Positions 1-64,000 of a stretch of DNA of 64,000 bases are shown one piece after another. Within the stretch, counting starts at the first letter, position 1; every line of letters starts with the position of its first letter. The stretch is taken from assembly GCF_000001735.4 (NCBI RefSeq), contig NC_003070.9, positions 22,739,971 to 22,803,970 of the forward strand, written 5' to 3'. This DNA is from Arabidopsis thaliana. Its lineage: Eukaryota > Streptophyta > Magnoliopsida > Brassicales > Brassicaceae. The notes beneath the pieces are model-generated. The model did no database searches. It was not told the origin of the DNA and saw nothing but the letters and a program-made list of their open reading frames with translations. The position numbers and the translations under genes are program-made.

Positions 1-512
1 TAATTAAAATCTAAATAATTGTTTAGTGAAAATTTAAATATATATATATATTTCAAATTATTTGTTCGTTACTGTCATTGATGATTCTATTCAATTTTAA
101 GTTTGGATTTTCTTTTTTTAGGTAAATAATTTATTCTTTGAACAATAAAAAAAGGTAAATTATTTCTTAATTAATTGATCTCCTTTCGTTTTTAAGATTC
201 TAGTATATCTATTAATTATAATATCAAAAACTAAAAATTTCCACTTTAATCCTAGATAATTTTCTTATTAATTAAATAATATGAGTTAATGCATCTCTTT
301 TATCCAATCAAGTTTTTGCTTTCCTAAAATCTAGAGAATCCAGTAACATTTTTTTTTATTTTAGTAGAGAATCTAAGATTTATTTTAATGAATGATTTTC
401 TTTTCGAAAATTTAAATCCAAAGACTTTTAAAACTTCAAAAAAAAACAAAAAAAACAAACATATATGCCTATTTCGGCCTTTGTTCATAAAAACAAAATT
501 TGGGTCCATTAT
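1..512. other. AT-rich spacer at the left edge
   Basis: Very AT-rich sequence with no coding stretch I can support. The last part, from about 324, belongs to the duplicated unit that carries the first small-protein gene. Confidence 0.6.
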
Positions 513-543
513 GGCCCATAACGGATTACATCTTCTATATAAG
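513..543 (+). promoter_or_regulatory. Core promoter of first small-protein gene: GGCCCAT box plus TATA box
   Basis: A GGCCCAT site-II-like motif (from 513) is followed by a TATATAA box at 537-542, about 50 bases before the ATG at 591. The same order of motifs precedes the paralogue at 1667, so the promoter was duplicated with the gene. Site II elements are known targets of TCP factors in plants; that role here is inferred. Confidence 0.55.
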
Positions 544-590
544 CAATTAGATATCACTATAACCTAATACTTTTGATTCTCAACAAAAAT

Positions 591-950
591 ATGAAGCCAG
601 AATCAAAGAAAATTAACGAGAAAAGAAGGATTCAGATCAACGATGGCGTTTGCGACTCTTCGTTTGATCTAAGTTTGCTCAAAGAGGCTGCCAACAATGC
701 AAGCGAGAAGCCACTTCTAGTGGAGACCATTGTCCCAAAGACTAAGAAAAAAGATTCATTCGATTTAACATCGATGTCGCATGCATTATCCTCTGTGAAT
801 CGTCAGTGTGATAAACGGAGATGTTATGTGAATGCGATGAAGAGACGTCTAGCATCAACGGAGGATAAGGAATTTTTTGAGCAGAACCAGTTTCGATTTC
901 TAAGGAGTGTCGTGTTACAACAAAAATATTTCAATAAAAAAAAAAAATAG
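591..950 (+). CDS. Small basic protein of unknown function, tandem copy 1 (119 aa)
   Basis: Single-exon ORF from the ATG at 591; an in-frame TTG upstream is not a plausible plant start. I do not recognise the family. The protein is Lys/Arg-rich and has no signal peptide or membrane segment. It begins MKPESKKI and has a central block with two similar phrases, SFDLSLLKEA and SFDLTSMSHALSSV, joined by a Lys-rich linker. About the first 75 residues match the neighbour at 1667 closely (same MKPESKKI start, FDLTSM and ALSSV cores); the C-terminal third is diverged and ends in a run of lysines coded by an A-tract. Conservation of the core between two diverged copies argues for a real protein, possibly nuclear, but function is open. 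Confidence 0.6.
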   Translation: MKPESKKINEKRRIQINDGVCDSSFDLSLLKEAANNASEKPLLVETIVPKTKKKDSFDLTSMSHALSSVNRQCDKRRCYVNAMKRRLASTEDKEFFEQNQFRFLRSVVLQQKYFNKKKK

Positions 951-1532
951 TTTATGATTCACGTTAATTTCTTGGAATTAGTTTGGTAATTTTCATGTCG
1001 TTGTGATGATGCGGCGATTGTTGTTACGTTCATTCTCATCAATGATAATTTCTCTTTATTATTAGGTTTTGGAGATTTTTTTTTTAATTTAATATTATTT
1101 TTTGTTGATCCGTTTTAATTTCTAGGATTGATGTATATATATTTGATTTAAAAAAAGATAATTGATGATTCTTTTTATTGTTTGTTAGGTTCTTTATTTT
1201 CTTTGTTTAATTTTATTTCTTAATTAATAGATTTGGCTTACTTATAAAGTATGATTAATTATAAAATGGAAATGTAATTAATAGATTGTAAATTTATCAT
1301 CAAAAATGTAATTAAAACAAGATGATTGAAATGCAATTTTATCACCCAAAAAGTTTTGAAGATTTTCTAAAATCTAGAGGATTCTGTTTTTGTATTGAAT
1401 ATAAAAACTATTTTAATGATGGTTAAAAAATATATATCAAAATTTAAAACTAGCGCAAACAAAGAATGGAAACTAATTTTGTTTAGCTCCATCAATTTCC
1501 TTTAGAAATAATATTATTTGACCTAATTTTAT

Positions 1533-1602
1533 TGGGCCCACCACGAAAACATCTGTTGGGCCTAGTTTAGGTCGTAAACGAGTTACATCTTCTATATATA
1601 AA
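1533..1602 (+). promoter_or_regulatory. Core promoter of second small-protein gene: two TGGGCC boxes and TATA box
   Basis: TGGGCC site-II-like motifs lie at 1533-1538 and 1557-1562, followed by TATATATAA at 1594-1602, about 65 bases before the ATG at 1667. The arrangement mirrors that before copy 1. Confidence 0.55.
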
Positions 1603-1666
1603 GGAAATTCCCTTCCATGTCTCTCTCTAAACCTATTGTTTACTTTTGATCTCTGTCGACGAAACG

Positions 1667-1999
1667 ATGAAGCCAGAGTCAAAGAAAATTTCAGAGAAAA
1701 AACTAGTTAAGATCAACGATGATGGAGGTTCTACTTTTGATCTAAGTTCGCTCAAAGAAGCTATCAACAAACCAAGCGACAAAGCTCTTCTTGTGAAAAC
1801 TAATGTCCCGACAAAGAAAAAAAGTGCATTCGATCTAACTTCCATGTCACAGGCATTATCCTCTGTGGATCGTTTTAATAGTCGGAAACTTTATATCAGG
1901 AGAGCTATGGCGAGGAAGAGCGTGGCGGAGAGGGAAGCTATCAAGCAGCGATTACTAATTCTAACTACGATCTGCGAAAAATATTCATGTAAACATTAA
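1667..1999 (+). CDS. Small basic protein of unknown function, tandem copy 2 (110 aa)
   Basis: Single-exon ORF starting at the ATG at 1667, matching the start of copy 1 (MKPESKKI). The N-terminal two thirds align residue by residue with copy 1, including FDLSSLKEA, the Lys-rich linker and FDLTSMSQALSSV. The C-terminal third is Arg-rich and only loosely similar, keeping a Y-x3-AM-x-R pattern. It has no signal peptide and no zinc-finger cysteine pattern. With its neighbour it forms a recent local family. I cannot name a domain; a family search in other Brassicaceae would decide whether this is lineage-specific. Confidence 0.6.
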   Translation: MKPESKKISEKKLVKINDDGGSTFDLSSLKEAINKPSDKALLVKTNVPTKKKSAFDLTSMSQALSSVDRFNSRKLYIRRAMARKSVAEREAIKQRLLILTTICEKYSCKH

Positions 2000-2169
2000 T
2001 TAGGATTTTATTGATTTAGGTTAATCTCTTTTAGTTGTTTAATTTCGTTTGTTTCGATGATGCGGCGGCTATTGTTTGTTTGTTCTCATCAGGATGATTC
2101 TTTTTTTGTGTTTTGTGTTAAATTTTTAGTTGATCCGTTTTAATTTCTAGGATTAAATCATTATACATA

Positions 2170-3179
2170 TCTTGATTAAAATAACAAAAATAATATTAGT
2201 TCTTCTTTTGTTTTTGCATCAACTCCGTAACTTAATCAACCCTAGTAAACCTGTAAAATAATTTTAATATTAGATGATACTTCTGTTACAAAACACAGTT
2301 TTTTTTAACTGTTGTTAATTAAGTTTTATTAAAAAAGTTATGGTTCTGATAAATTTTAGTTAGCTTATTATTTGTTGTATAATATTAGACTATTATTTCT
2401 CGTATTAGATCAATCATTGAAACAATTGGAACACCGTCACCGGTGGTACCATCCATAAGAATAGCATGCTCTCACAATTGGAGGTAAGCTTTTTCCCATC
2501 ACCGCAAAAGTACTACATTTTAGTTGATTTATGAATAGTACTAGACTACTAGTTCATCGATGTTTAATTGTGAAATTGTTGCACACAAACTTTCTCTAGT
2601 TCCATATGCTTATAAAATATTCCTTAAGTTAAAAATGTAGTCTTACCATACGAATACGATGTTTAACTACCAAGATATTATGAAACCAAGAATCACGAAG
2701 ACAAATTTGCCTCTAGTTTAGTTTGGTTTGAAAAAAAGTATATTGGTTCTGGTAGATGTGATTAAGTAATATAAACTTAACTCTCCCACTCTTTTTTAAA
2801 AGTGATAGTTCGTATGGGATAAAAAAAGCAAAGAAATTTGGGACTAGAGTCTTCACATCTAAATTACATTTTTTTTTTTTTTTTACATTTCTCATAACAG
2901 GTATAGATGAAAATCAAATCATTAAGGGGGTGTTAACTTATTGAGAGTAGTCAATTATTTAAGGTTTAGATTTGAAATTTGAAATTATTTTTAAGAATCT
3001 ATTTGTGTGGTGTAAACTCATTTCTTCATTGATACTAGGTGCAATTACTAGATTATTAGTTGCTGACAAATTGATTTGAAAAAAAAAAATCAGTCCAATC
3101 TATATATTTATTAAGATCATATTCTTTTTGTCTTAAATAACATATAATCCTCAGAAAGGTATAAATATATATAGGAAGG
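2170..3179. other. Non-coding spacer
   Basis: AT-rich sequence with short homopolymer tracts. No gene seen. Confidence 0.5.
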
Positions 3180-3460
3180 CCCTGTTCTTTGATTGATCGC
3201 TGCGTCAGCTACCTGCGATCCAAAAAAAGCTCTCATCTCTCTTTCACTTTCATTTCTCCTCTCTTTCATCTCTGCCGCAGCAACTATAATTCGACCATTC
3301 CGTAGACGCTGGAATTTTCAGCGTCTCAAATTCCCTTTTTCCTATCTCTTCAGATCTATCGCTGCGACTCTTTCATTCATCTCACCTTCATCTCTCCTTC
3401 TTTTTTCTTTTATATTTTGTGCCGCCGGTGCTTGTCGCAGCGATCAACAAAAGAACAGGG
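3180..3460. mobile_element. 281-bp MITE with 25-bp terminal inverted repeats
   Basis: The left end (3180-3204) begins CCCTGTTCTTT and ends GATCGCTGCG. The right end (3436-3460) is its reverse complement with two mismatches in 25. The interior is pyrimidine-rich and has no transposase. The flanks (TAGGAAG left, TAGAAG right) may be an eroded target-site duplication. Size, terminal repeats and lack of coding capacity fit a non-autonomous DNA transposon; the superfamily (hAT or Mutator-like) is uncertain. The long open frame inside it is a by-product of its composition. Confidence 0.75.
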
Positions 3461-4236
3461 TAGAAGTAATTTTTTTTTTTTTGGTGTGTTATATAGGAAG
3501 TAAATTAATATACGGTATATACCTTTAACTAAAGAAATCCTAAAATAAATATAGCAATTTTCAACCATAAGAAAATAATTTCTTATTTCTATCAATGTCA
3601 AACAAACAAATATTTATAACTATATATGTATTTAGATAATCACACGCATTCAGCGGAGTAAAACCAAATCTTCTATAATTAAATTAAATATATATTCCCT
3701 TCTTTATCAGATTTAAATTTACTTTTGAGCAAAAAATTCTTAACTACTACTGATGAATATTTTTTCCAATTTTTGTTTCTCTCATTTTTTGTCAACGAAT
3801 CTTTTTCGGATTAAATTTGTTACGATTCTACCTCAGATAAATCCATTGATTTCGGAATCAAAGAATCTTTTTTTTTTATAAAATCTCATATTTTCTTAGG
3901 TTTTGGGGGATTTCTTACATCGTTTGCTGCCAACTTTGAATAAGTTTCCCTAAGGTTAGCATTTTTTTCCTACTCGTAGAATTTTATTTATTTTTCTTTG
4001 ATCAGTGACCCTAGACCAACTCATGAATATCAGGAGTTTTTTTTTTGGGTGAAATACTCGAAAATTGTGAAGAACGTGATTCAAAAAGTTAGAGTTTATT
4101 CATATGTAAGAAACCCTAAGAGGTTGAATTGTTAGTCGTTTCAATAATAGACGAAGTTTCTTTGCTAGTAACTAAATTTTATATATTTACAGTTGTTTTA
4201 AAGATTTTGAAGATTTAGGGGATTTGTGATCGCCTG
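3461..4236 (+). other. Upstream region and probable 5' leader of ENT7
   Basis: AT-rich with T-tracts. No coding sequence is seen. It probably contains the ENT7 promoter and 5' UTR, possibly with a leader intron that I cannot place. Confidence 0.4.
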
Positions 4237-6141
4237 ATGACTAATCCAGAGGATATCCCTAGCAGGATCGAGGTTAGTGTACAGTTTCATATTAATCAAT
4301 CATTCATAAATTACACACTACATAGTAATTATTATATATAGTGATATATGCAACTTCTGAAATAATTTTGATGATGAACAGGGCAAGAATGTAGCAAGAC
4401 TTGTGTGTTGTTTCCTTGGAGTAGGGTCTCTCGTGGCATGGAATGCGATGCTGACCATCACTGATTACTATTATCAACTTTTCCCAGTATGACTCTAAGC
4501 AACTTTTCGGTATTAAGACAAATTGTTTCAGTGGATATATAAATCAGTTTAATTTGATATGTTTACTTGGTTAACAACAGAAATACCATCCATCGAGGGT
4601 GCTGACAATAGTTTACCAATTGGTTGCGAATGTGTTTATAATAACACTTGCTACTAAAGAAGCTAAGCTCAATACTCGACTTCGTAACATTTTTGGGTAT
4701 AGCCTTTATACCGCTGGTACCTTTTGTCTCATCATTGTAAGTACTCTCATTTTTCTGTTGTAACGTTGGTTTTATAAATATAAAGTTGTGATTTTGACTT
4801 GATTTGATTCGGTTTGGTGAAGTTGGATCTTGCTTCACATGGCAGTGGAAGCGTAGTAGCATATGTGTTGTTATGTTTGATCGTTGCTCTTTTCGGTCTC
4901 GCTGATGCTTTTGTACAAGGTGCAATGGTTGGAGATTTATCCTTCATGTCCCCCGACTTCATCCAGGTTAAAACTTTGTTGTATTTTTGCAATGGTAATA
5001 TCCATTTAACTTAATGTTGTTACTTGTTAAAATGTTTGATTATTTTGTCAGGCGTTCATGGCCGGTTTAGGCATAGCTGGAGCTCTAACCTCGGTATTAA
5101 GGCTTATTACTAAAGCAATCTTCGACAATTCGCCTGATGGTCTTCGAAAAGGCGCTTGTAATGCCTCTCCTACAAATTCTTATAGGCGCTTGTAGTGTTA
5201 TCTTTGTTAAGCTAATTTTAATCATTATGTGTTTGTTTATTTTTTTGCAGTGTTGTTCATAGGAATAGCGACATTGATCGAGTTAGCCTGTGTCTTTCTA
5301 TATACACTAGTCTTTGCTAAGCTCCCTATCGTGAAGTACTACCGCGCAAAAGCTGGGAAAGAAGGGGCCAAAACTGTTTCAGCGGATCTTGCCGCAGCTG
5401 GCCTCCAAGAGCAAGCTGAACAGGTTCACCAAATGGATGAGTCCAAGATCCAAAAACTAACCAAGAAGCAGTTACTACGGGAAAACATAGATCTTGGAAT
5501 CAATCTTTCCTTGATTTACGTGGTGACGCTATCGATTTTCCCGGGGTTTCTTTACGAGAACACAGGAGAACATAGATTGGGCGATTGGTATGCAACATTA
5601 ACATTTTTTTTTTAAACCATTCTATGCTCATATTGGTTACATAAAAATTACCATTTATGTTTTGATGTGTTGAAAGGTATGCACCGGTTCTAGTAGCCAT
5701 GTACAACGGGTGGGATGCGATATCGAGGTTCATTCCCTCGATCAAACCGTTAGCAATGGAGTCTAGGAAATGGATCACGGTCTGCGTTGTGGCACGTCTT
5801 TTGCTCGTTCCGGCCTTTTACTTTACTGCTAAATACGCAGATCAAGGATGGATGCTTTTCCTCACCTCTTTCTTGGGATTGAGTAACGGTTATTTAACCG
5901 TTTGTATCTTCAGCACTGCACCAAAGGGCTACAATGTAAGTTACTTCTCTCCTTACAAAACTCAACCTCGGTTCGATTTGGTTTAATATTTGATCGGTTA
6001 TGTTAATTTGGTTCGATCAAATTTGTATAGGGACCGGAAGCAAATGCATTAGGGAATTTGATGTGTGTGTTTCTATTGGGAGGGATCTTCGCTGGAGTTT
6101 GTTTGGGTTGGCTTTGGCTCATTGGCAACGATTCGTTTTAG
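4237..6141 (+). CDS. ENT7: Equilibrative nucleoside transporter 7 (ENT7), 8 exons, 417 aa
   Basis: Facilitated-diffusion transporter for nucleosides in the plasma membrane. Exons: 4237-4272, 4382-4486, 4581-4736, 4823-4966, 5052-5157, 5251-5587, 5677-5935 and 6031-6141; all junctions are GT-AG and the frame closes at 417 aa, the usual length for plant ENTs. The protein starts MTNPEDIPSRIEGK and goes straight into a series of hydrophobic helices (about eleven). A soluble loop in the middle (around residues 200-250) is rich in Lys, Glu and Gln, as in other ENTs, and the protein ends on a last helix just before the stop. The name rests on recalled sequence and gene order; Arabidopsis ENT2-ENT7 are close relatives. 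It converges on the ABC1-like kinase, with about 520 bases between the stop codons. Confidence 0.93.
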
Positions 6142-6658
6142 AGATCATATAACTATTTTCTTTTTTTTTTGCTGCCAAGCGCAAAATTATTAAAATTCAG
6201 CTCATTACAATTTAACGGTTGAATGTGTTTTTTGACATTAATTCTTCAGGGTTTTGTCTAAAATTTATTTTTATCTCTATTGTAACTAGTGTGGATGAAA
6301 CAAGTTATGTTCAGTTGAGTATATTTTTTTTTCAAATGAAGGAGAGATATTTATAGGTCGAATGAATTTAGAAAATTTATCACTGGTTGTTCTTTGAGCT
6401 TCGAGGAAATTCAAAACTGATATATACCCAAAATACAAATTCTCTGTTTTAGAATGATGAAGAATTCCAATTTCTAGCAAAAAGAATAATCAAAGAATAA
6501 GCAAAAGATAAGAAGAAGACAAAACAGTAAAGGACTTTTCCTTTGTTTTTCTCTAAAATATATGTTTTGGTTCTTCTTCACATCCTAAGGCAACAAAACA
6601 AAAATGTGGCTCTCAAGTGTTAAATGGGTAAAAGAATCAAAGATTGAACCTTTTCAAT

Positions 6659-9083
6659 CTACGGAGCCATAAGTCCATCGATCGTGTAAGAAAGTGATTT
6701 CATCCAATCCGTTTTCAGCAGCATTGTTTGTAGCGTACGCATCACATCGTATCCTGGATCCAGTTTCCGTTGCCAACCCTGAAAACGTGGAAAGTTAAGC
6801 ACAAACCTCAGTGTTGTTAGATTTGAAGCAAACTTTAAACCATCAAGAGACTGGCTCTAAAATACTGATGTAATCAACTCTAGCTAAAGTTCATAGGTCA
6901 ATAATAATCCAAAAGGCGAGTGTTCTTCGTGGTTCTATGGGATGATAAGAGATTTAAACTCACCTCGAGAACTAATGTTGTAAACATGACGGTGGACACA
7001 TTGCCGTCGATATTAACTCTATGACTCCTCATTTTCTCGAATAGTTCGTGCATACAATCCGCTGGATGGACTAGATCCCCTTCCTCTGTTCCCCAGAATG
7101 TAAATGCTTCTTCTACTTCCTGTCAAAATGTGTGTATGTATGTATAAACACTACAAAAATGAAGAAACTTTGAATGATGTAAGAGAAACACAGAGCAGAG
7201 ATCTTACCTTGATAAAGGCCTGTGGATCAGGACAATTCTGTTGTTTAGATAATTTAAGTGTTCGTTCAGCAGCAGTCCGGCCGTCTCTACGTGCAACGGC
7301 CTTGAAAAATCCGAGTAGGTTATCTCGGTCAGTTTTTGAAAGTTCTGCAGTCATGCCCACATCTAGGAAAACGATGTGTGGCTTCCTCGATCTGAATAGA
7401 CCTCTTCTAGTATTGTTTGGCCGGACAAGAATATTCCCAGGATGCATATCAGCATGAATGAAGTTGTCGACCTGAAAAACAAGAATCAAAGCAACTATAA
7501 GTTACATAAGTAACCGAAATGAATAAAAAGATACACTGTGAAGAAAGAGACAGAACCAGGAGCATTTTCAAGAGAGCATTAGTTCCGATATGAGCTACTT
7601 TAGCCTTAAGTTTTTCTTGTCCTTCGGAGCCATCAACATAACGAGCCACACTCTCTCCGTGCTCATACGTCTCGACTAAAACAGCGGGATGTATTAGAGG
7701 ATAGATGGGCTTAGGAAAAGAGACATCTTTCCATCCACGGAAGTTATATATAAACCGACTCAAATGAGAAGCTTCCCTTGAGAGATCAACTTGGGACAAC
7801 ATGTAGACACTAAACTGTTGCACACACTCGTCCAATCTAAGCCAATTTAACCCCGGAATAAAAGTGGTTAGCCTCGCCACGAAATTAATTATCACAAAAT
7901 CTCGCTTCATCGTTTCCTCAACACAAGGATGTCTAACTTTCACAGCAACTTCCGAGGACTTCACCTTTTGTCCTGCATACTGAAACTTCAAGGAAGCTCG
8001 GTGTACTTGAGCTATACTCCCAGATGCCACTGGCGCCTCATCAAATTCCTCAAATATCTCAGAGAGTTTACGACCAAATGCATTTTCAATGCTCTTTTTG
8101 GTGAACGCAAAACTGTGCTCAGGAGCATTACTGTGAAGCTTTGAAAGCTGCAAACACAAATCCTTATTAAACCGATCAGGTCGCGTAGCAATCCATTGAC
8201 CAAATTTGATAAAAGCAGGACCTGCTTTCTCCAGAGTTCGATGGAGGACCTCATACTGCAGCTGTCTGTAACGAGGCCCGCAAGCAAATCCCAACAACGC
8301 CATAATAACATTTGGAGAAAACAAAATTGCTAAATAAAGAGCTCTCCCGATCAGAACAACACCCTTGACCGCAGAAAACACTAAAGACGAGAGAACGATA
8401 GGGAAGTTTATCGAACTCCTATAAGGAGAAATGTGTGAAGGAGAATAGACCACAGGATTTGGAACCACCCTTTGCGCATACGCCACTTGTCTATAGGTAA
8501 GAGCCAATAAACCAGGTAACAAGAAGTGCGAACGGGCTAAAGACAAGCTACACGCTTGAGCAATCTGACTTATCCGAGGTAAGTTCCAACTACGACTCAG
8601 AGTTACTCTCTGTACAAGCCTTCCCCAAGAGACTTGAGCATGTTGCTTAACTACATTACTCGCAACTGCAATCGAATAGCTCCTACGCGCAAGCTGATGA
8701 TGATTACTACCTAAAAACCTTCCTTTAACATTATGAAGAAGACCCAATGTGTGATATCCATTACTCTGAATTCTGAATTGTGGCAACTTTACAGAAACAT
8801 TAATAGCTGTTCTATTATTCTGATTCGAAAACAGAGTTCTACTAATCACTCTAGAGATCAAAAATCTGCAAAAGAAACCAAAACCAAACCCACCCAATGA
8901 AGATCTAATCAAACGAAGACTTTGGAGAAAAGTTCAAAACTTTATAAACAAAGGTTCAATTTTTAAACATAGCAATCAATTTAAGCAATCTCCGGCTAAA
9001 AGGGCAATCAAAATTAATCGGATTAGAGATTCACGAGAGACCCTGAATATGAGATTAGAGACGAACCTTGAGATTAGGGTCAT
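6659..9083 (-). CDS. ABC1/UbiB-family atypical protein kinase, 5 exons, about 639 aa
   Basis: Exons on the minus strand: 9083-9067, 8919-7557, 7471-7208, 7119-6964 and 6778-6659. The tiny first exon (MTLIS) is joined across a 147-base intron; this is the only ATG in frame, since the open frame of exon 2 has no early Met. The N-terminal 150 residues are Arg/Ser/Leu-rich and look like an organelle transit peptide. ABC1 landmarks follow in order: KFGQW (the KxGQ signature), APVASGSIAQVHRA (the glycine/alanine loop), VAVKVRHP with the nucleotide-binding Lys, then HADMHPGN and LDVGM (catalytic and DFG-like metal sites). Family members act on quinone and lipid metabolism in mitochondria or plastids; the substrate of this one cannot be read here. 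The start and total length are less certain than the domain. Confidence 0.88.
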
Positions 9084-9657
9084 GGCGAGAGGAGACACGC
9101 AAAAGGTTGAGTTTTTGGAATGATCTTTAAACCGTTAAACGTTGGGAGCATAATTTCATCGATTTAGCGATTAGGGCTGAGGAAGCTCTTCCCTCGCCGG
9201 AAAAAGAAGGTTCTGGGTTTTAGGAGCTGAAGAAAGATACGGAGAAAGAGAAGTCAGTGATTTGGTGCGGAGAAAAGTGGGGCCCATAAAAAAAACCTCG
9301 TGGGCTTCACGCTAAAATTTTATTTGTCGGCTTATTCGTTTATTGGATTCACTTTGACATTTCAATTTATTTTATTAATTGGATGAATGTTTTTGAAATA
9401 AAAAGCTTGGTAGATAGAAATTAAAAATATATGGAAAATTCTACTTTTCCATAGTTTTCACAGAGGTAATTCACTAATTTCGAATTATTTATTTAATTAT
9501 TTTGACTTATTTATTTTATATGAAAACATACTTATCTTTCCGTAAAGAAATTATCAATTGTTTTTGTGTCCATTTTCCCAACTGAAAGTGCTAAATAATT
9601 TGTTGTGAAAAAATAATTTCACATTTTTATAATAACAAAATTTAATTTTGGTCGATA
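9084..9657. other. Upstream region of the ABC1-like kinase gene
   Basis: The first 150-200 bases probably hold the 5' UTR and promoter of the minus-strand kinase gene. The rest is AT-rich with no gene seen. Confidence 0.4.
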
Positions 9658-9896
9658 CTCCCTCTATTCATTATTATTTGATTTTTTAGAAAAAAAATTG
9701 TTTTTAAAAAGTTGATTTTTAAGTTTTCTAGACACTATTTTTAGTTATTATTGATGAATTTTAAACTTTAAGACAAATAATTATTGGTTTAGAATTATAA
9801 AAAAATCTACATCACAAAAACTAATATATTTATAATTAGTTTTAATATGTGTTTGTGTGTTTTTCTAGAAAATCAATTAAAAAATAACAGATAGAG
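9658..9896. mobile_element. Stowaway/mariner-like MITE, about 239 bp
   Basis: The left end CTCCCTCTATTC and, on the other strand, the right end CTCTATCTGTTA are imperfect terminal repeats. Similarity continues inward (TTTGATTTTTTAGAA against TTGATTTTCTAGAA). A TA dinucleotide flanks each end (9656-9657 and 9897-9898), the expected target-site duplication for this superfamily. No coding capacity. Confidence 0.65.
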
Positions 9897-10619
9897 TAAT
9901 AAGTAACTTGACCAGTTAAACAAAAAAAAAAAAACCTTAAAAGAGAATATGGTAATTGCAAAAGATGGAGAGACACGATTGATTTATCTGATGTTAATAG
10001 TTCGGGTAGATAGGCGCAATCACTCTCTGGCCCCTATGATCCCATGATCTATTTAAAAAAAAATTGGTTGTAAAATCTTAAAACAGTTGCTGCCTAAGCT
10101 TTAGGTTAGGTTCTGCACATGCCCTAGCTTGGTGTACACTCTACCATCCCTAAATACATCCATTCCATATTTCCATGGATCTAAACTCTCTTTTGATAGT
10201 TTTAGTCTTCATGTTGAAGTAGAGCAAATAAAAAGGAAAGAATAGAGTGCATCAAGATTTCGTCAAGTATTAGTCACTCCAACAATAATTCGTCCTCAGC
10301 AACTAATCTAATAAATACGAAATTCATAATTTAATTCTTAGTATCCACCCATAATTCAAGATGTGTACTTTCTTCACTAAGTTCCTCAAACCTATCTAAC
10401 AAAAGCTGAGGATCCCCATAGTATCATGAAACCTAGCAGATAATTTAGAGTTATTAATGAAATCATTTAAAAGAAAAAAAATAAACAGTCCTAAATCCTA
10501 ATATAAATCCAAGTCAAAGCAAGATAAACAATGAAGAAGTTATTAAGAGATGAGATCACAACAGTTGTTTTGGAATCCTCTAAAGGAAGATAATAAGAAG
10601 AAAAAATCCTCTAGCTCAG

Positions 10620-11304
10620 GAAGAGGTTTCTTCAATACTCCTTTACTCGACACTTAGCCACTTTCCATAATTTTCTTCTTCTCACAGACTCTCGGCTTTC
10701 TCCCCTTAGTCCTCAATTTCCTTTTCATGAACTGAATTGGGATCTTTAATCTATCAGAATCTACCTTTCTCTTAAGACATTCAGGGATACATGAAAGGGT
10801 AGTCTATGACAGGTTTATCATCACACAACCTTTGACTCGCCATCCCAAACATGTATCCTAAGGCAATCCCGACTGGAACAGCAACAACATGCCACTTTCC
10901 ACAATCTTCATCTTCTCCCAAACTCTAGCCTTTCTTCCCTTAGTCCTCATTTCCTCTTCATGAATTGATTTGGGATCCTTAATCTACCGATACTAATACA
11001 CCATGTACCTACATTGAGGAACATTGTATGCACCAGCAGCCATTATGCCTCATCTTGCTTGGTAATTCTTGTTTACAAGACGAGCTACAACATAACGACC
11101 AACAAATCTTTCCATGAAACCTAAAAGATTTACAACGTTCTCCATCAAGACGTATTTGGGCTTCAAGTATAGTCTATGATATTCATGAAACCGTCACTTC
11201 ATTGTTTTTTTTCATCTTGAAGTGGTTTATCTTTATTTCTAAATCGGTGTAAAACCACTAAGTCCCTGGCATGGAAGACCCCCACATACAAGATGCACAT
11301 ATTC
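10620..11304 (-). pseudogene. Chromomethylase (CMT) DNA methyltransferase relic
   Basis: Minus-strand pieces of a plant chromomethylase catalytic domain. After a preserved TTTTAG splice acceptor the first piece reads VHLVCGGLPCQGLSGF, motif IV with its catalytic Cys and PPCQG changed to LPCQG. A frame change then gives HRFRNKDKPLQDEKKQ. A further change gives KPKYVLMENVVNLLGF (the motif VI ENVV region, near 11130-11160) and ARLVNKNYQAR, then a stop, then GIMAAGAYNVPQCR. Nearer the 3' end, VAVPVGIALGYMFG (about 10860-10890) matches the conserved motif X. The segment between the last two blocks is missing. Multiple stops, frame changes and an internal deletion mean it is dead. CMT enzymes methylate CHG/CHH sites in heterochromatin. 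Similarity is to the CMT group rather than MET1 or DRM; which CMT is the parent is not clear. Confidence 0.8.
10660..10985. repeat. Direct repeat of about 93 bp inside the CMT relic
   Basis: The stretch at 10660-10752 recurs at 10892-10985 with roughly 85 per cent identity by eye. Both begin CACTTTCCA and end GGGATC(T/C)TTAATCT. The copies are about 232 bases apart and flank the motif X fragment, so the relic was rearranged as well as mutated. Confidence 0.7.
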
Positions 11305-14300
11305 CTAAAAGAACGACACAAGGTCGAAAAGTTACGAAAAGTGGGGAACAAGAAATATTTGGAGGATTTACATGTGTAATTAACATGACTTAGCTTACAA
11401 GAAGTGGCAATAAATTTGACTTGAAACCCTTCGTTACGAATTCCTTAAGTTTTTATTTGTATTTTCTAATGAAACCATATACAGATTAGAGGACAACATG
11501 AGAAGGCCAAAGCAGTAATTTAAAAAACCTTACCCCAATCCATCATACGGCTCCCAAGTATCTTCTTCTGATTTGTATTCCTTCTAATACACCTAAAAAT
11601 GATGTAACATAAGAGAAAGTTGATATATAGTTAATCCCATGCATGATGACTAGCATTTAAAAAGAGGACTCTTATAAACAATATACGTGCTGATTGTCTT
11701 GCAAAAAAGGCAATAGCACGAGGTTTTATCTTTTTCATGTAAGCTCTTTTATTTTGGACTGATTTTTTTCCAAAGAAAACCGTACAGTTCTAGTTTAAAT
11801 AGATAATTTTATTTTACCGTTCATATAAAAAAAAAGCCAAAAATAAAGTAATTTTACCAATGTTATCTTTGTAACACTATGTCACAATTTAAAGGTTACT
11901 TCTGTGATTCTAAATATATTGGGAACAATTAACAAACTTCATAAACTATATGAGCAATTTCATTCGAATGTTTTATGGAAAAAAACCTTCACGTAAAAGA
12001 TTTTCAAAAGAAAATCTGTAAATGATATCAATATATAAAGGATATCAATATAAAACGGATATATTTTGATTCATGATAGTAGAGAATATATAAACTCTTT
12101 GGAGGAAAATAAGCCGTGTGTCTTTGTGATACTCGGAAACTTAAACAATATTAGAATCAATGTGATTTATTTATAGAAAAAGGAATAAGGCTTTTAAGCT
12201 TCAATCAAACGAAGCTTATAGCTGAAGATATTAAGAACTTGTTGTATTCACATAAAGCAAAAAAGATGAAACTTGTTCGTCCTTTATTGTACATCTAAAA
12301 GACTAAAAATTTATGCTCATAATGTTTTCTTTTGCCTTTTATATTCATATTACATTATACATGATCCTCCTTTCTTTTGGCGCATGGCATATTTTGTCAA
12401 ACTCTATTACAACATTGATTCTAATCGATCTACAGTTGAAACTAGTGAATCGAATTTTCAGGTAGAAGTTAAATTTGATTTGAAATGTACTCAAGTTTAT
12501 GCTATCTTTCTCATATAATATCCAATATTTTAGACTAGTTATATGTTGTTTATGTCGAAGATTGTTATTTGTTAGGTACGAAAAATTTATATGAGCCACC
12601 ACATATATAGTTGTAATCGACCATTTTCTGTAATTTATTGGTTAAGATTTAAGAAGACTAGAAGAGGGACCGATGTCACTAGATTCACAAACTTAGCAAC
12701 TTAAATTTACATGAATCCAAGTTACATATTAAACCAATGACAAGAGCCGAAGCACCTCATGAATCCAAAAAATCTACGTAGGACGGTAACTTTTGTTGAT
12801 CCTGAGACAAAGGATATAGCCGAATATGAGTTGCAACCAAATCTTAACTTCTCTCTATCAACGACGATAATCTTAGTTGCAACATGAAAAACATTCATAA
12901 ACAAACATTTGCCGGTTCTCCTTTAGTCGCGGAATGATCTCTTTCCAATGGCCAGAGACATGTTGTGGTAATCAAGCCTAGTACTTCTTTAATTTATGGT
13001 TCCGAGAACCATATTTGAATGTGTAGATTCACCGTTCCATACGTTCACTTTCGACCTTAACTCCATTTTCACTTTTTAGAATCTTGAATCCTGACTCCAT
13101 GCTATGTTCTTTTAATTTGTTTGTACTTTGGAGAAAACCAACATTAATTTCCAATAGGGCATAATTTGAGATTTTGTTTTTTAATAATAAATACGTACTA
13201 ATCATGCATGGGACTTGTTGAGTATTTTATCGATATTGAGATCTAAGGTAAGAATTCTGTTCTTGCATTGCATATATTTTTGAGTGGCATTTGATAGATT
13301 AGACACACATATATGTCTTTATAGTAACATATGAATAATCTTTTTTCTGTAAACATAAATGATGTTGAATGCAAATCAGTATATATTTATCGGTATCTAT
13401 ACTAAAATCATATATGTATATTCAAATCATAAAGTAGGAAGCAGTGTGGGCCGCTATTCTACTGGCTTCCACTACTGAATTTCCATAATATATAGTTCTT
13501 AATCGAACCAACAAAAAGTTGAATCCATATGGACACATATTTATACATGGATATGTACGAACATAAATACATGCATGTATCCAGAAAATGTGCAAGTTTG
13601 CAAGTTTGGACATAAATGTAACTATGTAAGAGTAACGGCACTATCACAAACAATTAGGTTATAAGTGTTGGTTTTGTGATTGTTAAAATTAAAATTTATG
13701 ATTAAACATGAAAAAAACAACTCTATAAAAACAACAAAGAACTTCATATGACAAACCACCAATTATTATGTTCTCTAACTTTAATAAGTGATTAACAAAG
13801 ATGTTACCAACGACAAAAATATGTATATATATATATTCAAGAACAATGACAGGAACAAAAGGTTATTCAACATAAAAACAACCCATATATGCTAAATTCA
13901 GCAATAAACCCCCCTTAAAATATTGAAAGAAGAAGAAAATACATTAAAAATTATTGTTATGCTTTAGAGTCTCCAAGCTGAATTTAGCATATGTTCCCAT
14001 CCGTCTTGACAACCACAACCCTCTCTCTTTAATCACCTATATATAATTAAAAAGTGAAATTTAGGTTAATTATTACATATATAACATGAGAGTATGTAAG
14101 TTAATGTTTTTAAAAATATATCTATCTATTAGTTTATGATAGATTATTATCCCAAATTTTCTAAGCCCTAAATCATTCTTGCTTTCGTAGTTGGTCCCCT
14201 CCAACACTATTGTTGCCTCTGCCCACCTTTGAAGAGTCACCTTCTTCTTCTCCCATCTCTACTTTTTCTCCAAGTAATGATTCAATCTTTGATCATGACT

Positions 14301-14395
14301 TGTGAATTTTATTTTCTTTTATTTTTATGCTAAGCATTATTAAATAATATCTTAATGCTAATTAAGAACCGTATGATATACGTAATTCACCTTCT
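11305..14395. other. Gene-poor spacer
   Basis: AT-rich with scattered short open frames, none with a recognisable domain. A short plus-strand stretch near 12770-12890 reads RTVTFVDPETKDIAEYEL without stops and may be a worn coding fragment; I cannot assign it. The last few hundred bases, next to the bHLH112 stop, probably include its 3' UTR. Confidence 0.4.
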
Positions 14396-16201
14396 CTACC
14401 TGAAATTGTTGCCCCCAAACGTTGGTGTCCAAAAATCGGCTGTTGTTTCGTTAGCCACCGGAAACGTGCTTGATATTGGGACGAGACATAGACCATGTCC
14501 TCTTAGTTCGTGATTCTCATTTTCATCTTGACTCTTCGATTTACCAGATATCTACATGAATCCATACTGAAATTAGTACTTATTTAACCATGATTATAGC
14601 ACGAAGACTCCAACTTGGACAAAACTAAAACACTAGATCGTGTATTGAACCTGCTGTTGTTGTTGGTTCGAGGCACCTTGTTTCATGTATGGAGTGCTTA
14701 GAACCTGTATTTAAAAAACATTAATATGCTTAAAAATTTGCTCATTTCTAGGGTTTTATGAATTCAGTGAGTTAGGAGAGAAATCACAAGAAACGTACAG
14801 TGACTTGGTCGTGAAGGAACTTGATGTACTCTATAGCTTCTTGGAGAACAGATGCAGTATCTGTCTGAAGTTTAACCCAAAGATATACAAAATAAACAAA
14901 CTAAGAAGCTCAATACATAACCAAGGGAAAATAAATGCTTTTGGTTGTATATATTAAGCCATATAAAATAAAGTAAACACATAAATCATTCACCTTTCCG
15001 AAAGGTGAAACTAGTTGTTGTAATGAAGTTATCTGGTCCCTTAGATTCTCTTTTCTCACCTGTTACATATACAATCCATTTTATCCACCAAGAAATTGAA
15101 TTAAAATAAAAGGTCTTAAACAAATCTTGAAATATGATCATGTACCTTGAAAGTTGGCAACGGTGAAGGCGTGGTGACTCTCGGTTTCTTCGCCGCAGAT
15201 TCATTATCCTTTGCTCTCTTCAAAGACTCACTCTGAGCTCTTGTCTTCAGATTCTTCTCAACAAAAATAAATAAATAAATAAATTCAATAATATAGCCAC
15301 AAAACTTATATAGTAGCAAAATTATTTTGACATATATGAGATAATTTACCTTGGTTTTGTCCTCCAAACGAGTAGATATTATCTGCGGAGTGGTTACAAA
15401 ATTGCTCGGCGTCGTGTTGTTTAAGTTAGTGGTTGATGAAGAATTCCAAAAGGGTCGAGAGTTTGCGTTGTTAGAGAAGCTGTTAATTAGTCCATAAGCT
15501 ACTTGATGATGAGGATTTGTCTTATTAGCCCAAGAAAGTTGAGGATCGTTGATTGAACCACTTGTGGTGGAGACAAAGTTGTATGGACTTGGTTCGGGAT
15601 CGTAAAAGGTTCGTATCAAGCTTGAGGACGAAGAAGTTGATGGAGATGAAGAACAAGCTGGATTAAGTATATAAGGTGAAGTAGTTGTGGATAAGAATCC
15701 TTGGCCATGATCTTGATCTTGTGAGCTCCTTATGAAGCTTGAGTTTAAGTCTTCTTGTCTGAAAAATACAAAACAAGAACAAAAGAGATCTCATGATTAT
15801 TATTAAAAATCTTCAATCTTGTTCATCAAGAAAGTGAACAAAAAAAATTAAGTTAGGGTTTTTCTTTAAGAAGTTTACAAAATGGTTTGGTTCCAATCTG
15901 AAGAACAATTTGAGGAAAACCCTAGACCCATCATCTGCAACGTCGAGTCCATCGTCACGGTACTTCCTCCACTGTCAGAATCCGCCTCTCGCTGCCCGAA
16001 AACGATGTTGTTGTTGTCCGTACAAGTCATCCTAGATTTGAGATGATTCTCTTGCGAGCTAAAATCATTGGAAGTGATAGCCGCTCCGAAGCATGGTGAC
16101 AAGAAATGATCCGAAGGAGACATAACGCTCCTTGGCGAGTTCCACCACGCGCCACCTCCGCCACCACAAATCGATGCCGTAGCTTTAAACTCCTCCGCCA
16201 T
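14396..16201 (-). CDS. BHLH112: bHLH112 transcription factor, 7 exons, 393 aa
   Basis: Exons on the minus strand: 16201-15879, 15758-15350, 15253-15146, 15059-14994, 14864-14799, 14704-14651 and 14551-14396. The start MAEEFKATASICGGGG and the total of 393 aa agree with the known protein as I recall it. The N-terminal half is low complexity (Ser, Asn, Thr). The helix-loop-helix is split over three short exons: KKPRVTTPSPLPTFKVRKEN, then LRDQITSLQQLVSPFGK, then TDTASVLQEAIEYIKFLHDQ. The basic region lacks the His-Glu-Arg triplet used for E-box contact and has prolines, which makes it an atypical bHLH. bHLH112 is reported to act in drought and salt responses through a non-E-box element; that is literature recall. 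The first base of exon 3 could be 15256 instead of 15253. Confidence 0.92.
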
Positions 16202-16266
16202 ATTAAGAGAATCAGAAAGTTTTAGTATAAGCTTTCTACTAGATCGTTGCTATACGAAGGTTAAAG

Positions 16267-16279
16267 TTTTTATATATAT
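16267..16279 (-). promoter_or_regulatory. TATA box of bHLH112
   Basis: TATATATAAAA on the minus strand, about 70 bases upstream of the bHLH112 ATG. Confidence 0.5.
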
Positions 16280-19200
16280 GAGTTTGTTGTATGTGATATG
16301 AAGAGCATAAGTGTAAAATTTTGATATATGTTTATGAGGGTGTGTATGTTTATATAGGCAAGTACGGACAAGTGTGTGGAAATTACCGGAATTTAGTTGA
16401 CATTTGAAGACAAAAACTTATATCATCATAACATTCCTATGTGATTTTTTTAATTAAATAATCTTGATTTTAAATTTTTTCCTTAAGCTAAATATTTTAT
16501 TTGACAGAAAGATGTTGTAATAATAGTGTTCCTAATCCCTCAATTTTCTTCTATTATTATAAGAACAACTGTCTTTGTGAGATTTGTTTCTTTGCTGCTT
16601 AGCTTTTCGAAGAAGTGATAATGATCCTCATTTTATAAATATTTAAATATTTAATTTGAGATTAGATAGGTGTTTGGTACTATTATGCAAGATGCCAAAA
16701 GGGGATACTATTTATATATAGACATTATATCTAACGGTAACCTTTGATTGGTTGCCATCAAATTCTACAAATCGATCGTTTATATTAAGTGGTCAGAAAT
16801 AGAAAACATATCACGATTTTGATTAAATCAGTTTTTAGTAATTGTATAGACAAAACACGAAAATGACTGATTATAGTCTACGCATGCGTATATATATAAA
16901 TGTACATAAATATGAAAGACTAAAATTTTGAAACTTGATATTTTTTTATTACTTTCATGCTTCCATACATGATTTTTATCAGATCACTTTAGTAAGCTTA
17001 GGAAAAAAAAAAACTAATTAGTCTATGCAAGCGTATTAATAATTGTTTTATTATTTTGGTAATTATAAACGACTAACCAATTTTTGAACAACGTTTCTTC
17101 TAATTAATTATCCATACTTTCATACAGTAATGATTATCTTGAAGTTAAAATATATGTTTTCTCAATCGCATTTGCTAAAAAAAACTTTAAAACATATATC
17201 TTCAAGGATTAGACTCACTTATTTTCAAAAGTAATATTCAAAGATTCTTTCGAGATAAAAGTTGAGTCCTAGGCTAGCTCGTTCAGGTTTGAGTTTTCAG
17301 TACTTGGGAGGGATATTTATACTTTAACAGGTATTACTATTACTAAAAATTAGTTTTAGATCGAAAAAGCGATCATAGGAATTTTTATTTTTTTAATAGA
17401 CGATCAATTGTTTTTAGCTCGATTGGAAAACGCAAAATTAATGGCAAAACCTAGAGTTAGCACTTGATATGAGTTCGATATTTATTTCATTGTCGATCGG
17501 ATTCTTTCGGTTAAAAATAGTACTATAAAATAAGATTTGTTCTTGTGGCTTGAGGCTAAAGGGATAAATGGTATATGATGACGATCGTCGATCGATGCTG
17601 AGTTTCGATCTGTGTGTCACGTCACCGTTTCTGGACCTATTGTGTTTGTGACTTTTTTCACAATCTCTTTATACCAAACGGTCCTTATTCTTTTCAACTA
17701 GCTTTTTCTAAATTCCGTAAATATTTTATTCTTCTAATAAATTTGATAAGTCAATCAATTATTGCACTTTAATTACAAGTCATTGTTTTGTTTTTCTTCT
17801 TTCTCTTAATTCTTTTTCCATTTTATGTGATAGACTGATAGCCACACAAAATATCAAAAAATGGATTTGTTGAACCTGATAATAGTAACCAGTTCTGTTC
17901 TTTATGATCATTATACGGCTCGAGGCATAGTGAACCGGGCTGTGTCACCGTCCATAAAATATACAAGTTTTATCAAACGATAGGCATAGATAATAAACAT
18001 AATTTCACCGATATCCATGTATATAATATTTATATATCTATCTCCTTTCAAAATAAAAAAAAAAATTGGACATATTCTAAGCTAAATTGTGCTAGTATCG
18101 TTATTACGAAATTCAAATTTACGTTATGTATCTTGACAAAAAAAAAATTGTTATGAATGCTTGAAGAATGGTATTTTTACGTTACATGTAATACAAAAAA
18201 GACACTAATCATTTATGGTAGTCCAATGATTCAAAAATATATTTTGTAATTGGGAGACCATTGTTCATGGTTAGTAGAAGTGAAAGTCTTAAATGTATTC
18301 GGCAAAAAAAAAAAAATATCAAATGAAACTCGTAGATTTTTATTGTTCATGGCTATTCGAATTGTGAAAAGTCTTAAATGGTAAAAATATGACACAAAAA
18401 TATCAAATGAAACTGGTAATATTTTATTGGATAATGGCTATTGAGGACAAATGAAGACTATAAAGGCCCCAATTTATCTAATTATTATTAAAATATTAAT
18501 TAAGAACTAATTGAATTTTTTTCTTAATGGTCTCTCTATGCGACACAATGCATTTTGACTTAAAACTTAAAAGAGCTTTGAAGCACTGAAATACAGAGAC
18601 AGTTAGGTCAGATCCATGCGACTGACTAGTAAGTTTTCATCGTGCAATTAAAATTAATTTTAATATAAACTAAGAAAGTGTCAAAACAAATTTGATCAAT
18701 TTGCTTAAGCCCACCAGTCCACTCCGCCAAAAATGAAAAAAATAATAATTCATTATTGCAACGTGACTAACTTTTTATTTATTTATGAAAACACTTGTTT
18801 CGTTTAGGTTGATATCGATAAAATAAAAGTTATGAAATGAACGTCAAAAGAATGTGTCACAGCCACCGTATGACAACATAAGTTAAATCCGAAGAATCTT
18901 TGTCAGCCCATCGGTTGTTTTCTCTAACGGTCTGGTCGATCCCATCGATATGTACACCGACACTCCTCTAAGCTCTTGTCGGTCGATATTTGGATTTTAT
19001 TATTATCGGACACATATGCTAAATTTTATAGTCCCCAATCTTATTCAGCTTTCTTCCATTTTCTGTTTAGTATATTCATGGTGGCAACATATATAGTTGA
19101 ATCAACGACTAGTTTTGAAATATACCGCTTTTCACAATGCAAGTATACGAACACTTTCGGATGTTGGAGTAAAACTTGATCACGAACAATGAGATTCATG

Positions 19201-22200
19201 CACTCGTTGTATGAAAAAAACTTAGTTGACGAAGAATTGCTCCAAAATACGTATTGCTATATACGTATATAAAGTGATATAGACACGTATATACGATTAG
19301 AAGCAATATGAACATGTATAAAATTTAAAGTAGGTGAAGGAAAACGACAAGTAGTCAAAAAATAGGACCCACACGGCAAATATGAGTGGAGACTTTGTTT
19401 GGCGCAGATAGTCGGATAAGTGTCAGCGACTCATTCTTTTCTTCAAACCCCAAAATCAAATCATCATATGTCCTAACAATTTTTTGTTTTGTATTTGGAA
19501 AAGCACATGTTTCTTTGTTTTTATGTTTATGATAACATTCTTTTTACACGTAAGTAACGTAATGCTGTTTTTGGGACTCACGGGAGCTCATATGTAATTA
19601 TTATTTTCATGTAGTTCACATAAGTTCGAAAACTAATAAATAATTAAGTTATCTAAAAAGAGTCCTAGTATTATATGAATCAAATTCTCAAAATGTCCCA
19701 TATAACAAATTATGTCAACAACATACGTACTAATCTCTTTTGCAACAAACTCAGCCTTAATTTTTTAAACAAACTAAACATATCGAAATTTAAAAGGAAT
19801 ACCTCATATTAAAATATACTATAATCATTAAAATTGATATAAATATTCGATATATTGATATATATAAACCAACAAAAAAACCCAAGTAATATTGGAATTC
19901 AATTAATACTGTTACTAAAGAGTGTATATCATGGCGAGATGTGTTAAAACTTGTATAGTTACGTAATTTTTTAGTGATGGTGCGGATAAAAACTTCGAAC
20001 CATTAATTGTCAATTATACAGATAATTTGCTATCTCATACATAAACTATAAAATATTATTATGAGGCTTTTAACATGCAAAAGATATTAGAACACAAATA
20101 ATGTTTTGTTTTATTTTTATTGGTTGAAATGAAAGTCACTGAAGAATAACAGTCGAAGAATACAAGCGTAACGCATATTTCTCTCATGACATGCCATTTC
20201 TACATCCGATTTTACATATCAGTTGTATTTCTATTTTTATTTATCTATCAAATTTTTATTGATCGTAATATTATATATCTCATTATCTCATACTATGTAG
20301 GATATATGTCATACTGACGTAAGGATGAAATGCAGAAAACTACAAAAACGAAGCTTTTTTTTTTTGCACGATTACAGAACGATGATGATACGATCGGAAA
20401 AAATCATCATGGCCGTGACAGACACGTGGGGTAGTGAGCTCCATGAATAAAGAAACGAAATTGTATTCCTTGTAGCAATGACGGTCAAAAGAAAAGCGCT
20501 TTAATTAGTCCACTCCTATCTTAAGTTATGGTTATTAATTATGATTTACGGTCAGTTTAATTATTCGCTTAATTAATTACAGTTTATATGACAAAATCAA
20601 CATAATGTTCTTATGGTTTCTTTGGTAATTTATCAATTTAAAATTTATTACATGCCACTCATTCTCATAATAGATGTCGCAAATGTAATATCACAACATT
20701 TGTAGAGTGTTTGATGACATGACAATGACATAGTCATAAGGTGTGTACATCTATACTTTGCATCTTGTTTTTCTGTTGAAACCTGAATTTACATCGAATT
20801 CAAATATTTATAAAATGGATTGTGTATGATTTGCTACTTCTTATTTTTCATATAGATATATTAATTTACATGTGACATATAATTACTTAACTTATATCTA
20901 TTATAGTATTATTATACAACTAGCTAACTAAAAGTTACAAATATGTTATATACTCTTAGCTGAATCTTTTGATTCATATATGTTATATATTAATTTGTGT
21001 CCATTTACGATCAATATAAGTTATTTTGTCATGGTGAAATTAAGGAGTTGTTACATTTTAGATTTTACTTGTATGTTTTTTTTTGTTCACAATTCATGCA
21101 ATCATCTAACTGATAAAAACAAATTTGGCAATAAAGGTAAGATTTTAAGTTTCTGTGTTTGTAATTTTGCTTGGTTATTTTTATCACGAATTCGTGGAGC
21201 AAAACGAATTTTGGGACAGCACCGTTCCAAGAACCGTCTACATGAAAAATATTTACATGAAGTCCCCGATCATCATTATGCAATTGGTTCTACCGGTACC
21301 ACACATTATCAATACAACTGGCTAAAAACTAAGCATGGTCAGACTCTTAGTAGGTGGTGTCCAGAATACTGTGGTCGATCAAACTAATGTTTTTTATGAA
21401 CCCAAAATGTTATAAACTTGACACACAATTTCTTGGACGCCAAACACAAAAATATGTAAATTAGTCATGTTTCCTATATCAAAATTTGAATACGTGACCT
21501 TGAGGCGCACTACTTTTGAGAACTCTCATAGACACCAAGAGAACTACATATGATTAGGTAAAAACTGAGAATTAATTGGGACTGAGAAAATATGGAATTA
21601 TTCACATGTAATAAGTCACATTTGTTTTGTAGACATTCTACAAATTATATAACATCTAAATATGGAACAGTATTTTATGGTTCATGAACTTATAAACATG
21701 TAATGATTTTTTATTTGGCTAAAACATGTGAAACTGGTGATAGTTGAAAAAGTACTTATAAACTTCTAATTGTCTTCTGAGAAAGTAATTTAAACAAAAA
21801 ACTGTAATCATTTGACACGCTAAAATTTTGGTTTATGTACTACTGATTAGTGGTTGACCAGTGAAAAGTAGTAGTCTTCTTATAAGTTTTACTTTTTTTT
21901 TAGGTAAAGTTGACTCCTAGTTTATCTCTTATTCAATTTATTTTCTTGATTACAATTAAAGGTCAACGCAGAACTCAAGATCAATACGACTCTTCTAGAT
22001 ATCGTGCCAAGAACACGACAAGAGCCGCCCCACGCTTTTACTCTAGTTTTGTCATTTTCATTTGTTCTTTTTGTTTTCCGAAAAATTCTAATAAATATGA
22101 ATAAAATTCAAAGTTAGTAGTAAAACCCAGGATCATTTGAAAGATCAAAAATAATTTATTCTAATCGAAGATTATGCCTATAGTTTTTGAAGTAATAGTT

Positions 22201-23878
22201 GAGATATAAAGAGAGAGCGATCTCTTGCTATACTTGGATATAACATTTGCAACTAAAAAGAATATAGTTTGCAAATATTGTTGTTTTATAATAGAGCATG
22301 TTATTTAAGTCAAATTACATACACTAATAAAACTTGAATAAAATAATAACATTTCACTAACCTTTGTTTTTTCTTTAAACATATATAAATCACTTTCTCT
22401 AACCTTTGTTATGCAAAAATATCCTACGTTCCTAAAATACAGTTATATGTTTAAAACTCTATACGAAAATGCAGTCATTATTCTTCTTGAGCTATTTTGC
22501 ATCCGCAACTCATCACCTTCACACTAGTATAAGAAGGTTACAAGCTCTGATAGACTACAACATTGATAATAAATTGTAATCATCTTCATCATTTTTAAAA
22601 TAAGATTATATATTGCCCCTATATTAATTGTAAGAACATTTTACAAAATCTGTTTAAATGTTATACAGTAATTAATAAAACCGTGTATAAACTATACAGT
22701 ACTAGTATCTTTTTTTGTTCACTTTATAGACATAGTAAATTGTACTATAATTAAACTTTATGTCTTTTTTTTCCTATATTCGTAAGAACAACACGTAGTC
22801 AACATTAATAATTATTATTTTTGTTGCCGCAATATATTTCACTTGTAGTCTATGACTAAAAACAAATAAATTATTTTTAATGAGATGCGAAATGAGATAA
22901 GTATGCTTGATTGCATCAGGCCGAAATTCGGTAAACTTGAGAATCTCTATTACTTATTTAATTTTCATTTGTTATAGATTTTCTCCGTAATTTTCGTTTT
23001 AGTAGAGAAAGCAATCATCATAATTTCGCAGACTTCTAAGAAGGTTTCGAGAGAAGAAATGAATAAACAACGTCAATGGGTTTTAGAGTCTTCGGGGTGT
23101 GGTAGTCTCCATGGTCCCACTTGTAAGTTGTAAGTCAATTCCGGTATAAGTTGCCAAAAACTAATACAATTTGACTCGTTCTATTTCTTACTTTTTAGGC
23201 ACTGATTTTAAAATGTAATGAAAACAATATGAGTTAACATTTTACTCGGTTGAAGTTTGTGTATTACATTTGTGAAGTGACATCAGGAATGAGCTGGATT
23301 TGTGAACGAGCTTCTCGCAAAGCTGGAGATCCTGATTTGGGTTATGCATGCATGTGGAGTCTACTAGAATTGTGCTATTTTTAGACAAACTATTAGACCA
23401 TCTCCAACAATATTTTTTTAGTAGAAGCTCTAATGAATTTTTTAATATTAATTTTGAAAATTTTATACTTAAGAGGTTGTGTAATGATTTTAATTTTTTT
23501 ATGTGTCCAATGCTAGACAGACTCTTAAGTTAGAGTTCTTAAAGAATTCAATTTTTGAAAATTATTTTAGTTTAAATGTATAAAAAAGTTGAAGTGTATG
23601 AAATTTGTGTTTAAGTTAAAAGATATGAATATGATTCATTTGGTTACAACACATATGATTCATTTGGTGTTTAAGTTCAAGAGATTTATTTGAGTAAAAT
23701 AAACACAGAAATTTGTAAAACATCTTATCTAATATTAGCATAGAGGAGAAGAAGAAGATTTGTGATACATCTTCAGTTTAATCATATAATTGTTGTTTCT
23801 ATTTTGAAATTTCGTGTTCAAATTCACATGACTTTAGATTTCTTTTGTTCAATTTATTTGATTGCACTATGCCAGTAA

Positions 23879-23999
23879 GAGCATCATTATTGGTTAACTC
23901 TTAAATTAGTTCTTAGGCTAAGAATGAGATGTTCTTTGCAATCAATTACAAAAAAAAAATCCTAAGAATTAATCTAAGAGACAACCAATAATGGTGCTC
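23879..23999. mobile_element. 121-bp MITE, Harbinger-like, with TAA target duplication
   Basis: The left arm starts GAGCATCATTATTGGTT and the right arm, reverse-complemented, starts GAGCACCATTATTGGTT. The arms match over about 40 bases with five or six mismatches, leaving a short A-rich loop. TAA lies immediately outside both ends (23876-23878 and 24000-24002), the 3-bp duplication typical of PIF/Harbinger insertions. The whole unit can fold into one long hairpin. Confidence 0.75.
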
Positions 24000-26681
24000 T
24001 AAGGCACTAAATTCTGGTTTTGTTCGGTTCATAACTTCATATTGTAATTTGTAACTTGTGTAAGAAAACTCATAAATATCTAGAGTGGACTGGACTATAA
24101 ATGTTTCTTGTTTCTTATCTCGGCCCATCAAAAACACGAAGCCCACGATAATTGACTAAGTCGTTTTATACAGCTTTTGAATTTTATGTATTCATCAGTA
24201 GTTTGACCAAAAAAAAAAATGTACTCATCAGGATAAATAATTTGCGACGTCGGTTGTCGGACCTTTTGAAGTTTATACCTAATTTGATTTCTATTGATTA
24301 TCGAATTTGTTTCGTTTACTCAGATTCATATTCAGCACATACACTTAAGTTAAGGATGATTATTTCTAAGGGTTCAAATAAGGTTGAAATCTTCACATTC
24401 AGTTTCAAATTTGATCAAATTCATATTGAATTATACATGTGTATCCAATGAATTTTTATTGGGATCCACTCAAATTACTAGAACATCTTGCTTCACTTGT
24501 CTTGACTTGATAATGCTCTTTGAGATTCTTGAATCTTAAGCCTGTTTTTTTTTAAAAAAGAACATATTTGAATCTGTGTTAGCTGATATAGAATAAGAGT
24601 AAGAAACTCGAAATACCAGATTAAGAAGTATGAGAGACAAAAATAGATGGTCTGCCTCCTGAACAAAGAAGACAAAGACAAGAACCGGCTGCTTCTGATT
24701 CACCTTGAACGATAGAAAGATTACAAAGGTTCGTAGGAAAGATATATATTATCTATTGGTTAGTTGCTAATTTGCTATAAGCTCTTAGTGTTTTTCTTGT
24801 AAAATCATCTATAGTATCATAAAACCTTCTTGAACAACATCGACGTTTTGAACTGCAAACGTTAAAGATTGTTAAAGGTCCAATGCAAGGCTTGCATGCA
24901 ACTGCATGGGCAAACATTTTTCTACTTTTGAATGCTCTTCATCTTACGATGAGGCCAACATAATAAACCTTCTTTCCTACAAAATTTTCTTTGCCACGTA
25001 TGAAAAGATTTATTTTTGCAACTTTTTTAATTTTTTAGAAAGAGGATCGTGTGGATAAAACGAGAAGAACTACACTTATACACTTTCCTCTTTCTAAAGA
25101 AGATGCAAAAAAAAAAATGAATCTTTGTGGTAAAATAAACTTCGCAGGAAAATGGGGTTGTTGCGTTGGCCTCACCGCAAAATCAAAAGAGCATTGAAAA
25201 GAGAAATCGTGCTTAAAGTGAAAATTTGAGAAGTTGTAGAATGATATCAAATTGAGAACCTTAACGAAGCACTTATAATGAAGCACTTGAGGACCTTGAG
25301 TAACGTTTTATAAATTGAGATTTTTCTATTTATTTAGATAGTATAGTCTTTATGAGATAATAAATAACTTTTTGTTGGTGTTGACTGTTGAAGTTCTACA
25401 ATTCAATTAAGAAAACGTTATATGTGCATTAATTCTTGATTCTCATAATGATCATCATACGGTTTTGTTTATGTATATATTGATTTTTGTATAGAACTGA
25501 GGAAATGGAGATATTTTACTTTTATAGGTTTTAGATATTTTCCAAAGTTTTATTTTTAACACACTTTTTTATTTACAGAGCTACCCAAAAACGATACTTA
25601 ATAAGCTTATATAAATGAAAAATGTTCATCGTCGTACAAAGTTTTAGGGAGAAAGCAAGATTGATTTAACATTGCTACTATATAGTTCATAAACTAATAT
25701 AAATTTTAGGAAGCCATTATTCCGGACTGGTATCATTTTTTTGTGTGTTAAAAAAAGTTTTTTTTTTCTAAAAGAAATGGTTTATTATATCGTCAAAGAA
25801 TTCTAAATGTAAATAGTTTTATATTTCATTCAAATTTATATAAACTTTACAAATAAGCAATGAATTTTACCACTACTTTTTTTAAAATACAAACAAACAT
25901 GTAATGTTAAATACATTTTAGTGTTATTAGCGATATGTTTTCATTGTTTTTGCAGAACTTCGGCAATCCATTGTTGGCTCAAGGTTTGGATGACTCACAT
26001 CCACTAAGTCTAGAGCCATTTTCCATAACAACCCCATCTTTAATGTCTCCTTGCCATATGCTATCACACTCAACACTTTTGGTCTTTACATTTTGCGCAT
26101 CCCATGAATATGGAGATCTATTTTTTCTGCGTAAAAAATTCAGACTGGTATATTTCATCCAAAATAAATATATTAAACTGAGAATCTATTGGCTGCAAGA
26201 TCTATTACTTCTCACCACACATCTCATTATCGAAATATATTACAACATCACAAGTCCATAATCCATTCACCCGATGAAGAAAAGTTAGGTGGTTAATACT
26301 AATGGATAAGGCAATGTAGTGCATCTCTGAAGTATGCTCTGAAGTTATATATAGTGAGTTTGTTGTAAATTATACCTCACCATTCTTTTGTTGCATTTTC
26401 AGCAATAGTCTGAAGAGGCCGCTAAATCATCACTTGATCGATGAGTTGTGGTTATAATGATATTTGATTTTGTATTTGCTTGGATAATTAAAAAATTTGG
26501 AGGGCGAGAAAAAAAATCACATATACATGTGTGCAAAACTTGCAATTAAATTATTAGAAAAAGAGTTTTATGCTATAATTTAATTTAAATTCTATGTCAT
26601 TTATTTAAAACTGAAAATAATAATTCTGCTAGTGAATGAATTAAAATGTGGAGTAATGTCGGATCATTTTAACTCTCAGAT

Positions 26682-26806
26682 GTTCTCTCTGTTTCATTAT
26701 TTTATTTGATGTTTTGGCACACCAATTAAAATAAAATTAAATATCGTTTAATTTGAAATAATTTTTTCTTCTAAAACATCACTTAATTTAAAACAGAGGA
26801 AGTATT
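26682..26806. mobile_element. Degenerate Stowaway-like MITE of about 125 bp
   Basis: The left arm contains CTCTCTGTTTCATTATTTTA and TTTGATGTTTTGG. The right arm, reverse-complemented, contains CTTCCTCTGTTTTAAATTAA and GTGATGTTTTAG. It resembles the element at 9658-9896. The flanking TA is clear only on the right. Confidence 0.5.
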
Positions 26807-27703
26807 ACAAGCTTTAGTTGGAAATCAAAATAATTTTTAAATATTTATTTTATGTAATTTCTGTACTTCATATTTCAATATAGAAACTGTGTCATTTTCA
26901 GTTCCGTTTGGGTTCCTTTTTTGATCCCACAGCCCAAGTTCCTTGTACCATTTTTCAGACAAGACAAAAGAATAACGTCTAAATGGAAGACTGACTTAAC
27001 GAAACCTTTTAAAAAGAAGTAACGAAACTATTCATTAGCATACTAATCAAAATCAGTAGGCGAAATTTGGTGAGAAGTTTACACTGTCCATGAATCATGA
27101 TAATCAACAACAACATTTATAAATTCAATACAATTAATGAGTTACTATTGGAATGAGTCTGGATTTTTTTTAGATAAGTAAAATTTTTGCAATCTTTATC
27201 TTGATTAGTATTTAAAATCAATTAATTTATGTTTTAAGTGTAAACTAAAATAAGGTAGAAAAAAGAGATAAAAACAATAATGTGTGATACACTTAACCAT
27301 GATTGGTACTTTGGATCCACTAATTTATGTTTTAAGAAAATGATATTCCATTATAATGTTTCCCGGAAACAAACCGTGATTTGCGGATGTTACAACGTCA
27401 ATTAGTTCAACATGGCTTTACTTAAGGCAAAAGACTACAAATTCAAATAGTGAGACTATACAGATAATAATATTATTAAAAATTAAGTGGATTGTTTTTC
27501 AAATCATTAACATGGTACAAAAATTATTTAAATATATGTATATTTGAAATAATCACAATTTTTCACAAAACACAACTCATTGCTAACCAGCTCATATGCT
27601 AAAAAAGACAACTCATTTCTCCACTCTTTTGACAAAAACAGAGCACCAAACATTAAACCCTTCAAAAACACAAATCTCACCATCACACGTAAAAAAAGAA
27701 AAT

Positions 27704-28299
27704 ATGTCTATGCTTCTTCTTCTTCTTCTTCTTGTCCCATTCATTACTCCATCTTCGCAATCTTCCATTCGAAACCTCCTCGAAGCTCGCGGTTTACCAG
27801 GTGGTTTGTTTCCAGACAACGTGGAGAGTTATAGTCTAGATGATAAGACAGGAGAGCTCGAAGTTCAGCTACAAAATCCTTGTTTCGCTCGGTTCGAAAA
27901 CAGAGTATATTTTGATCGTGTGATTAAAGCAAATTTAAGCTATGGTGGGCTTGTTGGACTTGAAGGTTTAACACAAGAAGAGCTTTTTCTTTGGTTACCT
28001 GTTAAAGGCATTGCAGTGAATGATCCTTCTTCTGGACTTGTTCTCTTCGATATCGGTGTTGCTCATAAACAAATCTCTCGTTCTCTCTTTGAAGATCCTC
28101 CTGTTTGTTATCCTCCTGGTGAGTCAAAGTTTGTTCCTCAAAACGTTTTAGTGTTTAATGCCAAGTGTTTTATTTATTGGTAACATATATATGATCTTGA
28201 ACAGAATATTTTTGTAGTAATAATTGTATGTTTTTATTTGTAGGATCTATAATGGAGAAGTTAGAAAAAAGCAAGATGGATATTCAGCTCAAGAGATGA
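27704..28299 (+). CDS. DUF538 family protein, 2 exons, 156 aa
   Basis: Exon 1 is 27704-28118 and exon 2 is 28244-28299; the frame closes at 156 aa. I chose the ATG at 27704 because it is followed directly by a leucine-rich signal peptide (MSMLLLLLLLVPFI); in-frame starts further upstream add an unlikely Lys/Thr-rich leader. The mature part carries DUF538 landmarks: LLEARGLPGGLFPDNV near the N-terminus, a middle section with NPCFARFENRVYFD, and LTQEELFLWLPVKGI. DUF538 proteins are small plant proteins with a beta-rich fold, secreted or peripheral, with no agreed biochemical role. The second exon adds only a short Lys-rich tail, so the C-terminus is the least certain part. Confidence 0.88.
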
Positions 28300-30161
28300 A
28301 TGAGTTTTTTTTTTTTTGGGGTTGTGTAAGATTCAAAACTCAAACTTGTCTCTTTGAAACTTGAACAAAAAATGTGTTTTTTTCTTTCTTCTTTTACCTT
28401 TTTGTTCGGGGTTGTTTGGGAAACCGTGGAAAGTGTCGGGAGATATGTGTAAAATCTGGAAAGAAGGGAGGAAAATTTTGGAACTTTGTATAAATTATGG
28501 GGTCCATAAAGTAATCAATTTTGTCACTTGTCAATTATTTTTCTTTTCTTTATATAGAGGGAATATAGAGTACTTTAGATATTTGTTTAACTTTTGCTTT
28601 AATTTTTGAGGAATGATGTTTTCGTTTAATCATTATCCTCTAGCATAATCATTGACATAGAATTATTCTTTGAATGGAAGCTCAAAGCTGCATTTGTTAC
28701 CAAACAGGCAATCACAGCTGTTAACCTAAACACAACTGACGGATTATAAAATTCTAGCACTGAAATACCTATTTAAAACTTTCACTCATTTTTACACAAG
28801 AAGTTTAAAAAAAAAAAAAATCAGGTAGATATTTCGGGTAAAATAAATACTCCCATTTGTACCAAAATAAATGATGTTTAACTTTTTTACACAAAGATCA
28901 GAAGTTATTATATTTTTTTCCGAAATAAAAACGTAATTTATTTATTTATACATATTCAATAAATGATAAAATAAAATATAAATAGTCATAAGGAAAAAAT
29001 ATAAAAATTTTGCATAGAAAAAAAAGAACACGGGTCAATTTCAAACCACCAATTATTCTGATATCACAGATGTCAATACGCGTCAGAGTGTGATATATGT
29101 TAGTTATATGCGATTTTAGTAACATTTTTGGAATTTTCAGTGTTGAATATCACATGTATATCGTTGATCAAATTATTTTAGTAAACATGTTTTCACCAGT
29201 TTTATTTGAATTTATAGTCATTTCACCAATTGATTCTAGAATATATTTAAAATTCTTAAATGATATAAAGGTAGTTGAAATTAGATAACCTAACATTTTT
29301 TATGTTAACCAAACTTTTTAATTAAAAATAATATATTTATAGGCACAACCTATTGTAAATTTTTTAATTTACATAGTTTTAAGTAAACGAGATAAAAGAA
29401 TCAGTTGGTGATCTTCAAATCGGATAAAGTGTTATGAGTGTATAGGAGATTTTGATACAAATTGAATTCTTTTTGGAGTCATATATTTTGTCTATGCTCA
29501 CCACAGCATCGGAAGATCTTCCATCACAAAACAGTTCACATTTGTGGTGGACACGAGAGATGAAGAATCTGTCTCAAGGTTTAATCACTGTGGTATTATA
29601 TAGTAAAAATTTTATGATGATATTAAATCATGATTTTGGCTATGTTAAAATTTGAGGTTTTTGGTTCTAAGGATTTTTTTTGCTAGATTTATGTTAATAT
29701 CTAAAGTTTAAGAAATTTGATAATAATTATAGTTACGTGACATAATTCAAATTTATGATGAACTACATTTACTATATATAGCCCTCGAGATAATAATGTT
29801 ATACATTTATTTAGTAGATATATTATTAGATAATTCAAAACTTAAATTACATTATTTTGTTTATATATTTCATATTATGTTAAAGTTTAATTGATAAATG
29901 ATATTTTTACGAAAAATTTGTATAATACTAAAGATAAATTTTAAAAACATCAATTTCGTTTTATTTTTATTAATAGTACATAAAGAAAAATAAATAAATT
30001 AAATTAATTTGTGACTATTTTGGTATATGATCAATGCTCGTCTTTTTAAGTAGTAATCGTGTCTGTTACAGGTGAATGAACCCAACAAAAATCTTCGACG
30101 AGCATCTTCTGCTTTCTTCATCTCTGAATGATCAATTTCTAGAATCAGATCGGATATTTCG
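28300..30161. other. Spacer between DUF538 and lung-7TM genes
   Basis: The first part is probably DUF538 3' UTR. The rest is AT-rich. At 28850-28895 the phrase ATACTCCCATTTGTACC resembles one end of the CTCCCTC-type MITEs elsewhere in the window, but I could not find a matching right end. No gene seen. Confidence 0.4.
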
Positions 30162-32288
30162 ATGAAGAATCGTTCTTTAGGGTTTTGGGCGATCGGGGTT
30201 TTGCTCATCGGAAGCTTGATCGGAGCTACGGAAGGCTCGATTCATGAGTACAACAACGAAAAGTTCACTGCAAAATTCAATGCTCGCTTCTTCCATGGTG
30301 GTAGCGAAGGTCTTTACGCTTCCAAATCTCAAGATCTAAACTCTTCTTCTTCTTCTGATAATTCTTTTAAAGGCAAGTCCTTTATAAGGTCAGTTTCACT
30401 CTTTCTGAATCAGCTTCATAATTCAAAGTTTGTGCATTTGGAATCGTACTGATTCAAAGTTTGTTCCTTTTAGGTTTGATGATGTAACATTTGTGAGGAC
30501 AAAGGAATCTGCTAGTAAACAGAATGCAATGCAGTCAACTTCAGGATTAGTGGAAGCAATTATACTTGAGGTAAAAGACCGTGATAGAATCGGTGGTACT
30601 TTTCTCAAATCCGAAGTGATTTGTTGCACGCCGGAGCTAGCTGATACTGGATCTTGTAGTCTTGGGGAAGTTATCATTAAGAGAGAGTCTAATGATGTTG
30701 AGTGGCCAAGACAGATCAAGACATTCTTTAAAGGGAATAAGACTGAAGTTAACATGTCCCCTGAAACTGTGGTTATCAATAAGACTGGGATGTATTATCT
30801 TTATTTCATGATATGTGACCCGGAATTGGATGGTACTAGGATCAAGGGGAGAACAGTTTGGAAGAACCCTGATGGTTATTTACCTGGAAAGGTTGCTCCT
30901 TTAATGAACGTTTTTGGCTTTATGTCGTTAGCGTATATTTTGCTTGGTCTAGTTTGGTTTGTGAGGTTTGTTCAGTTTTGGAAGGATATAATTCAGTTGC
31001 ATTATCATATCACTTTGGTTATTGCTCTTGGTATGTGTGAAATGGCTGTTCGATACTTTGAGTATGTTAATTTTAACTCCACTGGGATGAGGCCAATGGA
31101 TGTTACCCTATGGGCGGTGACCTTTTCTTCTATAAAGAAGACGCTTTCTAGGCTTCTTCTTCTGGTAGTCTCTATGGGTTATGGTGTTGTAAAGCCTACC
31201 CTTGGTGGTATAACCTCGAGGATACTTCTACTTGGAGTCATATATTTTGTTGCAACAGAGGCTCTTGAGTTGGTTGAGCATTTGGGAAACATCAATGACT
31301 TTTCGGGAAAGACGATGATAGTTTTGGTTATTCCCGTGGCATTACTGGATGCTTGCTTTATTCTGTGGATTTTCTCATCATTGGCAAGAACACTTGAGAA
31401 ACTTCAGGTAAGATACCACACTTATATCGAATATTGGATACTCATGATCCGTCACATTATTATATCAGAAGGATGTATATATACCATAGGCTTTCATGGG
31501 TTTTAACCATGTTATCGTACTTAGATTCCAATTTATGCAGCCTATTCGAGGGAAAATCATATACAATTGCTGCTTAAGCCATCTATGACGATCCAGTTCT
31601 TCGTACTCTTTTTTTCAGCTGCTTATCTGTCTAAATTTCACTACAGATTAAGAGAAACATGGCCAAGCTTGAGCTTTATAGGAACTTCACCAATGCACTC
31701 GCTATCTCTGTTCTGCTCTCTATCGCTTGGATTGGTTTTGAGGTAACAAATCGCTACTCTAGTGACTGTGTCTCGTGTATAACATGAAACCCCTAGTCAG
31801 AGGAGTGTAACTGAAATCAAATTCTTCTATGTGTCTGTATCAGCTATACTTCAACGGAACTGACCCTCTAATCGAACTCTGGCGAATGGCGTGGATCATT
31901 CCAGCTTTTTGGAATTTACTCTCTTATGGTCTGTTAGCAGTCATATGCATCCTTTGGGCTCCATCAAATAATCCTACAAGGTTCTAATACTTCCATTAGC
32001 GTTTACTCAAATGTTTTGGACTCCGATGGTCCCAATGGGTCAACTGCCAAAGATGTCAAGATTCAAGACACTTATTTGCTCTTCACCGAGAGATTATCAT
32101 TTTGCACTCAGCTTACCTCTAATTGGTTTAAACCTTTCAGGTACTCATACTTAGCGGAAACAGGGGATGAGTTTGAAGAGGAAGGTATCTCATTGACAGG
32201 TAGTGGAATTAAGAGTACAGAAGATGTTGAAAGGAATGAACTTCTATTTGGGCTTCCAGACGACGTTGAAGAGGGCAAACGTGAGTAA
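30162..32288 (+). CDS. Lung seven-transmembrane receptor family protein (LUSTR), 5 exons, 513 aa
   Basis: Exons: 30162-30388, 30474-31407, 31647-31742, 31844-31980 and 32141-32288. The first exon holds a signal peptide (hydrophobic WAIGVLLIGSLIGATEG) followed by the start of a lumenal domain of about 190 residues. A bundle of seven hydrophobic helices begins near VAPLMNVFGFMSLAYILLG. The last helix, around FWNLLSYGLLAVICILW, is followed by an acidic cytosolic tail (DEFEEEG, DDVEEGK). Domain order and length fit the lung-7TM/GOST family, which works in the Golgi and endosomal membranes and has been proposed as candidate GPCRs in plants. The 3' end faces TPS14, with only 196 bases between the stops. 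Confidence 0.9.
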
Positions 32289-32484
32289 GCTCCAGATAGC
32301 AAGCGTTAGATAGTCCATACCTCGCCGAGTAGTTTTTAGTGTATGTAACCTTATGTCTTTTATCCGTTGTACCTGAGTAAGTTGTTTACTGACCTTTAAG
32401 GACTTGTTTACCAGATCGAAGTTCTTTTAGTCTTATAGAAAGATTTACAGACTGCTTATTTCCAGAGCGTCAAAGGGAACTTTT

Positions 32485-34717
32485 TTACATTAGAGACTTG
32501 AGATATTCGTCGGGAAGTCGTTGATCATCATCATAGCTGTACATTAAAGGAACTGTTCTTGCAATGTTGAGACAAGCTTTTGAGAATGATCTTGAGAATG
32601 GACATGGATTCAGACACTCCCTGTTCAAGCGTTTCCATGCTCTAGATATCTTCTGGGCAACATGTGTTCTTGCTTCATCAACAGTTGATCCCTTGTACTC
32701 GTTCAGGTAACACTCTACATATGATCCATCAGTTCCATCTTGGTTCTCATCCTGTTAAACAACAAAAACCATATCTAAGATTCGATATCAAGTTTCAGAT
32801 TCTCTCTAGTCACATTAGTTATCAGTAGTTCAATATAACCTTGGCACTTCCGAGATCATCCCAGAGCCTGAGAATTGTAGCTGCAGATGATACAATCCCC
32901 GGGTTACTCTCTATTAGTTCGACTTTCTCTTTTGTTAGTTCTTCGCCTAACAAGATATAGGCATGAAGCATCACTAAATGAACACCTGAACTCACAACCC
33001 CATTCTTCATATACTCTTCAGTGGTGGGTAAGTAACCCGAATTAAACCACTTTGCTTCTACCAAGAATGCTTTACACAAACTTGCCCACTGAGAAACAAA
33101 GACATCATATTTTTAGTAGGGTTTGAACCAGTTGAGCTATATGATACAAAATATATATACACATTACGTTTTGAATGATAATTACCGATTGTCGAAGAGC
33201 GTATGTCGGGTTCCAACCATGTGATTTGTAGATCTTCATGCTAATCTCCGTTGTGATCATATCTAGAGCTTCAAAACAAACCCTCATGTATTTGGGTAGC
33301 GTCTTAAGCCCCTTATGATCCCATCTAGACGAATGATTTCATTATGTTTGACAGAATGTTAATCAAGAAAATGTATAAAGTAATTTGTATGTACCTCTCA
33401 ACAACTCGTGTGAAGATGGTTAGTTCTTCTAGCTCCCCATAGACATCGAAAATGTCATCTATAACATAAACAAGCGATATTGGTTTGGTAAGATCAAGCC
33501 TTTGTTCGGTTAAGGTCGGATCTTGAAGAATTTTCATGGACCACGTATGCCATTTTAACGGCTGGCTTCTTGCCTTCTCCACATCTTTTTCTAAACCAAG
33601 TTCTGTCCACCATCTGAAACATCAAAAACCATACAAAAACAAAATCGTATATCGGAATTCAATTATTTTCGACAAAAAGTTAACATTGATCTTCAGGGAG
33701 TATCATCATTGATTTTACTTAAATGTTTGAGACATTTCTCCTTGAGTCAATGACTTTAGCCTAATGGAATCGATCTCCGCCACTCGTAATAGAGACTGTA
33801 ACCATTCTGGATCTTCTTGACCCGCGATTTTGATCATGCTTGTGAACCTCTTGGACGTTAATCCTCTTACGGTTTTGTGGCGAGGTTGCGCCAAAGACTT
33901 CATTATCTCTTGCTTTTGATGACTTTCTCTACCTGAGCAAAGTTCATTAAGGCGGCTATATGTGAATTCTCTCGCACCGTCGAGTGTTTCTTCACCTTCT
34001 ACACGGAGCTCAGAAGCTTCAAACAATTCTGTTAGACCCTTGACGTCATTTTTTACTACGTCTTTAAATCCACCCTTCTTGTCTAGGATGTTTTTGAAAA
34101 TAACTAAATGTTTTATAAAAATTGTAACAGTAAATACGCATATCTCATACGAGCAATATAGTAAGTAAATATATATATATAACATCACATACTTTCTTGA
34201 ACATAGTGACCCTCTTGTCTCAGCAATCGAAAGCGAAGCGCTATCTCATGGAGATCACCGTTGAATTGGAGGCCTTCTTTGTAAATCATGTGAAGGGTTT
34301 GCTCGATCTCTTGTCGAAAATGGAGATCAATGCCTAAACTTTGAATGACATCGATCATCTCCAGGTTCTCGGATGGAACATCTACGTTTGCACTTAGTAT
34401 ATTCTTGATCTTCTTGATATTCAACTCGTGTAAATATTCCTACGTACAAGAACAAACACATTCTTAGTTCTGAAAACAGCATGAGCAACAAAAAGTAAGC
34501 AGAATATATATACTAAGGATGTCTTATTATGAAACTGCTTCGAAGGGTTAGAAACTGAAGCATGGACGTTTCTCAAGATCGATCTTTTAGCAGTATTTGC
34601 AGGCGACAAAGAATCGACCGTATTGGGAAATTTGGATATCAGAAACGTTGGAGAATTGTTTGGATAAGCAGAAACAAAACAAGAACGTGAACTTATTTTG
34701 GTAGCTATTAAGGCCAT
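32485..34717 (-). CDS. TPS14: Terpene synthase TPS14 ((S)-linalool synthase), 7 exons, 569 aa
   Basis: Exons on the minus strand: 34717-34514, 34439-34193, 34103-33719, 33613-33395, 33324-33186, 33088-32840 and 32751-32485. The third exon must start at 34103; a nearer AG at 34083 also keeps frame but removes the conserved VQEIIFKNILD link. The total is then 569 aa, the length I recall for TPS14. The class I metal-binding motif DDIFD is present ([12 protein letters not shown] in exon 4) and so is the second metal site ([17 protein letters not shown] across exons 6 and 7). No RRx8W motif is seen near the N-terminus, as in the TPS-g clade making acyclic monoterpene alcohols. The first 40 residues are Ser/Thr/Asn-rich, fitting a plastid transit peptide. 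It uses geranyl diphosphate to make linalool; this activity is recalled, not derived here. Confidence 0.93.
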
Positions 34718-35890
34718 GATGTATGAACTTAAGTTTTGTTTTGTTTTTGTATGAACTTAAGCTTTTAATGAGAATGGTGTTAAACTTCAAACGAAATGCT
34801 CTATACATATAGCGATTATGGATTATAAAGGAGTGGTGGATGTAGCATTTAGGGGACGGGGCCATGCATAATAAAATTCGTTATCAACTATGTTTTGTAT
34901 ATATATATATAATTTGTATCATGTGCATACTAGTGAAAAGCATTAAACTTCAAGCCTCAACCATATATAAATGAATTATAAAGAGTCTTTGTACTAAGCT
35001 TTTATTTGAATTACTGGAGTCGTAATTTTAAGATCTTATAGAACTGATACATTCCAATAAGTTTGGCTAGCTAACATTAAGATTAATTGGGTAAATATTA
35101 AATGCATTATGTATCATGTTTGGTGGCTTCACTATATTTTTCAACTTAATATAGAAACGGTTTGTATTTATTGTTAGACAAGTTCGGAAGACATCAATTG
35201 TGGAAGCAAATCCGAAGAACGTGAAGAACCAAATGATCAACGGAACAAACCAATAATGATGACTGACACTGATATTTTTTTTCCATTTTTCTTTCAGTTT
35301 AAAAAGTTTCATTAGAAAATTGGTATTACAAAAACAAGTACAAAGTGCACTACAAAACTTCAGATTTTTTCTTTTAATTATATAAGCCAAGTTATGTGCC
35401 ATATACTAAAGAAAACAAATACGAAAAAATGAATTTAATGATGCTTCCTTGCGATAAGCTATTTTCTATTATCATGTTAATTTTTGAAACAATTTTTTTT
35501 ATATAATGATTTGTCAAAGTTTTTCATTAGTTATTTACATATTTAATTGTTCAAAAATTAAAGATGGAAAAATAACTCAATTTTCCTAAGCAATATATTA
35601 ATGTTAGTATTCATTTTAGATAATTATTCTAGTATAAGATTTAATTAAACCATTAGATAATTTTGATGTATTTTATATTATTAACATTCATAATTATTTG
35701 ACGTTATTTTTGAATTAAATTTCTTAACTATTTTGACAGATTTGACCAAAAATCACAAAAAAGAAAGTTCAGTTTGATTCCGGCGGTTTGGAAATGTAAA
35801 AGTTCAGCTAGATCCATCTGAAAATCACTAAAATTCAGTTAGTCAGCAATTCAGCCTGACTCAGCCAGATTTTTCGGTTACTATTTAGAC
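34718..35890. other. TPS14 upstream region
   Basis: AT-rich region that should contain the TPS14 promoter. The part next to the ATG (about 34718-34850) shares phrases with the relic at 37100-37265. No gene seen. Confidence 0.4.
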
Positions 35891-36630
35891 CAGTGTTTTC
35901 ACGCCCGACCCGAACCGTCCGGTCCGACCGGTTAACCCGTGACCCGAACACGTTTCCGGTTTGGGTTTAGTGCTAAAACCCAACAAGTTCAAAACCGAAA
36001 AAACCCACAAAAACTCGCAATTAACCCGTGACCCGGTGAACCGGTTGAACCGGCCGAGTGTGGGTTTTAAAAAGTTCTCTTGATTTTACAATAAAATATG
36101 GGATTTTAGACTTTATTCAATTATTTTTAAAAATTTTTTTCAGTTCTTAAATTCATTTGATGTTTTAGATTTTGGTGAAGACTTTACAATACCGCCTTAA
36201 AATTGAATCGAATGGTGAGAGAGACAATCGAGATTAGTTGTTTGAATTCACGATGTTTTATTAATTTATTTCTGTCATTGATGATCTCCTAATATATTTG
36301 TTACGGTGTTAGACATTTAGTTGGATTTCAAATTTTTAACCACTTTATTATTATTGTTTGATTATATATATATATATATATTTGGGTGTAAATGATTTTA
36401 TATTTTGTTAAACATAATATAATTTTATATTTGATTAAATATGATATGATTATTTTTGTTTTATATTTATAATACTAAATTTTTTTTTATATAAAATACT
36501 CTAAAATTTCTATTAATATTAAATTTATTAAATAAATTTTAACTAATTAACCCGTGGTCCAACCCGGTTGACCCGATGACCCGGTGACCCAAAAGGTAGT
36601 CCGGTTCATCGTCCGGGTCGGGTTTCATTG
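35891..36630. mobile_element. Tag1-like non-autonomous hAT element, copy 1 (740 bp)
   Basis: Begins CAGTGTTTTCACGCCCGACC and is dense in AACCC, GACCC and CCGGTT motifs at both ends (35905-36065 and 36550-36625), the subterminal repeats described for Tag1-type hAT elements. The interior is AT-rich with no transposase. The right end reads GGGTTTCATTG and lacks about five bases (AAACA) present in copy 2, so its terminal repeat is damaged. I see no convincing 8-bp target duplication. By eye it is about 97 per cent identical to copy 2, in the same orientation. Confidence 0.8.
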
Positions 36631-36639
36631 TGTAAATGA

Positions 36640-36790
36640 TATTTTTTGTGGTCAAAGTTGAGAGGTACTATAACCTTTCCATTTATTTTTTTATAGATTT
36701 ATAATCAAAAGAATATAACTTATACTTTCAATTTATTTCCTTATATAATTAGTCAAAAGAAACTAGAAAATAATGTTTTTAATTTCTTAC
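36640..36790. repeat. Segment similar to the upstream region of the DEFL gene
   Basis: Phrases such as TTTATAGATTTATAATCAAAAG, AATTTATTTCCTTATATAATT and GTTTTTAATTTCTTACC recur in similar order at about 41560-41650, upstream of the intact DEFL gene. The match is AT-rich and gapped, so this is tentative evidence for another duplicated piece of that locus. Confidence 0.35.
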
Positions 36791-37099
36791 CTAATTACGT
36801 TTGAACAATGGTAAAGTGCTAGTATTATATATTTTTTTTTTTGGCAAATATATATTATGTTATGTACACTGTTTTCTCTACATTTCAATTTTTTTTCACA
36901 TTACGAAAATGGTTGTAGCATATATTTAAGATTTTGTATTACAATTCCAAATTTTAGTGGTTCCAACTTGATGTTATGGGTAAAGAATGTTGTTGGTGGG
37001 AGGAAAGTTTACACATTCCAAACCAAATTTTACACATTCTTTTACCAAAAAAAAAAACATTTGCAAATTCAAAGCATTATGTTTGCAGTTTTTGCTGGG

Positions 37100-37265
37100 G
37101 AAGAACAAGCTACCGGCCGTACTGTGAAACTTTTGATATTAGAAACATCAAAACAAGAAAGTGAACATATCGTGGGACCTATGATCATGGGCATGATGTA
37201 TCAAGGCTAAACTTCAAAAGAAATGCTCTTTTATAACTATTACAGTCGTTAATGGGGATGGGGGA
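37100..37265 (-). pseudogene. Relic of a terpene synthase first exon and start region
   Basis: Matches the TPS14 start region (about 34610-34800) at DNA level. GGCCGTACTGTGAAACTTTT corresponds to GACCGTATTGGGAAATTTGG, CAAAACAAGAAAGTGAAC to CAAAACAAGAACGTGAAC, then GGCATGATGTAT to GGCCATGATGTAT over the start codon, and AAACTTCAAAAGAAATGCTCT to the TPS14 5' flank. Only the first-exon part is present; no downstream exons are seen here. It is a truncated duplicate of TPS14 in the same orientation. Confidence 0.6.
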
Positions 37266-38059
37266 TAACAAACATCATCATTTTCTTTTATAACCACTAC
37301 AGTCGTTAATTAAATAATTTAACCAATACAAATTAATTGTAAAACTTCGGTTACAGGAATATGGTGGTGCATGTGGAGAAATTTATAAAAATTAATTTGG
37401 TCATCTATGTTACTAAAACACACTTATCTTTTTTGTCAAACGTCTTAAAGAAAATTCTACAATTAAGCATTTTTAAGCTGGGAAAGTCTTATGATAGATA
37501 ACTTTCGAGGAAATGATTGTCGGAACCGTGTGAGTGAGAACAAAATACGGGAGAAAATCATGTGGTGATTTGTAAGGTAAGTACCAAGTTTTTAAAGCCT
37601 CTCAGACATGGCGTATCGATCGTTGGACAGAAATAGACCCACAGACCCGAGAAAATACATGAGACCTACTAGTAGAGACTCTTGGAACATTATATTGATA
37701 ATAAATAAATGGTTAGATTGGAAACTCAAAACGGTACAAGGTTTTTAATAAAATAGACGACCAGTAAGCAATAAATACAAAATAGATTAAAGTCGTAGAA
37801 AATAGCTATATATATATAAGTATACAAAAAATTTATGAGTATCACTTAAAATTGTTTTTAGGTTGATATTAGACCATCTAATATTCATAACGTATAAAAA
37901 AAAAATAATAATAAAAAATAATAAAGAAAAAACAAATAAATATTCATTCCTCCGTGTTTCAATTTTCTTTTAGATTTTGTTCTAATGCGAAGCAAAATAT
38001 ATCACTAAATTTTTTAACTGAAACTTCCATTGATATGTAAAAGTTTATGTTCTTTATAT

Positions 38060-38061
<2 letters not shown>

Positions 38062-38121
<60 letters not shown>
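38062..38121. repeat. (TA)n microsatellite, about 60 bp
   Basis: Uninterrupted TA dinucleotide run next to the DEFL relic. Confidence 0.95.
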
Positions 38122-38123
<2 letters not shown>

Positions 38124-38137
38124 GTAGGAATCTTTTA

Positions 38138-38363
38138 TATATATTGAGAACATATAAAAACTGTTGATGTTATTTCTTAGGCAGAAAAAATTACATTTGG
38201 TTGGATTATTTCACATTGAACGCATTCTTATCATTATCATAAGTCATAACAACAACATCGTCCTCTACCAATACATTTGCCATAAGAATACTCGGCTTCA
38301 TTACAAAACACAAGACAACCTAGTTGCCCTGCGGAATAACACGCCATTAGCATGAAGCAAAAC
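38138..38363 (-). pseudogene. Defensin-like (DEFL) second-exon relic cut by a Tag1-like element
   Basis: On the minus strand, 38363-38237 reads as a cysteine-rich peptide from TTTGCTTC to a stop. Its eight cysteines are spaced like those of the intact gene at 40823-41013, including the GQLGCLVFC core and a final CCC. DNA similarity continues past the stop to 38138 (GAGAACATA, CTGTTGAT, GTTGGATTATTTCA), matching 40748-40822. The reading frame ends earlier than in the intact copy after a small frame change. The 5' side stops at the end of hAT copy 2; no first exon with a signal peptide is seen beyond the element. It is therefore a fragment, probably split or truncated with that insertion. Confidence 0.75.
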
Positions 38364-39102
38364 CAGTGTTTTCACGCCCGACCCAAACCGTCCGGTCCGA
38401 CCGGTTAACCCGTGACCCGAACACATTCCGGTTTGGGTTTAGTGCTAAAACCCAACAAGTACAAAACCGAAAAAACCCACAAAAACTCGCAATTAACCCG
38501 TGACCCGGTTGAACCGGCCGAGTGTGGGTTTTAAAAAGTTCTCTTGATTTTACAATAAAATATGGGATTTTAGACTTTATTCAATTATTTTTAAAAGTTT
38601 TTTCAGTTCTTAAATTCATTTGATGTTTTAGATTTTGGTGAAAACTTTACAATACCGCCTTAAAATTGAATCGAATGGTGAGAGAGACAATCGAGATTAG
38701 TTGTTTGAATTCACGATGTTTTATTAATTTATTTCTGTCATTGATGATCTCCTAATATATTTGTTACAGTGTTAGACATTTAGTTGGATTTCAAATTTTT
38801 AACCACTTTATTATTATTGTTTGATTTTATATATATATATATATATATTTGGGTGTAAATGATTTTATATTTTGTTAAACATAATATAATTTTATATTTG
38901 ATTAAATATGATATGATTATTTTTGTTTTATATTTATAAAACTGAATTTTTTTTTATATAAAATATTCTAAAATTTCTATTAATATTAAATTTATTAAAT
39001 AAATTTTAACTAATTAACCCGTGGTCCAACCCGGTTGACCCGATGACCCGGTGACCCAAAAGGTAGTCCGGTTCATCGTCCGGGTCGGGTTTCAAAACAT
39101 TG
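38364..39102. mobile_element. Tag1-like non-autonomous hAT element, copy 2 (739 bp)
   Basis: The left end CAGTGTTTTCACGCCCGACCC and the right end (reverse complement CAATGTTTTGAAACCCGACCC) match at 17 of 21 positions. Subterminal AACCC/GACCC clusters lie at both ends and there is no transposase. Flanking octamers AGCAAAAC and ATTATAAC agree at 5 of 8 positions, a weak hint of a worn 8-bp duplication. Differences from copy 1 are a few substitutions, an indel in the GGTGAACC region, the length of the internal TA run, and the intact right terminus. It sits exactly at the broken edge of the DEFL relic. Confidence 0.82.
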
Positions 39103-40822
39103 ATTATAACATTTTGCCATGTACTACTAAAAATAAATCAAAATTAAATTTATAAAAACAAATTAAGGAAACAAAATCTGTATACATTTAATTAAACAAA
39201 ATTAATGTTTATAAATAAGAGTTTGGGTTTAGATTTACAACTAAATGAAACTAGATGCGGTTTGGGTTTTTTATGGTTTAGATTTTATAGTTAATTCAAT
39301 TTAAGAGTTTGTAATGAATTAATGAATTTTATTATTATTAGATAATAATGACTGTTTTAGTTTGTTTAATAAGATGATATGGCAAATTTTGATGGGCTAC
39401 TTAAGAGGGGGGGGGGGAATAAGAAAAATAAATGGGTTGATTTGAACTAGTTATATTTTGATTGGCTAGTTAAGAGGAGGGAACAAGAAAAACAAATTTT
39501 GATTGTTTTTTTGGTTGATTTTTAGTTTAATAAAAAAAATGACTAGTAATTTCATGTGATTAACTATCAAATTCTTACGAGATTTTGTATAATAATGAAA
39601 ACAAAATATAATAAGAATTAGAGAGATTGTTAAGATTACCCTTCCAAGGTTACCTTTTTAATTCTACCCTTTCATTTAGTTCATTTTTATTTATACATTT
39701 TTAAATTATTAATGACCATTTTATCTTTATTTGAAAATGTTTTCGGTTAACATAATGAAATATTGATTTTTTCCGCCAAAAATATTCCGACGATACTTCT
39801 TATTTAATTGTATATAAAAAGATAGGTTGAACTTCTTGCCTTGTTAAAAACCTACAGAAGCCATTATCATGAATCGGAACAAAGGAGTGCGTAAAGAATA
39901 CCACATCTCTCTATTAAAATTTTAGAAGCAGGCAACATATGCTCCTTTTGTCTGGCCTCATATCCAGTGAATAATCCACATCATTTCACAAAAAGCAATC
40001 CTCGTGCCAACATAATTGATGCACAAGAATATGTAATATGCATACGTTTAACACCATGTGAGCCCAAGGTTGACAACACATATTGAAGCTTGCCAAGTTT
40101 TCTCAATCTAGCAATAGTTGATTCCGAAAGACATTTCTATTGGGAGATCGATGAGATCGACCCAAACCGAATTGAGACACATAGAAATTACAAACCAAAA
40201 TTAAGATATAATTATGGAGATATTGTGGACTGTGAATATACGAGTTTATAAAATTTGATATTATGTCTTATTATATTATTTACATTTAAGTTTATCATTT
40301 TAAGAGAACTTAGATTTATTTCATCTCTTTATAAGACAATAAATCTTGCATCTTTATTCTGATGAGAGTCTAACATAATTCTTCCTAAACATTTTTATTT
40401 TCTTTACTCTCATCAATTTATCGGTTACTGAAACTGTCTCAACCCATAGGCCTACACATCGAAAACCTTTCCACTTGTGCTCTCTTGGAGTTATCATCTA
40501 TCGCTTTTGGAATTGGTATATACATGTACTACATCAGTAGAGGTTACCAATTAAACCCAAATTTGATGAAACAACACGTTTACCAAATGGACCCCGTATA
40601 ACATGTGAAAGTATTTGGATTTTCTAATATTCATTATGTTATATTTTCGATTTTAGATTTTATTCAATACAAAAAAAAGATATCACTCAAACATTTAATC
40701 AAACTATACTTTTGATTGGTAAAGTTTATCTATTTTGTTATTTGATCTTTTATATAGATATTGAGAACATAGGAAAACTGTTGATTATTTTTTCAAGTAG
40801 ATACATTTACATTTTCGTTGGA
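39103..40822. other. Spacer between hAT copy 2 and the DEFL gene
   Basis: AT-rich. It contains a direct repeat of about 55 bases (39388 and 39457, both starting TTTTGAT and sharing GGCTA(C/G)TTAAGAGG) and a run of 11 G at 39407-39417. The stretch at 39840-40200 is less AT-rich but has no domain that I recognise. The last 75 bases match the flank of the DEFL relic. Confidence 0.45.
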
Positions 40823-41383
40823 TTATTTCAGCTCGGACGCATTCTTATCTGTATTATAACAACAACATGATCTATTAACACATTTGTAATGTTTATAATG
40901 GGATTCGTGACAATACACAATGCAACCTATTTCATATTGGCCTGGGGCAAAACACGCTGGTGTTACGAAGCAAATCCCATCGTTGTCGTGCGAGTGCTTC
41001 GAAAGTGCAGGACCTAATTATTAATAAAAATCAGTACAATATAGACATTCATTTAAAAAAAAGGACAAAAATATGTTCATAATTATAAAATGGGTTATAA
41101 GAATACACTAACACATTAAAAGTTAAATATATAATAATGGAACATAGAATTCTTATCTTCAAATGAAACAAGAATGAAAGAGGATGGAAACTGAAAAATC
41201 AACAACAGTCACTATAAAAGTTTTGCTCTAAATTCTAAATGGTTGGTAAAGTTTACCTGTTGCGTATGTTGTTGGTTCACCACTGCTTGGGGCACTTGCA
41301 ATTGTTGTATGACAATGAACATAAGATATGATGACAATAACGCTGAAAACAAATGCGATTAGGGTTTTTGGGGTGTTAGCCAT
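40823..41383 (-). CDS. Defensin-like (DEFL) secreted cysteine-rich peptide, 2 exons, 105 aa
   Basis: Exon 1 is 41383-41257 and exon 2 is 41013-40823; the intron is GT-AG with the usual single intron after the leader. Exon 1 codes for a signal peptide (MANTPKTLIAFVFSVIVIIS, cleavage probably after VHC) and a short Ser/Thr/Pro-rich stretch. Exon 2 codes for the mature core with eight cysteines: GIC, PAC, IGC, YC, YKC, then SCCC. The YEIGCIVYC portion and paired late cysteines fit the plant DEFL/LCR superfamily. Such peptides are secreted and act in defence or in cell signalling, often in reproductive tissue; which applies here cannot be told. Neither exon alone looks like a gene, so simple ORF scans miss it. 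A diverged copy lies at 38138-38363. I recall a DEFL locus near TPS14 in Arabidopsis (AT1G61688), which would fit. Confidence 0.88.
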
Positions 41384-41434
41384 TTTTTATATTCTTATTT
41401 TTTTTTGTCAATGAGGTCTTCAATACTTTGATTG

Positions 41435-41436
<2 letters not shown>

Positions 41437-41479
<43 letters not shown>
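41437..41479. repeat. (TA)n microsatellite in the DEFL promoter
   Basis: An uninterrupted TA run lies 54-96 bases upstream of the DEFL ATG, where a TATA box is expected. Its length may affect expression. Confidence 0.9.
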
Positions 41480-41484
<5 letters not shown>

Positions 41485-41811
41485 CAAATATACGTAAATG
41501 GTTGTTTTCCTAGTCAAAGATGTAAATAACTTATGATACTATAATTTACAATTTATTTTCATATGGTCAAAATAAATATCTTATCCCTTCAGTTTATTTC
41601 TTTATAGAATTGTAGTCAAAATAAAATACATAGAATGTTTTTTCTTACCAAGCACTTTAGAACACCGGCATTACCCTTACTAATATTTATGAAGTGCATA
41701 ATTAAAATTAACCATATTTCATATCAAAAATTACATCAAATTTTCATTAAAATATAGGTTTTCATTAAACAAATTAATAATAATCATTACAAGTAAAATA
41801 GTAAACACTAC

Positions 41812-42244
41812 GGCCATGAATGTTTGTAGTTTTTAAAATGGTTTTTGGATTTTGGTTTTTGGTTTTTAATTTTTGATTTTCTTGGTTTTTGTTTTCGGTG
41901 TAGATTTTAGTTTCTTAAAAACTTGAATGATAATTTGTTTAGATTTTGGTTTTTATGTTAATGAATAATATATATTTTTTTAAACAAATCTAAAATAAAA
42001 TAAAAAAATGTGATCAATGGTTTTTGAGAAAGAAACTCCCATAATTATAGATTTTGGTTTTCTTGAAAAATTGTTCAAACACTCAAAAACTAGATTCCCT
42101 ATTTTTTAGGAAAACTTGTTTTTCTTTTAATCTTAAATGGGTACAAAATAGATTTTGTACAAAATAGATCTTAAATGGGTACAAAATAGATTTTGGGAAA
42201 AACTAAAACCAAAAACTAATTTAAAAACCACATCCATTCGAGGG
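41812..42244. mobile_element. Possible MITE of about 433 bp with imperfect terminal repeats
   Basis: The left end GGCCATGAATGTTTGTAGTT and the reverse complement of the right end (GCCCTCGAATGGATGTGGTT) agree at about two thirds of positions. The similarity runs on into TTTTTAAA and repeated TTGGTTTTTGG blocks on the inner side. TAC flanks both ends. No coding sequence. It includes a short direct repeat of CTTAAATGGGTACAAAATAG (42132 and 42169). Confidence 0.45.
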
Positions 42245-42854
42245 CTACTTTCTTAAAACGAACATGCTTTAGTAGTTTTCAAAAATATTTAATTAATCAA
42301 ATTAAATAAAGAAGATTTGATATCTAATTTAACATATTAATTTTTATTTAATCATTGTACTTCACCGCTCATCTTCGTTTAATTCTACTTTTCTGAAAAA
42401 ACAAATCATCACATCATCTTTTCGCGTATGCTATGATTTGAATTTTTTTGTAGGATGTTGTTTGTACATCAGATGCCTTGGTCTGATGGGGAGTGATCAA
42501 TGGGCTCCTCTCCAAAATGTTTCTTCACCTTTCATGAATCATAATACATGATTTTGCTCTTTCTACGATCAAAACTTCCTCTTTAAGCTCATTCTTCATG
42601 ATACATGCTCCAAACCCTAGGAAGAACCTAAGTAATGCAAAATACACAACTGAGTTGATATAAACCACAAAGATATCAACAGGTAAAAGAGAAAGCTCTG
42701 ATTCAAATGTACATATGAGTCTTCTGTGTTGTTCCATCGACAAAATATGACTAATGAAAAAACTTCCGACTCTCGTCAGTTTACAAATCAGATGATAAAC
42801 ACTCGAGTAACATGAAGGTTATGTTACAAATATCCAATGAACTGGAGAGTTGAA

Positions 42855-45800
42855 TCAACTTGAAGCAAGAGCGTTTAGCTTCTTTTCATATAGTTTTGCC
42901 CGTCGAAGAGCATCTAATGCCTCAGCTTGTTTCCCTGCACGTTTGAAGGTCACAGCTTTTACCTTCTCTGCTTTGATTCGTTCCTCCAATTGACTTCTCT
43001 CTTGATTATTAGTATTTCTATTACTCTCCTTCACTGGGTTTGGTTTTGCCGCAGCTTGTGTTGTGTCTGTTTTACTTACCGGTGGAGGATTCACGGGATT
43101 GTCTAATCCAATAGCTTTGAGGGCAGACAGGAGTTGAGGATCGAGAAAATCTTCCACCGCTACATCGTCCACCGGTTCTGGTTTAGAGGATGTTGAATCT
43201 TCCAATTGAGCTTCAAGAGTTTTGGCGATTTCAAACTCAGCTTCAGCTTCCTGCATTTTACCTTCCCTCCGAAGCTTCATGGCTTGACGTTTGTGACTTA
43301 GTGACTCTTGCTGCAGCTTAAAACGGTCACGACCTGACATTGCCTTTGGAGCTGAACTTGAAGGACTATTCTCTTTCTCTCGAGCAGGAGGATCCTCCGT
43401 TGTGGAAACCATATCATCTCGTCCGAGCTTTTCAGGAGAGGGATTTTCTCCTTCTTGTAGTCTCCTCTCCAACAATTTTGCTTCTTGCAATGCCTTTTTG
43501 GCTTCACTTATGTTTCCTTCTCTCTTTAAGGCAAGTGCCTTTTTCTTATGAGCCAGAATCTCTTGTTTAAGGGTGTTCTGAGGAGATGTATTTTGAATCG
43601 AAGCTGATTGAATATGACTGGGCTCTGACTCTTCACGTGCCACTCTTTGTTCAGCGCCGTGATTGTTTCCTGAACGAAAGCCTGACATAGTCTCAGCATT
43701 TCCTTTTTCTGCATGAATTTGAGACCTCTCAGAATGCTCACCAGTCAGCAAATCCATCATACTTGGTTGCTGCTGGCCAGGTTGAGAAACAACGCCAGAG
43801 GAACCAGATTTAGCAGGGGAGATAAAGTCTCCTAACAAGTCATAACTATCTTGAGGAGCATGAGAAACACTAGCAGATTTTATCGCTTTATCCTCCATTT
43901 GCGATCCAACTAATAAATCAACATCCATGTAGTTTTCAGGTTTAATTGCAGAAGCTGAGCCTTTCATCTCCATCTTGGGGGTTTCCAGTTCTGCTAGCTG
44001 TGCCTCCAAAACACTGGCCTTACTGTATAATTCATCAGCATCTCCAGTTTTCCCTTGACGCTTGAAGGCAAGTGCCTTTCTTTTTAAGTCAAGAAGTTCT
44101 CTTTGGATTTGTCCCTTGCTTTTGGCTGCTATCCGTGGACCGCTTGACTGCACAGAGCCGAAAGAAGCTTCTTCTTTCTTTGGTTCTTCATCCTCCCATC
44201 CCAAATTCTTAAGAGTCGACAATAACGCTGGGTCCTTCATATCATTTTCTGTAACGCTATCATCTCCTCCATTGAGCCGACTGTCGGTGGCAAGATCATT
44301 GGATCGTTTTTTCGGCTGATCACTGTCAGCATATAGATTCTTGCCTGAATCAATCTCCATTATCTGAGCTTCCAATATTTGTGTCTGGTTCAGAACTTCC
44401 TCAGCTTCATCAACATTACCCTGTCGTCGCAAAGTTAAAGCCTTTCTTTTCAGCCCTAAGAGTTCTCGTTGTATTTCTGCTTTAGTTCTCCTTGGTTTAG
44501 TAACACGTACTTCATATGCACCTTGAGCTTCTGCTGTTTTCCCTGGTCGAGAATTTAGTGGGTCAGATTTTTCTGATGAAGGACCTGCAGGATTATTATC
44601 TTCATCATTCCAACCTAAGCTCTTTAGCATCGACAAGTAATTCGGATCATTTAACTCCTCATCTTTTACATCCACCTCTCCATCATCATCCAGAGAACTA
44701 ATATCAGGCAGATCATTTCCTTTTTCACGAGTGGCCTTCCCTGTGGCAGCTAACTTTGACGAATTGTCCAGCTCATCAAGCTGATTTTGGAGAACCGCTC
44801 CTTTCTTCAATTCTTCTTCTGCTTCGTTAAACTTTCCTTCCCTTCTCAAAGTAAGTGCTTTCTTTTTCACTGCAAGAAGTTCTTTCTGAATCGCTAGCCT
44901 GCTTCTGGGAGGAGGTTTAAGACTCGTATCCCTCTCTGCCCTAGTTGTGTCAACAGTTTCAGAGGAAGTATCAGCAGCCTCTAGTTCCTTCTCAAGTAAT
45001 TTTGCCTTCTTTAGTGTAGCCATGGCCTCAACGACATTTCCAGCCCGTTTTAGATTAAGGGCCTCTCTTTTCAATGTCTGAATTTCAGCTAAACTTTCAT
45101 CTCTGTTTTTAGGAGATGGTCGAGAGTGGACATTCTCATGGTGTCCAGGATCCTCACTCCAACCCAAAGATTTCAATGCAGCAGCGATTGCTGGGTCCTC
45201 CATATCTTCATCTGTGACATCATATTCACCATGAACTCCAATATCATCTAAATTTCCCACAAGGTTACTAATGTCGAAATCATGGCTTCCCTCGTATTGA
45301 GCTAACAGATCATCTTCTTTGTCATCATCCATACTATTAATAAGTGCAGATAGCTCATCATCTGATCCATCAGCTCCACCCAAAAGTTCCTGCTCTTCCA
45401 GTTCCCTTTCCAAAATTTTAGCCTTTTTCAGTTCATCTTTAGCTTCCGCAAGCTTCCCTTCACGTTTCAGCGTAAGGGCTTTTCTCTTAAGGGCAATTAC
45501 CTGACTCTTGTCAATACCCCCAGTCTTCTGAGGATTAGCACTTCGCGGAATTTCACGGAGAAGAGACGAAAATTCGCCCTCCAAACTTATAGTTGCTGGT
45601 TTCTTATCTTCATCGTCAGACCACCCAAGCTCCCTCAGGTCAGCTGCCAAATCATCATTTCCTTTACCCCCTTGACGTAGAGGCTTTTGTGATTTGCTAG
45701 ATTCTTTGGTAGCAGCCTTGTTCTGCGTCTCAGCAACATTTCGCATAGACAGTTCCCTTTTCCGGTTCCTTCTTAAAGATATCTCTAATGCGTCGGCCTC

Positions 45801-46812
45801 TCTCTCAAGTTCCCTCCCTCTCTTAAATGCTTTTAGAGCTTCATCAGATTTCCCTTCTCCTTTAAGAATTCTGTACTTATTCTTCGCTTCTACTGCTTGT
45901 TTACGCAATTCTTCAGGACTAGCATCCAACTCCATACCTTTATTACTACTGCTACTTGCCATTTCTTTAGAAGCATTCCTGTCTGTGCTAGACACAGATT
46001 CAGATGAAGAAGATACATCAACATCAGAGCCTAGAATCTCACTGAGAACATCATCCTCATTCTTTACAGTCCTTTTCGAGCTACCTCCTGAACAAATTCA
46101 CAATCTCTTTACATCAAAAACTAGCAGATAACACAAAAGTGTCATAAATAAGATCACTATAGGTACATAAATACCTTTAGCAGCTCTATTTTTGTAACCA
46201 TGACGCAACTCAAACCGTGCAGCTTCTTCAATTTTCTTACATGGTTCACATATACGCACAGGTGAGTCACCTTGTCCACGTAGTGACAACCTTTGCTGAG
46301 TGCAGGTTCCACAGAACAATCCCCCACATCTCCGGCAATGATGCTGCTCGCTCAAAAAAACAAAGCCAACAGAAACTAAGAAAAATTAAGCAAATTCAAA
46401 GGTTTTTGGGAGACATAGAAGAATCCAGCAAGTCACAAGTCTAGTAATACACAAACCACAAAACATCCAGATTCACCAAATTTACTCAAAAATATGGAAT
46501 CTATCAAATAGGCACATCACCAGAAACCGATCATTCAGTGAAGTTTTCCGATAAACAGATTCTGAATTAGATCTCGAAGAAGAATCGACTAAGACGAAAC
46601 TAAATTTCGATCGAAGAAACTAAGAATCTAAAGATCGCGATAGCAATAAGCAAGTACCAATTGATAGAGAGAGTAAGGAAATTAAGAGAGAGGAAGACCT
46701 TGCGATTGATGAAAGTGAATTGAGAAGAACATCCTTGACAATGAGAAGCATCAACGACCCAACTATTTCCTCTTAGAGATGGCTTCGGCGGTAATCCGAT
46801 CTTCTCCAACAT
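42855..46812 (-). CDS. FYVE zinc-finger protein with nine helical repeats, 3 exons, 1171 aa
   Basis: Exons on the minus strand: 46812-46699, 46343-46175 and 46087-42855. The FYVE domain lies at the N-terminus over exons 1 and 2: WVVDASHCQGC, then the basic RKHHCRRCGG ligand motif, LFCGTC, and VRICEPCKK. It predicts binding to phosphatidylinositol 3-phosphate on endosomes. The large last exon codes for a Lys/Glu-rich chain with nine copies of a helical repeat of about 38 residues (pattern LKRKALTLKREGK-x-EA-x5-KA-x-LE). Between them are five copies of a short acidic motif (LKSLGW followed by D/E residues). Length agrees with the AT1G61690 product as I recall it. The repeats resemble MIT or TPR-like helical hairpins and could bind trafficking partners; that is inference. 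It is transcribed divergently from RPB10. Confidence 0.92.
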
Positions 46813-47134
46813 TTTCCCGTCTGATTCTTCTTCTCCTCCGCCGCGAAACGAACTTGGTTTTGATTTTGATCTTACCGGAAATGTAAAAGATCGAGCAGAT
46901 GAAGAAGAAGAAGAAGAAGAATACTTTTCCTCCTCTATTGTCAGATATAAAATAAATAATTTTAACTAATACGGTATCGTTTTAGCTAAAACACATAATA
47001 GGACTCAATATATAAAGCAATAATAATTAGACATGAAACTAATTTTTGCTTTGAGACGAGAACGAAGTTAGAAAGAGACAAGCCCTAAAGATCGCTTTGA
47101 GACGATAAACTCTTAAAGTTTCGATTCGTTCACG
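46813..47134. promoter_or_regulatory. Shared divergent promoter region, FYVE gene and RPB10
   Basis: Only 322 bases separate the two start codons, so both 5' UTRs and promoters must lie here. A GAA/CTT repeat at 46900-46920 falls in the probable FYVE 5' UTR. Confidence 0.6.
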
Positions 47135-48888
<1,754 letters not shown>

Positions 48889-50640
48889 TTACAGATTAAG
48901 ATTTTCTAAAAGAATTTGAGCCCGCTGAACCCAGAATTTGAGAGTTTGGCTTAGACTCAAATTCGAGTTTTTACCTAGTACGCATTCAATATGGAAAATG
49001 GTGCAGCACTCAACGCACCAATAGAACACTTTTGTGTTTGTGTCTCTTAAATTACGTTCACATACTTCGCACCAATCTTTTTCACGGACCTCTTCTTCCC
49101 ATATAGCTGTGAGAAAGTGTTTGTCATGTTCATACCTTGCTCTATAGGGTAATGTAGCACACTTCATACAAACAATAAAATCACATTTGATGCAATTTAA
49201 TTGATTATGACGTTCTGTTTTGCATACGCGACATATGAGTTTTCCGTCTCGGCCTACAAATATGAACAATGGATGTTTATGACCTTGGAAACAAAACGGC
49301 TCAGCAATTGAAGCACATTTTACATCTAGAGTGAAGATACATCCCCTTATGCAACACTCATAGACAAAGCCACGACAACCACGATTACAAGAACTGCATC
49401 CAAAACGATCCATACCATATCTACTTGCAGCTTTTAATGTTAGTGGATGAGGATGTAATGCATGTTGTAATATCCTGCAAAATTTTGCACATGTTTCATG
49501 GAAGATGAAATCATCACACTCCACACAAGAATAGAAATTACCTTCGAAAATAGGTAAATAACACGCTTGACAAAGTTTTTTTTCGTTATAAAGTATACTG
49601 ACTTCGAGCCGGAAATGATGGTCATGGAGAAAATGAAGTATCACTTCCTTAGATATTATATTGAATGATCCAACATCTTGTGTAATATCATCTTTGTCTG
49701 GTAAACCTTCGAGATCTTTTCCATCCCACACATTTTTCTCTAGAGCACATCTCGAATGAACAGCATAATGACCACACTTATCACAAGTATATGCACCATA
49801 ATCACCGTCAATAATTTGATGAAAAACTCCACAAGACCATTCACATGATCGTAGAGAAAAAGTGTAGGAGATACGATGGTTGTGACGTGATATCTTGATG
49901 ACGCTTGGAGAGTACATACAATCACTATGAAACACAAAGTTGCATCTGACACATATGTAGGTGGGATATAGTTTTCTCACCAAACCACAAAAGTTGCAAG
50001 TTAAAGAAGTTTGTCTAGGAAAAAAAGTGAGAGGATGGTCGGCATGCCTTTTTGGTGGGTCTATAACAAAGGGTATTGGCTTCACTGCACATACTGGATG
50101 CATGAAAACGTTACATATGGTACAATAATATACCAGGAAGTTTACTCTTCTTCTACAGCATAAACAATTAATACTGTAAAGAAGGAAGTGAAAGTAAAGT
50201 TGGAGCGAATGCTGAGGGTGATAAGGGTGTTTGATTTTAAGTGGAGACTCGACGCATTCTTTGTGATACTTTTTCGTGCAAATGTCACAAAAATAATAGT
50301 CAGTGCCAAAATTTGAGTGACGGCATATATTGCATCCACCATCAATATCGAATTCTTTATTGTTGCACCAAAACAACGGGAGTACTGAATGATATGTAGC
50401 ACTTCTTGTAGAGAAGACGAACTCGGGGGAAGAATTGAGCGGGAAAATATTCCCAGTTCTATCTTTAAATTTTCGTGCACTTGGGCATAAAAAAAGAGGT
50501 TGAAGAAGATGGTCATCGCTGACTGCTTCACCGGATGGAGATAGGCTATGTGTTTTTGGTTTGGGATGATACTTGGGATGATGATATTCCAGAAATAGGT
50601 TACCATCCTTTTCCTCCTCATGAAATCCACCGAAATCCAT
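48889..50640 (-). CDS. Cysteine/histidine-rich DC1 (C1-like) domain protein, single exon, 583 aa
   Basis: One uninterrupted ORF starting MDFGGFHEEEKDGN. It contains about eight C1-like zinc modules in tandem, each with the pattern H-x-C-x2-C, then C-x2-C, then H-x3-C; clear examples are CNICRHS with CDICTKKYHKEC, CNFCGLV with CVRCNFVFHSDC, and CEVCERN with CVECCTIFHIEC. The plant DC1 family is large, usually single-exon, and poorly understood; links to stress signalling and lipid or protein binding have been proposed. There is no signal peptide. The gene is upstream of and on the same strand as BAN without obvious functional connection. Confidence 0.93.
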   Translation of the reverse strand: MDFGGFHEEEKDGNLFLEYHHPKYHPKPKTHSLSPSGEAVSDDHLLQPLFLCPSARKFKDRTGNIFPLNSSPEFVFSTRSATYHSVLPLFWCNNKEFDIDGGCNICRHSNFGTDYYFCDICTKKYHKECVESPLKIKHPYHPQHSLQLYFHFLLYSINCLCCRRRVNFLVYYCTICNVFMHPVCAVKPIPFVIDPPKRHADHPLTFFPRQTSLTCNFCGLVRKLYPTYICVRCNFVFHSDCMYSPSVIKISRHNHRISYTFSLRSCEWSCGVFHQIIDGDYGAYTCDKCGHYAVHSRCALEKNVWDGKDLEGLPDKDDITQDVGSFNIISKEVILHFLHDHHFRLEVSILYNEKKLCQACYLPIFEGNFYSCVECDDFIFHETCAKFCRILQHALHPHPLTLKAASRYGMDRFGCSSCNRGCRGFVYECCIRGCIFTLDVKCASIAEPFCFQGHKHPLFIFVGRDGKLICRVCKTERHNQLNCIKCDFIVCMKCATLPYRARYEHDKHFLTAIWEEEVREKDWCEVCERNLRDTNTKVFYWCVECCTIFHIECVLGKNSNLSLSQTLKFWVQRAQILLENLNL

Positions 50641-51355
50641 GGCTTCTCCTAGTCTTTGTTTACTATACTTCTGTTAAGATCTTTTTTTTTTATATAAATG
50701 CAAAATACTAGTTTTGAGAGTTTTCCACTATACATAAGAAAATCTGATACCAAAGGTCTCCTTCTACGTTTAATTATTGGATCCTTAACCGTGAAAATGA
50801 GTTGAATTATGTTCTTTTCTTTGTATTGAATGGTAATTTTCTTTCCACGCAAGTAAAGAATACTCTTTTCCACATAGTTTTCACCCTTACGGAACTTATA
50901 TATCCGACTCGTCAAGATTTTAATTTTACGATCAATTACAATAGAGAACAAATTGAGACCTTAACTTAAATGGTAACTACTTTTTTAGTCAGTTTTTGGT
51001 TTTTGTTATCAAAAGAAATCATTAGTCATCCAATCAAGATTCTTTTACAATTGTACTCTTAGCTTTCTTCTCTTCTCGAGGAAAGAATGATTCACAATGG
51101 GGAAATGTGAAGTAGTCTTTCAGGTAATAGAATTTACAAAGCAGCTTCCTAGAGTAATAGAATTATCATGTGTGTATGATCAAAGAATCTTGTTTTTCAC
51201 AAGTTCATTTCAAAAGTATGTAATATTTATGTATCAAAAGACATTAAATCAACCAACATATAATACATAATTATTCAATACCATTTTATAGAATGAGAAT
51301 GAGACCAAAGACTCATATACTCTTTGAATCCATTTTGACATTATAAAAGTCAAGT
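50641..51355. other. Spacer between DC1 gene start and BAN stop
   Basis: Holds the DC1 promoter and the BAN 3' UTR. Open frames on the minus strand here are short and carry no domain. Confidence 0.4.
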
Positions 51356-52787
51356 TTATTTAGCTTTGATCAATCCTTTTGACTCGAAGTACTCTATCAT
51401 TTGATCATACATCTCATTGATCCCATATTCGAATCGAAAGCCTTCATTGATAAGTTTTTGCGAAGATAGTGTCAATTTCGGAATCGACAAGCCCTCTTCG
51501 AATCTGCCAAATTTCACAAAACAAAAATTGATTAGACAAAAGAAAATCGAATTTTCAATTAATATTTTTGCAATTTCTGTAGAACATAAAGGCTTACTCT
51601 GACAACACATTGTACTTAGGATATCTCTGTATGAGAAAATCCGCAATCTCTGGAACACTTGTGTTGTAAGCACAGCAAATGTAGCGACCAGAAGCAGTTT
51701 CTTTCTCCGCAAGAAACAAATGGGCACGAGCTAAATCGTCTACGTGGACGAACGAGATCGAGCCAGATAGCTTCTGCATTTCCTTGAGACCGGTCACATG
51801 CATTTCTTTCCCTGACAACAACACCAAATCATCTTGATTATTTATCGTGAAACAGAATGGGATAAAATGGTAAATTCGTGTTTACCGGTGATGAAAGACA
51901 TCGAGAGAGATAAGCTACTCGGAGGATCGGAGAGGAGAGAGTTTCCGGCTATAAGTGCCGGAATCACGGTAACGAGATTGATCTTATTCTCTTTTGCAAA
52001 TTCCCAAGCTGTCTTTTCTGCTAACACCTTCGAGATTGGGTAACCCTAGAAAAGAACAGAGAGGTAAGTTGGTTTATGTATGAAAAAGCCCTAGCTTGTG
52101 TAACAAGAAACGTAATTACCCAGTTAAAAGGCTTCTCCTCTGTGAGAAATTCAACGTCAGTCCAGTTTTCTTCGTTCATCACGATTCCGGTTCCAGAAAG
52201 ATTGTTGATGGAAACAGCAGCAGCTGAAGATGTGTAGATCACACGCTTGACTGATTTCGATTTTAAGCAAGATTTCAACACATTGATCACTCCTTGTATC
52301 GCCGGCTTGATCATGTCTTTCTGTATATTGAAACAAAAACAAGATAAGCTTGATAATGTTTCTCTTATGAGTATATAAAAGCCTGCACATTCTGTTCAAG
52401 ATAGACCTCGGGATCTTCGGATTTAAAGTTGATCGGAGTTGCGACATGGAAGATGTATTCACAGCCGGAGAATGAGGATTCGAAACTGTCTTCATCAGTC
52501 AAATCTGCCTTGAAGATCTTCAGGTCGCCAAGCTCTTGAAGTTTCCTAAGGTGAGCTATTTTCTTCTCGTTTTCTGCAGTTTCAGAATAAAAAAAATCCA
52601 TTAAACATTCAAAATGCCTTCAGAGAAAAAAGAAAGAAGAAGAGAGTGAAGAACCTGGATCTCTAACTGTAGTGTTAACTTTGTAGCCACTTTGAAGCAA
52701 ATGCTTGATGAGAATAGAGGCTAAGTTTCCCGTGCCACCAATGACACAAGCCTTCTTCGATCCGGTGTGTGTAAGAGTCTGGTCCAT
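51356..52787 (-). CDS. BAN: Anthocyanidin reductase BANYULS, 6 exons, about 340 aa
   Basis: Reduces anthocyanidins to 2,3-cis-flavan-3-ols such as epicatechin, using NADPH; this is the entry to proanthocyanidins in the seed coat. Exons on the minus strand: 52787-52655, 52573-52407, 52320-52120, 52045-51886, 51811-51598 and 51503-51356. The six-exon layout is normal for the DFR/ANR family. The Rossmann NADP-binding glycine motif is GGTGNLAS near residue 17. VIYTSSAAAV holds the catalytic Ser region and GYPISK the YxxxK catalytic pair. The FVHVDDLARAH phrase is also typical of DFR-type reductases. Sequence and neighbours match BANYULS (AT1G61720) as I recall. The protein lacks a transit peptide and is cytosolic. 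Confidence 0.95.
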
Positions 52788-52854
52788 GATTGTACTTTTG
52801 AAATTACAGAGATAGAGATTTAGTTGTTATGAGTTTATCGTCTTGAGACTTCTA

Positions 52855-52961
52855 TATAAGAAGTAAAAAGATTTGCAAATAGTCCTTGCTCATTAGGTAC
52901 AACAGTAGATCAATAAGGCTGTTTTAGAAGGTAAGCACGTGATCTTTGAAATAACCAACTT
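52855..52961 (-). promoter_or_regulatory. BAN promoter: TATA box, G-box and MYB-core site
   Basis: On the minus strand a TATATAG box lies near 52855-52861, about 70 bases upstream of the ATG. A palindromic CACGTG G-box is at 52936-52941. GTTGGTTA (about 52952-52960) lies just upstream and looks like an R2R3-MYB core site. This pairing is what the TT2-TT8-TTG1 complex is known to use at BAN; the assignment of sites is from sequence and recall. Confidence 0.6.
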
Positions 52962-53476
52962 GTCTTCACCTAAGAATCAAAAAAGATTGACCTTCAGAGT
53001 TCTGATTTGTTATCATCTACCAAATTATCACAAGAGTTTGATTATTTCTGTCTCTAAACAATATAACACAGCTTTAGAGTAACGAATAGTGTTACAGTAA
53101 GGTTCTGTTACTTCAATTTTTTCTTTGCCGATCTTAAAATGAGTTGCAAAAGAATGCTTTTTACTTCCACCAATCTGTCAAATTCTCTGCAGTTTTTAAC
53201 ACAACTTGGACTTGCTATGTTCTGTTTCACGAATTACACGAGTCAATTCAACATAACTTGCTCTGTTCTTGTCCATGTTTCACAGAATCTGGCCTTAAGC
53301 AATTTTATCATATTTAAGCTACAAATCCATAACAGAGTTTAACAAAGATAAAATAACCAGAAAGTTACATTGAAAGATAAAAAGTGAAGAAGACAAAAAA
53401 AAGAGAGGGTAAATCCTAAATCGAAAACAAAAGAAGGCATTGGCAATAGCATTCCGATTTTAAAAAACCGATAAAT
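52962..53476. other. Spacer between BAN promoter and Storekeeper-like gene end
   Basis: Distal BAN promoter and 3' UTR of the next minus-strand gene. No separate gene seen. Confidence 0.4.
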
Positions 53477-54607
53477 CTATGTATCTAATGGCTTGTTCTT
53501 AGAAGCTTCAACGAACATAGAAGCAACCTCATTCAAAAACTTAGTCTTCTCCAACACAAATTCCAACTCCTTAGCTTGCAACAACTTATACTTCTCTTCA
53601 ACAATCTTCTTACTCTCAACCGAAACCAAACTCCATTGCTGCTTCACATAATACTCATCAACACCCAAACTAGCAATCATCCTAACAAGAGACGAGTTAT
53701 CAAACCAATCACATCCATCATCACCACCATCTTCTTCAACTTTTTTACCATTAGTTGAAGAACCACCGGCAAACACCAACTCTTGCTTAACAGAATCAAT
53801 CTTCTTCTTCGCCACACTCTTTTTCGATACACCGTTCGACTTAACATTAGAATCAAGAGCTATTCCTTTAGGTCCCCAAATAAACTTAGACAATTCAAAA
53901 GCTTTCTTATCATGAGCTTTCACAAAACTAGGTTCGTTCCTTCCTTCTTTACCAATATACTTCTTCCTTAAACTCCTAATCTTATCCATGAATTGATTCT
54001 TACTAACCTCAAAGCTAATCGATTTCTTCAAGAAATCGTAAAACGCATTAGTATCTACATAAGGAGACTTCCCTGTATCAGCTTTGAAATCAATCATTCC
54101 TTGTAACACTAAGATTTCGTCTTCTTCACTCCATAGTCTTTGAAAACCTCCTGGTTTCTTCACACTCTCTTCATCTTTCTTCACTCGTTTCGTTGAAGTC
54201 GTAGCAGCAGCTTCACTCGCTGGCCGTTTTGTTCCTGATTTCATCGCCGGTAAAGCTAAAGTAGCTGACGACGACGTTGGATCCTCTTTCTTCTTTAGAT
54301 TCACTGTGTTTAAAGCGATTGTCTTCCCAGATCCAGAATTCGGTGGATTTGTTGATTCAGAATCCGAATCTGTTTCAGTCTCGGATCCAGAATCTGAATC
54401 AGCGGCGGTGGAGACGGCGGTGGATTTAGCTGGAGGAGCGGCGGCGGTTGTGGCGGAAGGGGATTTGATTCGAATTTTGATTGGTACGTCTTCTTCAGAT
54501 GAAGAGGAATCGTCTGAAGCTTCACCAGCTTCGGAAGTCTCGACGTCATCTTCGTCGCTTGAAGTTGCCGTTGGTGGATCTTCCAGTGGATTGAGTTTCT
54601 TCGTCAT
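53477..54607 (-). CDS. Storekeeper/GeBP-family DNA-binding protein, single exon, 376 aa
   Basis: Intron-less ORF starting MTKKLNPLEDPPTATSSDED. The first 150 residues are acidic and Ser-rich with short stretches of Pro/Ala. A basic patch (KRPASEAA, KRVKKDEE) that may serve as a nuclear signal precedes the DUF573 domain, from FQRLWSEEDEILVLQGMIDF to ELSKFIWGPKG, the non-classical DNA-binding region of the GeBP/Storekeeper family. The C-terminal 100 residues hold the second conserved helical region, with heptad leucines at the end (LLQAKELEFVLEKTKFL), likely for dimerisation. Potato Storekeeper binds the B-box of the patatin promoter; Arabidopsis relatives act in cytokinin response. The targets of this protein are not known to me. 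Confidence 0.9.
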   Translation of the reverse strand: MTKKLNPLEDPPTATSSDEDDVETSEAGEASDDSSSSEEDVPIKIRIKSPSATTAAAPPAKSTAVSTAADSDSGSETETDSDSESTNPPNSGSGKTIALNTVNLKKKEDPTSSSATLALPAMKSGTKRPASEAAATTSTKRVKKDEESVKKPGGFQRLWSEEDEILVLQGMIDFKADTGKSPYVDTNAFYDFLKKSISFEVSKNQFMDKIRSLRKKYIGKEGRNEPSFVKAHDKKAFELSKFIWGPKGIALDSNVKSNGVSKKSVAKKKIDSVKQELVFAGGSSTNGKKVEEDGGDDGCDWFDNSSLVRMIASLGVDEYYVKQQWSLVSVESKKIVEEKYKLLQAKELEFVLEKTKFLNEVASMFVEASKNKPLDT

Positions 54608-56449
54608 TGGAAATTTTCAAGGAGGCAAATCGGAATCCTTCAAGCAGAAGAGAAGAGAGAAGCTTTTTAGGGTTTGTGAGGAGAGGACGGCAAAAGTGTT
54701 TGGGAATATAAAGGTGTTAACTTTAGTTTAAAGTGGTTGCTGTCTTCCAATAGATATTTTAGGGTTTTTAATATAGGGAATTAATTATTTTTTTCTCTTT
54801 TTCTGTTGGTCAAAGTAATTTAGTATTTTTATTACTTTTGCTTTGGTAATATTTTATCTCTTTCTTTTGGTCAAAGTAATTTAGGATTTTTATTATTTGC
54901 TTTGGTAAATATTTTCTCTATTTTTCTTATGTATAACCAAAAAAAAAAGGCCTAAGCCAAGGCTATGGTTTTTGCTTTTAGCTTTTTCCAAAAATCCATT
55001 TTTTAAACCATTCAAGATTTTGAGGAAAGTTGATTCCCTATATAAATTAGGGAATCTAATTCTAAGAGTTTTTACTAATTTCTTAACAAGATCCAAAAAT
55101 CTCATGTTATTTACAAAAACCAAAATCTGAAATCTAAAATCTCCTAAAATCTTGGCCTAAATTTCTCTTTTCAGTATCAAACTGAAGTATGGGCTTTCAG
55201 GCTTGTACATGCTTAACTTCTGTTCTTCTGTTAAATGAGGTGTAAATCCAATTGTGTAGAGCCCATTACTAGGCCCAGAGACCATTTTGACCCAGATACA
55301 ATCAGCTCACAAAATAGAAAACATAACATCATGTGTCGTTGAAGAAAATATGGTACAAGGCATGATGGGCCTTGTTGATGAAAATATGGTTAGATTATTA
55401 TTAAATGAGCATGGTGAAACATTATATAAAGGAACGAAAGATGATAAGTCTACCCACATTACTTACCACCATTCTTAATTATACGTTTCTTTTTGCTTTT
55501 GATTTTGGTTCCTCTTGTATTTTCGATCTAAGAGTAATACTTTAGAGGAAGTACATACAGAGACAACCTCTTAAACAAATCCATCGGAACCCTAAACATC
55601 TCCTTGTGGCAGAGTTATGACTTTTTACTTCCAGTGATGAAATTTGGTTGGGATTATAGCCACGAACTCAATAGAATTCTTAAGATCATGTGAAAACGTT
55701 GACAAGATCGTCTACGATTTTCCAAGATTCTAAGTCTTCTATTGATGTTCATGGCTTTAACCTGATTTTTTTTTTCCTACTAAATCGACACTCGATGGCT
55801 ACCTTAGAGGTTAACTAAGGCACCTAAGACATTCATGGAACGAAGTTGGCTCTAGCGGTGTGTCTTAGAGCCAACTCTGTTCCATGTAGAGATTAGGTTT
55901 CTTAGTGATCATGAGTCTCTGGCTTAACCAACTACTCAACAATCAAGCAACATGGTTGTTGGTTTGATGTCAGTTGAAAGCCGGTTCAAGCTCAAGGTGT
56001 TAACGTTTTTGCTGTTGATCATTCTTGTAATCTTTTCTCGGATTTTGAGAGAGTTGGGGTCTTATTTTTAATGTAACCATTAAAGATGAGAGTGAATTTT
56101 GTAGAGAATCAAGCTTAGACGTATTATTCACTATGTGAGCTCGAACTACTTAAGATCGTCTTTTTCCTCTGTTTTGCTCTGTTTCTGTTTCTGATTCCGT
56201 GTATTATTGAGTGCATGTGACAACAAGTAAAGATTTGATCGATTATTTCCTGCGTAAAGTGACAATAGCAATTTCAAGAATAATGTTATAAGTTTAATGA
56301 TGACATGGCATTATGGACTAATAACCAAATGGATGAAGGAACAACCAAAAGAATATGATGATATGGTTATACACATCTATTTTGAACTATTTAGCAAAGA
56401 AACCAAAACTTTATTTCTGTGGTAATTTGAAAGTCATGTAACTACAGAG
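54608..56449. other. Spacer with eroded repeats
   Basis: The first 150 bases hold the promoter of the Storekeeper-like gene. The block CTTTTGGTCAAAGTAATTTAG occurs twice in similar form near 54808 and 54862. The stretch 54935-55170 has weakly inverted ends (GGCCTAAGCCAAG against TTAGGCCAAG) and may be an old MITE. No coding sequence that I can support. Confidence 0.4.
55834..55886. repeat. 53-bp perfect-looking hairpin
   Basis: CATGGAACGAAGTTGGCTCTA is followed after a loop of about ten bases by TAGAGCCAACTCTGTTCCATG, its reverse complement apart from a swapped GA/AG pair. The folded stem is about 21 base pairs. Confidence 0.8.
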
Positions 56450-56805
56450 ACAAATCATTCCAAACATATATCCATAGCTAGTCATCAACACTGTTCAATA
56501 CCATGACAATACCAACCAAGAACATAATAATCGAAGCTCTTCCATGCTCGGTTATAACCTTTTGAACCACCTTTTAGTCCCACGAGGGAAGACACAAAAA
56601 CAAATAATTGCATATATACTTGTGGTTCCAGTATGTTATATGCCTAGCAACATGTGTTGAATCATAGACATTGTTTTTTTTTTCATATATTGTTGATGAA
56701 AACAGAACCATGAAATAACAAGTCTTTTAACTTGAGATATATCAAAAACATATTATTTTCTGATGGAGCCAAGAACTTGACTACGGAAGGAGCTTGCAAG
56801 GACGT
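56450..56805 (-). pseudogene. Truncated TauE/SafE transporter relic (exon 4 and intron-exon 3 edge)
   Basis: DNA match to the intact gene at about 58430-58795: the same phrases (CATAGCT(A/T)GTCATCAACAC, CCTTTTGAACCACCTTT, AGTCCCACGAG, GAACCATGAAA, TTTTCTGATGGAGCCAAGAAC) occur in the same order. It covers the last exon, the preceding intron and the end of exon 3. An added base in the TTTTAGTCCC region and other indels break the frame. It stops near 56805, where unrelated LINE-like sequence begins. Same orientation as its parent 2 kb away. Confidence 0.75.
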
Positions 56806-57125
56806 ATAGTCCATTGGATTTAAGCCACCAATAACAATTGGGTCAACTGCAATGCGAGCTTCAAAATGGGTGTAGAAGGTACATAGGCATGATCGGTCTT
56901 AAAAGTTCAAGTTTTGTTTTTCTTTTTTGTGTGTGTAGAAAAATACAAAGCCATGATGGGTCTTAAGAGTTCAAGGGGTCAAGATCAAAGTAAGATGTGT
57001 ATATTCAACACCATTAGAAGCAGAATTTCTTAGAGCAAAGGTATTGCACGATCTTGTATCCTTGTTAACGACAAGACTGACTAATTGGCTAAAGCTCTAA
57101 TACCTATTGGTTGTGGTTATGTATT
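56806..57125 (+). mobile_element. LINE-type RNase H domain remnant
   Basis: Plus-strand phrases resemble the RNase H-like tail of plant non-LTR retroelement polyproteins: NNWVNCNASFKMG near the start, STPLEAEFLRAK with the conserved LEAE, then TD-stop-LAKAL near the end. They lie in different frames with stops, so it is a decayed fragment. A short direct repeat (CATGATCGGTCTTAAAAGTT and CATGATGGGTCTTAAGAGTT) lies inside. Confidence 0.45.
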
Positions 57126-58394
57126 TCCCTTTCATTGGCTAAATATCCGAACGTGAGGAACACCATGACTGTTGGATGATTTTGATCATTTTTCAACAAG
57201 TTTCTTTTGTTATTGGTCAATAACTTTTGCTACAAATCTACTTGTGTAATTAATTTCTTACGTGGCCAAAATGCCCAAAACATAACATGTGCCGTTCAAG
57301 AAAAAAAATGCTCAATGCATGATCCTTGTCCCACAAATTACCACACTCTAGTGCTCCCACATACAACCTTCGATACATGCGAGATATGGTAGAAATTTAT
57401 TGTGCCTTTCATTTGAGGATATTGTAAAATAAAATCATAAAGGAAAAAGAGGAAGAAGAACTCATCCGGATTGTAGTTATCTCCATTATCCAACAACAAT
57501 AATCCGGATGAATTCTTGTGTTAGAGACGTAGAGTCTTGGTTGGGATCAGAGAAACGGTCTTGAGATCATGGTGTCAAACAAAGATCTTTCCTACAAAAT
57601 TGAAACTCGATCGAGTGCTTTCTCAGAGTCAGAGGTTTATGTGTAATAGAGATACACTTAACCATTAGACCCACACGTAGTGCAAGAACCTTACTGGTAA
57701 GAGGTCCCAGAACGATATCCATTATTTTGTAGTTGGAGGCCACACCAACCGCCGCAATGTTCCAATATATCAAAGGGATTATAAATCATAATGAGATACT
57801 AGAACATTGGCGTGGTTAATGTCATCTCCAGCAACCCAAGAATAATGGATATCATTATGGCCCGTATACACCTCTGACCAGAGCAATTTTCACCATATGT
57901 TATGGTCTGCGACACTAGTTTCTGAACCAAGAAACTAGTTTAGCTTTCTTTCTTTTTTGACTTGTGATCAGCAATGAAATCTTGATTTCTTGGGAAGAAA
58001 GGAACCGATTGTGAGACCTGATCTTTATGTTGAGAAGAGTGTCACAAGCGTTTTAATCCAAGAACTTCTTTGTTTTTGAATAACTCAAAGCATTCTATAG
58101 TTCAAATCAATCTCTTTCTGAATGTAGTTGCCAACGACGGCAATTGTGGACAACACTATGACAATAAAACTACACAAACAAATGCATAGAATTGGATATT
58201 GAAATCTGAATTTAGGTCCAGAACATAACTTTTATTTGACCATATATTCGAATGCACGAGATGTGCATTCTGAATAGTGATTTAAAAATCATACAAAAGA
58301 AAGAAATAGAAAGCTTGTTAACTCTAAATGACCAAATGGATGAAAGAGCAACAACATGGTGATATGATATACACATGTATTATGAAACTTGGTC
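57126..58394. other. Spacer downstream of the TauE/SafE gene
   Basis: No supported gene. It contains a small inverted repeat (CATCCGGATT near 57466 and AATCCGGATG near 57501). The 3' UTR of the TauE/SafE gene lies at the right edge. Confidence 0.4.
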
Positions 58395-61050
58395 TCAACA
58401 AGGTAACTTGAAACCCATGTAACGACCAGAGACATAATCATTCCAAACATCAAGAGCTCCATAGCTTGTCATCAACACAATACTCAATGCCATGACGATA
58501 CCAACCGAGAACACAATGATCGAAGCCCTTCCATACTCGGTTATTACCTTTTGAACCACCTTTAGTCCCACGAGTGATGCCACAAAACATATAACCGCAA
58601 ATATACTTGCGGTTCCGGTATGTTCCATGCCTAGTAATAAGTATTGAATCGCAGACATCGTTGATGAAAAAAGAACCATGAAAGAACATGTCGCTGCAGT
58701 TACCTATAACAATATAAACAGAGTATTTAAACTAGAGATCGATAAACAAAACAGAGTATTTTCTGATCGAGCCAAGAACTTAATTACCTCGGGAGCGATA
58801 CCAACTTGGAGAAGAAGAGGACTAATGAGCATTCCACCTCCAATACCAAAAACACCACCCAAAACTCCAGCTAATAGAGCCATTACAGGGAACATACACT
58901 TGTTTGATCTTGCTCCATCATTTGATCTCAAATCTTCTACATCCTGCAAGCACAAAATTGTTTTAAGACATTCATCGATTCTCGTCCTTTTTTTAAAAAC
59001 TATTCAAGTGTTTGTTAGATTTGTTTGAAATCTAACCTTTACTGAGACATGGTAATCTGATTGTTGTTGGCTTTGAACATTGTCACTGAAGCAGATCCAG
59101 AGAGTGAAGAAGAGAGTTAGTGGTATTTGAGACGATGAAATGAGCCAGTAGGCGTTTCCACATGGCTCGATCGATATGATTCCCTGCAAATACAAATCAT
59201 GAAATTCTTAAAAAATAAAAGAAAATCTTGAATTTGTTCCTTTCATATATTTTTTTATGAAGTCACATTTCAATGTCACTGTAGAGAAATACTGTGTTAT
59301 ACTTTCTTTCTTGAAAATGACATAAAAATAGTAGCCCTAAGCATCATTGAAAGGGTAAGGAATCTAAAAAAGTGCAAATCTTAAAGAAGATCCTAGGAAG
59401 AAAAAGACACGTAAGTAGTGTTTGTATTTTTGATTCCCTTTATTAGGACCATCTCAAAACTAACAAACATTATTGATGACCTGTCTTTCACGTGAACAAG
59501 TTCGCTATCGCTTTTCATCAAAAAAAAAAAAAAAAGTTCCCTATCGTTTTTCAAACGCATCTTTATTCTTCACCACGTGATTCCAAAAAACAAAAAACAT
59601 ATACAAGACTAAAAAAAAAAGATGTCATGAAGGTAGATGAGAAAAATTCAAACGTGTTTCATTTACTTCTCAAACATTAAACATAAATCTTAACGTTCAC
59701 CTAATTACTCCATCAACGTGATTTTGACATATACTTTCTCTGTATAATCTTTTACGTCTTTGAAATATACCTAGATAAAGCAAAAAATGTAATTGGTATA
59801 TAAAAACCAACTGAAAAATAAAGGAATATCTTACAGAATCATCATTTTGACATATTTTTATTCTCGGTCATAGTTTTTTCCTTTTATGGTAAAAAAAATT
59901 ACTTTTTATCAAATAGTTTTAGAAAGTTTGGTTAGAGGTATTAGTGAAATGAAATTTACAAGTCAGCCAATTAAAAATAATAATAACTCAATGAAAACAA
60001 TATTAACTATTCCAAAAAAAAAAATCATTCAAATATTATGCAAATAATTCTTTTTTTTTCTGGATAACTATGCAAAGTTGCAAGCCTTTTTGGCTTTTTC
60101 TTTCTTGTTTTTTTTTCCTTTAATTTTCTGTGTTTTGTCTCTAGTAGTCTAAATTGTCAATTCCAAATTTCAAACTTTTAAGCAGATCTATAAAAGACAT
60201 TAAATACGATTCATTAAATGCAGGCAACATTAATTCTAATACTAATAATGAAATTAAATTAAATTAAATGAAACTTTTTAGTTACCTCGCCATATTTGTT
60301 TCCTCGAAGAAGATAAACTGCGAAGTAAGAAAGCCAAATAATGACCAAAACTCCAAGCTTAATCCATGGAAACCTCTTTGGTCTCTGATAATCCTCCAAG
60401 AGAGGCAACTTTAGACTCTCAATCTTATCTTCTTCATCATCTTCTTCAATTCTATTCGATTCTCTAATCTTCACCATCTCCGATTCCAATCTCCAATAAT
60501 AAAGTCCATTTCCAAAAGTCTTCAACGTCGACCACGCAAGAAACACAGCGAAGAGACTCGTAATCAACCAGTTCGGAAAAACAAGATTACAGATCACACC
60601 AATACTAACTCCAAGAAGCATACATGGTTCCAATAAAAGAGCTAAATCGAAGTCGATTAGGGTTTTGCCACCAGATTTAGGGTTTCTAACGAATAGATTG
60701 CATCCCACGTTAGCTATAGATCCACCAGTAACCATAAAAGCTGAGAAGCTTGAAGCTGTCTTTAGATCGAGACCGGCCACGATTGTCATTATCGGAACAT
60801 ATAAACCTCCACCGCCGATTCCACCGGCGCTTGAGATTGATGAAGCTAGGAAAGAGAGTAAGCCGGCGATGATCGTTGATGTTGTTAGTTCGATTCTTGG
60901 TTGGTTGAATTTTGTTGAAAAATCGAGGTATGAGCTTGTTTTGTTGAGGAGTTGATCGACGGGAGAAAGAATTGAAGGTTCTTGTTCTGCGATTGATGGA
61001 GTCAAGAAGATGATGAAGGAGAGAATTATAGGGACGAAATTGTTTCTCAT
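58395..61050 (-). CDS. TauE/SafE-family sulfite exporter-like membrane protein, 4 exons, 458 aa
   Basis: Exons on the minus strand: 61050-60286, 59183-59037, 58943-58788 and 58703-58395. The start MRNNFVPIILSFIIFLTPSI is a signal peptide or first membrane segment. The two TauE repeat halves each begin with the glycine-rich signature: SSAGGIGGGGLYVP in exon 1 and GVFGIGGGMLISP in exon 3. Between them is a charged cytosolic loop (EEDDEEDKIESLKLPLLEDY). Hydrophobic helices fill the rest, about ten in all. Bacterial relatives export sulfite and organosulfonates; Arabidopsis relatives have been linked to ER-Golgi trafficking of storage proteins and cellulose synthase. The substrate is unknown here. 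The first intron is about 1.1 kb. A broken copy of the 3' end lies at 56450-56805. Confidence 0.93.
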
Positions 61051-61143
61051 TTTTTTGTTTGGGGGTTTTGGTTAACTTTTTAAAAGTTTGGGAGATTTTA
61101 GGAGATGTTGGGATTTTTATGTATGTTATTTCTGTTTATAACA

Positions 61144-61154
61144 CTTTATATATA
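61144..61154 (-). promoter_or_regulatory. TATA box of the TauE/SafE gene
   Basis: TATATATAAAG on the minus strand about 95 bases upstream of the ATG at 61050. Confidence 0.5.
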
Positions 61155-61214
61155 GCCATATAGGAGAGTGTGTGATGCTTGGATTGTCAAGTAGAAAGAA
61201 AAAAAAAATATATT

Positions 61215-61241
61215 AAATAGAAATAGAAATAGAAATAGAAA
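61215..61241. repeat. AAATAG hexamer repeat
   Basis: Four and a half copies of AAATAG in the upstream region of the TauE/SafE gene. Confidence 0.8.
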
Positions 61242-64000
61242 GAAGAAGATAAAAAGAGACAAATCAACAATTGGCAAGTGGTGAGAAAATGAAATAATAC
61301 CACATAGAACTTGTGTGGGCATTATGTTATTTGCTCCCACCATTACCTATTACTTTCTCATACTTGTTAAATATTATTATGTAAAACCAGAATAACTTAG
61401 GAGCGAGACTTTTATTTAAATAAGATCCACTGATCTTAAAAGTGAGACTTTTGTATTTTTTAAAAATATGCTACAGATTTTTTTATATAGTTATTATATA
61501 AAAAATATAAATATAATTAATATCTACAATACTTTTGAAAACTGTTAGCCTCAAAAAAATATTATTTCATTAACAATAAAATTTCAGTTAAAGAGACTAT
61601 ATAAATTTCTAAATCACATTTCAATTCAATTAAAAACTAAATTCTTTAATCTTTGAGTGAAATTAAAGTAAACATATATATAGTTTTATTTTGGTTTGTC
61701 TGCTTTTTCAACCCGAACAGAGTATTATAACTATCAATATTAGTAAATGATAAGTGATAGTATTGGTTCACTTCATCACTTAGAAGAACAAAATGATAAG
61801 TGAATGATTTCAATTTCTCTGATTGATACTTTAGACAGTACCTACCTAGAAACTTCCAGACATCATGAACGGCTCAATACTAATAGTCTGGTTTTAGCTT
61901 CTTCCAAACAAAACAGTTTTATAAGAGATATTATAAAATTTTGATATATTACTTGCAACATGCTTTATTTAACGTTCGTCTCTCGAAACCCATATAGGTT
62001 AACCCACAAGCCAAGTGTAAAATTTTATATCTTTTGGAAATCCCCATGTTCCGACCACATGCAGACAGTTTATTTCTCTAATGTCAAACCCACATGCAAA
62101 AAACTATACCATAAACCTCCAAAGCCACATGCAAGTAAAATTTAATTCTTTTTTGATGGGGAGTAAATATACTTATGTGTTTTAATCGAAAGATGATGAA
62201 ACGAATGACGTAATGAGTCATTCTCGTGTTATTTTCCCAAATATATGTCTAACTCAAGTAAGCAGGTAATTGTCAAATCAATGTAATAGTTTATATGAAA
62301 CTTTCCTTTATTCAATGGCATACTTATCTTTAGAGTCATGAGTTGGCGAAAAAATAAACACTTATCTGTTGTGTTTCGTTTTATGTAGATCAACTTGCTC
62401 TTTGCATATACGACCAAATTGATAATAATATAAACTATATATATGCTTATGTATATGTTTGCATGTAAGTATACAATGTTTGTCGACATTATTAACCAGA
62501 TATTATTGGATCCTTCACTTCTACGCCGACTAACTTGATCTAGCTAGTAACCGATTATATAATTGAATAACTATTTTAAGTTTTGAATAACTATTTTAAA
62601 TTTTACATTTTCTGATGGTATTAAGTTTGAAATGGTTATATAGACTCGTTGTAAGAAGATGTAGTTAATATGAAAATTCTCCAACGATAATCAATTGTCT
62701 GGTGTTATATCTTTTTGTTATAGATTTCTTGGATGGAAAGTTTATAATGCCGGCCAATTCTAAGCTACACAAATGAAAAGAAATTATTTGTACGTGACCC
62801 ACACTCTAACTGCTAACCTCGCTTGAAGTTGGAATAGTATCTAGTATTATTTTTGCCATCTGATAGTAGATTGATCTTAAAGATTTACCTAACTAAAAGA
62901 GATCCTTAAATCAAGCTTTCAATTCTTATTTTTCCAAAAATATAACTGTCTTGTGTGTAAGTTTTTTATTATGTTTTGTAGAAAGCCTCAAGATTGCAAT
63001 ATAGTTCTGAAATTGCAACAAATTTTGTTTTATTTATAACCAAGATTAAGTAATGGTTGATTAACGGTAACGTTCGATTCTACTCAGTTTTCAGTATACA
63101 TATATAGATCGGAAACTTCCTACCTAATTTAAACCAAAAAATTGATCTAAATATCAAACTATATCGATCTTACCTAAATATAAAAAGATTTTTTATACGT
63201 ACCTGAAAAGTGGAAACCAAACCCACCATGAAATAATTTGAACTGAAATTTAACTTTATTTGGAAAAACAAATGTATGTATTTTGATTAAAGGAACCAAA
63301 ATTTAAAACTACAATCATATCACGGCGCCAAATTCTCCTATTTAAATATGATTACCGTAGAAGCATTGAAATATTTTATAATTTGTAAACTATACATTAT
63401 CATGCTGCTGGATAAATAGTATAAGGTTTAAATACGAGACTGGTATATATTAAACTGGAGAATATACAACTATACAAGCATTCCATAAGACATTAATCTT
63501 TAGGGGTCTGATAACCTGAATCTAGGACAACGAATATTCCAATTATTGGTTGTACAACTACACAAGATAAATTTTAACAAAGAATACAAGTTGTCTGTTT
63601 ACAGATTTTTATATATAGCCATATGGAGAATTAGATATTTCGCTAAACCTGAAAGAAGACTTAAATTTCTTCTAATTTTCTTATTTTTAGCAATCATGAT
63701 CAGGTAAGTTCTTTACATTATCTAGAACAACCTAGTGTACACAATTTTCCGATGCACTTTCTTATATTAATCAAAAGTGTTGTGAACTTTTTGGTTAAAG
63801 TCGTAGTCGTGTATTCGTAATAACATTATTGTAATCTCGAACTGTTTCGATATGATTTTGGCTCTTGGAAAGTCTCCTGAGTCGGGCTTGTACTATGATC
63901 CAATAGTAAATAATCACTTAAAAAGCAACATAAACGATAAAAATATGATAAGTATGAGCCGGCTCTAAAAGTCACCAATTTTCCATTCTCATGATCAAAC
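61242..64000. other. Spacer to the right edge
   Basis: AT-rich sequence with no supported gene. A repeat GAATAACTATTTTAA occurs twice at 62565 and 62585. The last 400 bases could hold the promoter of a gene beyond the window. Confidence 0.4.

Follow-up and report, generated by a model that had tools for sequence, protein, structure and literature searches.

Plant defensin-like (DEFL) peptides are grouped chiefly by their cysteine motif (PMC8838067, as excerpted), and their signal peptide and mature domain usually lie on separate exons (PMC3924332, as excerpted); in the latter excerpt small peptides encoded by one or two exons are also said to escape general gene predictors often. The AtLURE1 (CRP810_1) pollen-tube attractants are secreted DEFLs of about 90 amino acids with a signal sequence, a C-terminal CXC and six cysteines in the mature part (PMC3525529, in the part available). 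The CRP0770 root DEFLs (At3g59930 group) are two-exon Brassicaceae DEFLs carrying a signal peptide and a cysteine motif (PMC8838067, as excerpted). On a custom array that covers 317 DEFLs of A. thaliana, inflorescences gave detectable signals for 132, siliques for 141 and infected leaves for 70 of them (PMC3601123, in the part available).

Here we analyze a locus within a window of 64,000 nucleotides of the Arabidopsis thaliana genome (C1:22739971-22803970); the genome searched comprises 119.66 Mb in seven contigs. From its sequence the locus appears to be a genuine small gene whose product is a secreted, disulphide-rich peptide of the defensin-like kind, and to be an ordinary member of a family which is scattered over the Arabidopsis genome. 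Compared by description, the predicted product is a small secreted DEFL as AtLURE1 is, but it has eight cysteines and a CCC end instead of six cysteines. With the CRP0770 group the gene shares two exons, a signal peptide and a cysteine motif; we assume that the seven genes of that group are not among the 16 loci described below. The family as such is known. The interval itself probably corresponds to AT1G61688, annotated as a DEFL, and the tag At1g61688 was not named in the literature searched for it.

Gene model and encoded peptide

On the minus strand the segments 41383-41257 and 41013-40823 (127 + 191 nt) join in frame to 318 nt, that is 105 codons and a stop codon, and there are no internal stops. 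The start ATG at 41383 lies in the context AAAAATGGC. Exon 1 (41257..41383, minus strand), delimited by translation, relatives and hydropathy, encodes the signal peptide and a Thr/Ser-rich stretch preceding the cysteine domain. Exon 2 (40823..41013, minus strand), defined by the cysteine pattern, a nearby relic and the models of the relatives, comprises the eight-cysteine mature domain of CSalphabeta type and the stop codon ending at 40823. The exons are separated by a phase-1 GT-AG intron of 243 nt (41014..41256, minus strand) with the donor CAG/GTAAAC directly after 41257 and the acceptor TAATTAG/GT directly before 41013; this intron is 77% AT (GC 23% vs ~41% in the exons). Translation and inspection of the splice sites thus bear out the coordinates, the GT-AG intron and the in-frame junction proposed in an earlier note on this DNA. 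It had also called the gene hidden from ORF scans, a fair description: starting from its ATG, the reading frame of exon 1 stays open for 51 amino acids and passes into the intron, while in-frame ORFs starting with ATG, GTG or TTG span no more than the final 31 codons of exon 2. With an ATG required as start, none of the in-frame ORFs spans exon 2, so that the gene would be overlooked by a simple ORF scan.

Several other in-frame donor/acceptor pairs likewise leave eight or nine cysteines, and together with the ORF extending into the intron they could speak for a real gene with another splice form, using a different exon-1 donor, or retaining the intron and so yielding a 51-residue signal-peptide fragment. 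When, however, a phase-1 GTA donor, TAG or CAG as acceptor and eight or more cysteines are demanded jointly, the 127/243 pair is the only one left, and this pair provides the junction glycine from the start of exon 2 that is also present in 14 of the 15 relatives' models. We consider another splice form very improbable and continue with the 127/243 model.

The precursor is short (105 amino acids), and its first exon is akin to 15 others in the genome. Residues 1-24 resemble a signal peptide ending in YVHC, with Cys24 at that end, and hydropathy peaks at 3.38 for residues 9-19; cleavage after YVHC24 is probable. Signal peptide and mature domain are found on separate exons. The CSalphabeta-type layout consists of C-x3-C and CxC within 6-8 cysteines, and the eight cysteines of exon 2, with spacing 5-9-3-9-4-0-0, conform to it. 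The gamma-core motif of true defensins is GXC-X(3-9)-C. Here the gene deviates: it has YKC-X4-C with tyrosine in place of glycine, whereas GxC is kept in all 15 relatives, so that the gene is the sole exception among the 16 loci. Its mature part contains six histidines, compared with zero to two in the relatives, and the loop HESHYKHYK sits between Cys4 and Cys5.

A profile search of the joined product had been proposed as a check; a Pfam scan of the 105-residue protein returned no family at E up to 10, and the cut-offs of PF24552 (Defensin-like) and PF00304 (Gamma-thionin) were not reached. The relatives, in contrast to the gene, give weak matches. In a set of 16 exon-2 sequences (those of the gene, of the relic and of 14 relatives, all but L015) PF24552 was touched weakly by seven (best E 0.00086) and PF00304 by two. 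When nine relatives were scanned at full length, five matched PF24552 with 11-16.5 bits against a cut-off of 27, and one matched PF00304 with 11 bits against 25.1. The genome search with PF24552 gave 56 places, of which 32 exceed the cut-off; exon 2 of the gene was not among the 56, and the relatives L013 and L016 were, both below the cut-off. The earlier description as a classic secreted DEFL peptide therefore stands as far as the eight-cysteine DEFL type is concerned, but "classic" is too strong because there is no Pfam match and the gamma-core glycine is replaced by tyrosine.

With a profile of the same 16 exon-2 sequences and a limit of E 10, the PDB search found 28 sequences, none of which was significant; the best match (E 0.014) is beta-defensin 104, a different fold. 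By name the matches are plant and arthropod defensins, scorpion-type short channel toxins and one Knot1 protein, besides two mammalian beta-defensins (another fold) and one entry named just venom polypeptide. An AlphaFold2 model of exon 2, calculated from two sequences with the relic as the sole second row, has a strand at 13-17, a helix at 29-37 and strands at 42-46 and 49-53 (order E-H-E-E) at moderate confidence (pLDDT 64.2, pTM 0.47; two of the five models below 50). The predicted strand-helix-strand-strand order is compatible with the CSalphabeta class, though it is no proof of membership. We are highly confident of the assigned class and gene structure.

A dispersed subfamily and its promoter

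Searching the genome with exon 1 as protein yielded eight other loci (E 2.4e-5 to 0.0072), and each of them provides an exon of the same cysteine order behind a phase-1 GT-AG intron. Two hand-made consensuses, both made with the gene in view, extended this set: the exon-1 consensus found 16 loci including the gene (gene E 2.9e-7; range E 1.7e-10 to 0.25), and the exon-2 consensus found 12 places, ten of them at exon-1 loci (gene E 0.0058; one at E 0.70). The remaining two are the relic and a place elsewhere at E 7.86, which is also a PF24552 place. Two-exon GT-AG phase-1 models were obtained at all 16 exon-1 loci with eight mature cysteines each (16 in L015), but the relatives' models were picked for GT-AG, phase and cysteine number and these features are thus partly imposed. 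Not imposed are the relatedness of exon 1, the C-x3-C step, which is present in 16 of 16 loci, and the CCC end; at 15 of the 16 loci the count of mature cysteines is exactly eight, with CCC at the end, and in L015 there are two domains in tandem, both with a CWCC end. This locus (C5:23862925-23863029 on the minus strand, and downstream) encodes a double-headed DEFL of 16 cysteines with the spacing 7-7-3-9-4-1-0 twice.

The 15 relatives (e.g., C1:5424475, C2:17109394, C5:23862925, C2:8825412, and C4:4851544) have a signal-peptide exon, a phase-1 intron and the eight cysteines like the gene, but their exon 1 measures 85-103 nt against 127 nt and their intron 73-114 nt against 243 nt. Exon 1 was compared over 24 codons each with eight of the 15 relatives, and dN, which here pools both branches, is below dS in all eight comparisons. 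Besides singletons there are local groups of two or three members: L013/L016 (C2:17109-17111 kb), L018/L020 (C2:8824-8825 kb), L029/L032/L034 (C5:16879-16887 kb) and L027/L033 (C2:5056-5069 kb). The 15 relatives presumably belong to the DEFL set already known from A. thaliana, with 317 genes on the array mentioned above. Tags putatively assigned to relatives are mentioned in the literature only in passing: AT5G42223 appears as a defensin-like protein, which fits the assignment, and At1g15757 as an Hsp40/DnaJ protein, which goes against it.

A (TA)21 tract of 42 nt (41437..41478, minus strand) lies 54-95 nt upstream of the ATG. It had been read as a microsatellite replacing the TATA position. 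This interpretation has to be rejected: within 160 nt upstream of the ATG, a run of TA that is 6-16 nt long is found in all relatives but one (14 of 15), and the exception, L016, has a TATAAATA. Some relatives have runs as short as 6-8 nt, which may have arisen by chance in AT-rich upstream DNA. In view of the relatives' upstream TA runs the most fitting interpretation of the microsatellite is an enlarged TATA box of the family. On TA repeats as core promoters the literature search turned up work on human microsatellites. Exon 1, the phase-1 intron, an exon 2 with C-x3-C...CCC and the upstream TA run, the features by which we delimit the subfamily, are all found in the gene.

Upstream of the tract there is a block (41505..41521, minus strand) of the sequence ATCTTTGACTAGGAAAA, which contains a W-box-like TTTGAC. 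In whole-genome exact matching this 17-nt block, ATCTTTGACYAGGAAAA, has exactly four matches in 119.7 Mb, located upstream of the gene, L018, L019 and L020; the pattern was read off these four loci, and the result consequently lies not in their matching but in its absence elsewhere. With one mismatch allowed four more places appear, none at the 16 loci, and the reversed pattern, used as control, occurs at three places. The sequence TTGAC[CT] is present in ten of the 16 upstream regions. TTGAC is the binding core of WRKY factors, and we infer from the motif that the gene may be regulated by a WRKY factor; a combination of DEFL and W-box was not found in the literature. Further upstream of the gene a 35-nt direct repeat with 38-nt spacing and 91% identity is located at 42130-42202.

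Short exons, AT-rich sequence and the missing Pfam match are also what chance open frames with a mere DEFL look would show. Against this, a regular expression for the eight-cysteine pattern, which was composed after seeing the sequence and has wide spacing ranges, matched the window twice, at the gene's exon and at the relic (38249-38359), and matched none of 60 windows simulated with a second-order Markov model. Furthermore, the two exons are found in combination with the promoter block elsewhere in the genome too. Given the 15 further two-exon loci and a 17-nt promoter block confined to family members, chance open frames appear a very unlikely origin of the gene, and we assign them practically no weight. 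The gene model, the relatives and the promoter block thus back the original proposal of an intact two-exon structure coding for a secreted peptide of the eight-cysteine DEFL type.

A tandem relic and the neighborhood

About 2.5 kb from the gene there is a tandem paralogue relic (38237..38362, minus strand), recognized by a protein match and a homologous 3′ flank, which consists of exon 2 only and has kept the eight cysteines. As protein, exon 2 of the gene finds one other place in the genome, and this is the relic (38240-38362; 48% identical, E 1.8e-6). The relic ends early, with a stop after CCCYDL, two residues past CCCY. Its 5′ edge is abutted, immediately before the first cysteine, by a transposon-like repeat of about 740 bp (38361..39105, minus strand, edges approximate to a few bases). 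No exon 1 of the relic was found beyond this repeat; a candidate exon-1 remnant was rejected, its score of 18 being reached by 84 of 300 shuffles. The repeat has at least 54 matches genome-wide, with near full-length copies up to 97% identical, and the window contains two copies (38361-39105 and 35889-36627) in the same orientation that are 97% identical. The ends of the repeat, CA(A/G)TGTTTT...AAAACACTG, we take to be hAT-like; its flanks GTTATAAT and GTTTTGCT, compared by eye for a target-site duplication, agree at 5/8 positions. On the 3′ side of the relic there is a TA tract of 58 nt (38062-38119), which exceeds in length the one in the intact gene's promoter.

Gene and relic agree at 80 of 111 positions in the coding part (72%) and at 80 of 97 in the 3′ flank (82%), gaps left out, and because the coding part is less conserved than the flank we see no sign of constraint on exon 2 outside the cysteines, for which seven of the eight codons are identical. 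Over 37 codons dN is 0.375 and dS 0.252. We do not claim positive selection on exon 2, as this comparison comprises only 4.7 synonymous changes and involves a relic.

The same comparison, in which dN exceeds dS, would also fit a recently silenced or decaying DEFL whose open frame is still intact but whose expression or function is gone, following the path of the relic. The loss of the otherwise constant gamma-core glycine, an exon 1 that is longer by 8-14 codons than in the relatives' models, a TA tract of 42 nt beyond the 6-16 nt of the relatives and the relic nearby, itself beside a transposon, can all be explained in this way. But the dN value contains the relic's own decay, and all eight cysteines, both splice sites, start, stop and promoter block of the gene are intact. 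We therefore regard silencing as unlikely. An intact member of the dispersed A. thaliana DEFL subfamily, presumably expressed and secreted and likely with a role in defence or reproduction, is the explanation which we consider probable.

The gene had further been placed next to TPS14. A terpene-synthase N-terminal piece is indeed present at 33715-34245 (minus strand), and that it belongs to TPS14 is plausible; "next to" does not hold, since the piece is about 6.6 kb away and the DEFL relic and the two transposon copies lie in between. The nearest ORF of at least 110 amino acids is at 42855-46097 (minus strand), with TPR matches barely above the Pfam cut-off.

Predicted function and significance

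The promoter block, the TA run, a start codon in a good context, the exon for the signal peptide, the phase-1 intron and the eight-cysteine exon can be read directly from the DNA, and from these elements the following course would be expected. Pol II would start transcription downstream of (TA)21, probably with WRKY-type control acting through TTTGAC, and the transcript would be spliced once. The signal peptide would be cut near residue 24, and the 81-residue remainder is predicted to fold into a beta-alpha-beta-beta peptide with four disulphides and to be secreted to the apoplast. There it would act, as other DEFLs do, most likely in defence or, failing that, in signalling during reproduction; by this analogy, defence over signalling is a tentative choice that comes close to a coin toss. 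A bolder proposal, for which we see little probability, is that the (TA)21 tract mutates fast as a TATA box and thereby varies expression among wild accessions, and that the peptide, with its lost gamma-core glycine and its HESHYKHYK loop, has given up the ancestral activity for a new, perhaps metal-dependent one.

The gene is one more DEFL in a genome for which the DEFL array held 317 (PMC3601123, in the part available). Should the interval be unannotated, the gene would be an additional member of a known family. Noteworthy is the promoter sequence shared within the subfamily, including a 17-nt block with four exact genomic copies. The 42-nt TA run at the TATA position offers a natural test of whether repeat length tunes the expression of a fast-evolving peptide.
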